Source of the DNA: Marinobacter sp.
Lineage (GTDB): Bacteria > Pseudomonadota > Gammaproteobacteria > Pseudomonadales > Oleiphilaceae
Assembly (NCBI GenBank): GCA_030149475.1
Contig: JASBRL010000050.1
Coordinates: forward strand, 1-64,000
DNA length: 64,000 bases
Direction: 5' to 3'
A program made the translations under genes and the position numbers. This document shows, piece after piece, positions 1 through 64,000 of this stretch (the stretch's first letter is position 1; every line of letters starts with the position of its first letter). The notes beneath the pieces are model-generated. The model saw only the letters and a list, made by a program, of their open reading frames with translations. It was not told the origin of the DNA and made no database searches.

Positions 1-9
1 GCCCGCAGG

Positions 10-106
10 GGCTCTCCCTGAAAACCGGACTCCGCGTTGAGCCTTCTTGAAAGGCAACCAGCCTTCCTGCGAAGCCTCGCCTTGAGTCCGGCTTTCAGGG
101 AGAGCC
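10..106. repeat. Long imperfect inverted repeat (23-bp arms, one mismatch) forming a ~97-nt hairpin
   Basis: Arm 10-32 ggctctccctgaaaaccggactc versus reverse complement of 84-106 (ggctctccctgaaagccggactc), 22/23 match; internal gcctt/aaggc stems. Confidence 0.8.
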
Positions 107-138
107 AGAATTGCCAATAGACTTAATCAGAGGTTCCC
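106..138 (-). repeat. Copy 1 of a 33-bp dispersed repeat (second copy at 25328-25360)
   Basis: cagaattgccaatagacttaatcagaggttccc versus cagaatcgtcaatagacctaatcagaggttccc, 30/33 identical. Confidence 0.8.
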
Positions 139-523
139 TAAACCTGACCAGAGAGTTCCTGAGAGTCAAAAACCGCCAGCACATCCCGGAGTCGGTGTCC
201 GATGTGTGAACAAGTAGCCGGGAGTGCGATGAATCGTCCGGATTCACGGGCGGTCAACGCGTTTCCGGGTTTGCCATCATCCATCCTGCACTCTATCGGT
301 GCACAGTGTTGTGCTCCGCCCAACCTTCTGCCCTCAAAAAGTCCCTCCCTGCTTACTCGGAGAACAATAACCTCCCAGTTTGTATCGTAACTATATTGGT
401 TTATAAGAGTTTATTTGGTTCAGGTCTGACGATTGCATTGTGCTGGTTGTGCGACGGGGCTCCCGAAAGCGCGAATAACCTCAAGGTCAATGACAGACCA
501 ATAGCCATGAGAAAGGTGATTCA

Positions 524-1249
524 ATGAACAAACTGACTCTGACATCTGCAACCGGCATTCTGGCGCTCGCCTCGGGCTTTGCCGTCTTGCCCTCCGTCGC
601 TGCGGCGGAGGTGACGGCGAACGTGGGCGTGGTAAGCAATTACCTTTTCCGGTCCGTATCCCAGACCAATGGCGCCAGCGCCGTTCAGGGCGGCGTTGAT
701 TACGCCAACGATTCCGGGTTCTATGCCGGCACATGGACCTCCAGTGTGGACTTTGGTGACGCAACAAATTACGAGCTGGACCTGTATACCGGGTTTTCCG
801 GCAATGTCGAGAGCCTGGGGTACGACGTGGGTTACATTTACTACGCCTATCCGGACGCGCCCGGTTCCATTGATTTTGGTGAAATATATGGCGAACTGAG
901 CTATCAGTATTTCGCGGCCGGTATTGCCTATACCACCAACAGTCAGGTCAGCGGCAATGGCGTATTCAATACCGGGGATATTTACTACCACGTTTCTGCA
1001 ACGGTTCCGTTGTCCGAGCAGTTCAGTGCCAGCCTGTTGGTTGGCCGCTATAACTTTGCCGATAACAACAAACCGGGTGTCGGTGAGGCCAACTACAACA
1101 ATGTGACGGCTACACTGACGAGGAATGCCGCGGATTTTGGCGAATTCAGCCTGAATGTTGACTATGCCGACATTCAGGCCTCTGACGCTCTTGGTTCTGT
1201 TAATTCCAATGACCCGAAAGTGTGGGTGGGGTGGTCAAAAGCGTTCTGA
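524..1249 (+). CDS. TorF/TIGR02001-family putative outer-membrane porin-like protein
   Basis: 241 aa, signal peptide, repeated beta-strand segments, 'VSNYLFRSVSQTNGASAVQGGVDYANDSGFYAGTWTSSVDF' typical of this family; C-terminal aromatic residue. Confidence 0.8.
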   Translation: MNKLTLTSATGILALASGFAVLPSVAAAEVTANVGVVSNYLFRSVSQTNGASAVQGGVDYANDSGFYAGTWTSSVDFGDATNYELDLYTGFSGNVESLGYDVGYIYYAYPDAPGSIDFGEIYGELSYQYFAAGIAYTTNSQVSGNGVFNTGDIYYHVSATVPLSEQFSASLLVGRYNFADNNKPGVGEANYNNVTATLTRNAADFGEFSLNVDYADIQASDALGSVNSNDPKVWVGWSKAF

Positions 1250-1291
1250 CGAACCATCAGAACGTGATCTGGATGGCCACCGGGCGGCGCG

Positions 1292-2602
1292 CTAGCGTGG
1301 AAACAGCACGCAGACGCGCAAGCCGCCCAGAGCGGATGAGAGGAGTTGGATCCGGCCATCGTAGCTATCCACTATTTCCTTGACGATGCTCAGGCCCAGT
1401 CCGTGACCGTCAGCTTGCTGGTCGAGTCGAATCCACCGTTCCAGCAGGCGCTCCCGGTCCCCGAGCGGTATGCCCTCGCCATCATCATGGATGTCAATCA
1501 TCAGTCCATCCGCTGATTCGTTCAGTTCAAGGTGTACGGCCGACGCAGACCATTTGCCTGCGTTTTCAAGCAGGTTTCCCACCGTCTCACTGAAATCCTG
1601 ATCATCCACAGGCCACCAAAAATCAGGCTCGAGGGCTGACGAGAACCTGAAATGCCTGTCCGGAAACGTTCTGCTGACCAGGTCCAGAAGGTCGCTGGCG
1701 AGTATGGCAACCTGGGCATTGTGATTGACCTGGGGGCCTGAGACGTCCCGTCTTCGCATCTGCGAGTCCAGTGTGCTGTGTAACGCCTTGAGCTGCTGAG
1801 CCATGTAGGTGCAATCATCCTGGCTGATGTCGGACGCATTGTTTTCGAGTATTGCCAGTACTGACGCAAGCGGTGTTTTAATACTGTGTGAGAGGTTTGC
1901 CGTGGCCCGGCGGGAGCGACCGAGGCGGTCATCCAGAACTTCAAGCAGGCGGTTGAATTCAGCCACCAGGCCGGAAAACTCAAGGGGCACTGCGTCGTGC
2001 AGGCGGCTCCTCCGTCCCGAGTGTAGCTCCGCCAGGTCTTTTCTAACACGGGCTATGGGTGACAACGCAAAATCAACCGCTACATAAGTGAGACCGCAAA
2101 GAATAACCAGCAGTAAAATGGAGAGCACGGCGATGGATACATGAACGCGCTGCCATTGCGCGAGGTTGGCAATTTCCATCTCCGTCACAACCAGTACGGC
2201 GTCCTTGCCGTTGACCTGAAAGACGCGCCGGTATCCCATCAGTCTTCGCTGGCTACCCTCCGGGTAGACGGTTCCCGAGACATTTCCGGACAGCAGCGGA
2301 GCAACCCTGTTCCGCTCGATGCCCGCGGAAAAAAACCGCTGTTGGCCGATTCGGAAGGAGAACGCATGCTGGAAGATCAGTTCCAGTTGCTCAACATTCT
2401 CCACCGCCCTGGTAAGGTCCGGGTAGGATTGTCTGAGCAGCTTCTCCAGTTGCACCGATTCCTGGCGGAGTCTGTCCTGTCTCAGGTCGAGTGACAAATG
2501 TTCAAGCAGCACCCCGTGTCCAAGCCAGACCGCAAGCATGACGACAACGCTCACTGGCAGGAGCCAGATGAGCAATCCCAGTCGGATGGAACGTCTGAAC
2601 AA
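1292..2602 (-). CDS. Sensor histidine kinase (PhoQ-like H-box and ATPase)
   Basis: TM segments, H-box 'NLSHSIKTPLASVLAIL', N-box 'NLLENAGKW', G-box 'DDGEGIPLGDRERLLERW...GHGLGLSIV'. Confidence 0.9.
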   Translation of the reverse strand: MFRRSIRLGLLIWLLPVSVVVMLAVWLGHGVLLEHLSLDLRQDRLRQESVQLEKLLRQSYPDLTRAVENVEQLELIFQHAFSFRIGQQRFFSAGIERNRVAPLLSGNVSGTVYPEGSQRRLMGYRRVFQVNGKDAVLVVTEMEIANLAQWQRVHVSIAVLSILLLVILCGLTYVAVDFALSPIARVRKDLAELHSGRRSRLHDAVPLEFSGLVAEFNRLLEVLDDRLGRSRRATANLSHSIKTPLASVLAILENNASDISQDDCTYMAQQLKALHSTLDSQMRRRDVSGPQVNHNAQVAILASDLLDLVSRTFPDRHFRFSSALEPDFWWPVDDQDFSETVGNLLENAGKWSASAVHLELNESADGLMIDIHDDGEGIPLGDRERLLERWIRLDQQADGHGLGLSIVKEIVDSYDGRIQLLSSALGGLRVCVLFPR

Positions 2603-3004
2603 GCAGTGTCTCCCACCCCGGCCGTGGTTGCCGGGTTCCCCAGGTACCAGTATGAGGGCAGGTCATGTTGGAGCGCCCGGTCTGCGGACCTTTCGACACC
2701 TGCCTGCAGAGTTGTTTTCCGAAGACCGGACTTCACGTCATGCCACCTTGATCAGCTGCCAGTCCTGCCGCAAATCGTTGCCGGATTGACGGCTGTCCGG
2801 GGTGGCAGCACCGCCAGCAGGCCTTGCCAATGGTCCCGGTTTTCAGGGCATGCCGTGCGAATGGTCTGAATCAATGCGCTGGTTTATAGTCGCACAGATT
2901 GGCGGGAGGGGCACGGGATTGTTTTGGCGTACCCGGATTGTCCGGGTCCCCCGGGTAGGTCGGAGCGTCCAGAACCTGAGTTGATGTGTCGGAGGAAAAG
3001 AGCT

Positions 3005-3694
3005 ATGCGGATACTGCTGGTGGAGGATGAGCAGGTTTTCGCCGGAAAGCTGGTCGACTGGCTTACCCGGGCGGACTATGTGGTGGATCACGCGGCCACC
3101 GGCGGTGCCGCGGAGGCGCTGTTGAAATCCGAGTCTTACCGCGTGATTGTCCTGGATATAGGCCTGCCGGATATTGATGGCCTCAGCCTGCTACGCCAGT
3201 GGCGGAGGAATCACCGTCTCGAGCCGGTGCTGATACTGACGGCGCGCTCAAAATGGATGGAGCGGGTCGAAGGTCTCAGAGCCGGCGCTGATGACTATCT
3301 GCCCAAACCGTTCCATTTCGAGGAACTTGTCGCCCGACTCGATGTCATTGTCCGGAGGTCAGAAGGGCGGCTGTCGTCCCGGCTTTCCGCCGGCGGGTTT
3401 GTACTGGCGGACGAGAGTCGATCGCTGACCTGTCCGGATGGCAGCGAACACACCCTCACGGCCACGGAGTTCCGTCTGATGCGCTGCCTTATATCGCGTC
3501 CTGGCCGGGTGTTTTCCACCGGTGAGTTGATTGATGAACTGTACAATATTGACCGTTCACCCACGCGGAACGTTGTTCAGGTCTACATTACCCGGTTGCG
3601 AAAAATCGTCGGCAAGGAGCGAATTCGGGTACTTCGGGGCCAAGGCTACTATTTTGACAGATCAGTGCAAAATGTCCGGGAGCCTGACCGCTGA
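3005..3694 (+). CDS. OmpR/PhoP-family response regulator
   Basis: 'MRILLVEDEQVF' receiver start, phosphoacceptor 'VLDIGLPDIDG', C-terminal winged helix; internal ATG at 3005 preferred over the ORF-track start at 2924. Confidence 0.9.
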   Translation: MRILLVEDEQVFAGKLVDWLTRADYVVDHAATGGAAEALLKSESYRVIVLDIGLPDIDGLSLLRQWRRNHRLEPVLILTARSKWMERVEGLRAGADDYLPKPFHFEELVARLDVIVRRSEGRLSSRLSAGGFVLADESRSLTCPDGSEHTLTATEFRLMRCLISRPGRVFSTGELIDELYNIDRSPTRNVVQVYITRLRKIVGKERIRVLRGQGYYFDRSVQNVREPDR

Positions 3695-3711
3695 CCGCTG
3701 ACCGCTGACCG
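3685..3711. repeat. Heptanucleotide tandem repeat (tgaccgc)n, ~3.7 copies
   Basis: tgaccgctgaccgctgaccgctgaccg; the response-regulator stop codon (3692-3694) lies inside it. Confidence 0.85.
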
Positions 3712-3947
3712 GGAGTGATGCTGTAATCATATCCGGGCGTTGCGGCCGCCTGTGTTGTGGTCTTCCATCCCGAACGCCGCGCACTGCAGCCATTTCCAAG
3801 GCCTGCTGATCCCCCGTAAATGCGGGCTGACCGGGCGCTCTTTCCGGGCACCGGAAATTCAAACTATATTAAACTTCGTGTCTTAGACTGCCGCCTCTTT
3901 CAATTCAGGAAGATACCGGGCTGCCCGGTGTTACACGAAACAGGCAA

Positions 3948-5267
3948 ATGTCTATGAGAAGCACCGTCCGAATTTGCATGATTTTCTCTGTGCTTGGTCT
4001 GGTGACCAGTGCTCCCGCTTTGACCTGGGCCGGGCAGGGCGCCTCGCTGAAGGAGTACAAGGCACAGCAGGCGTCCGCGACATTGACGCTTTCGCTTAAG
4101 GAGGCACTCTCTACGGCCTACCAGAACAACCCGTCGCTTGCGCGGCAGGGTGCGCAGATCAGGATGTTCGAGGGGGACGTGCAGCATTCCCGGCGGATTG
4201 TGCCCGCCAACCCGGAACTGGGGCTTAGCGGCGGACGGCGCTCCAGTGGTTCCCGGCAATCGACAGACTATGGCATACGGCTCTCGCAGGAATTCTGGAC
4301 CGGTAACAAGGCCGAACTGAGCCGGCAGGTCGCAACGGGTACGTTATCTTCGGCGGAGCTTGACCTCGAATTTCTCCGGCTGGCCGTCAGTGCCCGGGTG
4401 AGAGCCGCTTTTTTTGATGTACTGCTCGCCCGGGAGTCGTTGGAAACGGCGGGCAGAACGGTTGAGCTCATGACGGAAACCAGCAAGCTGATGCAGGTTT
4501 CCGTCGCCCAGGGCAAGCGGACAAAGCTGGAACTGAATACTGCATTGATTGGCGTTGCCAGAGCCAGGAACCAGAAGGCCGCGGCGCAACGGCAACTGGA
4601 GGAGGCCAGACTGGCGCTGAGTAATGTGCTGGGTATCGATCCTCAGCAGTCTCTTCGCGTGAAAGGCAGTATATCCCTGGACCTGCAGAGCCTGCCTCGC
4701 GAAAACGAGGTGATAAAGATTGCCCTGAAGCGGCGGAGTGATTTGCAGGCCGCTATGGCGCGGGTTAACTCGGCCGAATCAAACCTTGATCTTGCGCAAA
4801 GTCAGAGGATTCCCAACCTGAATGTCTTCGGTTTTTACAATCATGAAGGCAGTGAAAACATCATTGGCGGTGGCATTTCCGTTCCGTTGACGAGCTTGCA
4901 CCGGTTTGGTGGCGAGATAAAACGGGCCAGCGCCGAACTTGAAGCCGCGCAAATTCAGACTGACCAGTTGCGGCTCGACATTAAAATTGGCGTGTTAAGA
5001 GCCATGTCCCGATATCGTGCGGCCCGGGTGCAGCTTGAGCAGATGAGCAAAGCCATTCTGGGTCGTTCCGAAGAAACCCTGTCGCTGATGCAGACTGCCT
5101 TCCGGGCCGGCAAAGTCAGTACCACTGACGTGCTGGCGGCGCAGGATAATCTGATTACCGTACGGAAGGAGTACATCAGTGCCCAGAGTAACTACATTGC
5201 TGCGATAAGGGCGCTCGAAGTCAGCACCGGCGGTGGCATAGTCTTGGCTGCCGGCGGCGGTCGATAG
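3948..5267 (+). CDS. TolC-family outer membrane efflux protein (CzcC-like)
   Basis: 439 aa with two coiled-coil repeats typical of OEP; directly upstream of CzcB/CzcA-like genes. Confidence 0.9.
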   Translation: MSMRSTVRICMIFSVLGLVTSAPALTWAGQGASLKEYKAQQASATLTLSLKEALSTAYQNNPSLARQGAQIRMFEGDVQHSRRIVPANPELGLSGGRRSSGSRQSTDYGIRLSQEFWTGNKAELSRQVATGTLSSAELDLEFLRLAVSARVRAAFFDVLLARESLETAGRTVELMTETSKLMQVSVAQGKRTKLELNTALIGVARARNQKAAAQRQLEEARLALSNVLGIDPQQSLRVKGSISLDLQSLPRENEVIKIALKRRSDLQAAMARVNSAESNLDLAQSQRIPNLNVFGFYNHEGSENIIGGGISVPLTSLHRFGGEIKRASAELEAAQIQTDQLRLDIKIGVLRAMSRYRAARVQLEQMSKAILGRSEETLSLMQTAFRAGKVSTTDVLAAQDNLITVRKEYISAQSNYIAAIRALEVSTGGGIVLAAGGGR

Positions 5268-5328
5268 TGCCCGGCATCCGTTCGGTCGCCCACCCAGATT
5301 CACAACCCACTTCCCTGAGAGCTTGAAT

Positions 5329-6540
5329 ATGTTGCAATTTATCAGGACTTTGTCGCTCGCCTTGTTATTGGCTGTTTGTTGGATTCCGGGCTTTGCTATG
5401 GCCCAGTCGGAGAATGCCCAGGGCGCCGAAAGCGCGTCTCCGGGCAAAGAGGTACATCAGGACGCTTCCGCTGATCAGCGTAATGGAGAAAAAGGGGCAG
5501 TGCACCTGACCGAGGAACAGCAGAACCTGCTTTCTATCGGCGTATCCCCGGCATTGTCGGGACGAGCAGATGAGCTTGTAAAGGCGCCGGTGGAGATTAT
5601 GTTCGTGCCGGATCTTGTGGCCAGAGTCGGTCCGCTGCTTGAGGCGAAAGTCTCGAAGGTGTTGGTGGACCTGGGCGATACGGTTTCGGCTGGCGACACC
5701 ATTGCCATCCTGGACAGTGTGGCCCTTGCTCAGGCGCGGGCACGCATGCAGTCGCTGGCAGCCCGAAAAACAGCCGCTGAGGCCGAGTTCAGGCGGGAAC
5801 GGTCCCTGCAAAAGCAGGGTATCTCCAGTGAAGAGGAATTTCTGGCTGCCAAGGCGACGTTTCTGACAACCGCGGCGGAGCTGAATGCCGCTCGCGAGGA
5901 ATTGAAAGCGTATGGTGTATCGCCGTCCGGCTCCGCTGAGTCCGAACTGGCCAGCTATTCGCTCAGGTCGCCGATCAGTGGCGTGGTCGAAAAACGGGAT
6001 GTGGTTGTCGGTGAAACCCTGTCGTCGGCGGATACGCCCTTCATGGTTGTAAACAATAAAAGAGTCTGGGCGATGATCCGGGTTGCCGAGTCTGACATTG
6101 ATCAGTTGGCGCTCGGAGATGCGGTCAGGATTCAACTGAAGTCGGGCGGTGACCGCGCTTACAATGGCAAGATCACCTGGGTATCCACGCAACTGGATGA
6201 GACCAGTCGCACCGTTCGGGTCCGGGCGGAGATTGACACGCCCGAAGGCCGCCTGCGGCCCGGAATGTTCGGGACTGCGCTGGTGTCCAGTCATGCCGGA
6301 GCGACGCCGGTGCCCCTGGTCCCCCGTGATGCTGTGCAAACGGTCGATGGCCGGGATGTGGTGTTTGTCCCCGGAGACGAACCGGGTGAGTTCCGGGCAA
6401 CCCCGGTTCAGACCGGCGTTGAGGCAAACGGGCTTATTGAGATCAGGCAGGGCATCACTGCAGGCCAGCCTGTGGTGGGGGGCGGTGCGTTTGATCTGAT
6501 GTCAGCACTTACCGCCAGCAATCGCAGCGCCAGCCACTGA
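5329..6540 (+). CDS. RND efflux periplasmic adaptor subunit (CzcB-like)
   Basis: Signal peptide, 'VGPLLEAKVSKVLVDLGDTVSAGDTIAILDSV' biotinyl-lipoyl-like motif, membrane-fusion-protein domains; ATG at 5329 preferred over the TTG at 5323. Confidence 0.9.
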   Translation: MLQFIRTLSLALLLAVCWIPGFAMAQSENAQGAESASPGKEVHQDASADQRNGEKGAVHLTEEQQNLLSIGVSPALSGRADELVKAPVEIMFVPDLVARVGPLLEAKVSKVLVDLGDTVSAGDTIAILDSVALAQARARMQSLAARKTAAEAEFRRERSLQKQGISSEEEFLAAKATFLTTAAELNAAREELKAYGVSPSGSAESELASYSLRSPISGVVEKRDVVVGETLSSADTPFMVVNNKRVWAMIRVAESDIDQLALGDAVRIQLKSGGDRAYNGKITWVSTQLDETSRTVRVRAEIDTPEGRLRPGMFGTALVSSHAGATPVPLVPRDAVQTVDGRDVVFVPGDEPGEFRATPVQTGVEANGLIEIRQGITAGQPVVGGGAFDLMSALTASNRSASH

Positions 6541-6553
6541 GGTCAGACTATCC

Positions 6554-9500
6554 ATGATAAACGCTCTCGTTAACTATGCCCTCGGGAATCGGTTACTGGT
6601 GATTGTCTTTGTAATTGGCATTTCACTGGCCGGATACTTTTCCTTTAACAAACTACCCGTCGATGCATTTCCGGATGCAACACCGACCATGGTGCAAATA
6701 TTCACGACCAGTCCCGGGCTTTCACCGGTTGACGTCGAGACCCTGATTTCGTACCCCATCGAAGTCAGCATGTATGGTATCCCGGCCCTTGACCGGGTTC
6801 AGAGTACGTCGATATTCGGGCTCTCCCGGGTGACGGTGTACTTCAAGGATGGCACGGATGTCTACTTTGCCCGCCGCCTGGTTATGGAGCGGCTTGCCGA
6901 GGCCGTGCGGCAGATTCCGGCCGGGATGGGGGAACCGGAACTGGGACCGATTACCACCGGTCTCGGTCGTATCATGATGTATTCGCTGGTCGAAGAAGAC
7001 GGGGCCAACAAGTACAGCCTTGAGGAAAAGCGCACCATTCAGGACTGGATTGTAAAACCGCAGCTGAGGACCGTCCCCGGGGTGACCGGGGTGCTGTCCA
7101 TTGGTGGCTACGTCAAGCAGTATCAGGTCAATATTGACGCCCGCGCACTTCAGGCCCGGGACCTTACAGTCGCCGATGTCAGAAATGCCGTCGTTGCCAG
7201 CAACCGTAATGTCGGCGCGTCCTTTATCAACCGGGGCGGTGAAGAGTATATCGTGCGCGGTTACGGCTGGGTCAGCCCGGGTGACGAAGGGCTCAAAGAT
7301 CTGCGTGAAATGCTGATCGCTGAGCGAGAGGGCACGCCGGTTTACCTGGACGATGTGGCTGATGTCAGTCTCGGACCAGCGATTCGCCGTGGTGCCGAAA
7401 TATCCTCGGGTGAGGAGTCGGTCGGTGGCTACATCATGAAGCTGATCGGCACCAACACCAGTCAGGTCCTCAAGGATGCCGAGGCCAAAATAGCGGCCAT
7501 CAATGAGTCCCTGCCTGAAGGGCTGTCGATAAAACCCTATTACTCCCAGGCTAACCTGGTGGACAAGGCCATTGGCACGGTTGAAAAAGCCTTGTTGGAA
7601 GGTATTGTCCTGGTGGTCATATTCCTCTATCTGTTTCTTGGTAATCTGCGCTCGACCCTCATCGTTGTTGCGACGCTTCCGCTTTCAGTGCTGGTGGCAT
7701 TCATCGGCATGAGGCTGGCCGGGCTGTCGGCCAATCTGATGAGTCTGGGGGGGCTCGCGATCGGCATCGGGATGATGGTGGATGGCGCGGTTGTAATGAT
7801 CGAAAACATTTTCCGTCATCTGGAGGAGCGCTCGGCGGAAAATATCAGCATTATTCGCCTGGTGGGTGAGGCCGGACGTGAAGTGGCGCGGCCGATCGTC
7901 TTCGGCATCGGCATTATCATTATTGTTTTTCTGCCACTGTTTACGTTGCAGGGCGTAGAGGGAAAACTGTTCTCGCCGATGGCCTACGCGATTTCCTTTG
8001 CCTTGCTGGGGGCATTGTTGCTGGCGCTGACGGTGGTGCCGGTGCTGAGCTCACTGCTGTTCAAAATGGGTGTTTCACATACCGAGCCACGTCTCGTTCG
8101 CTGGCTCAGTGCGGGGTACAGGCCGATTGTGGCAACGGTTGTCCGGGCCCCCCGGTTGGTGATGGGCGTCGCCGTGGTGTTGTTCCTGGGGAGTCTGACC
8201 CTGTTTCCTTTTCTGGGCAGCGAATTTGTACCGACACTGAGGGAAGGTACTTTCCAGATTCGTTCAACCTTACCCCCCGGGGCAAGCCTTGATTCCGCCA
8301 TCAGTTATAGCCGGCGAATTCAGCAGGTGCTGACTGAGTTTCCAGAAATTGCCGGGAGTTATGCTCGTGTCGGACGGGCCGAGGTCGGTGGTGACCCGGA
8401 GCCGGTAAACGTGGTTTCGACAATGGTGGTGTTGAAACCGCTTGATGAATGGCCAAAAGGTGTCGGTTACGAGCAATTGCAGAGTCAGATCGCCGAAACG
8501 GTGAGCAAACGGATTCCGGGGCTGGCCAACAATATATCGCAGCCCATTCAGTTGCGTACCGATGAACTGCTGTCCGGTGTTCAGGCCCAGCTTGTGGCCA
8601 GTATATTTGGCGACGACCTTGATGAACTTGGCAGAATCGGTAAAGAAGTGGCCGCGCTGGCCAAAAAGGTCCCCGGGGCGACAGATGTTCGTGCCCAGCA
8701 AATGGCGGGTAAAAACCAGATCGTCATCCGGCCCGACCGCGATGCCCTCGCGCAGTATGGCATCCGTATTGATGACGTAATGAATGCGGTTGAAATCGGC
8801 ATTGGCGGTCAGAACGCGGGCCTGGTGTTTGATGGTGTACGCCGTTTCGAAATTTTTGCGCGGTTGGACGAGGCGTTCAGAGGGTCTATCGATGCGATCC
8901 GTAATATGCCCATGCGGGGCTCGAACGGCGAGATGATTCCCCTGTCACGAATTGCCAGCGTGGAGTCCTATGTCGGGCCCAAAAAGATTTCCCGCTCCAA
9001 CGCCAGTCGACGACTCTATGTACAGATGAACGTGCGTGGTCGTGATATGGGTGGCGTGGTTGCCGACCTTCAACAGCGGATTTCACAGGAAGTGGATATG
9101 CCGCCTGGTTATTTCGTGGAGTTCGGTGGCCAGTTCGAGAACCAGCAACGGGCGATGGCACGTTTACAGATTGTGGTGCCGATAACGCTGGGGCTGATTT
9201 TCCTGCTTCTGTTCTCTGCTTTTGGCAGTCTGCGCTACGCCAGTCTTATCTTTCTGAACGTTCCGTTTGCGATTACCGGCGGGGTTGTGGCGCTGTTTGT
9301 CAGCGGCCTGTATCTCTCGGTGCCGGCAGCGGTCGGGTTTATTGCGGTGTTTGGCGTCGCTGTGCTCAACGGTGTGGTAATGGTGAGCTACATCAACCAG
9401 CTCCGTGACGAGGGCTACGACGTTATGGAAGCGGTGAAGCTGGGCGCCGAGCGTCGTCTGAGGCCGGTCCTGATGACTGCCACCGTCGCTATCCTCGGGC

Positions 9501-9661
9501 TGATACCGTTATTGCTGGCGGATGGCATCGGCTCCAATGTTCAGCGACCGCTGGCGGTTGTTGTGGTTGGTGGACTGATTACGTCCACCTTGCTGACACT
9601 GGTGGTGTTGCCGACGATTTACCGGTGGTTCGCGGTCGAGCGTCGTGATGTCGAACTCTGA
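6554..9661 (+). CDS. CzcA-family heavy-metal efflux RND permease
   Basis: 1035 aa; 'KLPVDAFPDATPTMVQIFTTSPGLSPVDVE', 'GLAIGIGMMVDGAVVMIENIFRHLEE' characteristic of HME-RND pumps. Confidence 0.93.
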   Translation: MINALVNYALGNRLLVIVFVIGISLAGYFSFNKLPVDAFPDATPTMVQIFTTSPGLSPVDVETLISYPIEVSMYGIPALDRVQSTSIFGLSRVTVYFKDGTDVYFARRLVMERLAEAVRQIPAGMGEPELGPITTGLGRIMMYSLVEEDGANKYSLEEKRTIQDWIVKPQLRTVPGVTGVLSIGGYVKQYQVNIDARALQARDLTVADVRNAVVASNRNVGASFINRGGEEYIVRGYGWVSPGDEGLKDLREMLIAEREGTPVYLDDVADVSLGPAIRRGAEISSGEESVGGYIMKLIGTNTSQVLKDAEAKIAAINESLPEGLSIKPYYSQANLVDKAIGTVEKALLEGIVLVVIFLYLFLGNLRSTLIVVATLPLSVLVAFIGMRLAGLSANLMSLGGLAIGIGMMVDGAVVMIENIFRHLEERSAENISIIRLVGEAGREVARPIVFGIGIIIIVFLPLFTLQGVEGKLFSPMAYAISFALLGALLLALTVVPVLSSLLFKMGVSHTEPRLVRWLSAGYRPIVATVVRAPRLVMGVAVVLFLGSLTLFPFLGSEFVPTLREGTFQIRSTLPPGASLDSAISYSRRIQQVLTEFPEIAGSYARVGRAEVGGDPEPVNVVSTMVVLKPLDEWPKGVGYEQLQSQIAETVSKRIPGLANNISQPIQLRTDELLSGVQAQLVASIFGDDLDELGRIGKEVAALAKKVPGATDVRAQQMAGKNQIVIRPDRDALAQYGIRIDDVMNAVEIGIGGQNAGLVFDGVRRFEIFARLDEAFRGSIDAIRNMPMRGSNGEMIPLSRIASVESYVGPKKISRSNASRRLYVQMNVRGRDMGGVVADLQQRISQEVDMPPGYFVEFGGQFENQQRAMARLQIVVPITLGLIFLLLFSAFGSLRYASLIFLNVPFAITGGVVALFVSGLYLSVPAAVGFIAVFGVAVLNGVVMVSYINQLRDEGYDVMEAVKLGAERRLRPVLMTATVAILGLIPLLLADGIGSNVQRPLAVVVVGGLITSTLLTLVVLPTIYRWFAVERRDVEL

Positions 9662-9673
9662 GAGGGGAAAACT

Positions 9674-10006
9674 ATGTATGAAGTAAAGGCATATGTACGT
9701 GAGGTCATGGCTGAGCATGTGGTGGACGGGTTGAGCGAGTTGCCTGGAGTCTCCAGCGTTGCCGTCGTTCCGCTGACTGAGTTCGGGCACGCCCTTGGCG
9801 ATGAGAAAGGGCGCCTGACAAAAATCAGGATGGTAAAACTGGAGGTGGACGTGGCGGATGAGCCCTCTGCCTGGGAGGCTGTAAACATGATTCTCGCGAA
9901 AGCACGCACCGGCGAAGGGCACCCCGGCGACGGCAAAATACTGGTGTCCCGGCTGGTGCGGGCAGTTCGTATCAGTGACGGGGCGACTGACGAGGACGCG
10001 CTTTAG
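9674..10006 (+). CDS. PII-like small protein associated with CzcA
   Basis: 110 aa 'MYEVKAYVREVMAEHVVDGLSELPGVSSVAVVPLTEFG' PII/CutA-like ferredoxin fold; follows czcA by 12 bp. Confidence 0.8.
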   Translation: MYEVKAYVREVMAEHVVDGLSELPGVSSVAVVPLTEFGHALGDEKGRLTKIRMVKLEVDVADEPSAWEAVNMILAKARTGEGHPGDGKILVSRLVRAVRISDGATDEDAL

Positions 10007-10063
10007 GAAGCGCCTGGTCAGCCTCCGGGCCCCCGCTTTGGCGACTGGTCCGGAAACGGCGGT

Positions 10064-10267
10064 TCAATCCCGGTAAAAATACGGCACCAGCACCAGCCCG
10101 ATGCCCACCAGTGGCACCAGCCAGGTGCCGGAAATCAGGTAGGGGTAAACCAGCAACCCAAGGCCGGCGTAAAAGGCTCCGTTCCGTTTGCGCCGCTTGC
10201 CATACATCATGTAGGCCACGCCAATCGAGCCAAACAGCACACCCCAGATCAGAGTGGAGGCAGTCAT
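10064..10267 (-). CDS. Small membrane protein of unknown function
   Basis: 'MTASTLIWGVLFGSIGVAYMMYGKRRKRNGAFYAGLGLLVYPYLISGTWLVPLVGIGLVLVPYFYRD'; two to three TM helices; ATG at 10267 preferred over the TTG at 10306. Confidence 0.7.
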   Translation of the reverse strand: MTASTLIWGVLFGSIGVAYMMYGKRRKRNGAFYAGLGLLVYPYLISGTWLVPLVGIGLVLVPYFYRD

Positions 10268-10302
10268 CACAGGCTTCCTGTCAGTATTATCCGGATAGTG
10301 GG

Positions 10303-11865
10303 TCAACCCCGGGTGCCACTGGCGTCGCCATCCATGGGCCGGGGCGGACAGTGGAATTCCTCGACCACGGTATCACCTTCGACACTTTCAAGGTGTACGT
10401 CAAAGCCCCAGAGGCGGTTTACGTGGCGTAGTACCTCGTTACTGGAATCGCCCATGGGGATGCCGTCGACCGGTATGTGTCGCAGGGTCAGTGAGCGGTC
10501 ACCCCGCAGGTCGACATGCCAGACCTGCAGGTTGGGCTCACGGTAGCTGAGATTGTATTGCCGCGCGAGTTTCTCCCGCAGGCTGCGATAGCCCATTTCA
10601 TCATGAATGGCGGTAATCCGGTATACCTCTTCGTTGTCGTCATCGGCAATGGCAAACAGCTTGAGGTCCCGCATCACTTTGGGTGACAGGAACTGCAGAA
10701 TAAAGCTCTCATCCTTGAAGTTGCGCATCGCAAAATGCAGCGTCTCCACCCAGTTTGACCCGGCGATGTCGGGGAACCACTCTTTGTCTTCATCGGTCGG
10801 TGCCTCGCAGATCCGGCGCAGGTCGGTGAACATCGAAAAACCCAGCGTGTAGGGGTTGATACCCGAATACCAGGGACTGTTGAACGGTGGTTGATAAACG
10901 ACCGCCGTGTGGCTCTGGAGAAATTCCAGCATGAATCCGTCGGTCACAAGCCCCTTCTCATACATCCGGTGCAACAGGGTGTAATGCCAGAAAGTCGCCC
11001 AGCCCTCGTTCATTACCTGAGTCTGACGCTGGGGGTAGAAATATTGCGCCAGTTTGCGGACGATGCGGATAATTTCCCGCTGCCAGGTCTCCAGCAGGGG
11101 CGCATTCTTTTCAATGAAGTACAGCAGGTTTTCCTGCGGTTCAGGGGGATAACGCTCCTGGCGGCGGGTCTGTTCGTCGTCGTTTCCCATTTTGGGGATG
11201 GTGCGCCAGAGGTCGTTGAGCTGCTGCTGCAGGTACGCTTCCCGGTCTTTCTGACGGCGCTGCTCTTCCGCTGCTGAAATGGGTGAGGGACGCTTGTAAC
11301 GGTCAACGCCATAATTCATCAGTGCGTGACAGGAATCCAGAATCTGTTCCACCGCGTCAACGCCATAACGTTCCTCGCATTCGGCGACGTAATTGCGCGC
11401 AAACACCAGATAATCGATGATCGCGCTGGCGTCGGTCCAGGTCCGGAACAGGTAGTTGCTCTTGAAGAAGGAATTGTGTCCGTAGCAGGCGTGAGCAATG
11501 ACCAGCGCCTGCATCGGCAGGGTGTTCTCTTCCATCAGATAGGCGATACAGGGGTTGGAGTTGATCACGATCTCGTAGGCCAGGCCCATCTGCCCGCGCT
11601 GGTAGCCCTTCGAAGTGTTCAGGAACTGCTTGCCAAACGACCAGTGGTGATAGCCAACCGGCATGCCCACCGAACTGTAGGCATCCATCATCTGTTCGGC
11701 ACTGATCACCTCGACCTGGTTGGGGTAGGTGTCCAGACCGAACTCCGCTGCGCACTTGGCGATTTCATCGTCGTAGCGCTGAATCAGCTCAAACGTCCAT
11801 TCCGATCCGGTAGAAACCGGTTCGACGATCTTTTTTTCAGCCGGATTGTCCAGGGTTCCCGTCAT
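10303..11865 (-). CDS. SpoVR family protein
   Basis: 520 aa with '[33 protein letters not shown]' and '[25 protein letters not shown]' typical of SpoVR/YcgB. Confidence 0.95.
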
Positions 11866-13148
11866 GCTGCTTTCCTCTCGAATAGCTGTCGGAAGACCGG
11901 GTAAATGGCGCCGGCATCGGCGATTTGCTGCATGGCAAACGTGTTGGGGTTGGTGGCCAGAATTTTCTCATACTCATACCAGAGCATCTGATGATCCTGG
12001 GGGGTGATTTCGACATAGGCGTAATACTGCACCAGCGGCAGGATCTGGTCCGCCAGGATTTTACCGCACACCGGCGAGTCGTCGTTCCAGTTGTCGCCAT
12101 CAGACGCCTGCGCGGCATAGATATTCCATTCTTCCGGCGAATAGCGGGACTCGATGATCTTGTGCATCAGTTTCAGGGCGCTGGATACGATGGTGCCGCC
12201 AGTTTCCCGGGAGTAGAAGAACTCTTCCTCATCCACTTCCTTGGCACTGGTGTGGTGACGGATGAACACCACATCGATCTTCTTGTAGTTTTTCTTGAGA
12301 AACAGATAGAGCAGGATGAAGAAGCGCTTGGCAATATCCTTGTGGGTCTGGGTCATGGACCCGGACACGTCCATCAGGCAGAACATGACGGCACTGGTGG
12401 CCGGTTGGGGCTGTTTGACGTGTTGTCGGTAACGGAGATCGATTTCGTCGATCCACGGAATGCGGCGGATATTGGCCTTGAGGCGGGCCACCTCCTCTTC
12501 CAGTGCCTTGATCTGATCGTCGTGACTGAACGCGGCATCCAGATCCGCCGGCGCCGACTTGAGGGCCGCGAGCTGTTCCTGAAGCTCCCGCAGTTTGCGC
12601 TTGCGGGCCCCGCCGAGACTGAGGCGGCGGGCGTGGGCGCCGCGCAGGGAACGCACGACATCCAGCTTCGATGGAATGCCCTGGGTACTGAAGCCGGACC
12701 GCACGTACTTGAAGGCTTCGGTGTCTTTGAGCTTTTTGCGGGCCAGATTGGGAAGCGCGAGGTCGTCGAACAGGAAATCGAGGAATTCCTCCTGGGTGAT
12801 CTGGAACGCAAATTCGTCCATGCCCTCGCCGTCGGGGCTGGCCTGACCTTGTCCCTGGCCACCTTCTCCACCCTGAGGCTTGGGCAGGGTGTCGCCGGCC
12901 ACGAATTCCTGGTTGCCGGGATGAACCATCTCCCGCTTGCCACCCTGGCCGTGATGGAAAACTGGCTCTTCGATATCCCGGGAGGGGATGCTGACATTCT
13001 CGCCCCGCTCGATATCGGTAATCGACCGGCGATGAACGGCCTCCGACACGGCTTTTTTGATGTGATGGCGGTACCGGCGCAGAAAGCGCTCCCGGTTGAC
13101 TGCGCTTTTGTTTTTGCCATTCAGTCGGCGATCGACAATGTGGGTCAT
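11862..13148 (-). CDS. yeaH: YeaH/YhbH family protein (DUF444)
   Basis: '[34 protein letters not shown]', vWA-like '[17 protein letters not shown]'; overlaps spoVR. Confidence 0.93.
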
Positions 13149-13337
13149 GCCCATAGGTTTGCTCCAATTCAGCACTAAACCGCTCTTTGTCTCGGCCTGA
13201 TGACCAGATTCCGCACGGAGCGGGTTACGGTCATGGACAAGCCCGGCGGCACCAGACCGTCGGGCTGCGCCGCCACACGCCTTTTTCGGAATCGGCGGGT
13301 GGCATCCCGGCCAGGAACCTCTCGTCCGGGTGCGACG

Positions 13338-15260
13338 TCAGTGCGACTTGCGTACCCGCAGGTACCACTCGGCCAGCAGCCGGACCTGCTTCTCGGTGTA
13401 GCCTCGATCGACCATCCTCTCGACGAATTGCTTGTGTTTTTTCTGGTCTTCCTGACTGGCTTTCGGGTTAAAGGAAATCACCGGCAGCAGGTCCTCGGTA
13501 TTGGAGAACATCTTCTTCTCAATCACCGCCCGGAGCTTTTCATAGCTCAGCCAGGACGGGTTGCGACCCTGGTTATTGGCCCGCGCCCGCAGGACAAAGT
13601 TGACGACTTCGTTACGGAAGTCCTTGGGGTTGCTGATGCCGGCCGGCTTCTCGATTTTTTCCAGCTCATCGTTGATCGAGCCACGGTCGAGGATTTCGCC
13701 GGTTTCCGGGTCGCGGTATTCCTGATCCTGAATCCAGAAATCGGCATAGGTCACATAGCGATCAAACAGGTTCTGCCCGTACTCGCTGTAACTTTCCAGA
13801 TAGGCTGTCTGGATTTCCTTGCCGATAAACTCGACGTAGTGGGGGGCCAGGAATTCCTTGATGTAGCGCAGGTACCGTTCCTGAACCTCGGCCGGGAACT
13901 GCTCCTGCTCGATCTGTTTTTCGAGCACGTACAGCAGGTGTACCGGGTTGGCGGCAATTTCCTGAGTGTCAAAGTTGAACACCTTGGAGAGGATTTTGAA
14001 GGCAAATCGGGTGGACAGGCCATCCATGCCTTCGTTAACGCCTGCCGAGTCCCGGTATTCCTGAATCGACTTGGCCTTGGGATCGGTGTCCTTGATGTTC
14101 TGGCCGTCATAGACCCGCATTTTCGAGAAGACGCTGGAATTCTCCGGCTCCTTGATGCGTGAAAGAATCGAGAACTGAGCCAGCATACTCAGGGTATCCG
14201 GTGCGCAGGGCGCTCCGTGCAGCGAACTGTTGCGCAGCAACTTGCGGTAAATATCAATTTCTTCGGTGACTCGCACACAGTAAGGCACTTTGACGATGTA
14301 GACCCGGTCGAGGAAGGCCTCGTTGTGCTTGTTGTTGCGGAAGGTCTGCCATTCGGATTCGTTGGAATGGGCCAGCACAATACCGTCGAAAGGCACCGAC
14401 CCCATGCCCTCGGTGGTGTTGTAGTTGCCCTCCTGGGTGGCGGTCAGCAGAGGATGCAGCACCTTGATCGGGGCCTTGAACATCTCCACGAACTCCATCA
14501 GGCCCTGGTTGGCCTTGCTGAGCCCGCCGCTGAAGCTGTAGGCGTCGGGATCATCCTGGGAGTAGTCCTCCAGCATACGGATGTTGACCTTACCCACCAA
14601 AGCGGAAATGTCCTGGTTGTTGTCGTCGCCGGGCTCGGTTTTGGACACTGCAATCTGGTCAAGTACTGACGGGTAACGTTTGACCACCCGGAACTGGCTG
14701 ATATCGCCACCGAATTCGTGCAGGCGCTTAACCGCCCAGGGCGACATGATGGGCTTCAGGTAGCGCCGCTCAATGCCAAACTCTTCCTCCAGAATGGCGC
14801 CGTCCTCGTCCACGTCGAACAGGCCCAGCGGCGATTCGTTCACTGGCGATCCCTTGATCGTATAGAAGGGTACTTTCTGCATCAACTGCTTGAGTTTCTC
14901 GGCGAGGGAGGATTTGCCGCCTCCGACCGGCCCCAGCAGGTACAGGATCTGTTTTTTCTCTTCGAGGCCCTGGGCGGCGTGGCGGAAGAATGCCACGATG
15001 TTTTCAACGGCGTCTTCCATACCGTAAAATTCGGCAAACTCCGGATAACGCTTGATCACCTTGTTGGAAAAAATGCGAGAGAGCCGGGAGTCCCGTGAGG
15101 TATCAACCAGCTCCGGTTCTCCGATGGCCATGAGAAGCCGCTCTGCGGCAGAGGCATAGGCAGATGGGTCCTGTTTGCAGATCTCCAGGTATTCCTCCAG
15201 GGAAAACTCTTCCTCCTGTGTTGATTCATACCGGTTTTTGAAATGCTGCAGAATGCTCAT
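13338..15260 (-). CDS. yeaG: PrkA family serine protein kinase (YeaG)
   Basis: 640 aa; 'YLLGPVGGGKSSLAEKLKQLMQ' Walker A, PrkA C-terminal domain; upstream of yeaH/spoVR. Confidence 0.95.
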   Translation of the reverse strand: MSILQHFKNRYESTQEEEFSLEEYLEICKQDPSAYASAAERLLMAIGEPELVDTSRDSRLSRIFSNKVIKRYPEFAEFYGMEDAVENIVAFFRHAAQGLEEKKQILYLLGPVGGGKSSLAEKLKQLMQKVPFYTIKGSPVNESPLGLFDVDEDGAILEEEFGIERRYLKPIMSPWAVKRLHEFGGDISQFRVVKRYPSVLDQIAVSKTEPGDDNNQDISALVGKVNIRMLEDYSQDDPDAYSFSGGLSKANQGLMEFVEMFKAPIKVLHPLLTATQEGNYNTTEGMGSVPFDGIVLAHSNESEWQTFRNNKHNEAFLDRVYIVKVPYCVRVTEEIDIYRKLLRNSSLHGAPCAPDTLSMLAQFSILSRIKEPENSSVFSKMRVYDGQNIKDTDPKAKSIQEYRDSAGVNEGMDGLSTRFAFKILSKVFNFDTQEIAANPVHLLYVLEKQIEQEQFPAEVQERYLRYIKEFLAPHYVEFIGKEIQTAYLESYSEYGQNLFDRYVTYADFWIQDQEYRDPETGEILDRGSINDELEKIEKPAGISNPKDFRNEVVNFVLRARANNQGRNPSWLSYEKLRAVIEKKMFSNTEDLLPVISFNPKASQEDQKKHKQFVERMVDRGYTEKQVRLLAEWYLRVRKSH

Positions 15261-15719
15261 ATTAACCCCTCGCTCGCTGCTTGATCAGCTGTGGTTCACG
15301 CAAAATCCCCGATCAGTCCGGATCGCCAGTGGCGGCAATTCAGTCGTTGGTTGGATGGGTGGCCAGAAATCTGCGGGATCGCTCGATAAATGACCGGGTT
15401 CTCAAGCCGGATACGCCCGCATCAGCTCTTCGGTTCTGGTGTGAAACGTCTGGTTAATTAACCACCTTTTTCACAAATTCAGCTTAGTTCAGTCATCGTA
15501 ACTTGGACAGTGACAACTCTGTTTTGTTTCGTGACAGTTGTGACAATTGCGCGTCTGGGCTTATTCGGGCTTGTCTTCTCAGGGCCCTGCAATAAACTCG
15601 GACTTCAGGCGGTACTGGTCAATCCACCTATGTGTCATGCCACGTCCGGAGGGGCCTGGGGACTGATCCGTGCTGGCCAAACAGGTTGGCGTATTTTGGC
15701 GCCGGCACGAACCGGGAGA

Positions 15720-16655
15720 ATGTCTGTGTATTACTGTTTGTTAACGCGTCGAGTGTTCCAGGGCCTGGCGATTCTGATTCTGTTGCTGTCTGCCGGTCTG
15801 GCCCGGGCCGCCGATCCGGTGGTGGTGTCCTCTAAAATCGATACTGAAGGATCGGTTCTGGGGCAGATGATTCTGCAGAGTCTGCAACGTGCCGGAATTC
15901 CGGTGGAAAACCGCATCCAGCTGGGTGGTACCAGCATTGTGCGCAAGGCCATCATTGCCGGTGAAATCGATATTTATCCCGAATACACCGGCAATGCCGC
16001 CTTCTTCTACGATCAGGCTGACAGTCCGGTCTGGAAAAACGCCGATCAGGCCTATGCAAAAGCCAGAACGCTCGACCGGGATGCCCATAACATCGTGTGG
16101 CTGAAGCCGGCCGATGCCAACAACACCTGGGCAATGAGCGTGCGGGGCGACCTGGCCCGCGCCAAAGGCCTGGAAACCCTGGGCGATCTGGCCGGTTACA
16201 TCAACGGCGGCGGTCAGTTCCGCTTTGCCGCGAGTGCCGAGTTTGTTGACTCGGCCAGCGCCTTGCCCGCGTTTCAGAAAGCCTATGGCTTCAAACTGTC
16301 GTCCGACCAGTTGCTGATCCTCTCCGGTGGTAACACGGCAGCGACGCTGCGCGCTGCGGCGCTGAACAGTAATGACGTGAACGGCGCGATGACTTACGGT
16401 ACTGACGGAGGTCTTAAAGCGCTGGATCTCAAGGTAATGCGTGACACCAAAGGGGTGCAGCCGGTCTATCAACCCGCGCCCATCGTCCGTGGCGCTGTCC
16501 TGAAAGAGTATCCGAAAATTCCACAGATCCTGGCGCCGGTGTTTGCCGCGTTGGATCTGGAAACCCTGCAGCGACTCAACGGTGAGGTGGCGGTCAATGG
16601 CGCACCGCCGGCACAGGTCGCCAAAGACTTTCTGGACGGACTGACCGGAGACTGA
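15720..16655 (+). CDS. OsmF-type glycine betaine/osmoprotectant ABC substrate-binding protein
   Basis: Signal peptide then 'VVVSSKIDTEGSVLGQMILQSLQRAGIPVENRIQLGGTSIVRKAIIAGEIDIYPEYTGNAAFF'; ATG at 15720 preferred. Confidence 0.9.
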   Translation: MSVYYCLLTRRVFQGLAILILLLSAGLARAADPVVVSSKIDTEGSVLGQMILQSLQRAGIPVENRIQLGGTSIVRKAIIAGEIDIYPEYTGNAAFFYDQADSPVWKNADQAYAKARTLDRDAHNIVWLKPADANNTWAMSVRGDLARAKGLETLGDLAGYINGGGQFRFAASAEFVDSASALPAFQKAYGFKLSSDQLLILSGGNTAATLRAAALNSNDVNGAMTYGTDGGLKALDLKVMRDTKGVQPVYQPAPIVRGAVLKEYPKIPQILAPVFAALDLETLQRLNGEVAVNGAPPAQVAKDFLDGLTGD

Positions 16656-17810
16656 ATGTTCTCTTCACCCAACCGCGTGATTGTCGTGTTGGGAGCGCTC
16701 ACGCTGACCCTGGCGTGGGTGCTCGATTTTGGCGTGATCCAGCCGAACCGTATCGTTGCGGGCACCGGCTATGGTCTTGGCGAGGCACTGGGGCTGGTGG
16801 CCAGCGTCACGTTCAGTGTCGGCATGGTGATGATCCTGGGGCTGGGCGCGGTCGCCAGCCGGTTTCGCTACAGCCTGCTGACCGCCGGCCTGCTGCTGTT
16901 ACTGCTCGTATTACCCTGGGGCCTGGCGTTGTTTGCCGAGCGTCAACTGCCCGGCAGTTCGACGTATGCCCGCACCGCAATGGGGGCCGGCTTCTGGTGT
17001 CTGCTGTTCCTGCCGGCCCTGATGTTGGGGGAATGCCTGCAGCGTCTGCGTGCGGGGCGCGGCCTGGCACTGATCCTGCTGGCGCTGGTCCTTACATCCT
17101 GGACTCTGGCAGTGACCTCGGGCGACATCGACAGCCTGTCAATATTGAAGGAATACGCCGCCCGTCCCGATCAGTTCCGGGCGGCGTTGTCCGATCACCT
17201 CGCGCTGGCTCTGAGCGCGGTGGCCATCAGCCTGGTCCTGGCGTTTGTCCTCGCCCTGATGATGGTTCGACGAGTGTCCTGGCGCCGCCCTGTCTTCGGC
17301 GTGGTCAGTTTTCTTCAGACCGTTCCCAGCCTGGCCCTGTTCGGGTTGCTGATTGCTCCGTTGAGCGCCCTGTCGGCCACCTTTCCGCTGCTGCAGCAAC
17401 TGGGTATCCAGGGCATCGGCTGGGCACCGGCCCTGCTGGCCCTTATTGCGTACAGTCTGCTGCCGATGGTTCGCAATACCTTCGTGGCGCTGACCGATGT
17501 GCCGCCGACATTGCTGGAGGCCGGTGAGGGCATGGGGATGAACGCCCGCCAGCTGTTCTTCCGGGTCAAACTGCCGCTGGCGATGCCGGTGATTCTGGAG
17601 GGTATCCGGGTGACCATCATCCAGGCGATTGGCCTTACGGCGGTGGCCGCGCTGATCGGCGCCGGTGGGTTCGGGACATTCATTTTTCAGGGGCTCGGGC
17701 AGGCCGCGATGGATCTGGTTTTACTGGGTGCACTGCCAACCGTGCTGCTGGCACTGGTGGCTGATGCGGTGCTGTCGGCTTTGGCCTCCACGATGAGGAG
17801 TGCGCCATGA
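16656..17810 (+). CDS. ABC transporter permease (YehY-like)
   Basis: 384 aa membrane protein with BPD permease loop 'EAGEGMGMNARQLFFRVKLPLAMPVILEGIR'. Confidence 0.9.
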   Translation: MFSSPNRVIVVLGALTLTLAWVLDFGVIQPNRIVAGTGYGLGEALGLVASVTFSVGMVMILGLGAVASRFRYSLLTAGLLLLLLVLPWGLALFAERQLPGSSTYARTAMGAGFWCLLFLPALMLGECLQRLRAGRGLALILLALVLTSWTLAVTSGDIDSLSILKEYAARPDQFRAALSDHLALALSAVAISLVLAFVLALMMVRRVSWRRPVFGVVSFLQTVPSLALFGLLIAPLSALSATFPLLQQLGIQGIGWAPALLALIAYSLLPMVRNTFVALTDVPPTLLEAGEGMGMNARQLFFRVKLPLAMPVILEGIRVTIIQAIGLTAVAALIGAGGFGTFIFQGLGQAAMDLVLLGALPTVLLALVADAVLSALASTMRSAP

Positions 17811-18754
17811 TCGAACTGAAGGGAGTCAGCAGGCGTTTTGGCGAGGTCCTGGCGGTGAACGCTATCAGCCTTGTGGTAGAGACCGGCGAGGTCTGCGTGC
17901 TGGTGGGCAGTTCCGGCTGTGGCAAGTCCACCACGCTGCGGATGATTAATCGCCTGCTGCCCAGCACCGCCGGTGAAATCCTGGTGGACGGCAAGAATGT
18001 TTGCGATACCGATCTGCAGACCTTGCGGCTCAACATGGGCTACGTCATTCAGGGCACCGGACTGTTCCCGCACTGGACAGTGGCGCGCAACATCGGCCTG
18101 GTCCCCGGGTTGTTGAAGTGGCCGGAGGCACGGATTCGTGAGCGTGTCGACGAGCTGTTGCAGTTGTTGGGGCTGGATCAGGAAGGGTTCGTCGACAAAT
18201 ACCCGCATCAGCTATCCGGTGGCCAGGCCCAGCGCGTCGGCGTTGCCCGGGCGCTGGCGGCGGACCCGAATATTCTGCTGATGGACGAGCCGTTCGGCGC
18301 GCTTGATGCGATCACCCGTGAGACTCTGCAGAATGAAATGCTGCGGATCAAACAGCAACTGGGTAAGACCACAGTGTTCGTGACCCACGACATCGACGAG
18401 GCGTTGCGGCTGGCGGACCGTATTGCGGTGATGGACCAGGGCCGGCTGATCCAGTACGACGCCCCGGAGGCTATCCTTCGGCGGCCCGCGTCGCTGTTCG
18501 TGGAGACCCTGGTCGGCAGTCAGGACCGCGGGCTAAAAATGACCGGTCTGCAGCGGGTAGGTGACGCCATGCAGCGCCATCTGCATCCGCGCCCCCGGGA
18601 TCTGGACAAGCCCGGGGTGCGGGAGCACGAGACCCTTCGTCAGGCCCTGTCGCTGATGCTCTGGCAGGGCACCGAATCGCTGCCGGTGATGGATGAAGAC
18701 GGTGCGGAGATCGGTATCATCAGTCGGGCGCAGATCTGGGCGGGAGGCCATTGA
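17807..18754 (+). CDS. ABC transporter ATP-binding protein (OpuCA/YehX-like)
   Basis: Walker A 'GSSGCGKST', signature 'LSGGQAQRVGVARAL', Walker B 'ILLMDEPF', C-terminal CBS-like region. Confidence 0.93.
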   Translation: MIELKGVSRRFGEVLAVNAISLVVETGEVCVLVGSSGCGKSTTLRMINRLLPSTAGEILVDGKNVCDTDLQTLRLNMGYVIQGTGLFPHWTVARNIGLVPGLLKWPEARIRERVDELLQLLGLDQEGFVDKYPHQLSGGQAQRVGVARALAADPNILLMDEPFGALDAITRETLQNEMLRIKQQLGKTTVFVTHDIDEALRLADRIAVMDQGRLIQYDAPEAILRRPASLFVETLVGSQDRGLKMTGLQRVGDAMQRHLHPRPRDLDKPGVREHETLRQALSLMLWQGTESLPVMDEDGAEIGIISRAQIWAGGH

Positions 18755-19491
18755 TGGCGATCTGGCGTGCGCCTCTGACCTGGCTGGTAATCCTGCTGGC
18801 CAGTGCCGGATTGATGCCGGACCTGATGCCGGTGCTGTTTCCGGGGCAAGCGTCGCTGGTGTACCAGCGCGACAGTTTTCTGTGGTTATTGCAGCATCAT
18901 GTCATGCTGGTTGCCGCCTCGGCGTCGGTGGGCACATTGCTGGCGATCGCCGGTGGCATTATGGTGACCCGGCCCTGGGGCCGTGATTTCTTGCCCCTGG
19001 TCAGCCAGATTGCGTCCATCGGCCAGACCGTTCCACCGGTAGCCGTGCTGGCCCTGGCGGTGCCGGTGCTGGGCTTTGGCGATGGGCCCACCGTAATGGC
19101 GCTGTTGTTGTATGGCCTGCTGCCGGTTTTGCGCAATACGCTGGCGGGGCTGGATAGCATACCTGCTGCGGTGACCGAGGCGGCTCGCGGCATGGGCATG
19201 TCATCAGCGCAGGTACTGATAAAGACGGAGCTGCCCCTGGCAGGGCGGGTGATTCTGGCGGGTATCCGCACCTCGGTGACCATCAATATTGCCACGGCTG
19301 CGATTGGCTCCACCATCGGCGCGCGGACACTTGGGGATCCGGTCATAGCCGGGCTGGTCAACGGCAATACCGCTTACGTACTGGAAGGCGCGGTGCTGAT
19401 CGGCCTGCTGGCTATCACCACCGACAGCCTGTTTGAAGCGTTGGAACGGTTCTGGGCGCGCCGATTTTCCGCCACACCGGGTACCGTCTGA
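18751..19491 (+). CDS. ABC transporter permease (YehW-like)
   Basis: 246 aa; 'EAARGMGMSSAQVLIKTELPLAGRVILAGIRTSV' permease motif; 4-bp overlap with the upstream gene. Confidence 0.9.
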   Translation: MMAIWRAPLTWLVILLASAGLMPDLMPVLFPGQASLVYQRDSFLWLLQHHVMLVAASASVGTLLAIAGGIMVTRPWGRDFLPLVSQIASIGQTVPPVAVLALAVPVLGFGDGPTVMALLLYGLLPVLRNTLAGLDSIPAAVTEAARGMGMSSAQVLIKTELPLAGRVILAGIRTSVTINIATAAIGSTIGARTLGDPVIAGLVNGNTAYVLEGAVLIGLLAITTDSLFEALERFWARRFSATPGTV

Positions 19492-19501
19492 CGTTGGGGG
19501 T

Positions 19502-20176
19502 TCAGTCCGACCGGTTCCCGGCCCTGCGCCGCAGCCGGAACACGCTTTCGGTGGCCTCGCTCAAGCCTTTACGGCGGGCGAAGGGGTGGTCTTTGGCGAG
19601 CGTGTTGGTCAGCACATGCTCGATGTCGTAGTTCGGTTCGTAAAGCTGATAGACCTCCTTATCGCTGACGTTAAAGGGTGGCCCCTTCATTTCGCCGGTG
19701 CGGTAGTCGAGTGTGATCAGCAGTATCGATGCCTGATCTGGCAGGACGGCATTGAGGTGCGTCACATAATCGGCCCGCATGGATGGGGGCAGGGCGATCA
19801 GCGCGGCCCGGTCATAGACCAGTCTGACGTGACGGAGGTCATCCGGCACCAGTTGGAAGAAATCGCCGCACCAGAGTTCCAGGTTGTCGTGGCTAAAGCG
19901 AGTGAAGGGCTGACCGGGATGCACCTGGGCCCTGGTCTCGCCCTCTGCAAAGAAGTCCTTGCAGGCGATTTCACTGAGTTCGACGCCAATAACCGGATGG
20001 CCCTGGTCGTGGAGCCACCAGAGGTCTTTGGCTTTGCCGCAAAGCGGCACCAGAACGGTTTCATGACCCCGGTCGGTGAGCTCGCTCCAGTGATCGTGAA
20101 GGTAGCGATTAACCGACCCTTCGTGAAAGCCCGTTTCCTGTCGGGCCCAGCGGGTATGCCAGAATTGGTGATCCAT
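19502..20176 (-). CDS. tpm: Thiopurine S-methyltransferase
   Basis: 'MDHQFWHTRWARQETGFHEGSVNRYLHDHW...VLVPLCGKAKDLWWLHDQGHPVIGVELSEIA'; ATG at 20176 preferred. Confidence 0.93.
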   Translation of the reverse strand: MDHQFWHTRWARQETGFHEGSVNRYLHDHWSELTDRGHETVLVPLCGKAKDLWWLHDQGHPVIGVELSEIACKDFFAEGETRAQVHPGQPFTRFSHDNLELWCGDFFQLVPDDLRHVRLVYDRAALIALPPSMRADYVTHLNAVLPDQASILLITLDYRTGEMKGPPFNVSDKEVYQLYEPNYDIEHVLTNTLAKDHPFARRKGLSEATESVFRLRRRAGNRSD

Positions 20177-20357
20177 TATATGCTTGCTCCCTGGTTGGTG
20201 TGGGGCAAAAATTGCCGGTGGGGCCAGCGGACCATTGCGCGGCCCGGGTCGACTCATCTGCCATCAGTCAGGCGCCTCAACACCACCGGCGCCTGCAAAT
20301 CTGTCAGCGGACTGACGCTCCCCTGACTCTACAACAATTGCGAGACGGAGTGTTGCC

Positions 20358-21320
20358 ATGAAAGCGGTATTTCTGGATGCAAGCACGCTCGGTGCCGACG
20401 TGGACCTTGGTCCCATTGAGGCGGCCAGCGGCGAACTGGTCAGGCACGAGCAGACTGCTCCGGGGCAGGTGGCTGAGCGGCTGGCCGGATTTGACACGGT
20501 GCTGGTGAACAAGGTGGTGCTGACCCGTGAGCACTTCGAGGCGTGCCCGGAGCTGACCTGCATTGCGGTCGTCGCCACCGGGGTAAACAACGTCGACCTG
20601 GAAGCCGCCCGGGATCACAACATCCGTGTTATGAACGTTATCAACTATGGCCGCTCCACGGTGGCTCAGCATACGCTGGCCCTGATGCTGGCGCTGGCCA
20701 CCCGGTTGCCGGATTACATGCGGGATGTGCAGGCCGGCCAATGGGGGCGCAGTGACCAGTTCTGCCTGATGGGACACCCGATCATGGAGCTGGAGGGCCG
20801 GACTCTGGGCATTGTCGGTTATGGTGATCTGGGGCAGGGCGTTGCGGAGCGGGCCCGGGCCTTCGGGATGAACATCGTACTGGCGGCCCGTCCGGGACAG
20901 GCGACTGACCCGGTGGACGGCTACCCCCGGCTACCCCTTGCGGAGTTGTTGCCGCGGGTCGATGTGCTGTCGCTGCACTGTCTGCTGACCGAGCAGACCC
21001 GCAACCTGATTGGCGCCACCGAGTTGGCGAGCATGAAGCGGGATGCCCTGCTGATCAATACCAGTCGGGGTGGTCTGGTGGATGAACAGGCACTCGCGGA
21101 CGCCCTGCGAAATGGAACGCTCGGCGGAGCCGGTTTTGACGTGCTCACCGAAGAGCCGCCCCGTCAGGGTAACCCGCTGTTGGCGGAAGACATTCCCAAT
21201 CTGATTGTGACGCCGCATTCGGCCTGGGCCAGTCGCGAGGCCCGTCAGCGCATTGTGGGTATCACCGCTGCCAATTTGCACGATTTCCAGACTGGTTCGC
21301 TGACCCGCTGGGTGGTTTGA
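20358..21320 (+). CDS. D-2-hydroxyacid dehydrogenase (glycerate dehydrogenase/hydroxypyruvate reductase type)
   Basis: 'LGIVGYGDLGQGVAERARAFGM' Rossmann motif, 'DALLINTSRGGLVDEQALADAL'. Confidence 0.9.
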   Translation: MKAVFLDASTLGADVDLGPIEAASGELVRHEQTAPGQVAERLAGFDTVLVNKVVLTREHFEACPELTCIAVVATGVNNVDLEAARDHNIRVMNVINYGRSTVAQHTLALMLALATRLPDYMRDVQAGQWGRSDQFCLMGHPIMELEGRTLGIVGYGDLGQGVAERARAFGMNIVLAARPGQATDPVDGYPRLPLAELLPRVDVLSLHCLLTEQTRNLIGATELASMKRDALLINTSRGGLVDEQALADALRNGTLGGAGFDVLTEEPPRQGNPLLAEDIPNLIVTPHSAWASREARQRIVGITAANLHDFQTGSLTRWVV

Positions 21321-21324
21321 TCTG

Positions 21325-22818
21325 GTGCGCATCGCCCGTTTTATCATGTTGCTCGCTGTGCTGCTGCTGACCGGTTGTGCCGCGTTTGAACAGCGCAGTG
21401 AAATGAGCCGGTTTAACAGCGCTTATCAACAGGGCCGGTATGACCAGGCAGTGCAGACGATGGCGACGGAGGATAGCGACACCGCCAAGGCCGGTGATCA
21501 AGTGCTCGAAAACCTGCATCTGGGCGAAGCCTACCGGCTGTCTGGGCAATTTGCACAGTCGGTCAGCCGTTATGATCAGGCTGAAGCCGGCATGAAATAC
21601 CTCGACACCGAAAGCCTGGTGTCCTCCGCCGGGGAGGGTGTGTTGTCAGTACTGGTCAATGACTCGGTCCGTCAGTATCACGCGCTGATGTCGGAGGCGG
21701 TGCTGGTCAACACCTACAAGGCTCTGGATTTTCTGTGCCTGGGTGATACTGCAAACGCCCGGGTTGAACTCAATCGCGCCGACGACCGTACCCGTCGGGC
21801 AGTGAACTTTTTTGCAGACGAAATTCGCGCCCGGAAAGCGCAGGTCCGTGAGGACGACCGCGCCAGTGCACGCCTGGTGAGTGATAATCTGTCCAGCCCG
21901 GGCGTGCAGTCAGCGTTACAGGAACAATACGGCAATCCGGCCAACTGGCAGGTTTATTCTTCGTTTATTCTGCCATTCAGTACCTGGCTTCATGGGCTTT
22001 ATTTTCTCGCCAACGCAACCGGTCCGTCAGATTATGAACGGGCCCGCACCTCGCTGACCCGGGTTGCCGATATGATGCCCGGCAATCCGGCGCTGGCAGC
22101 CGATGCCAGACTGGCGCAAGACCTCGCAGATGGTCGGGCAAACGCCGGTCGCGACGAGGGCCGGGTCTGGGTGGTGTATGAAAACGGCCTCGGGCCGGTG
22201 CTGCAGGAGGTCCGTGTCGGGGTGCCATTAATCCTCCACGAGGGCCGCGTGCAGGCGCCCGCCTACTTTGGCCTTGCGCTGCCCCGTTACGTCGATCGAA
22301 GGGCTGTGCCGGGCGCACTGACGGCGACGGCCAGCGATGGTACCCGGGTGGAGACCCGGACGGTAGCGACCATGGGGCGGGTGGTCCGGACTGAAATGCA
22401 GGAGCGTTTCCCCGGTATTCTGATTCGCGCCATTGCCTCGGCCCTGATCAAGGCTATGGTGCAGGGTGAGGCTGCCGATAAATTCGGTGCGGCCGGGCAA
22501 CTGGCCACCATGATTTACGCCATTGCCACGACCCAGGCGGATGTCAGGAGCTGGCAGGCCACTCCCGATCACTGGTCAGTGGCACGGCTCGACCGTCCGG
22601 CGGACGGCCAGTTGAGCCTCGGCAACAGCGTATCCGGATACCTTGGATCGCTCCAGTTGCCCGATTGGCCGTATACTCTGGTGTACGTGAAGCAGCCAAC
22701 TGTCACCGCCCCGGCAACGGTGATGGTGATGGATCTGCAGGGATCGGCGCCTGCGAGGTTGCGGGTGATGGGCGGGCACGGTGTTGCGGCGTCACCGGCC
22801 ACGACGACTCAAAAATGA
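21325..22818 (+). CDS. COG3014-family lipoprotein
   Basis: GTG start, lipobox 'LLLTGC', 497 aa, upstream of YcfL/LpoB-like genes. Confidence 0.75.
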   Translation: MRIARFIMLLAVLLLTGCAAFEQRSEMSRFNSAYQQGRYDQAVQTMATEDSDTAKAGDQVLENLHLGEAYRLSGQFAQSVSRYDQAEAGMKYLDTESLVSSAGEGVLSVLVNDSVRQYHALMSEAVLVNTYKALDFLCLGDTANARVELNRADDRTRRAVNFFADEIRARKAQVREDDRASARLVSDNLSSPGVQSALQEQYGNPANWQVYSSFILPFSTWLHGLYFLANATGPSDYERARTSLTRVADMMPGNPALAADARLAQDLADGRANAGRDEGRVWVVYENGLGPVLQEVRVGVPLILHEGRVQAPAYFGLALPRYVDRRAVPGALTATASDGTRVETRTVATMGRVVRTEMQERFPGILIRAIASALIKAMVQGEAADKFGAAGQLATMIYAIATTQADVRSWQATPDHWSVARLDRPADGQLSLGNSVSGYLGSLQLPDWPYTLVYVKQPTVTAPATVMVMDLQGSAPARLRVMGGHGVAASPATTTQK

Positions 22819-22831
22819 AAAGGAGAGTGTT

Positions 22832-23236
22832 ATGCGTAAACAAATGGCAGTGTTGTCTCTGGTCATGGCTGGCCTGATGGCTGCCTGCGCGCCACTGCAA
22901 CCCACGGATGGCACACGCACGGAACCCCGTCAGCAGCTCAGAGTTGACGCTGATGTGCTCTACACCATGTCGGTGACCGAACTGGTGCATACCCGTATTG
23001 AGCAGGCCTCAGGTGATTCTCTCCTGAAAATCCAGTTTGCGATAAAGGCCCGCGATACCTCCGACTTCGAGTGGCAGGTAACCTGGTTCAATGCCGACGG
23101 CATTGTGGTTCCTTCCATCGCAGCGGGTTATCGTCGTGCCCATGTTGTCCGCGGCCAGGTCCGGTATTTTAGCGCAATCGCGCCCAGTACCGACGTGGTC
23201 GATTTCCAGCTGCACCTGCGTGAAAAAAGAGAGTGA
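22832..23236 (+). CDS. YcfL-family lipoprotein
   Basis: 'MRKQMAVLSLVMAGLMAACAPLQ' lipobox; 'WFNADGIVV...VVDFQLHLRE' typical of YcfL; directly upstream of LpoB-like gene. Confidence 0.8.
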   Translation: MRKQMAVLSLVMAGLMAACAPLQPTDGTRTEPRQQLRVDADVLYTMSVTELVHTRIEQASGDSLLKIQFAIKARDTSDFEWQVTWFNADGIVVPSIAAGYRRAHVVRGQVRYFSAIAPSTDVVDFQLHLREKRE

Positions 23237-23240
23237 TTGT

Positions 23241-23849
23241 ATGAGAGCTATCAAGACAACCCTGACCGCTACCCTGGTTTCACTGCTGGTTGCCGGCTGT
23301 GCCGCCCCCGTCCGTTATGTAGACCCGGCTGCTGATGAGGGTGCGGTGGCACTGACCCTCGACTATCGGGATTTTGAGCATGCCGCCACTGCGACCGTTG
23401 AAGACATGCTCGCCAGCGGGGCCGTCGACAACCCGTCCGGCAAGCGTTACGTCATGGTAGTCAGCCGTATTACCAATGACACCATGCAGCGCATTGATAC
23501 GGATCAGTTGATCAAGAAAATCCGTGTGGCGCTGTTGCGCTCCGGCAAGGTGGTGACCACCACGGCCGTGGGCCTGAACGGCGCCGAAGATGAAATGACG
23601 AGCAAGGCCCGTGAGCTTCGCAAATCCGACGAATTCGACCAGTCGGGGGTCGCCAGGAAAGGCACCTTACAGGCGCCGGACCTGAGCCTGTCGGGCAAGA
23701 TTATACAGCGTAATCACCAACTCGATGGCGAGCAGCAGGTGGAGTATTACATACAACTGACTCTCACCGACCTCACCAGTGGCCTTGCCACCTGGGAAGG
23801 CGAGACCCAGATCATCAAGCGGGGTCCTGACGATACGGTTGCCTGGTAA
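23241..23849 (+). CDS. lpoB: Penicillin-binding protein activator LpoB-like lipoprotein
   Basis: Lipobox 'LLVAGCAAP', 'YRDFEHAATATVEDMLASGAVDNPSGKRYVMVVSRITNDTMQRIDTDQLIKKIRVALLRSGKV'. Confidence 0.88.
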   Translation: MRAIKTTLTATLVSLLVAGCAAPVRYVDPAADEGAVALTLDYRDFEHAATATVEDMLASGAVDNPSGKRYVMVVSRITNDTMQRIDTDQLIKKIRVALLRSGKVVTTTAVGLNGAEDEMTSKARELRKSDEFDQSGVARKGTLQAPDLSLSGKIIQRNHQLDGEQQVEYYIQLTLTDLTSGLATWEGETQIIKRGPDDTVAW

Positions 23850-23969
23850 GCCCGCCGGTCAGCCATTCAGACGTCCCGTCCGGACGCCCGGGCAAGACAG
23901 GCGGAATGCGCCATGCCGGACGATAACCCATGAGAGCTCTTCAGGGCTCCGGAACAGACAGGATGCGCT

Positions 23970-25304
23970 GTGGCTTCAATCCAACTGAAAGATCGCCTGC
24001 AATCGGTTGAAAACTGGATACTGGCCAATCCGGCCCCCCCTAGGCACTGGCCCTGGACCTGGCTGTATACCTCCGGGCGGACTGCCTACGCGCTGGTTCG
24101 CGATGTGCTCAATGGCAATCTGACCCTGCATGCCATGAGTCTGGTGTATACCACCTTGCTGAGCATTGTACCGTTGCTGGCGCTGAGCTTTTCGGTGCTC
24201 AAGGCGATGGGAGTGCATCAGCGAATCGAGCCCTTTCTGTACCAGTTCTTCCGGCCGATGGGGCCGCAGGGCGTAGAACTGGCCAATCAGATCCTGGGTT
24301 TTGTGGACAACATGAAGGTGGGGGTTCTGGGGTCCCTGGGGCTGGGCCTGCTGGTTTACACGGTGGTTTCGCTGGTGCAGAAGATCGAACGCTCGTTCAA
24401 TATGATCTGGCGCGTCCCGCAGATGCGATCCCTGGCCCAGCGTTTCAGCAACTACCTCAGTGTTATCATGGTCGGGCCGTTGCTGATGGTCTCGGCGATT
24501 GGTATCAGTGCCACCATTCTCTCTTCGGATATCGTCCAGGCTATGATTTCCATTGAACCGTTCGGTTCGGTGATCCTTCTGCTCAGTCGGTCAACGCCGT
24601 TTCTCCTGGTTGTCGGCGCGTTTACGTTTGTCTATGTGTTTATGCCCAATACCCGGGTCAAACTGAGGTATGCTTTCGTGGGCGGTCTCATCGCGGGGGT
24701 TTCCTGGCAGGCCGGCAGCCTGCTGTTTGCGTCGTTCGTCGCGGGCTCCTCAAAATACGCTGCCATTTACTCCAGCTTCGCCATTGGTATTACGCTGCTG
24801 ATCTGGGTGTATCTGAACTGGATGATCCTGTTGCTGGGTGCCAGCATTGTGTTCTATCTGCAAAACCCCGGCTCCGTGGCCAAGCGTCACCGGGTACGAT
24901 TGTCGCCGGAACTGCAGGAACAGGTGGCACTGGTGCTGATGTGGCTGGTGTGTCGCCCGTTCAGTCAAGGTCAGGCCGCGCCCCAGCAGGAAGCGCTGGA
25001 ACAGGCTTTGCGGGTGCCGGGCGAGGTCACCCGGCAAATCAGCGACAAACTGATCCGGGGCGGCCTGCTGCAGTTGGCGGGCGGCAACGGCGATCTGCTG
25101 GTGCCGGGCAGGGCACTCGAACTGATCCGGGTGCGCGATGTACTTCAGATGGTTCGCCAGGATGAAGATGGCCTGGTCCGGCGTTTGCCCGGTATATTGC
25201 CGCCAGACCTGCTTGAGCATGGCATGGCGGACGGTGAACGCACGATTGCCGAGTTGCTGCACGATCAGCGCGGGCACTCCGGGGCGGGTGGTGCCGCCGG
25301 TTAA
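23970..25304 (+). CDS. YihY family inner membrane protein (RNase BN-like, not an RNase)
   Basis: 'LTLHAMSLVYTTLLSIVPLLALSFSVLKAMG', six-TM YihY/virulence factor BrkB fold; GTG start. Confidence 0.92.
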   Translation: MASIQLKDRLQSVENWILANPAPPRHWPWTWLYTSGRTAYALVRDVLNGNLTLHAMSLVYTTLLSIVPLLALSFSVLKAMGVHQRIEPFLYQFFRPMGPQGVELANQILGFVDNMKVGVLGSLGLGLLVYTVVSLVQKIERSFNMIWRVPQMRSLAQRFSNYLSVIMVGPLLMVSAIGISATILSSDIVQAMISIEPFGSVILLLSRSTPFLLVVGAFTFVYVFMPNTRVKLRYAFVGGLIAGVSWQAGSLLFASFVAGSSKYAAIYSSFAIGITLLIWVYLNWMILLLGASIVFYLQNPGSVAKRHRVRLSPELQEQVALVLMWLVCRPFSQGQAAPQQEALEQALRVPGEVTRQISDKLIRGGLLQLAGGNGDLLVPGRALELIRVRDVLQMVRQDEDGLVRRLPGILPPDLLEHGMADGERTIAELLHDQRGHSGAGGAAG

Positions 25305-25327
25305 TGCGCACCATCCCTCAACACGTG

Positions 25328-25360
25328 CAGAATCGTCAATAGACCTAATCAGAGGTTCCC
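25328..25360 (-). repeat. Copy 2 of the 33-bp dispersed repeat; contains the HDOD gene stop codon
   Basis: 30/33 identity to 106-138; minus-strand CTG GGG AAC CTC TGA reads into the repeat. Confidence 0.8.
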
Positions 25361-26365
25361 CAGAAGGTGGCCCCGGACGATGGCGAACTGGCGCTCGTCA
25401 AGCCGTAGCAGTTTGCGCAGGTCCTCTTCGGCCAGATTGCGCTGGTGTGATTGTCGGAGCACTTCGCGCGTGCCCAGAATGATGCCGTCGTTGAGTGGTG
25501 TGTGATCCGCACGCGGTGCCGGGCGCTCGGCCGAGAACAGATGGGCGTGATAGCGTGGTGGCAGGTTCCAGTCTTCGGCCAGCAGTTGCGCGGTGCTCCA
25601 GTCGAATTGTTCCAGTGCCTGGCGGACCACCTGGGGCTCCACCTCAACCCCCGGTATCTGCCCCCGATATATTCTCTGAACTTCTCGCCGCAGGGTCATG
25701 TAGGCAAGTGCCGGAAGTAGCGCGACCATGAAGAACGTGCTGGCGTCACCTCCCTGCACCCGGGCAATCTGCTCGGCGGCACGGGCGCAGGCCATACCCC
25801 AACGCCAGACGCGCTGGGCGAACAGCGCCTCATTGCTGTTGCGGGCAGCCAGCATCGGGCGCAATATCGTCGCCGATATGACGCTGCGGATGCCGTCCAT
25901 GCCCAGCAGGAAGATGGCCTGGTCCACTGACTCGATGACCTGTTCATTGGGCCTGAAATACGAGCTGTTGGCGACGGCCAGAATCTGGCCGGTCAGGGCC
26001 GGATCCCGCAGGATGATCCGGGTGAGGTCGTGGCGTCCAGTGGTCTCGTCGGACAAGGCCCGAATCAAGGTGGGCAGCGTCAGCGGCTGGCGTGGTATCT
26101 CTTCAAGCCTGCCCGTTCTGATGCGTTGGGCCAGTTCTGTCAGGACCCGGTCCGAGTTCGCGCTGGCTTGTCCCAACCGGGATGGCGTAGCGCTGAGCAG
26201 CCAAGAGAACAGGTTTTCCTCGAGCTTGTGCAGCGCCAGCCGGGTGTCGGGTTCGTCAGCCCCGATCGAAGCAGCCGGGTTGAGCAGACGAGCGTTACGA
26301 GCCGGTGAAGCTGCTATTTTACCGGATAAAAACAGACTCGTTAACCAGGAAAGCAGGTGTGGCAT
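25349..26365 (-). CDS. HDOD domain-containing protein
   Basis: 'RQPLTLPTLIRALSDETTGRHDLTRIILRDPALTGQILAVANSSYF...IESVDQAIFLLGMDGIRSVI'; ATG at 26365 preferred. Confidence 0.88.
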   Translation of the reverse strand: MPHLLSWLTSLFLSGKIAASPARNARLLNPAASIGADEPDTRLALHKLEENLFSWLLSATPSRLGQASANSDRVLTELAQRIRTGRLEEIPRQPLTLPTLIRALSDETTGRHDLTRIILRDPALTGQILAVANSSYFRPNEQVIESVDQAIFLLGMDGIRSVISATILRPMLAARNSNEALFAQRVWRWGMACARAAEQIARVQGGDASTFFMVALLPALAYMTLRREVQRIYRGQIPGVEVEPQVVRQALEQFDWSTAQLLAEDWNLPPRYHAHLFSAERPAPRADHTPLNDGIILGTREVLRQSHQRNLAEEDLRKLLRLDERQFAIVRGHLLGNL

Positions 26366-26637
26366 CCTATGCCCCTTCCGTGAATAGGCTTGCAGTGGTT
26401 GCGCTTCCTCAAGGCAAGAGTATAGAACGACTACAGGCAAATTGCGTTGGAACCGGCTGGAATCAAACGGTATTTTCCGGGGTTGACATGGTCACTGAAC
26501 AGGTCGTTGCAAAACAGGGCGGATCGGGGACGACGCAGCGCGTGCGTACAGGCACTGACAGCGTGTTTTTCAGGATCTGCCTTTTTATAACATACTGATT
26601 AATTATCATATTTGCTTTTTGTTGGCGATCACTTGCA

Positions 26638-27867
26638 CTACAGGTACGACTGGCCGAAAACAAAGATGAACTGCGCCACACCTGCCGCAAAACCCAGAAA
26701 TGCCCCCACCAGTATCAGCTTGATCTCGTCTTCCTGAAAGCAGGGGCGCAACAGGTCCTGGAATTCTTCTGAAGATAGGGCAATCATGCGTTCCACCATA
26801 ATGGACTCGACGGCTCTGGCCCGGTCCTGCTCAAATACCGGGTTATTGAAAGAGGTACGGGAGATTTCAATCGCCTTTTCCCCGACCTGGTGTTTCAGCG
26901 TCGCAAACCCGGTGGGACCAAAGGCCATCTGGGTAAGCGCTTTACCCATTCCGGCGGTCTCGTCCACCAGTGGCTTGATGTGCTTCTTGACCATGTTGCG
27001 GGCCCGTTCGCCGCTGGGCCCGTTGAGAATGGCGTTAATGATATTGCCGACGGTGAGTATCTCGTGGGTGACCAGGTGGCAGAAGGATTCGGCAACCTCG
27101 GTCTGGCGTTTGAGAAACAGGCCCTGAAGGCGGAACGGGCCGAGTCTTTTTACATGCAGTGGGCGAAAGATCACATTGAGTGCGATCCAGTTGGTTGCCC
27201 AGCCTACCAGCAGCCCGAACACCGGCAGAACCCACCAACTCTGATAAAAATACCAGACGGCCATCTGGATCAGACCAAAAAGGAAGCCGAAGTAGAAACC
27301 GGAGTTGACGATGAAACGGAATTCCACGTCGCCGCATTCCAGAAAAATCCGGTTCAGCAGGCGCTTGTCGATAGCCAGACGCTCGATGACCATGCCTTTG
27401 ATGTCCAGCAGCCCTTCGATGTTTGCTGACACATCATCGACCAGATTATCCACCAGTTGTGGTGTCGATTTCCGTACCCGCTCATACACCATGCGGCGGG
27501 CCGAGGCCGGCAGGTTCTCCCAGAAGGTGGGATATTCCCGCAGCATCATTTCGTCGACGTATTCCTCGATGCGAGGTTCCACCGAATGCACGATGTGCGC
27601 CGCCAGCACGCGGGGATCAATCTGCTCGAAGATTTCCTGCACAGTGCCAATCTTGGCAATGGTCGCGTCAACGCTGATGGCCGCCATTTTACGGGCCTTC
27701 GAGGGAATAATGCCCTGCCAGCCCAAAAGCGGCGGTATGCCAATAAAGTCCAGCGGGTAGAATGTCATCTTGATCGCCAGCCAGTTGGTGGACCAGCCAA
27801 TCAGGGCCGCAATGACGGGAATGCTGAGGTACTGCCAGAATTCGGGTTGGGTGAACAGCGCTATCAT
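26638..27867 (-). CDS. DUF445 family membrane protein
   Basis: 409 aa; 'AALIGWSTNWLAIKMTFYPLDFIGIPPLLGWQGIIPSKARKMA' repeated as 'VGWATNWIALNVIFRPLHVKRLGPFRLQGLFLKRQTEVA'. Confidence 0.9.
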   Translation of the reverse strand: MIALFTQPEFWQYLSIPVIAALIGWSTNWLAIKMTFYPLDFIGIPPLLGWQGIIPSKARKMAAISVDATIAKIGTVQEIFEQIDPRVLAAHIVHSVEPRIEEYVDEMMLREYPTFWENLPASARRMVYERVRKSTPQLVDNLVDDVSANIEGLLDIKGMVIERLAIDKRLLNRIFLECGDVEFRFIVNSGFYFGFLFGLIQMAVWYFYQSWWVLPVFGLLVGWATNWIALNVIFRPLHVKRLGPFRLQGLFLKRQTEVAESFCHLVTHEILTVGNIINAILNGPSGERARNMVKKHIKPLVDETAGMGKALTQMAFGPTGFATLKHQVGEKAIEISRTSFNNPVFEQDRARAVESIMVERMIALSSEEFQDLLRPCFQEDEIKLILVGAFLGFAAGVAQFIFVFGQSYL

Positions 27868-27975
27868 CCGTAAGCTCGCGGTCGGGTTGTTATTCCGGGG
27901 TGAGTTACCGGGCGACTGGTAGCCGGGTCAGGCTGCCAGTCGGAGCCAGACATAAGCCTATACTGAATCGGAAAT

Positions 27976-30900
27976 TTAACCTTGGTCAGCATAGTGTTTG
28001 CCGCCGTCAATACTGTCAATCCCGGCCTCGGCGTCCGTGCTCTGTGGTTGCACGCGGGCTGCTACGTCCTCAATCAGGGATAGCAGCACGGGCACCACCA
28101 GCAGGATCAGCGCGGTGCCGACGGCCAGACCAAAGGCGATACTGGCGGCCATGGGGATCAGAAACTGCGCCTGCAGGGAGGTTTCGAACAGCAGTGGCAT
28201 CAGCCCGCCGATGGTGGTGAGCGAGGTCAGCAGAACGGCTCTCAGGCGTTGGCAGGAGGCTTCCACCAGCGCTGTTCGTACCGGCATGCCGTCCGCGCGC
28301 AATTCCTTGTAGAAGGTTACCAGAATGATGGAGTCGTTGATGACAATGCCGGACAGCCCGAACATACCGAACAGCGACAGGATGGTGAGGTCGATGCCCA
28401 GCAGTAAGTGCCCCAGGATGGCACCGCACAGGCCAAAGGGAATCGCAATCATCACCGCAATGGGCCAGGTATAGGCGCCGAACACCCAGGCCAGAATGAT
28501 GTAGATCATGGCCAACCCCAGCAGCGCACCGGACATCATGTCGGCGCTGGTCTCGCGCTGTTCTTCGGCTTTGCCCTTGAACGTGGCCTGAACCCCGTAG
28601 CGACTGAGAATGCCCGGAAGCGCGCCCGCTTTCAGATCGGCAATCACCTGGTTGGCGTTGGTGACCGATGAATTCACGTCTGCCGTGACGCTGACCCCGA
28701 GCTGGCCATCGGTATGCCGTAGCAGCGCCAGACCACGCCGGGACTCCAGATGGATGACATTCTCGAGCGGCGCAATGCCACCGCCGGGGGTGACGACGGG
28801 CAGGGTGTCCAGGGTCCGCTGCAGGTCCCGTTCCGCTTTTGGCAGCATGATACGGACTTCTACCTCGTCGTGGGCGTCGTAGAACACCTGCAGTAACTGA
28901 CCATCCAGCGCGGCGCGCATCTGGCGTCCCACATCTTCAATGGTCAGGCCCACCGACTGGGCCATGGGCGTCAGACTGAAGACATACTGCTGCTTGCCCC
29001 AGGGCAGGTCGTCGAGAATGTCGGTGACGCCGTCGTACTTGCGCAGTGCCGCCTGGATCTCGTCCGACGCGGCCTTGAGGGTGCTGGCGTTACCACCGGT
29101 AAGAAAAATATCGAGTGGTTTGCCCGGAGGCCCGCCCTGGGGGCTGGTGATCGACAGTTGCTCGACCCCGGCCTGTTCCGGCAACGCCTGACGCCAGGCC
29201 TTGATGAATTCCGGATTGCGTACGTCCCGGGCATCGGGCGTGACCAGCTCCACCGACACCATGGCGTATTGCTCGCCCTTCTCGATGTTGCGTCCGCCGT
29301 TGAATGAACCCTGGTTGAGCTTGAGCAGGGCCACATCGACCAGGTCCTTGTCGGACTTGAGCCTGTCATTGACCTGCCACAGGGCATCTTCCATCAACCG
29401 GCCGTAGGCCTTGACGTCAGAGGGCGGTGTGCCTGCGGCGAACTTGACACTGGCCACGATACTGGAGGTTTCCGGGGTCGGGAAAAAGGTGAAGCGGACG
29501 TGTCCGGTGGCCACCAGAGCCACACTGAACACCAGTGCGCAGGCGGTGCCGGTCAGCACCGTGGCACGGTGCTTCAGGCTCCACTCGGCGAGTGGCCTGA
29601 ACTGCCGGTCACGGAAATGCGCGAACGCAGCATCCAGTTTTTTACGCACCCGACCAGGCTCCCGGTGGTGATTTTTGTGGAAGCTCGAGCGCAGGTGCCC
29701 CGGCAGAATCAGGAAACTTTCCACCAGCGACGCGATGATCACACAGATCACCACAAACGGAATGTCCCGCAGAATCTGGCCGATGATGCCGCTCACCAGC
29801 ATCAGCGGCAGAAAGGCGGCAATGGTCGTAAGTGACGAGCTCAGCACCGGCACCAGCATGCGCCGGGCGCCCCCCTCGGCGGCCTCCAGGGAGCGTTCAC
29901 CGCGCTGGTAGTGGGTCATTGCATCCTCCGCCACCACGATGGCGTCGTCGACAATGATCCCCAGGGCCATGATCAGCGCAAACAGGCTGATCATGTTGAT
30001 GCTGCCGCCGTTCATCCACAGCACCGCAAGGGCGCCCAGAAAGGAAATGGGAATGCCCGCGGCCACCCAGAAGGCAATGCGTCCGTTGAGAAAGATGAAC
30101 AGGATGCCGACCACCAGTATCAGGCCGCTGATGCCGTTTTTTAGCAGCAGATTGATGCGGTCAATGATCAGCTCATACTGGGCGTCGAAGGGAATGATCC
30201 TGATGCCCTGTGGCAGGTCAGGGCGCACCTGGTCGAGCCAGTTGGTCATGATATCCGCGGATCTGAGTGCGTCCGCGGACTCGGTGCGCTGCAACTGCAT
30301 CAGCACCGCCGGTGCGCCCCGGTAAAAGATTTCCACCGAGTTGTCCTTGGGGCGCAGGGTGACGTCGGCGATATCGCCCAGGGTCAGTCGCTGGCCGTCG
30401 GCGGTGGTGACGATCGGCATGCGCTTGAAGTCACTGGCGCTGCGGCCCTTCTGCAGACTGCGGATTTCCCGCACCGACTCCTCCTCACCGACCGTGCCGG
30501 CGGGGATGTCCTGGCTCTGCTGAACCACCCGCTGACCGATGGCTGGCAACGTCATGCCCAGGGTGGCGATGTTGTCTCCCGGTACTTCGATAGCGATTTC
30601 CCGGTCGGGCAGGCCGGTAATGTTCACCTTGGCAATGCCGCGGTCCAGCAACTGCTTCTCATAGCCATACACCAGCGGGCGCAGGGCTTCCAGCCGCACC
30701 GGTCCGGTTACCACCAGGGTCGCCACGGGCTCATTGCGGACGAACTTGCTGATGACCGGGCGTTCGGAGTCCGTCGGCAGGTTTCGCACCAGCGCGACCA
30801 GTTCGTTGACCTGGTCCAGTGCCACCCCCATGTCGGTGTTTTCCTGGTATTCAATCACGATGTTGCTGAAACCACGGGCCGAGGTTGAACGCATCTCCTT

Positions 30901-31158
30901 GACGTTGTCCAGGTTGCGCAATTCCTGTTCCAGCGGTGTGGTAATCGAGCGCGCGACATCCTCGGCACTGGCGCCTGGCCAGGTCACCTTGACGGTGATG
31001 AAGTCGGTCGCGAAATTGGGGAAAAACTGCCGGTTAAGATTGGTCAGGGCGTAAATGCCCGCCAGCAGCATGATCAGCATCAGCAGGTTCGCGGCCACCT
31101 TGTGACGGGCGAAGCGCCCCAGAATGTCGTTGCGCTGGGAGTCCGGCCCGCTGGTCAT
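27976..31158 (-). CDS. RND efflux transporter permease (AcrB/MMPL type)
   Basis: 1060 aa; 'NRQFFPNFATDFITVKVTWPGASAEDVARSITTPLEQELRNLDNVKEMRSTSARG', 'MALGIIVDDAIVVAEDA'. Confidence 0.93.
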   Translation of the reverse strand: MTSGPDSQRNDILGRFARHKVAANLLMLIMLLAGIYALTNLNRQFFPNFATDFITVKVTWPGASAEDVARSITTPLEQELRNLDNVKEMRSTSARGFSNIVIEYQENTDMGVALDQVNELVALVRNLPTDSERPVISKFVRNEPVATLVVTGPVRLEALRPLVYGYEKQLLDRGIAKVNITGLPDREIAIEVPGDNIATLGMTLPAIGQRVVQQSQDIPAGTVGEEESVREIRSLQKGRSASDFKRMPIVTTADGQRLTLGDIADVTLRPKDNSVEIFYRGAPAVLMQLQRTESADALRSADIMTNWLDQVRPDLPQGIRIIPFDAQYELIIDRINLLLKNGISGLILVVGILFIFLNGRIAFWVAAGIPISFLGALAVLWMNGGSINMISLFALIMALGIIVDDAIVVAEDAMTHYQRGERSLEAAEGGARRMLVPVLSSSLTTIAAFLPLMLVSGIIGQILRDIPFVVICVIIASLVESFLILPGHLRSSFHKNHHREPGRVRKKLDAAFAHFRDRQFRPLAEWSLKHRATVLTGTACALVFSVALVATGHVRFTFFPTPETSSIVASVKFAAGTPPSDVKAYGRLMEDALWQVNDRLKSDKDLVDVALLKLNQGSFNGGRNIEKGEQYAMVSVELVTPDARDVRNPEFIKAWRQALPEQAGVEQLSITSPQGGPPGKPLDIFLTGGNASTLKAASDEIQAALRKYDGVTDILDDLPWGKQQYVFSLTPMAQSVGLTIEDVGRQMRAALDGQLLQVFYDAHDEVEVRIMLPKAERDLQRTLDTLPVVTPGGGIAPLENVIHLESRRGLALLRHTDGQLGVSVTADVNSSVTNANQVIADLKAGALPGILSRYGVQATFKGKAEEQRETSADMMSGALLGLAMIYIILAWVFGAYTWPIAVMIAIPFGLCGAILGHLLLGIDLTILSLFGMFGLSGIVINDSIILVTFYKELRADGMPVRTALVEASCQRLRAVLLTSLTTIGGLMPLLFETSLQAQFLIPMAASIAFGLAVGTALILLVVPVLLSLIEDVAARVQPQSTDAEAGIDSIDGGKHYADQG

Positions 31159-32423
31159 TGCGCCGGCTCCGCGTTGACCACATCGACCTTCAGGCCGGCA
31201 ATGGCGTTGGGCAGTTGCGTGGAGAGAATCCGGTCACCGGTCTGCAGCTGGTCCGACTGGACCAGCAACTGCTGGACACCGTTCTCGAACCGGCTGCCGG
31301 CCATGGTTACCTCGAGTGGTTGCAGTCGACTGTCCACGACCCGGTACAGGGTGGTTTCGTCATACAGCGCGGCGACCGGTATGGCAAAGGTCCGCTGACG
31401 AGGTTCGAGGTCAACGCGCAGCGACAGGGTCCGGTTGAGCGCAACCGAGGGTGCCTGATCGACAAAGCGGAACAGGCCGTCGATGCCGCCAGCCCCCTGG
31501 CTGACCTGGCCGCTCAGACGGCCCAGTTCCAGGCGATAGCGGGTACCGTTGAGGTCGGTGGTGGCAGAGAGTTCGCTGGTACCGGTGAGGGCCTGTCGGG
31601 CATCGGGCAGCCAGCGCATCGGAATCTGGGCGCGCACCTCCAGCCTGCCGTTGGCGTAGAGGCTGGCGAGCGGTTCACCGGCGCGTACGCGCTCGCCTGG
31701 GCTGACTGCGATGCCAGTCACCGTGCCATCGAAGGGGGCCGTGACCTGGGTCCGCCGCAGATCCAGTCGGGCCTGGGCCAGCAGGGCCCGCGCCCGGCTC
31801 AGACGCGCGTTGATGGACTTCATCCGGCTGTCGTGATTGGCCACCGCCAGCTTGCGGCTGATCAGTGACAGTTGCGCGGACTGGCGCGCCTGGCGGGCTT
31901 CGTCGATGCGCGACTGGCTGGTCAGGTTGGACTGTGACAGTTTCTGTTCGCGGGCCAGGGCGCGGTTGGCGATGTCCAGCAGCGACTGTTCATGCTTTAC
32001 GAAGGCCTGGTCGGCCTCGTACTGGTTTTTTTCCTGGGTCAGCTGAGCTTCCAGTTCCTGCACATCGGCTTCGCGCTGATCCACAGTCAGCGCGACTTCC
32101 GACGCGTCCAGTTTGACGATGATGTCGCCCTTGCTCACCGCCTGTCCTTCGAGCACCGGCAGGCTGGCCACATCCGCGGTCACCGCCGACGTCAGATCGG
32201 ATCGGTAGGGGGTTTCTACCCGGCCCAGCAACTGCAATTGTGGCGAGCGCTCGGCGGCGGTCACCGTTACTGTCTGGATTGGCCAGGCCTGTTCTTCCGC
32301 CGCCTTCTCCGGTGGTGTGGGTTTCAGCCGGGCCAGCATCCAGACCAGCAGCACCGTGACCAGAACGATCGACAGCGGGATCAGCACAACCTTGAAGCGT
32401 GACCGGAGTCCGGATGTAATCAC
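31155..32423 (-). CDS. RND efflux periplasmic adaptor subunit
   Basis: N-terminal TM, coiled-coil, lipoyl-like domains; 4-bp overlap with permease gene. Confidence 0.9.
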   Translation of the reverse strand: MITSGLRSRFKVVLIPLSIVLVTVLLVWMLARLKPTPPEKAAEEQAWPIQTVTVTAAERSPQLQLLGRVETPYRSDLTSAVTADVASLPVLEGQAVSKGDIIVKLDASEVALTVDQREADVQELEAQLTQEKNQYEADQAFVKHEQSLLDIANRALAREQKLSQSNLTSQSRIDEARQARQSAQLSLISRKLAVANHDSRMKSINARLSRARALLAQARLDLRRTQVTAPFDGTVTGIAVSPGERVRAGEPLASLYANGRLEVRAQIPMRWLPDARQALTGTSELSATTDLNGTRYRLELGRLSGQVSQGAGGIDGLFRFVDQAPSVALNRTLSLRVDLEPRQRTFAIPVAALYDETTLYRVVDSRLQPLEVTMAGSRFENGVQQLLVQSDQLQTGDRILSTQLPNAIAGLKVDVVNAEPAQ

Positions 32424-32508
32424 AGCGTAACCTTCCAGATGTTCTAGACGTTAGCCGTCATCGGTGCCCGCTATGAGACGGGTTCGGTGATGGCCGTTTG
32501 TTGTTCTG

Positions 32509-33258
32509 TCAGTCCGTATCGGCGTCGTGTCCGATATCGCCCCACAGCCATTGGCACAGGGCCAGGGCCGCCACCGGAGCGGTTTCTGTTCGCAGCACCC
32601 GCGGGCCGAGAGCCGCCGGCAAAAAGCCGGCGGTTTCCGCCTCGGCAATCTCGTCGGCCGTCAGTCCACCCTCCGGGCCGATCATCAGCGCCAGCCGGCT
32701 CGGGCGCGTCAGCGATTGCAGCGACTGCCGGGTACGGTGATGCAGCACCAGTTTCAGGTCGCAGTCGGCGGTTTGCGTCAGCCAGTCGGTGATGGTGGTC
32801 ACGGCGCCGATGGTCGGTACCACCGCGCGCCCGCACTGTTCCGCGGCGCTCACCGCAACTCCCTGCCAGTGGCGCAGGCGCTTGTCTTCACGGTCGCCTT
32901 TCAGGCGCACGTCGCAGCGCTCGCTGACCAGCGGCACGATGTGACTGACCCCCAACTCGACGCTTTTCTGGATCGCATAATCCATACGGTCGCCCTTTGA
33001 CAGCACCTGACCGAGCATTACTGTCAGCGGCGACTCGGTCATACGGGGGACAGGGTCGCCCAGATCCGCCCAGACCTGTTTTTTGTCGACCCGGGTCAGA
33101 ACCGCGGGGTAGTCCCGGCCGTCGCCGTTGAACAGGATGATCGACTGCCCGGGCTGCATGCGCAGCACCCGGCCCACGTGCTGGGCGGCACTGTCTTCCA
33201 GCAAAATACCTGCCCCGGCGGTCAGGGCGGCCGATGTATGAATACGCGGATGGCGCAT
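32509..33258 (-). CDS. rsmE: 16S rRNA (uracil(1498)-N(3))-methyltransferase
   Basis: 'MRHPRIHTSAAL', 'LGQVLSKGDRMDYAIQKSVELGVSHIVPLVSERCDVRL', 'ALMIGPEGGLTADEI'. Confidence 0.95.
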   Translation of the reverse strand: MRHPRIHTSAALTAGAGILLEDSAAQHVGRVLRMQPGQSIILFNGDGRDYPAVLTRVDKKQVWADLGDPVPRMTESPLTVMLGQVLSKGDRMDYAIQKSVELGVSHIVPLVSERCDVRLKGDREDKRLRHWQGVAVSAAEQCGRAVVPTIGAVTTITDWLTQTADCDLKLVLHHRTRQSLQSLTRPSRLALMIGPEGGLTADEIAEAETAGFLPAALGPRVLRTETAPVAALALCQWLWGDIGHDADTD

Positions 33259-33263
33259 GACGG

Positions 33264-34613
33264 TCAGTCTCTGACAGCCATCTCGATGCCTTCCGTGGCC
33301 ACCTGGGCCAGATGACGAATCTGCTCCTCGGTAATGACATACGGCGGCATGAAGTAAACCACATTCCCCAGCGGTCGTAACAGTGCCTGCCGGGTCAGGG
33401 AATGGCGATACACTTTCAGGCCGCGCCGTTCCTGCCAGGGGAACGGGGTTTTGCTGGACCGTTCCTTGACCATCTCAATCGCCAGGGTCATGCCGTGCTG
33501 GCGGACATCGCCCACGTGGGGATGATCGGCAAGGTGGGCTACCGAGTTGGCCATGCAGGCAGACAGCCGACGATTGTGGTCGATCACGTTGTCGTCGCGG
33601 AAGATGTCCAGGGTCGCCAAAGCCACCGCACAGCCGATGGGGTTGCCGGTGTAGCTGTGGGAGTGCAGGAACGCCCGCAGGGTTTCATAGTCGTCGTAGA
33701 AAGCCTCGTAGACGGTGTTGGTGGTCATCACCACGGACAGTGGCAGGTACCCGGCAGTCAGTCCCTTGGACAGGCACATGAAGTCGGGGGTAATGCCGGA
33801 CTGCTCGCAGGCAAACAGGGTGCCGGTGCGGCCAAAGCCCACGGCGATTTCGTCGGCAATCAGGTGCACACCGTAGCGGTCGCAGGCTTCCCGGAGTTTG
33901 GTGTGATAAACCGGGTGATGCATGCGCATGGACCCGGCACACTGGACCAGCGGCTCAATTACCACCGCACAGATTTCGTCATGGCGCTCCGCCAGAATCT
34001 GCTCCATGACCTCGAACTGGCGCAGGGCATAAGCTTCCTCCGTCTCTCCGGGTTCACGATTGTAGGCGTCTGGTGAGGGCGCCGTGATGACTTCCATCAG
34101 CAGGGGCTGGTAGGTGTCCTTGTACAGGGGTACGTCCCCCAGGGCCAGGGCGCCCAGGGTTTCGCCGTGGTAGCTGTTACCCAGGTTGACGAAGTTCTTC
34201 TTGGCGGGCTTGCCGCAGTTTTTCCAGTAGTGGTAGCTCATCTTCAGCGCCGCCTCAATGGCCGATGAGCCATTGTCGGCGTAGAAGCATTTGTTGAGCC
34301 CTTCGGGGGTGACTTCAATCAGCCGTTCAGACAGGTTGACCACCGGCTCATGGGTAAACCCGGCGAGCATGGCATGCTCAAGTTGTTCGATCTGATCGCG
34401 GATGGCGCCGTTGATGCGTGGATTGGCGTGGCCGAACAGATTGACCCACCAACTGCTGACCGCGTCGATGTAGCGGTTGTTCTCGAAATCTTCCAGCCAG
34501 ACACCTTCGCCCCGTTTGATCGGAATCAGCGGAAGGGATTCGTGGTCTTTCATCTGGGTGCAGGGGTGCCAGACGGATTTCAGGTCTCTGGCGACGATGT
34601 CGGCATTGCGCAT
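33264..34613 (-). CDS. bioA: Adenosylmethionine--8-amino-7-oxononanoate transaminase
   Basis: 'VWHPCTQMKDHESLPLIPIKRGEGVWLEDFENNRYIDAVSSWWVNLFGH'; PLP Lys 'FMCLSKGLTAGYLPLS'. Confidence 0.96.
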   Translation of the reverse strand: MRNADIVARDLKSVWHPCTQMKDHESLPLIPIKRGEGVWLEDFENNRYIDAVSSWWVNLFGHANPRINGAIRDQIEQLEHAMLAGFTHEPVVNLSERLIEVTPEGLNKCFYADNGSSAIEAALKMSYHYWKNCGKPAKKNFVNLGNSYHGETLGALALGDVPLYKDTYQPLLMEVITAPSPDAYNREPGETEEAYALRQFEVMEQILAERHDEICAVVIEPLVQCAGSMRMHHPVYHTKLREACDRYGVHLIADEIAVGFGRTGTLFACEQSGITPDFMCLSKGLTAGYLPLSVVMTTNTVYEAFYDDYETLRAFLHSHSYTGNPIGCAVALATLDIFRDDNVIDHNRRLSACMANSVAHLADHPHVGDVRQHGMTLAIEMVKERSSKTPFPWQERRGLKVYRHSLTRQALLRPLGNVVYFMPPYVITEEQIRHLAQVATEGIEMAVRD

Positions 34614-34829
34614 GTGTGGGGTCTCCGGTCTGCCCGTCTGGTGTGCCGGGACGGGCGGTTATGCATTTCGGCCGTCCATGATACGGGTGCCGGGGTTGCC
34701 GATGCCAGTGCATGATGCCGGTTTATGCTCCGGAGCTGACACCTGTGCCCCCGGCATGGGTTGAAACGGCCAATGATCCGCGGCGGATTGCGCCGGACAA
34801 TACCGCGATCGGCTCAGGAGACTTCTGTT

Positions 34830-35336
34830 ATGCAACTTGAAATGACCCATCACTATCCAGCGAGTGTCGGTCAGGTGCTGGATGCCTTTTTCGATGAGCA
34901 TCATATTCTGGCCAAAAACGAGCGTCTGGGTGCCCGTGAGGTTCGGGTGGCCCAGAGCCACCGGGATCAGGATGTCGGCAAGCTGATCGTCGAACGGAAG
35001 ATGACCACCAGCGCCGAAGTGCCAGGTCTGTTGTCAGGTTTTCACCGCGAATGGAACAGTGTCCGCCAGGAAGAGCACTGGTTTTGCAAGGACGACGGCG
35101 AGTGGCACTGTGAATTCCGCGTGCGGATAGACCATGTGCCGGCAAAGATTCAGGGCTACATGCGCCTGCAGGGCGAGGGCCGGGAATGTACCAACCACGT
35201 CAACCTGACGGTGCAGTGCGATGTGCCGCTTCTGGGCAAGAAAATCGCCCGTTTTCTGATTGAGGATATGGAGCACAAGATTGACCAGGAACACCGGATT
35301 ACCCGGCAGCTGCTGGATCATTCGGCGCCGGCGTGA
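34830..35336 (+). CDS. DUF2505 domain-containing protein
   Basis: 'MQLEMTHHYPASVGQVLDAFFDEHHILAKNERLGAREVRVAQS' START-like fold family; ATG at 34830. Confidence 0.8.
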   Translation: MQLEMTHHYPASVGQVLDAFFDEHHILAKNERLGAREVRVAQSHRDQDVGKLIVERKMTTSAEVPGLLSGFHREWNSVRQEEHWFCKDDGEWHCEFRVRIDHVPAKIQGYMRLQGEGRECTNHVNLTVQCDVPLLGKKIARFLIEDMEHKIDQEHRITRQLLDHSAPA

Positions 35337-35431
35337 GTCCCGCTGGACCGCCGGCAGACGCCCTGTCGGGCGTTGCGGGGGATGCCGGGCACAGCCAGCA
35401 CACACCGGTGTCTGGCTTTGCCCGGTCCGGC

Positions 35432-36178
35432 TCAGTGCTTTAGCACCCGCGACAGGAACGACTGGGTGCGTTCGTTCTGGGGGTTGTCGAACACGTCCTC
35501 GGGTTTGCCTTCCTCGACGATCTGGCCTTCGTGGATGTAGATCACCCGATCCGCCACTTCCCGGGCGAAGCCCATTTCGTGGGTGACCACCATCATGGTC
35601 ATGCCCTCTTTGGCGAGGCCCCGCATGACATCCAGCACTTCCCCGATCATTTCCGGGTCCAGCGCCGAGGTGGGTTCATCGAACAGCATCAGGCGCGGCT
35701 CCATGGCCAGTGCCCGGGCGATGGCGACACGTTGCTGCTGGCCGCCGGACAGCTGGCTGGGATACTTGTCCGCCTGGCTGCCAATGCCGACCCGTTCGAG
35801 CAGCCGGGTGGCATTGCTGGCCGCTTCGCTTTCCGGGGTTTCTTTGACTTTCATGGGCGCCAGCATGATGTTGTTCTGCACCGTCAGGTGCGGAAACAGG
35901 TTGAACTGCTGGAACACCATGCCCACTTCCTTGCGGATGGTCGCCAGCCCCTTCTGGCTCTCGCCGCGGGGCAGCAGTGTCTCGCCGTCCACGGTGAGCT
36001 GGCCGGATTCGTACTCCTCGAGGCCGTTGACGCAGCGGATCAGCGTTGATTTACCCGATCCGCTGGCGCCGATGATGACCACCACCTCGCCCTGCTCGAC
36101 GGTCAGATTGATGTCTTTGAGGACATGAAGCTGGCCGAAGTACTTGTTCAGGCCCTGCATGTTTACGATATGTGTCAT
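35432..36178 (-). CDS. Polar amino-acid ABC transporter ATP-binding protein (GlnQ-like)
   Basis: '[23 protein letters not shown]', '[34 protein letters not shown]'. Confidence 0.95.
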
Positions 36179-36209
36179 GGAAATCGCTCTCGTCAGATGG
36201 TCGCTCTGG

Positions 36210-36881
36210 TCAGGTCGACGCCACGCCGCGACGTTCAAGCGTGCGCAGTATCAGTGACAGGGACAGCGTGATGCACAGGTACATGATGGCCACCACGAAG
36301 TAGACCTCGAAGGCGGTAAACGTGTTGGCAATGTACACCTGCCCCTGACGGACCAGCTCACCGACACCGATCACCGAGAACAGCGAGGTGTCCTTGATGC
36401 TGACGATGGCCTGATTGCCCAGCGGCGGAATCATCCGGCGAAATGCCTGGGGCCAGATAATGGACCAGAACGTCTGCGACCGTGACAGCCCGAGCGACAG
36501 TCCGGCTTCGGACTGACCGCGGTCGATCGACTGAACGCCACCGCGCACGACTTCCGAGATATAGGCGCCCGAGTTCAGCGCAATGGCGGCAATACCGGCG
36601 GTCAGCGGGTCAATGGGTCCGCCGATCAGGTCCGGCAGGCCGTAGAAAATAAACAACACCTGCACCAGGATCGGCGTGCCCCGGAAAACCTCGATGTAGG
36701 TGGTGGCGGGCCAGCGCAGCAAGCGTCGCTTGTTGATGCTCAGCAGCCCGAAAAAGATGCCCAGGGCGAAGCCGATCAACAGGCCACCGAAAGAAATCAG
36801 GAGGGTGTAGGGGATGCCTTTGAGCAGGAACGGTATCGAATCGATGGCCGCCTGCCAGTCAAACTGGAACTGGAAATCCAC
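36210..36881 (-). CDS. Amino-acid ABC transporter permease (GlnP-like)
   Basis: '[25 protein letters not shown]', '[35 protein letters not shown]'. Confidence 0.95.
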
Positions 36882-36947
36882 GGTTGGGTTCTCCCTGCAG
36901 AATTAAGGGATGCGCCGGCACCCGGGCCGGCGCATCGGGCGGGGCTG

Positions 36948-37706
36948 TTACATGCTGTCGGGCATGTCGCCGAACCACTTCTCGTAGATCTTCTTGTAGG
37001 TGCCGTCTTCCTTGATGGACGCAAGCGCCTTGTTGACGGGGCCAACCCACTTGCTGCCGTCCTTCAGGGCGATGCCGTACTGCTGGCCTTCGTACAGCTT
37101 GCCAACGGTCTTGACCTTGCCCTTGCCCTTGGTGCGGGAGAAGTAACCCACGTTGGGGGCATCATAGAGTACCGCGTCGACGCTGTGGTTCATCAACGCC
37201 ATGTACATGTCGGAGCTGCCCGGATACGGGGTCACGCCATCGTTCTTGCTCAGGTTCTTGGTCAGGTAGTCGTAACTGGTGCTGCCGATCTTGGTGCCGA
37301 TTTTCTTGCCGTTGAGGTCATCCAGCTTGCCGATGTCATTCTCGCCGTTGCGAACCAGGATGCGCAGGCCGGAATCGTAGTACGGATCCGAAAAATCGAC
37401 GATTTTCTCGCGCTCTTTGGTAATCGTGATACCGGCGATGGCAATATCGACGTTGCCGGTCTGCAGCGCGGGAATGATACCGTTGAAGTCCATGGTTTTC
37501 AGGTTGATGTCGAAACCGGCGCGGTCGGCGACTTCACGGATGATGTCCATATCAAAGCCGATCATTTTGCCGGATTTCTGATCCATCATTTCGAACGGCA
37601 CGAAACTGGGGTCGGTGACAACCTTCAGGGTTTCAGCGTTGACGGCGCTAGCAACGAAATTGAGTGTGACTGCGGCGCACAGAATCTTTAGCCATTTACT
37701 GTTCAT
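36948..37706 (-). CDS. Amino-acid ABC transporter substrate-binding protein (GlnH-like)
   Basis: Signal peptide; 'KVVTDPSFVPFEMMDQKSGKMIGFDMDIIREVADRAG'. Confidence 0.94.
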   Translation of the reverse strand: MNSKWLKILCAAVTLNFVASAVNAETLKVVTDPSFVPFEMMDQKSGKMIGFDMDIIREVADRAGFDINLKTMDFNGIIPALQTGNVDIAIAGITITKEREKIVDFSDPYYDSGLRILVRNGENDIGKLDDLNGKKIGTKIGSTSYDYLTKNLSKNDGVTPYPGSSDMYMALMNHSVDAVLYDAPNVGYFSRTKGKGKVKTVGKLYEGQQYGIALKDGSKWVGPVNKALASIKEDGTYKKIYEKWFGDMPDSM

Positions 37707-37990
37707 AGCGTCTCCTTGGGGAACCAGAGATCCCTCAGTTTTCTTTATTTGTGAATGCTCAGAGTTCAGATGCAGGCGGTTTCGCGCCCCTCGGTTCAGC
37801 GTTACGCTGCGCGTGCACCATTAAGACTATGATCGCGATTGGGGCCGAAAATCAAATCCGGGCACTTGGCGTAAAGTCGTACTTGCCTCTCTTGAGCCTG
37901 CCCAGCCCGGATGAGGGAGGAGAGGAACGGGTGAACCACAAACCGCCGATGAGCGTGCAGCGCCCGCAGGCCGGCCCGGGCTTGTGGGCA

Positions 37991-38860
37991 CTAGAAGGCA
38001 ATCTTATTGCGGTCACCCAGGTTCAGGTTGTTCCAGATATTAAAACTGGGCTCGGCCTGATTAAGGGTGTAGAAGTGCAAGCCAGGCGCACCGGCGTCGA
38101 GCAGTTTGCGGCACATCTCGCTCAGCATGTCTTCGCCAAACTGGCGGATGCTCTCGCTGTCATCGCCGTAGGCTTCCAGTTGCTTGCGGATCCAGCGGGG
38201 GATCTCTGCGCCACACATCTCCGAGAAGCGTACCAGATTGGCGTAGTTGACGATCGGCATGATCCCCGGCACCACCGGAATGGTGACGTTCATCTTCTCC
38301 AGGCGGTCGATAAAGTAGAAATAACTGTCGATGTTGAAGAAGTACTGGGTGATGGCGCTGTTGGCACCGGCCTCGACTTTGCGGGCAAAATTTTTCAGGT
38401 CCTCTTCCGCGTTACGGGCCTGGGGGTGAAATTCCGGGTAGGCCGCCACTTCGATATTGAACGTGTCCCCCGAATGTTCGCGAATGAATCTCACCAGGTC
38501 GTTGGCGTAGCGTAGCTCGCCGGCCGCTCCCATACCGGAGGGCAGATCACCCCGCAGGGCCACAATGCGGTTGATACCCTTGTCGCGGTATAGATTCAGC
38601 AGTTCCGCAAGGCTGTCTTTGCTGGAACCGACGCAGGACAGGTGCGGGGCGGTGGAAATGCCCTGCTGATGCAGACTCAGGACCGTATCAATGGTCCGGT
38701 CCCGGGTGGAACCGCCCGCCCCGTAGGTGACCGAGAAAAAATCGGGGCGCACCTCGGCGAGGCGATCCCGTACGACCTGCAGTTTGTCCCTGCCTTTGTC
38801 GGTTTTGGGCGGAAAGAATTCAAAGCTGAAGCGGCGTTTGAACTGTTTTTGCGATTGCAT
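37991..38860 (-). CDS. metF: Methylenetetrahydrofolate reductase
   Basis: 'FSFEFFPPKTDKGRDKLQ', 'FFSVTYGAGGSTRDRTIDTV', 'NRIVALRGDLPSG'. Confidence 0.96.
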   Translation of the reverse strand: MQSQKQFKRRFSFEFFPPKTDKGRDKLQVVRDRLAEVRPDFFSVTYGAGGSTRDRTIDTVLSLHQQGISTAPHLSCVGSSKDSLAELLNLYRDKGINRIVALRGDLPSGMGAAGELRYANDLVRFIREHSGDTFNIEVAAYPEFHPQARNAEEDLKNFARKVEAGANSAITQYFFNIDSYFYFIDRLEKMNVTIPVVPGIMPIVNYANLVRFSEMCGAEIPRWIRKQLEAYGDDSESIRQFGEDMLSEMCRKLLDAGAPGLHFYTLNQAEPSFNIWNNLNLGDRNKIAF

Positions 38861-38961
38861 GGGTGTGCTCTGTCAAAAGGCGTGTTGATACCGTCTGCCC
38901 GGGTGCCCGGCTCTTGCGTCATCGCCTGGGCGGTGACGCACAAAGCCGGGTCCGGCGACTC

Positions 38962-40356
38962 TTAGTATTTGTAGGCGTCAGGCTTGTAGGGGCCTTCCAC
39001 CGCGACCCCGATGTACCTGGCCTGGTCCGGCGTCAGCGTGGTCATCACGCCGCCGAAACCTTCCACCATGGCCCGGGCGACTTCCTCGTCCAGGTGCTTG
39101 GGCAGCACCTGAACGTAAACGCCTTTGGCCCGGGCGTCCTCTGGCAGGTCGGCGAACTTGCGCTCGAACAGATGCATCTGCGCCAGCACCTGGTTGGCAA
39201 AGGAGCCGTCCATGATCCGCGACGGGTGACCGGTGGCGTTGCCCAGATTGACCAGGCGGCCCTCTGACAACAGGATCAGATGATCGTTGCTGGCCTTGTC
39301 ACGGTAAACCACGTGAACCTGCGGCTTCACTTCGTCCCACTCCCAGTTCTTGCGCATGAAGGCGGTGTCGATTTCGTTGTCGAAATGGCCGATGTTGCAG
39401 ACTACGGCGCCGGACTTGATCGCCTTGAGCATGTTGGCGTCACACACATTCATGTTGCCGGTGGTGGTGACCAGCAAGTCGGTGTTCTGTAGCAGGTCAC
39501 GGTTGATGCCTGCTTCGGTGCCGGTGTTGACGCCGTTAATGAACGGTGACACCACCTCGAAACCGTCCATGCAGGCCTGCATGGCGCAGATCGGGTCGGC
39601 CTCGGTGACCTTGACGATCATGCCCTCCTGACGCAGCGAGGCTGCTGACCCCTTGCCGACATCGCCGTAGCCGATCACCAGCGCTTTCTTGCCGGCCAGA
39701 AGGTGGTCAGTGGCGCGCTTGATGGCATCGTTCAGGCTGTGGCGACAACCGTATTTGTTGTCATTCTTGGACTTGGTGACCGCATCATTCACGTTGATCG
39801 CCGGCACTTTCAGGGTGCCCTCACGCAGCATTTCCTGCAGGCGGTGAACGCCGGTGGTAGTTTCTTCCGTTACCCCGTGGCATTTGCCGAGGATATCCGG
39901 GTATTTCTCGTGGAGCAGGGCGGTCAGGTCGCCACCGTCGTCCAGGATCATGTTCGGTTCCCAGCCGGCAACGTCGGCCCCGACGGTCCGCTCCAGGCAC
40001 CAGTCGTACTCCTCGTCGGTCTCGCCTTTCCAGGCGAACACCGGAATGCCCTGGGCGGCAACCGCTGCCGCAGCATGATCCTGGGTGGAGAAAATGTTGC
40101 AGGACGACCAGCGCACCTGAGCCCCCAGTTCAACCAGGGTTTCAATCAGCACGGCTGTCTGGATGGTCATGTGGATGCAGCCCATGATGTTCGCGCCCTT
40201 GAGCGGCTGTTCGCTCTTGTAGCGGTTCCTCAGGGCCATCAGGGCCGGCATTTCGCCTTCTGCGATGGTGATTTCCTTGCGGCCGTACCCGGCTTCGGAA
40301 ATATCTCGGACTTTGTAGTCGTTAAAGCTGTTCAGTTGTTCTGCTGGCGTGCTCAT
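38962..40356 (-). CDS. ahcY: Adenosylhomocysteinase
   Basis: '[40 protein letters not shown]', '[16 protein letters not shown]', C-terminal '[10 protein letters not shown]'. Confidence 0.97.
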
Positions 40357-40569
40357 GGTGTTCTCCTGTTACTCATTAAATCTGTTTGCTGCGGGACTCA
40401 TAGAAAAATTCTGGCCTCGGCCGACACTCACGTACGAAGACGACGCACATTTCCAGTCAATCTGTTCGGCAGTCAGTGTCCGTGGCCATTCAACAGGCCC
40501 TTGGGCCGTCGTCATCCATGCCAGGTCTGTGCATGGCACTGGCTGTCTGTCGGCCGGCTCCCCCTCTCC

Positions 40570-40890
40570 CCCAACCCCTCTCCCGCGAGGGGCGAGGGGA
40601 GCTCATGTGATGTTCTGCCCGAACTCCGGTTGTACCCCCTCTCCCCTGGCGGGAGAGGGTTGGGGAGAGGGGGCTGGAGATCAGATCCCGCCGCGTCTCT
40701 CCACTCCGGGCTGCCCACTCGGCCGGGGAGGGGCTGATGTAACGCTCCGCCCGGATTCCGGGCGACCTCTTCCCTGCCAGGACGAGGGAGCTCATCTGAA
40801 GCCCCGCCCGAACGCCGGTCCGCCCCCTCTCCCCTGGCGGGAGAGGGCTGGGGAGAGGGGGCTGGAGATCAGATCCCCGCAGCGTCTTTC
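40570..40890. repeat. Degenerate ~188-bp tandem duplication containing CCCCCTCTCCCCTGGCGGGAGAGGG palindromic elements
   Basis: ccccctctcccctggcgggagaggg[t/c]tggggagagggggctggagatcagatccc at 40635 and 40823; agctcatgtga/agctcatctga at 40601 and 40789, all at 188-bp offset; a third copy of the ctgatgt..ctccgcccggattccgg module near 40725. Confidence 0.85.
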
Positions 40891-42059
40891 AGTGCCGCCG
40901 CCCGGTCCGTCTTTTCCCACGGGAAGGCGGTAAAGGTCTTGCCGCCGACCGTCATCTCGTAGGGCTCGCGGCCAAAGTGGCCATAGGCCGCCGTGGCCCG
41001 GTACATCGGATGTAGCAGGTCGAGCATGCGGGTAATGGCGTAGGGCCGCAGGTCAAAGTGCTCACGGACCAGAGCAATCATGCGGTCTTCACTGATCTTG
41101 CCGGTACCGAAGGTGTTGACCGAAATGGAGGTGGGCTGGGCCACGCCGATGGCGTAGGACACCTGGATTTCGCAGCGGTCCGCCAGGCCCGCAGCGACCA
41201 GATTCTTGGCCACGTAGCGACCGGCGTAGGCCGCCGAGCGATCCACTTTCGACGGATCCTTGCCAGAGAACGCGCCGCCACCGTGGCGAGCCATGCCTCC
41301 GTAGGTGTCGACAATGATCTTGCGACCGGTCAGACCGCAGTCACCCACCGGACCACCGATGACGAATTTGCCGGTCGGGTTGATGTGGAACCGGGTCTTG
41401 CTGTCCAGCAGCTCAGGGGGCAGTACGTGCTTGACGATCAGCTCCATCACCGCATCTTTCAGGTCGGCCTGGGTAACCTCCTCATCGTGCTGGGTAGACA
41501 GCACCACCGCGTCGATGCCGGTGACCTTGCCGTTTTCATAGCGGCAGGTGACCTGACTCTTGGCATCCGGGCGCAGCCAGGGCAGCAGGCCGCTCTTGCG
41601 GGCTTCCGCCTGGCGCTCCACCAGCCGGTGGGCGTAGCAGATGGGTGCCGGCATCAGCACATCGGTCTCGTTGCTGGCGTAGCCGAACATCAGACCCTGG
41701 TCGCCGGCGCCCTGGTCCTCGGGCTTCTGGCGGTCAACGCCCTGGGCGATATCGACGGACTGCTTGCCGATGATGTTGATCACGCCACAGGTGTCACCGT
41801 CAAACCCGACTTTTGAGGAGGTGTAGCCGATGTCCTTGATGACTGATCGCACCAGATCCTCGAGGTCGACCCAGGCCGAGGTGGTGATTTCGCCACCAAC
41901 GATCGCCACCCCGGTTTTAACCATGGTTTCACACGCCACCCGGGCATTGGGGTCGGATGCAAGGATCGTATCCAGTACGGCATCGGAAATCTGATCGGCC
42001 AGTTTGTCCGGATGGCCTTCGGATACCGATTCGGACGTAAATACGTTGTAGTCAGACAT
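40869..42059 (-). CDS. metK: S-adenosylmethionine synthetase
   Basis: '[24 protein letters not shown]', '[12 protein letters not shown]', '[20 protein letters not shown]'. Confidence 0.97.
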
Positions 42060-42137
42060 GCTGTTGTGCTCCTCTTTGAGCGGTTACCAATGGGTCGGCC
42101 GGTGAACCAGCAGCTTTGTTACCGGCAGTTAATCTTT

Positions 42138-42157
42138 ATATCAAAATATTTTGATAT
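42138..42157. promoter_or_regulatory. Perfect 20-bp palindrome atatcaaaatattttgatat upstream of metK; candidate SahR-like operator
   Basis: Self-complementary over all 20 bp; ~79 bp upstream of metK start; same half-sites recur upstream of the adjacent ArsR-family gene. Confidence 0.75.
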
Positions 42158-42232
42158 GTAATTGTGCCTATCTCTCAGTCTCGTCTTTTCAGCCTTATCT
42201 CTCGCATCCTGCGTCTTGCACCCCGACCATAC

Positions 42233-43237
42233 TTACTGGACTGGGGTTGCTTTCCAGAATTCCCGCACCTGCACCTGAAAACCGTTGCGCAGGCCGATAA
42301 ACAGCGATTCGCCCACCATCAATCCGGCTTCGGTGGCCCACGCCGTCAGTTCTTCCGGCTCGAAACCCAGCCACAGATCGCCACAGTTTGCCTGGGCCCA
42401 CTGCTGGTCGTGGCTGCACAGATCACTCACCACCAGGCAGCCGCCGCCGTTCATCAGCGCTGCAGCATCGAGCATCAAGTCTGCCGGACTGGGGACGTGG
42501 TGCAGCACCATGTTGGCGACGATCAGGTCAAACGAGTCGCCCCGCGCCAGCAAAGTGTCGGTAACCCCTTCGATCAGCTCGACGTTATGGATTTTCTCGT
42601 CAATGCAGGTACGGGTCGCCTTGGCCAGCATGTTGCGTGAATTGTCCAGCGCCACAACCTGCGGACACAGGGCGGACAGTACCGGCAGAAAACCACCTTC
42701 CCCGGGCCCGATTTCCAGCGCCGACTGCCAATTGTGGCGGCTGCTCCGACGCCGGATCAGGTCCGCCACCGGCCCGGCGTAGAGGTCAAACGCTGCGATC
42801 AGCTCCTGTTGTTCACGAAACTGCTCGGCGTGCCGGGCGAAGAACGCCTGGGACTGGTCGGCCCGTTGCTCGCGGATCGCATGGATACGCTGGCTGAGGT
42901 GCTCTGGCAGTTCGAACCGGTCGACCATTTCAAAAATCTGCCGAATGGTCTGGTCGGCCAGCTTGTCGCTGCCCAGATGCAGGGGGCGCCGATAAAAAAT
43001 GGCGTTGCCTTCGCGTTGTGGCTCCAGCAGGCCCGCCCTGTGCATAACCTTCAGGTGGTGACTCATGCCGGACTGACGCATATCAAACAGTTGGCTCAAC
43101 TCCAGCACGCCGAACGTGTCCCTGCGCAATACGCGCAGTATCTCCAGGCGCAAGGGATCGCCGCTGGCCTTATAGATCGGTGCGAGCGTGTCAACGGAGG
43201 TGTGACTGTCGCTGGCTGTGGTGCCGGGTGTTGTCAT
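42233..43237 (-). CDS. ArsR-family transcriptional regulator fused to a SAM-dependent methyltransferase domain (SahR-like)
   Basis: N-terminal wHTH 'DPLRLEILRVLRRDTFGVLELSQLFDMRQSGMSHHLKVMHRAGLLEPQREGN'; MT motif I 'ALEIGPGEGGFLPVLS'; adjacent to metK. Confidence 0.9.
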   Translation of the reverse strand: MTTPGTTASDSHTSVDTLAPIYKASGDPLRLEILRVLRRDTFGVLELSQLFDMRQSGMSHHLKVMHRAGLLEPQREGNAIFYRRPLHLGSDKLADQTIRQIFEMVDRFELPEHLSQRIHAIREQRADQSQAFFARHAEQFREQQELIAAFDLYAGPVADLIRRRSSRHNWQSALEIGPGEGGFLPVLSALCPQVVALDNSRNMLAKATRTCIDEKIHNVELIEGVTDTLLARGDSFDLIVANMVLHHVPSPADLMLDAAALMNGGGCLVVSDLCSHDQQWAQANCGDLWLGFEPEELTAWATEAGLMVGESLFIGLRNGFQVQVREFWKATPVQ

Positions 43238-43279
43238 AGGGAATCAGTTTAGGGCGCTCTTGAGGTGGTATCAATAGCA

Positions 43280-43299
43280 ATATCAAAAAAAATTGATAT
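43280..43299. promoter_or_regulatory. Candidate operator atatcaaaaaaaattgatat upstream of the ArsR-methyltransferase gene
   Basis: Inverted half-sites atatcaa/ttgatat, same as the metK palindrome; ~43 bp upstream of the gene start. Confidence 0.7.
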
Positions 43300-43462
43300 A
43301 GATTTGCGTGCCGGAAACGGGGCGGCGGTGACACCGGTCCGACGGGGAGTGATGCGCCTACAATGCAGACTGATTTGCTCCGGTGGTCACTAATCGGCGA
43401 AAATACGCGCCTTATTTTTGATCGATTCAAATCTTGCAGCCAAGTCACTGGAGAAACAGTCA

Positions 43463-45463
43463 ATGCCCTCTCGTAAAGACCTCGCCAATGCGATCCGTGC
43501 GCTCAGTATGGACGCCGTACAGAAGGCCAAATCCGGACATCCGGGTGCGCCGATGGGGATGGCGGACATCGCCGAGGTACTGTGGAACGACTACCTGAGC
43601 CACAATCCGGCCAACCCGGGCTGGGCCAACCGCGACCGTTTTGTGCTGTCCAACGGTCACGGCTCCATGCTGCAATACTCACTGTTGCACCTGACCGGTT
43701 ATGACCTCTCCATTGATGATCTGAAAAACTTCCGGCAGTTGCACTCCAAAACGCCCGGACACCCGGAATACGGGTATACCCCCGGTGTGCAGACCACCAC
43801 CGGTCCGCTGGGCCAGGGGATTGCCAACGCTGTCGGCTTTGCCATTGCGGAAAAGGCGCTGGCGGCCCGGTTCAATCGTCCCGGCCACCCGATTGTCGAT
43901 CACTACACCTACGCGTTTCTGGGCGATGGCTGTCTGATGGAAGGTATTTCCCACGAGGTGTCTTCACTGGCCGGCACCCTGGGTCTGGGTAAGCTGATCA
44001 TGTTCTACGATGACAATGGCATCTCCATCGACGGTGAGGTCGAGGGCTGGTTCACTGACGACACGCCCAGGCGCTTCGAGTCATACGGCTGGCAGGTTAT
44101 TCCGGCGGTTGACGGCCACGATGCCGACGCCGTTCGGGCGGCCATTGAAGCGGCTCGCGCGAACACTGCGCAGCCTACGCTGATCTGCTGTAAAACCATT
44201 ATTGGTTTTGGTGCGCCCAACAAGCAGGGCACCGAAAGCTGCCACGGCGCTGCGCTGGGTGACGACGAAATCACCGCTACCCGGGATAACCTGGGCTGGC
44301 ACCATGCCCCGTTCGAGATTCCCAGTGACATCTACGCTGGCTGGAACGCCCGGGAAAAAGGTGCGGCGGCCCAGAAAGCCTGGGAGCGCAAACTCGCCAG
44401 CTATGAAGAGGCGGAGCCGGAACTGGCCGCTGAATTCAAGCGCCGGATGGCCGGCGATCTGCCGATTGATTTCGCCGGCAAGGCCGATGCCTATGTCCGT
44501 GAATGCCAGGCGAGGGGTGAGAGCATTGCCAGTCGTAAGGCCTCACAGAATACGCTCAATGCTTACGGACCATTGTTGCCGGAACTGCTGGGTGGCTCGG
44601 CAGATCTGGCCGGCTCCAATCTGACCCTGTGGAACGACAGCAAGGGCCTGACCCGGGATGACGCCAGCGGTAACTACATCTTTTACGGCGTTCGCGAGTT
44701 CGGCATGGCCGCAATCATGAACGGTATCGCGCTGCATGGGGGCTTCGTGCCCTATGGTGCGACCTTCCTGATCTTCATGGAGTACTGCCGCAATGCGGTG
44801 CGAATGGCGGCGCTGATGAAGCAGCGGTCGATCATGGTGTTCACTCATGATTCGATCGGCCTCGGCGAAGACGGCCCCACCCATCAGCCGGTGGAGCAGT
44901 TGGCAAGCCTGCGCACGACACCGAACATGAGCGTCTGGCGGCCGGCGGATGCGGTTGAATCGGCGGTTGCCTGGAAAGCGGCGTTGCAGCGCAAGGACGG
45001 CCCCTCGGCGCTGGTATTCTCGCGCCAGGCACTGCCGCATCAGGAGCGTGACGAGCAGACCCTGGTCAACGTCGCCAAGGGCGGCTACATCCTCTCCGAC
45101 AGCGACGGTGTGCCGGAGCTGATCCTGATTGCCACCGGTTCGGAAGTGGGCCTGGCCCAGGACGCGGCTGATGTACTGCGGGAGCAGGGCCGCAACGTGC
45201 GTGTGGTGTCCATGCCGTCCACCGACGTGTTCGATGCCCAGAGTGCCCAGTATCGCCAGAAGGTTCTGCCGCTGGACGTGACCAACCGTATCGCCATCGA
45301 AGCCGCGATCGAAGACTACTGGTACAAGTACGTGGGGCTGGATGGTCGCATCGTGGGCATGAGCACCTTCGGGGAATCGGCGCCGGCTGGCGAACTGTTC
45401 AGTGAATTTGGCTTCACCGTCGACAACGTGGTCGCGGTTGCCAGGGATCTTCTGGAAGGCTGA
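43463..45463 (+). CDS. tkt: Transketolase
   Basis: '[41 protein letters not shown]', TPP motif '[12 protein letters not shown]'; ATG at 43463 after a ggaga SD. Confidence 0.96.
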
Positions 45464-46494
45464 TGCAAACCCCGTCAGCGCCTTACCGGATAGCCATCAA
45501 CGGCTTTGGCCGTATTGGCCAGTGTGTATTGCGGGCTCTCTATGAGGACGGTTTTCGCGATCATCTGCAGGTGGTTGCGATCAATGAACTGTCTGATATA
45601 GACACCATCGCGCACCTGACCAAATATGACTCCACCCATGGTCGCTTTCGCGGCCAGGTGGCGGTCGAGGGCAACGCGATGGTGGTGAACGGTGATCGTA
45701 TCGAAGTAGTCCGTGAGCGAGATCCGGCCGATCTGCCCTGGGGCCGGCTAGGCGTGGATCTGGTGCTGGAATGCACCGGAGCCTTTTCCGACCGGGCAAC
45801 GGCAGAGCGTCATCTTGAGGCCGGCGCAGCCCGTTTGCTGTTTTCCCAGCCGGCGGAATCCGATGTTGACCAGACGGTTGTCTTCGGCATCAATCAGCAG
45901 TCACTGTCTCCGTCCGACCGGATTGTCTCCTGCGCATCCTGCACCACCAACTGTATTGTGCCGGTCATTCAGGTGCTGGATGAGGCTTTTGGTGTCGAGC
46001 ACGGCACCACCACCACCATTCATGCGGCGATGAACGATCAGCCAGTGATCGATGCTTACCACCATCAGGACCTGCGCCGCACCCGCAGTGCCATGCACAA
46101 TATTGTGCCGGTGGACACGGGGCTGGCCCGGGGGATTGAGCGACTGCTGCCACACATGCAGGGTCGGTTCAGCTCGGTGGCAATGCGGGTACCAACGATG
46201 AACGTGTCCGCCATCGACATGACCGTGAATGTGCGCCAGGGGACCTCGGTGGCGGCCGTCAACCGGCTGCTCGCGGATGCGGCAGAGGGGGCATTGTCGG
46301 GCATTCTTGGTTACACCGATGAATTGCTGGCCAGTTCCGATTTTAACCACGACCCTCACTCCGGCATCGTCGACGGTGGGCAGACCCGGGTGACCGGTGA
46401 CCACATGGTCAAGGTCCTGTGCTGGTTCGACAACGAGTGGGGCTTCGCCAACCGGATGCTGGATGTCAGTCGAAGCTGGCTGGCCCACACGTAA
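45463..46494 (+). CDS. epd: Erythrose-4-phosphate dehydrogenase (GAPDH family)
   Basis: 'INGFGRIGQCVLRALYEDG', catalytic 'CASCTTNCIVPVIQVLDEAFGVEHGTTTTIHAAMNDQPVIDAYHHQDLRRTRSA' resembling Epd more than GapA. Confidence 0.85.
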   Translation: MQTPSAPYRIAINGFGRIGQCVLRALYEDGFRDHLQVVAINELSDIDTIAHLTKYDSTHGRFRGQVAVEGNAMVVNGDRIEVVRERDPADLPWGRLGVDLVLECTGAFSDRATAERHLEAGAARLLFSQPAESDVDQTVVFGINQQSLSPSDRIVSCASCTTNCIVPVIQVLDEAFGVEHGTTTTIHAAMNDQPVIDAYHHQDLRRTRSAMHNIVPVDTGLARGIERLLPHMQGRFSSVAMRVPTMNVSAIDMTVNVRQGTSVAAVNRLLADAAEGALSGILGYTDELLASSDFNHDPHSGIVDGGQTRVTGDHMVKVLCWFDNEWGFANRMLDVSRSWLAHT

Positions 46495-46591
46495 TAACAA
46501 AAGACAAAGATTGGCTCTGGAGCGGGGCGGGCGGTGCCATGGTAACCGGTCGCAATTTGACGCTTAAAAACAGATTTAAGGAAATGCGAAC

Positions 46592-47755
46592 ATGACAATC
46601 AAGACGATGACCAGTCTGGAACTGGCCGGCAAACGGGTGCTGATCCGGGAGGATCTCAATGTGCCGGTCAAGAACGGCGAAGTCTCCAGCGACGCACGCA
46701 TCCGCGCCTCGCTGCCCACCATCCGGGCGGCCCGCGATGCCGGCGCCCGGGTGATGCTTATGTCCCACCTGGGTCGCCCTGACGAGGGCGTCTATGACGA
46801 GGCGGCTTCGCTCAGGCCAGTGGCGGAGAATCTGTCCAGGGCACTGGGGCAGCCGGTTCGCCTGCTCAAAGACTATCTGGACGGCGACGTCGAGGTGGCT
46901 GACGGTGAAGTCGTGCTGTTTGAAAACGTGCGCTTCAACAAGGGCGAAAAGAAAGACGATGAAGGACTGGCACGCCGCTATGCGGCCCTGTGTGACATCT
47001 ACGTCATGGACGCGTTCGGAACCGCTCACCGCGCCCAGGCGTCTACCCATGGGGTTGCCCGGTTTGCGCCGGAGGCCTGTGCCGGCCCGCTGCTGGCGGC
47101 GGAGCTGGATGCTCTTGGCAAGGCACTGGATCATCCGGCGAAACCGGTGGTCGCCATTGTCGGGGGCTCCAAGGTGTCCACCAAGCTGGACGTGCTCAAG
47201 GCTCTGTCCGGTATCTGCGATCAGTTGATCGTCGGCGGGGGAATCGCCAATACGTTTCTGGCGGCGGCCGGCCATCCGGTCGGTAAGTCCCTGTGTGAGC
47301 ATGACCTGGTCGACACCGCCCGGGAAATTGCCAAAGCCGTCAACATTCCGCTACCGGTGGATGTCGTGGTGGCCAGCGAGTTTGCTGAAACCGCAACTGC
47401 CACGGTCAAGAATATCAGCGATGTGGGCGAGGACGACATGATCCTCGACGTGGGGCCGGAAACTGCGGGTGAGTTTGCCCAGTTGCTCAAGTCTGCCAGA
47501 ACCATTCTCTGGAATGGTCCGGTCGGGGTATTTGAATTCGACCAGTTCGGCAACGGCACCCGGGCCCTGGCCGAGGCGATCGCCGAAGGCGAGGCGTTCT
47601 CTCTGGCCGGCGGCGGTGATACCGTAGCGGCCATTGACAAGTACGGTATCAGCGACCGGATTTCCTACATTTCAACGGGCGGTGGAGCGTTCCTTGAATT
47701 TGTCGAAGGCAAGGTCCTGCCTGCGGTGGCCATGCTGGAGAAGCGTGGCGCCTGA
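46592..47755 (+). CDS. pgk: Phosphoglycerate kinase
   Basis: '[31 protein letters not shown]', '[14 protein letters not shown]'. Confidence 0.96.
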
Positions 47756-47826
47756 ACCTGATTCCGACGGGCGGTCCCGGGGCTCCCGTCATCCGATTGA
47801 ATATTGATGAACCAAGGAGGCTTTTC

Positions 47827-48891
47827 ATGGCACTGATCTCAATGCGACAGTTGCTGGATCACGCGGCTGAGCACGAATACGGTGTGCCAGCGTTCAATGT
47901 CAACAATCTTGAACAGATGCGCGCTATCATGATGGCCGCTGACCAGACCGATTCGCCGGTCATTGTTCAGGCCTCTGCCGGTGCCCGCAAATACGCGGGC
48001 GCGCCGTTCCTGCGGCACCTGATTCTGGCGGCGGTTGAAGAGTTTCCGCATATTCCGGTGGTGATGCACCAGGATCACGGCACCAGCCCGGCGGTGTGTC
48101 AGCGTTCCATCCAGCTTGGCTTCAGTTCGGTGATGATGGATGGCTCCCTGGGTGAAGACGGCAAGACGCCGACCGACTACGAATACAATGTTGATGTGAC
48201 CCGTCGCACCGTGGACATGGCCCATGCCTGTGGGGTTTCGGTCGAAGGCGAGCTGGGCTGCCTGGGCTCCCTCGAGACCGGTCAGGCCGGCGAAGAGGAT
48301 GGCATCGGGGCGGAGGGTACCCTCGACCACAGCCAGATGCTGACCGACCCGGAAGAAGCAGCGGATTTCGTCAAGCGAACCCACGTTGACGCGTTGGCCA
48401 TCGCCATCGGCACCAGCCACGGCGCCTACAAGTTTACCCGTCCGCCGACCGGCGATATTCTCGCCATTGACCGGATCAAGGCGATTCACCAGCGGATTCC
48501 GGATACCCATCTGGTCATGCACGGCTCCAGTTCGGTGCCCCAGGACTGGCTGGAAATCATCAACCAGTACGGCGGCGAAATTCCGGAAACTTACGGTGTT
48601 CCGGTGGAGGAAATCGTCGAGGGTATTCGCCACGGTGTCCGTAAGGTCAACATTGACACCGATCTGCGCCTGGCCAGTACCGGCGCCATTCGCCGTTTCC
48701 TGGCCCGGAATCCGGCCGAGTTTGACCCGCGCAAATACCTGAGCGCGTCCATCAAGGCCATGAGCGATATCTGCATGGCCCGTTATGAAGCCTTTGGCAC
48801 CGCAGGTAACGCCAGCAAGATCCGGCCGCTGAATCTGGAAGTCATGTTCGAACGTTACGGCCGTGGCGAGCTCGATCCCAAGATCAACTGA
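47827..48891 (+). CDS. fba: Class II fructose-bisphosphate aldolase
   Basis: '[35 protein letters not shown]', '[31 protein letters not shown]'. Confidence 0.96.
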
Positions 48892-48908
48892 TCTCACCGG
48901 CTGATGAC

Positions 48909-48932
48909 ACCGGCAGAGCCTGCTCTGCCGGT
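48909..48932 (+). terminator. Possible hairpin terminator after fba (no clear T-tract)
   Basis: accggcagagc-ct-gctctgccggt, 11-bp inverted repeat 18 bp after the fba stop. Confidence 0.45.
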
Positions 48933-49111
48933 TAGCTCCCCGCCTTATGCCTGCCCCGGGCCCCCTCCGGCCACTTGTAATCTGGTGATCTGCATCAATT
49001 ATAAGTCATGTTCCATGACTGAAAATACCGGCGCTGTCAGGGCGCGTATCAGCGCAGCGGTGCCGTGCCCGGAGATTTCACGGATTCATGTTGGTTCAAA
49101 TGAGGTGATGC

Positions 49112-50071
49112 ATGGATTTCAAGGATTACTACGCCGTGCTGGGGGTGAGCGAATCGGCTTCGTCCGAAGAAATCAAGAAGGCGTACCGAAAACTGGCCCG
49201 TAAGTTTCATCCTGATGTCAGCAAGGAGTCCGATGCCGAGAATCGGTTCAAGGACATCGGGGAAGCCTATGAGGTGCTCAGGGATCCGGAAAAGCGGGCG
49301 GAATACGACCAGTTGCGCAAGTACGGTGCCCGCGAAGACGGCTCGTTTGAGCCGCCACCGGACTGGGAAAGCCGGTCTCCGTTCGGCGCCGGGGGTTACA
49401 CCGAGACGGATGCCGGTCAGTTCAGTGATTTCTTCGAGTCCATATTTGGTGGCGCTCGTGGTGGTGCCGGCGGCTTTGGTTTCCGTCAGCAGGCCAGGCA
49501 GGGCCGCGGCGAGGATGTTCACGCCCGGCTGGCACTGTTTCTGGAAGAAGCCTTCAACGGCTGCGAAAAGCAGATCCAGTTCGAGGTGACCGAGGTCAGT
49601 GCGGATGGCCGTCCGGTCCGTCGTCGCAAGACCCTCAATGTCAAGATTCCTGCCGGTATGGCGCCGGGTCAGCACATCCGTCTGAAGGGCCAGGGCTCGC
49701 CCGGGTTTGGCGGTGGCCCCAACGGTGACCTGTTTATCGAAGTGGAGTACGCGCCGCATCCGGAGTTCACGGTGGATGGCAAGGATGTAATACTGACCGT
49801 GCCTGTTGCCCCATGGGAAGCTGCACTGGGTGGTAGCATCACGGTGCCGACCGTAGGCTCGCGGGTAAGCGTGAAGGTGCCGAAAGGGGCCAGCAGTGGT
49901 CAGAAACTGCGGCTCAAAGGTAAAGGTCTGCCTGGCAAACCCCCGGGTGACCAGATTGTGGTGTTGCAGGTAGTGCTGCCCAGACACCTCAGTGACAAGG
50001 CCGAATCCTTGTTCAAGGAACTGGCGGATGAGGAAAAGGCCTTTAATCCCCGTGCGCGCTTTCATGCCTGA
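49112..50071 (+). CDS. cbpA: Curved DNA-binding protein CbpA (DnaJ family)
   Basis: '[37 protein letters not shown]' J-domain with HPD; no Zn-finger; followed by cbpM. Confidence 0.93.
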
Positions 50072-50086
50072 ACAGGAGCCGGACTG

Positions 50087-50428
50087 ATGAGCCGAAACAA
50101 CGAATTGTTCGAGCTGGATGTTGTCCACATGCACACGACACTGACCCTGCGGGAAATGTGTGAGCATGGAGAAGTGCATGCGGAGTATGTGATCAAGCTG
50201 GTGGATTACGGGGTGATTAACCCGGTCCGGGACGACGGCAACCGCCAGTGGGCTTTCGATCTGCTGGCGCTGAGTCGCCTGCGCAAGGCGCAGCGCCTGC
50301 AGCGGGATCTGAAGCTGAATCTGCCCGGGCTGGCAGTATCACTGGACCTGCTGGACGAAGTCGACGGCCTTCGTGCAGAGGTAGACCGCCTCAACCGGCA
50401 ATTGCGCCAGCTTATGGGCGGCGACTGA
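50087..50428 (+). CDS. cbpM: Chaperone modulator CbpM
   Basis: 113 aa MerR-like 'LTLREMCEHGEVHAEYVIKLVDYGVINPV'; downstream of cbpA. Confidence 0.88.
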   Translation: MSRNNELFELDVVHMHTTLTLREMCEHGEVHAEYVIKLVDYGVINPVRDDGNRQWAFDLLALSRLRKAQRLQRDLKLNLPGLAVSLDLLDEVDGLRAEVDRLNRQLRQLMGGD

Positions 50429-50444
50429 GGCGTGAGCCTGCTGC

Positions 50445-50627
50445 TCAGTTTTCGTTCCGGGACTTTTCCAGGTCCTGTAGCTTGCTGTAGATGGCGTCTG
50501 CTTCGGCGGTGAGCGTGGAGTAGGTGCGGATGTCCCCATTGCGCTGGGCATGCATGGCGTCAGAGAGTTTCTTCTCGTAGTCCCGTTGCAGCCGTTTGCC
50601 AGGATCGGATTTAAACAGGCCAAACAT
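50445..50627 (-). CDS. Small DUF6435/Lacal_2735-like protein
   Basis: 'MFGLFKSDPGKRLQRDYEKKLSDAMHAQRNGDIRTYSTLTAEADAIYSKLQDLE'. Confidence 0.75.
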   Translation of the reverse strand: MFGLFKSDPGKRLQRDYEKKLSDAMHAQRNGDIRTYSTLTAEADAIYSKLQDLEKSRNEN

Positions 50628-50728
50628 GAGTGTCTCCCGGGTTGTCATCAAGATAATGATGAGCTTACGAGCATACTCGGGTATGGTTCACTGTTTATTG
50701 TGTAACAGTTTGATTCGGAGACGGTGAC

Positions 50729-51460
50729 ATGGGTGAAGCAAAGCGACGCAAAAAAACCGGCAAGCCAGCGTCGGCAGGCCACACCCAGGGTAAACCCTGG
50801 CTGGTGATTGGCGTTGTTGCAGTGATCGTGGCAGTGATCGGCGGTGTCTTTTATGTGACCCGCCTGCCTGCCCCGGATGCGGATGCACTGCCGGTCGCGG
50901 CGGCGGATGCCAAGCCATTTCCGGCCGGGCTGGACCAGTACGGCGTCAGTATTGGCCGTGAATCAGCGCCCGTGGTTGTGCGGGAGTTCGCGGATTATCA
51001 ATGTCCGGCCTGTGGTCGCTTTTCCGCCGCCAGCGAACGTTTGCGGGCGGACTTTGTGGCTGCCGGGCAGGTTCGCTTTGTGTATTTCGATCTGCCGCTG
51101 GACCAGCACGCCAACGCCATGCCGGCCGCCGAGGCGGCACGGTGTGCCGGTGATCAGGGCAAGTACTGGCCCATGCAGGAGCGTTTGTTCGCCAATCAGG
51201 CTGACTGGAGTGAATCGGGTGCGCCGGTGGATATTTTCAGCGGGTACGCCAGTTCCATGGACCTGGACGAGCGCCGCTTCCGACAGTGTATGACCACTGA
51301 GCTCCATCGGGAGGCCATTCTGAATAGCCGTAACGTGGCGGTGCGCATGAAAGTCACGAGCACACCGACGGTCATGGTCAACAACATCCGGCTGACCCGG
51401 CCGGGCTGGCCGCAGCTATCCGCCGTAGTGAACCGTGAACTGTCAGCAGTTGCCGAATAA
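50729..51460 (+). CDS. DsbA-family thioredoxin-domain protein
   Basis: N-terminal TM anchor, 'VREFADYQCPACGRFSAASERLRADF' CPAC motif, 'VTSTPTVMVNNIRL' cis-Pro loop. Confidence 0.88.
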   Translation: MGEAKRRKKTGKPASAGHTQGKPWLVIGVVAVIVAVIGGVFYVTRLPAPDADALPVAAADAKPFPAGLDQYGVSIGRESAPVVVREFADYQCPACGRFSAASERLRADFVAAGQVRFVYFDLPLDQHANAMPAAEAARCAGDQGKYWPMQERLFANQADWSESGAPVDIFSGYASSMDLDERRFRQCMTTELHREAILNSRNVAVRMKVTSTPTVMVNNIRLTRPGWPQLSAVVNRELSAVAE

Positions 51461-51565
51461 CCCGTCAATCAGTCCCCCGTCCCCGCGCTAAAGCCCGTAT
51501 AATCCGAAGATCCAGCCCGCGGCGGTAAAACGCCCGCGGTCTTTCTGCCTTTTCAGGATTGCATC

Positions 51566-52942
51566 ATGTCGTTTGCCAGTCTCCCGTTATCCGAAGCGTT
51601 GCTCCAGGCATTGGCCGAACGAGGTTACGACCGGCCGTCCCCGATCCAGCAGCAGGCCATCCCCGGCATTCTTGCCGGGCGCGATATGCTGGCGGCGGCC
51701 CAGACCGGCACCGGCAAAACGGCGGCCTTTGGTGTGCCACTGCTGCAGCGCCTGACGGCGGGTGAGCCGGTTGCCAGTAACCGGGTGCGTGCCCTGGTGC
51801 TGACGCCGACCCGGGAGCTGGCGGCGCAGGTGGGCAGCAACCTGACCCTGTATGGCAGCCAGCTGTCCCTGAGTATTGAGGTGGTTTATGGCGGCGTACG
51901 GATCAACCCGCAGATGATGAAACTGCGAAAAGGTGCCGATGTGCTGGTGGCAACCCCCGGGCGACTGCTGGATCTGTTCCGGCAGAATGCGGTGGGGTTC
52001 GATCAGCTCGAAATCCTGGTGCTGGATGAAGCAGACCGGATGCTGGACCTGGGGTTTATCAACGATATCCGCAAGATTCTCGAGTTGCTGCCGGCCCGGC
52101 GCCAGAACCTGCTGTTCTCAGCGACGCTGTCCCCGGACATCCGGCAACTGGCCCGTGGTTTCATGAACCAGCCACTGGAAGTGGACGTCAGCCCCAAACA
52201 ACTGGCGGCCAGTACGGTCCAGCACAACCTGCATCCGGTGGACAAGAAACGCAAGGGGGAACTGCTCAGCTATCTGATTCGCAGCAAGGGCTGGTCCCAG
52301 GCTCTGGTCTTTGTCAGAACCAAAAAAGGCGCCGACCGCCTGGTGAGGGATCTCTACGGTGACGGAATCCGTTGTACCGCCATTCACGGTGACCGCACCC
52401 AGGCCATGCGCAACCGGGCGCTGGACGACTTCAAGTCCGGCAGGATTGGTATTCTGGTGGCGACGGATGTGGCCGCCCGGGGCCTGGACATCGACAGCCT
52501 TCCGCTGGTGGTGAATCTCGATCTGCCCAAAGTGGCGGAGGATTACGTCCATCGAATTGGTCGTACCGGGCGGGCCGGGGCCAGGGGCCGGGCTGTGTCG
52601 CTGGTGAGTCACGACGAAGTGGTCGAGCTGCGCGCCATTGAACGGTTGCTAAAGCGGCGTATTGCCCGTGACAGCATTAATGGGTTTGAGCCCGAACACG
52701 ACGTGCCGGTCTCGCCGGAACCCACCGCCAAACCCAAGAAGCCTAAAAAACCGAAGAAGCCCAAGCGCTCTGCCCGACCGGCTGGCAAGACCGGCGGCAA
52801 GGTCAAAGGCAAGCCGAAACAGGGCGGCAAGACGTCGAGGAAAAAGCCGGGCTCGTCTGCCGGTAAAGCCGCGCCGACCACGCCTGCCCGCCGTCGCGGC
52901 CCCAACCCTGGCAAGCGCCCGACCACCGGCGGAGCAGGCTGA
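51566..52942 (+). CDS. rhlE: DEAD-box ATP-dependent RNA helicase (RhlE type)
   Basis: '[19 protein letters not shown]', '[13 protein letters not shown]', '[10 protein letters not shown]'; Lys/Pro-rich C-terminal tail. Confidence 0.92.
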
Positions 52943-52988
52943 TGCAGGGGCTGAGTGTTGAACCCGGAAAAGCCGAGGGACGATTGCT

Positions 52989-53831
52989 ATGAGTGTTGAC
53001 GTAGGCCGTTTTGCGCGCCTGAAAGTGACGCGCCTGGAAGACATAGGTGCTCGTCTGGATGCGGGTTCAATGGGCGAGCTGCTGTTGCCTGCGCGCTTCG
53101 TGCCGGCCGGCTGCAAACCCGGTGATCTGGTCATGGTGTTCGTGTCCCTGGATTCCGAGGACCGACCGATCGCCACTACCGAGACGCCCAGGGCCCAGGT
53201 CAACGAATGCGCCTGGCTGAAAGTGGTGTCAGTGTCAGATGTGGGGGCATTCCTGGACTGGGGGCTGGCCAAGGATCTGTTCGTGCCATTTTCCGAACAG
53301 CGTGTTCCCGTGCAGGTGGGTCAGTTCTGTCTGGTCTATGTCTACGAGGACAACACCGGTCGACTGGCCGCAACCACCAGGCTGAACCGCTTCATCAAGG
53401 ACCGGGCACAGGGGTTGAGTGAACGGCAGGAGGTCAGCCTGCTGATTGCCGACCGCACCGACCTCGGCACCAAGGCCATTATCAATCATCAGTTCTGGGG
53501 CCTGCTGTACCAGGACCAGTTGTTCAAGCCTGTCCGCAAGGGCCAGCGCCTGCAGGGTTACATCCAGCGGATCCGCCCGGATGGCAAGGTCGAGCTGAGC
53601 CTGTACGAGCCCGGTTACGGCAAGGTCAGCGACTTTGCCGAGTCCGTCCTCGATGCTCTGCGCCAGAACGAGGGTTTTCTGCCGCTGACGGACAAGAGCC
53701 CGCCCGACGCCATCTACAAGACCTTCAACGTCAGCAAGAGTGTGTTCAAGCAGGCCATCGGCGCGCTCTACAAAAAGCACCTGATTGTGATCGAGAAAGG
53801 CGGCATCCGTCTGATCGAGCAGGCTCGTTAG
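52989..53831 (+). CDS. S1-like domain RNA-binding protein (CvfB/YitL family)
   Basis: S1 repeats '[20 protein letters not shown]', '[23 protein letters not shown]', C-terminal wHTH. Confidence 0.88.
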
Positions 53832-53950
53832 GCCGGATTCGGCGCCCACACTTCATTCCCCGTGCCGGTTTGGTTAAAATCGGCGCCGCCGCGACATGCG
53901 GCCACACACATGATGCTCCGGATTTACGATCCGACCCGCAGGAGACGCCC

Positions 53951-54967
53951 ATGAGCGACACCGTAGTTGTCTGCGCGCTGTATAAGTTTGCCGTGCTCAA
54001 CGATTTCAGGACCCTTCGCCAGCCGCTGCTGACACTGATGGAAAACCATCAGGTCCGCGGCACGCTATTGCTCGCCGGCGAGGGCATCAACGGCACCATT
54101 GCCGGCAGCCGTGAGGGCATCGATGCCATCAGGCACTGGCTGAGCCAGGATGACCGCTTTACCGGTATTGACTACAAGGAATCGCTGGTCGACATCCAGC
54201 CGTTCAAGCGCACCAAGGTCAAACTCAAGAAAGAAATTGTCACGCTCGGGGTCGAGGGTATCGACCCGCGTCGCAGTGTTGGCACCTATGTGAAGCCGGA
54301 AGACTGGAACGCGCTGATTGCCGACCCGGAAGTACTGCTGATCGATACCCGCAATCATTACGAAGTGGACATTGGCACCTTTCGTAATGCAGTGAACCCG
54401 CAAACCGATAGCTTCCGGGAATTCCCCGATTACGTGAAGCAGCATCTGGACCCGTCCAGGCACCGCAAGGTGGCGATGTTCTGCACCGGTGGCATACGTT
54501 GTGAAAAGTCCACCGCCTACCTCAAGGAGCAGGGGTTCGATGAGGTTTACCACCTGCAGGGCGGCATACTCAAATACCTCGAAGAGGTTTCGGAAAGTGA
54601 CAGCCTGTGGCAGGGTGACTGCTTTGTATTTGATGATCGGGTTACGGTCAATCATCGCCTGGAGCGGGGAGATTACGACCAGTGTCATGCCTGCCGCCGA
54701 CCGATTACCGAGGCGGACAAGCAACGGTTGGAGTATCAGCGCGGCGTCAGTTGCCATCATTGCCACGATACCCTGACGGATGAACAGAAAGCCCGGTTCG
54801 CCGAACGGGAGCGCCAGATGCAACTGGCGCGTCAGCGTGGGGAAGAGCATGTGGGTGGCGATGCGGCCCGGGCTATTGCCGCCCGCAGGCGCGCCAAACG
54901 AATGGCCCGGGCTCGCCAGACAGCCCGCAGCCTTGCCGGCGAAAACGCTCGAATTAACAAATGTTAA
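53951..54967 (+). CDS. trhO: tRNA uridine(34) hydroxylase / rhodanese family TrhO (YceA)
   Basis: '[25 protein letters not shown]', '[35 protein letters not shown]'; ATG at 53951 preferred. Confidence 0.93.
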
Positions 54968-55036
54968 GGAAACTGTGGCTAGGCGGGTGGTCGGTCAACG
55001 GCCCCGGTTCGTATTGCCACGGGTTTGCTGATTACC

Positions 55037-55064
55037 AGACCACAGACCACAGACCACAGACCAC
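55037..55064. repeat. Heptanucleotide tandem repeat (agaccac)4, perfect
   Basis: agaccacagaccacagaccacagaccac; ends 15 bp before the DUF481 gene start, just before a ggag SD. Confidence 0.9.
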
Positions 55065-55079
55065 ACCGAAGGAGTAACC

Positions 55080-55811
55080 ATGAGGGTACAATCTGTCATC
55101 GTGGGCGCCGCACTGACACTGATATCAACAGGGGTGGCGGCCGCTGAGGAAGACTGGAAAGGCGAGGCAGAGCTGGGGGTTCTGGTCACCACCGGCAACA
55201 CCAACGAAACCAACGTTAATGGCCGCCTGAGTCTGACCCAGGAGCTGGAAAAATGGCGCAACTCCGGCGAACTCAGTTCACTTTATTCCAGTACCAGGGG
55301 CGTAACAACCGCCGAGCAGTACAGCGCCACCGGCGAGACCAACTATAAATTCTCCGAGCAACAGTTCTGGTTCCTGCGGGGAGCCTACGATTCACAGCGT
55401 TTTTCCGGTTTCAGATACCGTACTTCAGTCAGTACCGGTTACGGTAATCGGGTCTGGAAGTCCGGTAAACGGTCATTTCTGGATCTGACGGCCGGCGCGG
55501 GTTACCGGTACAATCGTCTCGAGCAGCCCAATGCCAGCGGTGAAATGGCGGAAAAAGATCCGATCGGGCGTTTTGGCCTGCAGTTCGACTACGGGCTGTC
55601 GCCCACAGCGCTGTTTCGTCAGAAACTGAACACTGAGATCGGCCTGAGCAGCCAAGACACCATTACCGAGTCAGAGACATCCTTGCAGGCGACAGTTGTT
55701 AACAATATCTCCATGAAGGTGGCCTACCGGGTCAAACATTTTTCCAACCCGCCCGCGAACAGCGCCAGCATGGATACCCAAACCTCGCTGTCGTTACTCT
55801 ACGGGTTCTGA
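55080..55811 (+). CDS. DUF481 domain-containing outer-membrane protein
   Basis: Signal peptide, 'WKGEAELGVLVTTGNTNETNVNGRLSLTQELEKWRN' typical YdiY/DUF481 beta-barrel. Confidence 0.9.
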   Translation: MRVQSVIVGAALTLISTGVAAAEEDWKGEAELGVLVTTGNTNETNVNGRLSLTQELEKWRNSGELSSLYSSTRGVTTAEQYSATGETNYKFSEQQFWFLRGAYDSQRFSGFRYRTSVSTGYGNRVWKSGKRSFLDLTAGAGYRYNRLEQPNASGEMAEKDPIGRFGLQFDYGLSPTALFRQKLNTEIGLSSQDTITESETSLQATVVNNISMKVAYRVKHFSNPPANSASMDTQTSLSLLYGF

Positions 55812-55836
55812 CACCGGTTACCGGGGCGTCAGGCAG

Positions 55837-58047
55837 TTAACGTGCGGCGCTGGCCAGCAGGGTCGCGTATATGGCCTTCACGTCCCGGGAAAACTGTTCA
55901 ACCGAGTAGTCCCTGGCAAACGAGCGGGCCTGGGTAGAGAGAGTTTGCCTCTGGGCTTCGTCGTCAAGTAACTGTTTTACCCGGTCTCGCCACTGATCGA
56001 GGTTCTCGGGGGTCTTGTACCCGTTGTAGCCCTGGCGGACCACGTCATCGATGCCGCTTGAGCGCACGGCGACCACGGGCAGGCCGGCGGCCATGGCCTC
56101 CAGAATGACCATGCCCTGGGTCTCCGACTTGGAGGCAAACAGAAACAGGTCACCCAGCCGGTAATAAGTTGCCATATCCTCCGGCGGGACAGGGCCAACC
56201 AGAGTGACCTGCTGGTCAAGGCCCTGTTCATCAATCCGGGACTGTAACCGGTCACGCTGGTGGCCGTCGCCGATGATCAACAGTCGGAACGGCCGATCAG
56301 TGCTGGCCTTGAGGCGGGCGATGGCATCAATCATGAAGTCGATGTTTTTTTCGTTGGACAGACGTGAAACGCTGATCAGCACCCGTTCGTTACGCAGCCC
56401 CAGTTTTTCCCGCAGGCTCTGTATGTCGTCTTCTTCCACTGCCTGGAAGCGCTGATATTCTATGCCGGTGGGCTGCACAAAGGTGTCTGACTTCACCCCG
56501 ATCATGCGCAGGTATTCCTCGGCGGAGTAGGTCGGCACAATCACCCCGTCGCACTTGTTGGCAAAGCGTTTGATCAGCGCGTGGGAAATCAGGTTGCGAA
56601 ACAGCATCCCCGGCAGGGGCACAAAGTGCGCGTAGTGCTCCAGGCGGGTGTGATAGGTGTAAACCACCGGAATGCGCAAACGGCGTCCGATATACAGCCC
56701 CAGCGAGCCCAGCCAGAACGGGTGGTGAACGTGGATTATGTCAGGGCGGAATGCCTTGACCCGTCGTCGGATGCGGGAGAGAAAAATATTGGCCAGCCTG
56801 AACTCACGCTTCTCGCCCAGAGCCAGCAGGGACGGTGCCCGCAGCACCTGCTGCTCGTCTTCCGGTTGTCCCCGATAATTTGGGGCGACAATCAGGATCT
56901 GATTACCCAGAGCCAGCAGACCACGTCGCAGTCGCTCGATCGAAATCGGCACCCCCCCGATGAAGGGCAGATAGTTGTTGGTGAACTGGGCAATGCGCAG
57001 AGGGCGTTCAAGCCAGGGCGACGGGTCCAGATCGTAGTTTGGATAATAGTCCCGGTTCACGAATACCAGCGAATACAGTTTGATCGCCACAATGGCCAGT
57101 GCGCTGACCAGCAGCGCAAAGTTCAGAAAGCCCACGTAGAACAGCGAGTAGATAAACGACCAGAGCCCCTCAAGGCGCTTGTAAAGTGGATTCTGGGCGG
57201 TGTCCATTCGTTTCAGTTCGATCGTTTTCTGGTCGCCGTTAACGGTCACCTTCACAAAGTGATAGAAACTGGTCTTGTTGTTCAGCACCAGACCGCCGGC
57301 GCCGCCGGTGACGATGAAATCTGTGCCGGCAATGGTCTGACGGGAGTACAGGGACAGGTTGGCGGAAAACACGGCATCCACCTTGTGGGCCTTGATGACT
57401 TTCATCAGTGACTGCCGGAACGCTTCCGGCTGGAGGTAGTCGTCCTTCTCCACGAACGGCAGCGATTGCCCGGTATGGTGTGGGGGGTGGCCGGTAAAAA
57501 TAAAGGTATGGGTGGACGGGTTGTTATCCAGCAGTTCCTGCAACCAGCGAATCTGCCAGCGCCAGGACGTTTTCGGGGTGGTGTCCAGGAAGACCAGCAA
57601 ACTGTTGCCGGCCCTTACGGAATAGAAATAGGGACCGAAATGCTGATAGAAGCGATAGCTGCCGAATTCCTCGTATTCCTGCTGGCCGAACGTCAACAGG
57701 TAAGGCACCGCAAGATGGGTCAACGTGCCATACAGTGCACGGTATTTGTCCTCCCCGCCCCCGCTGACCGCATTGCCTGCCGACACCATGAAATCGATAC
57801 CGGACCGGTTCAGGCGGGGAATGATTTTCTGCTCAAAAATACCCACCGAGTTATTGATGTTTCCCACCACCGCAAAACTGAAACGCTCCGGGTCCTTGAG
57901 GCGCTCGTGGATCTGGTCCACCTCAATGGTGTGTACGGATTCAAACCGGGGTGCAAACAGGTTGAGATAGGCTTTATAGCCAACCAGCAGCACAACGATC
58001 AGCAGGTTTAGGTAAAACAGGGCTTTCAGCGGATTGCGGCGAATCAT
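55837..58047 (-). CDS. Fusion: membrane-anchored calcineurin-like (probably inactive) phosphoesterase domain plus GT4 glycosyltransferase
   Basis: 736 aa; TM at N-terminus; 'FAVVGNINN...SAGNAVSGGGEDKYRALYGTL...LTFGQQEYEEFGSYRFYQHFGPYFYSV...FTGHPPHH'; second TM 'GFLNFALLVSALAIVAIKLYSLVFV'; then GT4 'NYLPFIGGVPISIERLRRGL...HVHHPFWLG...YTYHTRLEHYAHF...SKSETQGMVILEAMAAGLPVVAV'. Confidence 0.88.
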   Translation of the reverse strand: MIRRNPLKALFYLNLLIVVLLVGYKAYLNLFAPRFESVHTIEVDQIHERLKDPERFSFAVVGNINNSVGIFEQKIIPRLNRSGIDFMVSAGNAVSGGGEDKYRALYGTLTHLAVPYLLTFGQQEYEEFGSYRFYQHFGPYFYSVRAGNSLLVFLDTTPKTSWRWQIRWLQELLDNNPSTHTFIFTGHPPHHTGQSLPFVEKDDYLQPEAFRQSLMKVIKAHKVDAVFSANLSLYSRQTIAGTDFIVTGGAGGLVLNNKTSFYHFVKVTVNGDQKTIELKRMDTAQNPLYKRLEGLWSFIYSLFYVGFLNFALLVSALAIVAIKLYSLVFVNRDYYPNYDLDPSPWLERPLRIAQFTNNYLPFIGGVPISIERLRRGLLALGNQILIVAPNYRGQPEDEQQVLRAPSLLALGEKREFRLANIFLSRIRRRVKAFRPDIIHVHHPFWLGSLGLYIGRRLRIPVVYTYHTRLEHYAHFVPLPGMLFRNLISHALIKRFANKCDGVIVPTYSAEEYLRMIGVKSDTFVQPTGIEYQRFQAVEEDDIQSLREKLGLRNERVLISVSRLSNEKNIDFMIDAIARLKASTDRPFRLLIIGDGHQRDRLQSRIDEQGLDQQVTLVGPVPPEDMATYYRLGDLFLFASKSETQGMVILEAMAAGLPVVAVRSSGIDDVVRQGYNGYKTPENLDQWRDRVKQLLDDEAQRQTLSTQARSFARDYSVEQFSRDVKAIYATLLASAAR

Positions 58048-59102
58048 CGGGCGTCCTTGCGGCTGCGGGCCAGTTCCCGTTGCAGTATCACCAGCCCGAT
58101 GGCCATACCCAGATAAATGGTCAGCAGGCGCCAGGCAATGATCACCAGGATCAGGTGGTTGGGCGTCAGTATATCGCGGAAGAAACTGCCGAACACGCCT
58201 TCAGAAATTCCCGATGCCCCGGGCGTGGGAGAGAAGTACATGATAAAGGTTGTGACCACCAGCAGGCCCAGGGTGGTCAGGTAGGGCACGTCATACCCCA
58301 GGCTGTGGATCAACAGTGCCGGAAAGCTGAACAGACTGAGCAGGAATACCAGGGTGAACACCACCGACAACACAACGCTCAGGCGGGGGCCGTGCAGGTA
58401 ATCCGAAAAGCTGTCGGCGAACCTGAGCATTTCCCGTTTGATCCGGAAGTGCCAGCGCTGATGGCGCGCTTCACTGATCAGGTGCAGCCGGCGGAGTCCG
58501 CGGAGCAGGTGTGCAAGTGGAGCAATCAGCCAGTGGGTGCGAAACAGTACCACCGCAAAAAAACCGAGGTACAGCGCAATGAACAGCGACAGCGCTACGT
58601 CGATGTCCTGCAGTATCGGCTGGTGCTGCAGGGCCTTCAGCGTCAGCAGAAACACCGGTGTCAGAGTAAATATGAAGGTGATCGCCAGCACCGTGCGAAT
58701 GGTGGTCGCCGCCGATGCCCGGCCCAGGGGGATTCCTCGTCGCTGGAGATACCAGATCTGGGCAAAACCACCGCCTGTGGCCATGGGGGTGACGTTGGAT
58801 ACAAAAATGTTGATAAACACCAGGCGTGCCATGGCCCGGAACGACAGGTTGTGGCCCAGGGCCTTGAGCGTGAAGTGCAGGCGCAGGCCATCGGCGGTGA
58901 AGTAGACCACCAGCAGGGCGACTACGCTGGCCAGTGACGCCGGATCGGTCAGCCGCGGATCAAACGACAGGCTGCGGCCGGCAAACTGGTGATAGACGGC
59001 GTAAAGGCCGGCGGCTGTCAGCCCGATGAACAACGCACCAGAGACTGCCAGTCGGCGCCAGGGTGTGCGGGGCATGTCGTCGGAGGAGGTGGTCTGGGTC
59101 AT
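58044..59102 (-). CDS. Lysylphosphatidylglycerol synthase TM region/UPF0104 (YbhN-like) flippase-like membrane protein
   Basis: 352 aa polytopic; 'FINIFVSNVTPMATGGGFAQIWYLQRRGIPLGRASAATTIRTVL', 'TPGASGISEGVFGSFF'; 4-bp overlap with the fusion gene. Confidence 0.88.
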   Translation of the reverse strand: MTQTTSSDDMPRTPWRRLAVSGALFIGLTAAGLYAVYHQFAGRSLSFDPRLTDPASLASVVALLVVYFTADGLRLHFTLKALGHNLSFRAMARLVFINIFVSNVTPMATGGGFAQIWYLQRRGIPLGRASAATTIRTVLAITFIFTLTPVFLLTLKALQHQPILQDIDVALSLFIALYLGFFAVVLFRTHWLIAPLAHLLRGLRRLHLISEARHQRWHFRIKREMLRFADSFSDYLHGPRLSVVLSVVFTLVFLLSLFSFPALLIHSLGYDVPYLTTLGLLVVTTFIMYFSPTPGASGISEGVFGSFFRDILTPNHLILVIIAWRLLTIYLGMAIGLVILQRELARSRKDAR

Positions 59103-59347
59103 AAACGCGCCGCCAATGGATGACGGCGCAGTTTACTGTGGGCGATGGGGGGGCTGTCCAGTAACCCGGGTGTCATTGCCCCGACCGATGCACATCCCGA
59201 TCCGTCTTTATGGCTCACGGCAACCGTTTAAGGGCGCGCTCCGGGCCGCTTGCCGAGGGTCAGGACCTGCGCACCCCTGAGCGGCGCAGAAACCGGGCAC
59301 CGGCAGGAAAAGCGATGGGTCACTGACAGCCGCCCGACGGTGGCCGG

Positions 59348-60031
59348 TCAGCGGTCGGCCGGCACTGGTGAGTCCGCCGATAACGCCTGGCGGATGAGCT
59401 TTTGCTGTTGATGGGCGAAACCGGCGACCTGGCGTTCCGCTTCTTCGGTATCCCGCGCCAGCACAGCACGGGTCAGGCGCACGAAAAACGTGCCGGTGCG
59501 GTCCAGATCCTGGCGGTAGCGGGCGGCACTGAAATAATAGGCCCGGCTGACTGCCGGTTTGAAATTGGCCAGTGCTTCGGTCAGGTACGGGTTACCAACC
59601 ACCCCGCAACATCGCTCCATCACATCAAAGCTGGCCTGTACCACCCCGGCCACGTCCGGTGCGGCCGTCTGCATGGCCCGGGTGACACCGGCCACTGCCT
59701 GCAGCAGCGCCTCGCGGTCAGACTCCTGCCAGCGCTCGCACAAGCGACGGGCCAGCATGATCAGCAGGTGCATATAGACGTCGTAGAGTTCCGCCGCATG
59801 GTCGGCGTCGAGTCGGGTGGCAGACGCGCCACGGCGTGGCTGGATGTCCACCAGGTGCCAGCGCTCCAGGGTGTACAGGGCCTCCTTGACCGACGCCCGG
59901 CTGACGCCCAGTTCGGTGGCGACGGTGGCTTCATGGATGCGCGCCCCCGGCTGGATCTGACCGCTCACGATGCGCTCCGCCAGGAAGTTGGCGATCTGTT
60001 CCGCCAGGGTATTGGGCACCTGAAATTCCAT
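59348..60031 (-). CDS. GntR-family transcriptional regulator (FCD domain)
   Basis: 'FLAERIVSGQIQPGARIHEATVATELGVSRASVKEALYTLERWHLVDIQPRRGASAT'. Confidence 0.92.
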   Translation of the reverse strand: MEFQVPNTLAEQIANFLAERIVSGQIQPGARIHEATVATELGVSRASVKEALYTLERWHLVDIQPRRGASATRLDADHAAELYDVYMHLLIMLARRLCERWQESDREALLQAVAGVTRAMQTAAPDVAGVVQASFDVMERCCGVVGNPYLTEALANFKPAVSRAYYFSAARYRQDLDRTGTFFVRLTRAVLARDTEEAERQVAGFAHQQQKLIRQALSADSPVPADR

Positions 60032-60206
60032 AGCTGCTCTCTCTATAGTTGCTCTCTCTCCACGGCTTCCGTCACGACACGTCTGCCCACTGGTCCGAAG
60101 AGGGCAGCAAGGCGGCTTTCGAGTTTAGCACAGGCGGTGGCGTCGTCCGCGGCCCGGATTTCCGGACATTGCTCACATCGTCATCATCACAGGTTGACGA
60201 TTGCTA

Positions 60207-60221
60207 TATTGTCGGACAATA
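60207..60221. promoter_or_regulatory. Perfect palindrome tattgtc-g-gacaata between divergent gntR and alkB; candidate GntR operator
   Basis: 15-bp palindrome with single central base in the gntR-alkB intergenic region; matches FadR/FCD-type TTGTCnGACAA-like symmetry. Confidence 0.65.
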
Positions 60222-60318
60222 ATGCAGTCAGCACGACAGGGACGTCCATAACAGGCGGATGAGGAACGGGGCCCGACCCCTCTGGTCCGCGTCATTCCAT
60301 GTGAGGGAGATCTGAACA

Positions 60319-61455
60319 GTGAGCGCCAACCACATTGCCCTGAGCCAGGATCCGGTCCGCCGTTGCCTGCTGCTGAGACTCAAAAAATACAGTTTCCTGA
60401 TTGCCATGCTGCCGCTGGCGTTACCGCCGTTGCTGCTGGAGGCCGGCCAGGCCACTGGCTGGATCAACCTGTTCGCCTGGGGAGTGCCGGTGGTGGTTTT
60501 CGGCATCATCCCGCTGCTCGACCTGATGCTGGGCCAGGATGCCCTGAACCCCGATGAGCAGGCCGATGTGCCCCGGATGATCAGCGAGCGCTTCTATCAG
60601 GTCATGACCCTGGGCTGGGTGGCTGCGTTTGCGGTGCTGCTGGTGTGGGGCATGCTGGTGCTGGCGTCCGCGCCGTTCAGTCTGGCCGGCAGTATTGGCT
60701 GGGTGGTCTCCATCGGCATCGTCGGTGGCCTGGGCATTAACGTGGCCCATGAGCTGATTCACAAGGACGGTAAACTGGAGACCCGGGCCGGCGGATTTTT
60801 GCTGGCACTGGTCAGCTATGCCGGTTTCAAGGTGGAGCACCTGCGCGGTCATCATGTGCATGTGTCCACCCCGGACGATGCTTCTTCGTCCCGGTTCAAC
60901 CAGTCCCTCTATAACTTCCTGCCTCAGGCCTACGTTCGCAATTTCGTCAATGCCTGGCGCCTGGAGGCACAGCGGCTGCAACGCAAGGGACTGTCCGCGC
61001 TGCACTGGCGCAACGAGCTGATCTGGTGGTACGCCCTTACCATTGCGGTGCTGACAGCGTTCAGTCTGGCCTTCGGCTGGCTGGGTGCGGCTTTCTTCCT
61101 GGGGCAGAGTTTCATCGCACTGAATCTGCTGGAAATCGTCAACTACCTGGAACACTACGGACTGCATCGTCGCAAGCTTGAAAACGGGCGTTACGAGCGC
61201 ACGGGCCCTGAGCACAGCTGGAACTCCAACTATTTCCTGACCAATGTGTTCCTGTTTCATCTGCAACGGCACAGTGACCACCACGCCTATGCCAGGCGCC
61301 GCTACCAGGTACTGCGGCACCATGAAGTGGCCCCCCAGTTACCGGCCGGCTACGCCACAATGGTGGTGCTGGCGCTGATACCGCCTTTGTGGAAGAAGAT
61401 CATGAACCCCAGGGTTGTCGCGTATTACCAGGGTGAGGAGGATCAGTTGGCGTGA
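60319..61455 (+). CDS. alkB: Alkane 1-monooxygenase
   Basis: GTG start with gagggag SD; histidine boxes 'NVAHELIHK', 'HLRGHHVHVSTPDDASSSR', 'NYLEHYGL', 'LQRHSDHHAYARRRYQVLRHH'. Confidence 0.95.
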   Translation: MSANHIALSQDPVRRCLLLRLKKYSFLIAMLPLALPPLLLEAGQATGWINLFAWGVPVVVFGIIPLLDLMLGQDALNPDEQADVPRMISERFYQVMTLGWVAAFAVLLVWGMLVLASAPFSLAGSIGWVVSIGIVGGLGINVAHELIHKDGKLETRAGGFLLALVSYAGFKVEHLRGHHVHVSTPDDASSSRFNQSLYNFLPQAYVRNFVNAWRLEAQRLQRKGLSALHWRNELIWWYALTIAVLTAFSLAFGWLGAAFFLGQSFIALNLLEIVNYLEHYGLHRRKLENGRYERTGPEHSWNSNYFLTNVFLFHLQRHSDHHAYARRRYQVLRHHEVAPQLPAGYATMVVLALIPPLWKKIMNPRVVAYYQGEEDQLA

Positions 61456-61540
61456 ATTGAACCGGGCCGGCTGATCGACTTCCGGACCCGGCTCGTAAGT
61501 ATCACGTGCAATGGTCGCGAATTCCTGCTGCCTTTTTTGT

Positions 61541-61576
61541 CCCGCCGGCAAACTGACTCTGCCGGCGGGTTTTTTT
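61541..61576 (+). terminator. Rho-independent terminator downstream of alkB
   Basis: cccgccggca-aactgactc-tgccggcggg followed by ttttttt: 10-bp GC-rich stem and T-tract. Confidence 0.92.
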
Positions 61577-61658
61577 AGCCCGAGTTAATGTGCCCTTGAA
61601 AATAGCCGGTGTTGCATTCAGGGTAGACTATCGATTCCGACCAAAAATGGAGCGAACC

Positions 61659-62207
61659 ATGCCACGGCATTTTGAAGACGCCCCCGGGCTTTACGATGAC
61701 CCGGTTCCTGAAACTCAGGGTTACGTATTTAACCAGACCATGCTCCGCATCAGGAATCCCGAAACCAGTCTGGATTTTTACACCCGGGTGTTGGGTATGC
61801 ATCTGGTGCGCAAGCTGGACTTTCCCGACATGAAGTTCACCCTCTACTTCCTGGCCTACCTCGATGACCGGCAGGCGGCTATGGTGCCGTCCGATGACGG
61901 CCATCGAACCACGTTCATATTCGGCCGGGAAGCGATGCTGGAACTGACTCACAACTGGGGTACGGAAGACGATGCTGAATTTCAGTATCACAATGGTAAC
62001 GATGAACCCCAGGGGTTTGGTCACATTGGTGTGGCCGTGCCGGATGTCTATCAGGCGACCGAGCGTTTTGAAAAGCTCGGTGTGCCGTTCGTCAAGCGCC
62101 CCGACGACGGTAAAATGAAAGGGCTGGCGTTTATCAAGGACCCTGATGGCTACTGGATCGAAATCCTCCAGCCCGACATGATGGAACGCCAGCGCAAGCA
62201 GGCGTAG
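61659..62207 (+). CDS. gloA: Lactoylglutathione lyase (glyoxalase I)
   Basis: '[47 protein letters not shown]', '[30 protein letters not shown]'; ATG 61659 preferred (ggag SD). Confidence 0.95.
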
Positions 62208-62253
62208 GATCCGGGATTAGTAAGGATCCGGGATTAAACAGGATCCGGGATTA
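62206..62253. repeat. Three direct copies of aggatccgggatta with 17-bp period
   Basis: aggatccgggatta at 62206, 62223 and 62240; first copy overlaps the gloA stop codon (tag 62205-62207). Confidence 0.9.
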
Positions 62254-62358
62254 ACAGGGCAGGCCTTTGCAGAAGCGGACCAGTCAGGGCCTGGAGCCCG
62301 AGCGTAAAGGGCCGTGTTTACAGCGTGTTGTGTAAAGTCCTGCCCGCTGCACGGGCCG

Positions 62359-63306
62359 TCAGGTCTTGTCCGCAGGTCCGGCGCTGCTGCGGGACGCGAC
62401 GATCACCGCAGCGGTCAGGATGACCGCGCCGGCCATGCCCATGGTTCCCAGTACTTCACCCAGAATCAGCCAGGCCAGGGCCGCCACGAACAGGGGTTCC
62501 AGGGTGATGATGATGCTGGAGGTGGTCGCGGGGGTGGTTTTCATACCGGTGAAAAAACAGACGTAACCTACGCAGGTCGGCACAATGCCAATGTAGGCGA
62601 CCAGCAGCCAGTCCCGGATGACGAGCGTGCCGAGCGTAGCGAAGCCCCCGTCCAGCCAGATCACCGGCACGAGGATGACTGCACCGGTCAGAAAACAGCC
62701 GAAGGCCGTTGCAAACACCGGTGTACCGCTCGCGGAGTACCGGCTGGTCATGGTGAAACCGGCGTAGACAAAGGCGGCCAGAATGGCCAGGGCGATACCG
62801 CCGATGCGCCAGTGGCCCGTAACGCTGACGTCACCGGCAACCAGCATCACGGTCCCCACAATCGCCACCATCAGTGCCAGGATGGTCACCAGTCCCGGAC
62901 GCTCTCCCAGTATCGGCGCCGAGAATATCGCCACCAGCACCGGTGCCAGGCACAGGGCAATCAGGGTGGCGATACCGGCACCGGTCAGGTCTATTGCAAG
63001 CAGATAGCTGCTTTGATACGCAGCCTGAAACACCCCCAGCGAGAGGAGGGTCAGCAGAGTGCGCCGATTCAGCCGAAAGCCACCCCCGGAACGGGCAAGC
63101 TGGCGGCGCTCCCATCGCATCAGGAAGAAGAACACCGGAAACGCAATCATCAGCCGCAGCCAGCCCAGGGTGAGCGCGTCCAGGCTGGAGCCCGCAAACA
63201 GGAACTTGGCGGCGATGCTGGTGGTTGCCCAGAGTGCCGCAGCAATGCCGATCAGCATCGTGCCGCGAATGATATCGTCGCGTTGAGGGGTTTGAGTAGA
63301 GGTCAT
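62359..63306 (-). CDS. EamA/DMT-family transporter
   Basis: 315 aa with ten predicted TM segments; 'LEPLFVAALAWLILGEVLGTMGMAGAVILTAAVIV'. Confidence 0.92.
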   Translation of the reverse strand: MTSTQTPQRDDIIRGTMLIGIAAALWATTSIAAKFLFAGSSLDALTLGWLRLMIAFPVFFFLMRWERRQLARSGGGFRLNRRTLLTLLSLGVFQAAYQSSYLLAIDLTGAGIATLIALCLAPVLVAIFSAPILGERPGLVTILALMVAIVGTVMLVAGDVSVTGHWRIGGIALAILAAFVYAGFTMTSRYSASGTPVFATAFGCFLTGAVILVPVIWLDGGFATLGTLVIRDWLLVAYIGIVPTCVGYVCFFTGMKTTPATTSSIIITLEPLFVAALAWLILGEVLGTMGMAGAVILTAAVIVASRSSAGPADKT

Positions 63307-63413
63307 GAAAGGCCTGACGCGAGTGGGTGAGGTTAGAGTGCCCCATCATAGAGCGCGCCATCCCCTGCTGTACAGAAACGCGACATCCGGATTGGCCTGG
63401 ATGCCGCGTCGGA

Positions 63414-64000
63414 TCAGCCTTCGAGCACCAGTACAATCAGTTCTTTCGGGCCGTGTACACCGTAGGCGAGAGTCTGCTCGATGTCCGCCGTCTTGGACGG
63501 GCCGGATACCAGCAGGGCGTTGGTGGGCATGCCTCTGGACCAGTGTTGCAGCCCCAGAGCTTCCTGGAAGGTAGCAAAAATCTGGTCAGCCTCCAGCACG
63601 GCAATGTGGATCGGCGGTACCAGGCTCATCAGGCGGGGTTCGTCAGCGCTGGGCCAGAGAATCAGCGAGCCGGTTTCGGCGATGGCGCCCCGGGTCGATG
63701 TGATGCCGGCGTCCACCTCGTTGAACAGGCTTGGTTGCCAGTGCTCAATGCTCTGATCGTAACTGAGCAGCTCCGGCAGATCCGGGTTGTCCGACTCCCG
63801 CAGTGCTGTCCCGATGGTGTGTTTGAGTGGCGCCAGCAAATTGCGGACGCCCCGCGTTTTCAGCAGGTCGGCGAGGATATCCACCCAGGTTTCTTCGTCC
63901 ACCCGATGGACTTCGCCGTGCACCGATTCGATCATGCGTTGAAACCGGTCCAGCTTTTCAGCCGCGTTCCAGGGACGTTCGGTGACCACGCTGAAATCCG
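63414..64000 (-). CDS. LutC/YkgG-family lactate utilization protein, 5' end truncated by window edge
   Basis: 'GAIAETGSLILWPSADEPRLMSLVPPIHIAVLEADQIFATFQEAL...ALLVSGPSKTADIEQTLAYGVHGPKELIVLVLEG'; frame remains open to the window end. Confidence 0.88.
   Translation of the reverse strand, partial: DFSVVTERPWNAAEKLDRFQRMIESVHGEVHRVDEETWVDILADLLKTRGVRNLLAPLKHTIGTALRESDNPDLPELLSYDQSIEHWQPSLFNEVDAGITSTRGAIAETGSLILWPSADEPRLMSLVPPIHIAVLEADQIFATFQEALGLQHWSRGMPTNALLVSGPSKTADIEQTLAYGVHGPKELIVLVLEG

Follow-up and report, generated by a model that had tools for sequence, protein, structure and literature searches.

What role is left to a phosphoesterase-like domain after its metal-binding residues have given way to others, and what does it do for the glycosyltransferase to which it is fused? 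The question is raised by a gene near the end of the 64,000-nucleotide stretch of Marinobacter sp. DNA that we analysed (contig JASBRL010000050.1, positions 1 to 64,000; hereafter ‘the window’), the product of which joins a calcineurin-like, metallophosphoesterase (MPE)-type domain to a GT4 glycosyltransferase. As judged from alignments and structural models, this is a conserved pseudo-metallophosphoesterase–GT4 architecture. A literature search, which was not exhaustive, returned no publications on a phosphoesterase–GT4 fusion or on a pseudo-MPE–GT4 family.

Layout and fold of the fusion protein

The original prediction, made from the letters of the sequence, described one reading frame of 736 aa, and we recovered exactly this frame, on the minus strand, together with all of the motifs quoted from it (Table 1). 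The proposed order of membrane helix, N-terminal domain, second membrane segment and GT4 domain is likewise supported, as a prediction, with a second segment that may not cross the membrane exactly once. The first helix of the AlphaFold2 model coincides with a hydropathy peak, and the residues ahead of it carry, as a family mean, 2.7 lysines and arginines versus 0 aspartates and glutamates. Since the N-terminus is positively charged and followed by two hydrophobic segments, the N-terminal domain is predicted to be periplasmic and the GT4 domain cytoplasmic. In the second segment AlphaFold2 places helices at residues 287–304 and 307–330, and the hydrophobic stretch detected by hydropathy (294–333) is long; it could comprise two helices, which would alter the topology. 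The full-length AlphaFold2 model has a pTM of 0.52, at which the placement of the domains relative to each other is not interpretable.

Table 1. Features of the fusion gene and its upstream partner in the window; replacements are given as GpdQ residue to window residue.
Feature	Position	Strand	Basis or detail
UPF0104/LPG_synthase_TM flippase-like membrane protein, upstream partner	58044..59102	-	PF03706, TIGR00374
Pseudo-metallophosphoesterase–GT4 fusion protein, 736 aa	55837..58047	-	ORF and same-length orthologs
TM helix 1, residues about 4–31, N-terminus predicted cytoplasmic	57955..58038	-	AlphaFold2 and hydropathy
Calcineurin-like (metallophosphoesterase) domain, residues about 36–285, without standard metal ligands, predicted periplasmic	57193..57942	-	
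Former motif I (GDxH), now FAVVGNINNS, residues 58–67	57847..57876	-	D8 to N63, H10 to N65
Former motif II (GDxxx), now VSAGNAVSGG, residues 88–97	57757..57786	-	D50 to N92, invariant
Former motif III (GNH[D/E]), now TFGQQEYEEF, residues 119–128	57664..57693	-	N80 to Q122, H81 to Q123
Former motif IV (HHPP), now FTGHPPHHT region, residues about 183–191	57475..57501	-	H156 to G186
Former motif V (GHxH), now VFSANLSLYSR, residues 226–236	57340..57372	-	H195 to N230, H197 to S232
Second membrane segment, residues about 287–333	57049..57189	-	AlphaFold2 and hydropathy
GT4 glycosyltransferase domain, residues about 346–736, predicted cytoplasmic	55840..57012	-	Pfam and NCBIfam

Scanning with Pfam models bore out one half of the predicted fusion strongly, namely the GT4 domain, and the other half incompletely: the Metallophos model (PF00149) was not matched in the scan of the whole protein, and with the N-terminal part alone its match (E 0.0013, 19.6 bits) lay under the gathering cut-off of 21.5. 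The same model was matched by 18 of 22 orthologs, with a best E of 2.2e-6. Searched against the PDB by sequence, the single protein returned noise only; a profile of the family matched the glycerophosphodiesterase GpdQ (E 0.0011) and kidney bean purple acid phosphatase. An AlphaFold2 model of the N-terminal domain, built on an alignment of 56 sequences, reached a pLDDT of 83 and a pTM of 0.79, and Foldseek aligned it to Rv0805 (E 9e-13, TM-score 0.75 normalised by target), with purple acid phosphatases, GpdQ, GAP50 (3tgh, rank 33) and VPS29 (8sym) among the further matches. A chance likeness to MPEs is ruled out by the family profile, the Pfam matches of the orthologs and Foldseek. The calcineurin-like fold that had been read from the sequence as a phosphoesterase-shaped region is, with the backing of the AlphaFold2 model and its Foldseek matches, well supported.

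Replacement of the metal ligands across the family

The ligand positions were mapped by aligning the window protein to GpdQ, to a purple acid phosphatase and to seven canonical homologs of the standalone type; motif V was mapped against kidney bean purple acid phosphatase (‘DVVFAGHVHAYERS’) and the canonical homologs. The established metal ligands of GpdQ (D8, H10, D50, N80, H156, H195 and H197) all lack their expected counterpart in the window protein (Table 1), and none of the dinuclear ligand motifs GDxH, GDxxx, GNHD/E, HHPP and GHxH is found there in its ligand-bearing form. The claim that the standard metal site is gone has thus held, no intact site being present at these positions. The one motif that had been called canonical, FTGHPPHH, turned out not to be so: the ligand histidine is the first of HHPP and aligns to Gly186, which is 87% conserved, and H187 aligns to the second, non-ligand histidine and is lost in many relatives (to Leu, Glu, Asp or Lys). 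The description of the changes as mostly Asp or His to Asn or Gln is accurate for N63 and N92, which are invariant family-wide, as is N66 in motif I, where N65 is present in about 90% of members and is otherwise Ser or Arg. It does not extend to motif III, which is not a clean swap: column 122 varies (E/P/A/D/Q) and column 123 is Asn or His in most relatives, next to an invariant E124. With the standard ligands replaced, the N-terminal domain is not a classical two-metal phosphoesterase, and we consider it highly likely, on the alignments and the model, that classical metal catalysis has been lost.

Full-length orthologs, 65–72% identical, are encoded in 30 of 37 genomes of the same genus, in one case split by frameshifts. 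Beyond Marinobacter, the hosts include Pseudomonas (taeanensis, benzenivorans, borbori), Halopseudomonas, Idiomarina, scattered Gammaproteobacteria and the alphaproteobacterium Fodinicurvata; the viral contigs that we searched yielded no match. The family set comprises 106 non-redundant members, 105 of them alignable and one a truncated reading frame, and N63 and N92 are invariant in all 105. Since one of the scans had used the pattern FAVVGNIN among others, conservation was re-tested on the 33 members found by profile only, without use of the motif, and both residues are invariant there as well. Neither set contains a member with a restored or intact metal site; a few members retain only the second histidine of the former GHxH. 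The original prediction had allowed that orthologs with standard ligands would reduce the changes to a local mutation: no ortholog has them, the substitutions are a trait of the family, and, being common to all members, they rule out a local mutation or sequencing error. The next matches below the family are canonical standalone MPEs at 20–40 bits, with no intermediates, and all members with enough sequence to judge carry the GT4 fusion.

Between close pairs, dN/dS is 0.02–0.10 for the pseudo-MPE domain versus 0.04–0.08 for GT4, meaning that the former is under purifying selection and is not decaying; relaxed decay is ruled out on this basis. The divergence of the two domains co-varies (r 0.89).

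Several observations on individual hosts stand beside these results. Marine or halophilic genera (Marinobacter, Idiomarina, Halopseudomonas, Fodinicurvata) make up most of the named hosts, a hint of a salt-related role in the envelope. In Fodinicurvata fenggangensis DSM 21160 (L060, 4896–8202) the flippase and fusion genes adjoin and are 61–69% identical; this points to horizontal transfer among halophiles, unless the contig is mislabelled. The fusion gene is spread over several frames in G035 (L030, 4001–6123) and in Marinobacter similis A3d10 (L114, 6001–8141), through either sequencing errors or real pseudogenes.

A putative glycolipid synthase with a flippase partner

The C-terminal half is plainly a GT4 glycosyltransferase, as the original prediction had it. 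Pfam matches to the whole protein are strong and above cut-off (Glycos_transf_1, PF00534, E 4.6e-40, 137 bits; Glyco_transf_4, PF13439, E 7.7e-32, 111 bits), and the EX7E motif and donor-binding Arg/Lys of a retaining GT-B enzyme are present. With its active-site residues H466, R562, K567, E642 and E650 invariant in 41 of 41 members, GT4 is very probably active. For the GT4 part, the best NCBIfam match over its full length is to Mgs, alpha-monoglucosyldiacylglycerol synthase (NF049988; E 7e-63), at 213 bits, under the equivalog cut-off of 400, so that membership of Mgs was rejected. Membership of the gpgSDF system was rejected as well: the model of the GlcNAc-PG synthase GpgS scored 136 bits with an equivalog cut-off of 480, and that of GpgF gave the upstream flippase-like protein 47 bits with a cut-off of 320. 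A GT4-conflict Pfam model matches the domain weakly and also matches another GT4; PADLOC matched neither the fusion nor the flippase protein, and a role in anti-phage defence was set aside. A sister GT4, 32% identical and without the N-terminal domain, is encoded elsewhere (L194, 931–7613), flanked by a VTT-domain membrane protein with a large unannotated protein, and by a fused type I phosphodiesterase/Exo_endo_phos protein. The gene order in L193 is similar. The arrangement is a further instance of a related GT4 paired with a phosphoesterase-like protein.

The best clue to the function of the fusion protein is the upstream flippase gene, which the original prediction had overlooked. Its product matches PF03706 (E 1.8e-36, 126.6 bits, cut-off 33.4) and TIGR00374 (E 8.3e-29, 101 bits, cut-off 43.2), and its stop codon overlaps the start of the fusion gene by four bases (ATGA). 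The two genes adjoin in 90 of 106 members, and the flippase is absent from six well-assembled Marinobacter genomes that are without the fusion. In Marinobacter the conserved neighbours also include DUF481, TrhO-like and GntR genes. The DUF481 gene, which in the window (55080–55811, plus strand) converges on the fusion gene, is a near neighbour at most loci in Marinobacter, in some cases with intervening sequence; in one Marinobacter genome (L022, 2700–4000) an unrelated ORF takes the place of the flippase upstream of the fusion gene.

These properties suggest a scheme in which the fusion protein would be a retaining GT4 glycolipid synthase of the inner membrane, with the cytoplasmic GT4 domain moving a sugar from a nucleotide sugar onto a membrane lipid. 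Going by the closest family models, whose scores lie below cut-off, the acceptor would most likely be diacylglycerol or phosphatidylglycerol. The UPF0104 flippase encoded alongside may then take over the product and move it to the periplasmic leaflet, as the coupling of the genes suggests. The pseudo-MPE domain would most likely serve either as a fixed scaffold, or module for headgroup recognition, tying synthase to flippase, or as a reporter of the outer-leaflet product or headgroup; such a role is suggested by the conservation of the pocket and by the precedents of the VPS29 scaffold and the gpgSDF GT4–flippase operon. A glycolipid synthase is the probable identity of the enzyme, to judge by family models and gene context. 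A scaffold or sensor role for the pseudo-MPE falls a little short of an even chance, and we would give the scheme as a whole even odds. Sixteen members, among them the Pseudomonas taeanensis group and Halopseudomonas pelagia, have no flippase gene next to the fusion, and in several of their genomes a genome-wide search found no close flippase, so the idea of a scaffold to the flippase cannot be general. A further proposal, that the pocket, now lined with asparagines, binds a lipid headgroup, or the glycolipid once flipped, and switches GT4 and flippase as a transmembrane lipid-homeostasis device, is speculative and in our view rather unlikely; were it true, the composition of the outer leaflet would set glycolipid synthesis in the inner leaflet.

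The pattern of conservation within the N-terminal domain bears on what else it might do. N63, N66, S67, S89, N92, S95, E124 and GGxGG are among its most conserved positions, and the former ligand columns 122, 123 and 232 drift. At the level of sequence, this fits a repurposed pocket in which only part of the old site is in use, and is also compatible with a structural role. The domain might accordingly be imagined as a membrane anchor or folding module only, a degenerate and ligand-free MPE that positions GT4: the free variation of those columns, the faster evolution of the N-terminal domain (mean identity 0.58 versus 0.67 for GT4) and the presence of the membrane-anchoring GAP50 among the Foldseek matches all speak for this. 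A simple spacer, however, needs none of the highly conserved residues, and a folded domain of 250 residues whose omega does not exceed about 0.1 is a costly anchor, and we regard a purely structural role as unlikely.

We are more sceptical still of a remaining non-classical or single-metal hydrolase or transferase activity, for instance one trimming lipid headgroups for GT4, which would make the protein a fused analogue of PlcP and its GT4. The pairing of MPE and GT4 is metabolically logical, since marine bacteria co-encode PlcP and GT4 (PMC8231724, PMC4796936), and the conserved H39, H136, D155, E124 and H263 could form another site, but neither classical aspartate is left in any member seen, and nearly all members have lost the histidines as well. 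Moreover, the prediction that the two domains lie on opposite sides of the membrane argues against a hand-over of substrate, such as diacylglycerol, from MPE to GT4. We hold it no less improbable that GT4 carries out a step in making a surface polysaccharide, or another glycan linked to lipid, with the flippase and the pseudo-MPE in that pathway. The breadth of the GT4 family and the sub-threshold Mgs and GpgS scores leave room for this reading, but further polysaccharide genes are absent from the neighbourhood of the fusion gene, and the UPF0104 type of flippase is paired with lipid glycosylation in gpgSDF (PMC12713373).

If a glycolipid synthase with a flippase and a pseudo-MPE scaffold or sensor is the correct reading, it would connect the outer face of the inner membrane, in a way that experiments can probe, to a glycolipid synthase in the cytoplasm and its flippase, and this in common marine and halophilic bacteria.

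Comparison with known systems

In Pseudomonas aeruginosa, the gpgSDF genes encode the GT4 GlcNAc-PG synthase GpgS, the deacetylase GpgD and the predicted UPF0104 flippase GpgF, and make GlcN-PG (PMC12713373). The likeness lies in a GT4 encoded together with a UPF0104 flippase-like protein. The gpgSDF system differs in that it has no phosphoesterase domain, its GT4 is predicted to be soluble and it includes a deacetylase; next to the fusion gene of the window, where the neighbours are the flippase, the DUF481 gene and a GntR regulator, there is no deacetylase gene. Mgs differs from the fusion protein in being without the N-terminal domain. The lipid-remodelling pair PlcP–Agt/GTcp of marine bacteria places a phosphoesterase in one pathway with a GT4 lipid glycosyltransferase (PMC8231724, PMC4796936), although PlcP is an active Mn-dependent enzyme from a separate gene, whereas the fused domain described here is without the metal ligands and predicted to be periplasmic. 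By analogy, the pair might hint at how MPE and GT4 first came together, an ancestry that is hypothetical.

As to the N-terminal domain itself, the calcineurin-like phosphodiesterases GpdQ of Enterobacter aerogenes, the closest by profile, and Rv0805, the closest by structure, share its fold and the order of its elements. Unlike them, the domain has replacements at seven ligand positions, is membrane-anchored and is fused to GT4. VPS29 of the retromer uses the MPE fold as a metal-independent scaffold (PMC3101248), but is eukaryotic and soluble, keeps vestigial metal binding and has no enzyme fused to it. Plasmodium GAP50 (3tgh) employs a purple-acid-phosphatase-like fold as a membrane anchor, much as in the anchor role considered above, but is also eukaryotic and is without a glycosyltransferase partner. 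Calcineurin-fold pseudoenzymes are best known from eukaryotes, VPS29 and GAP50 being examples. The family described here would be a well-defined bacterial case, in which the replacement of the metal site is fixed in all members seen and maintained under purifying selection, and in which the domain is always fused to an apparently active GT4.
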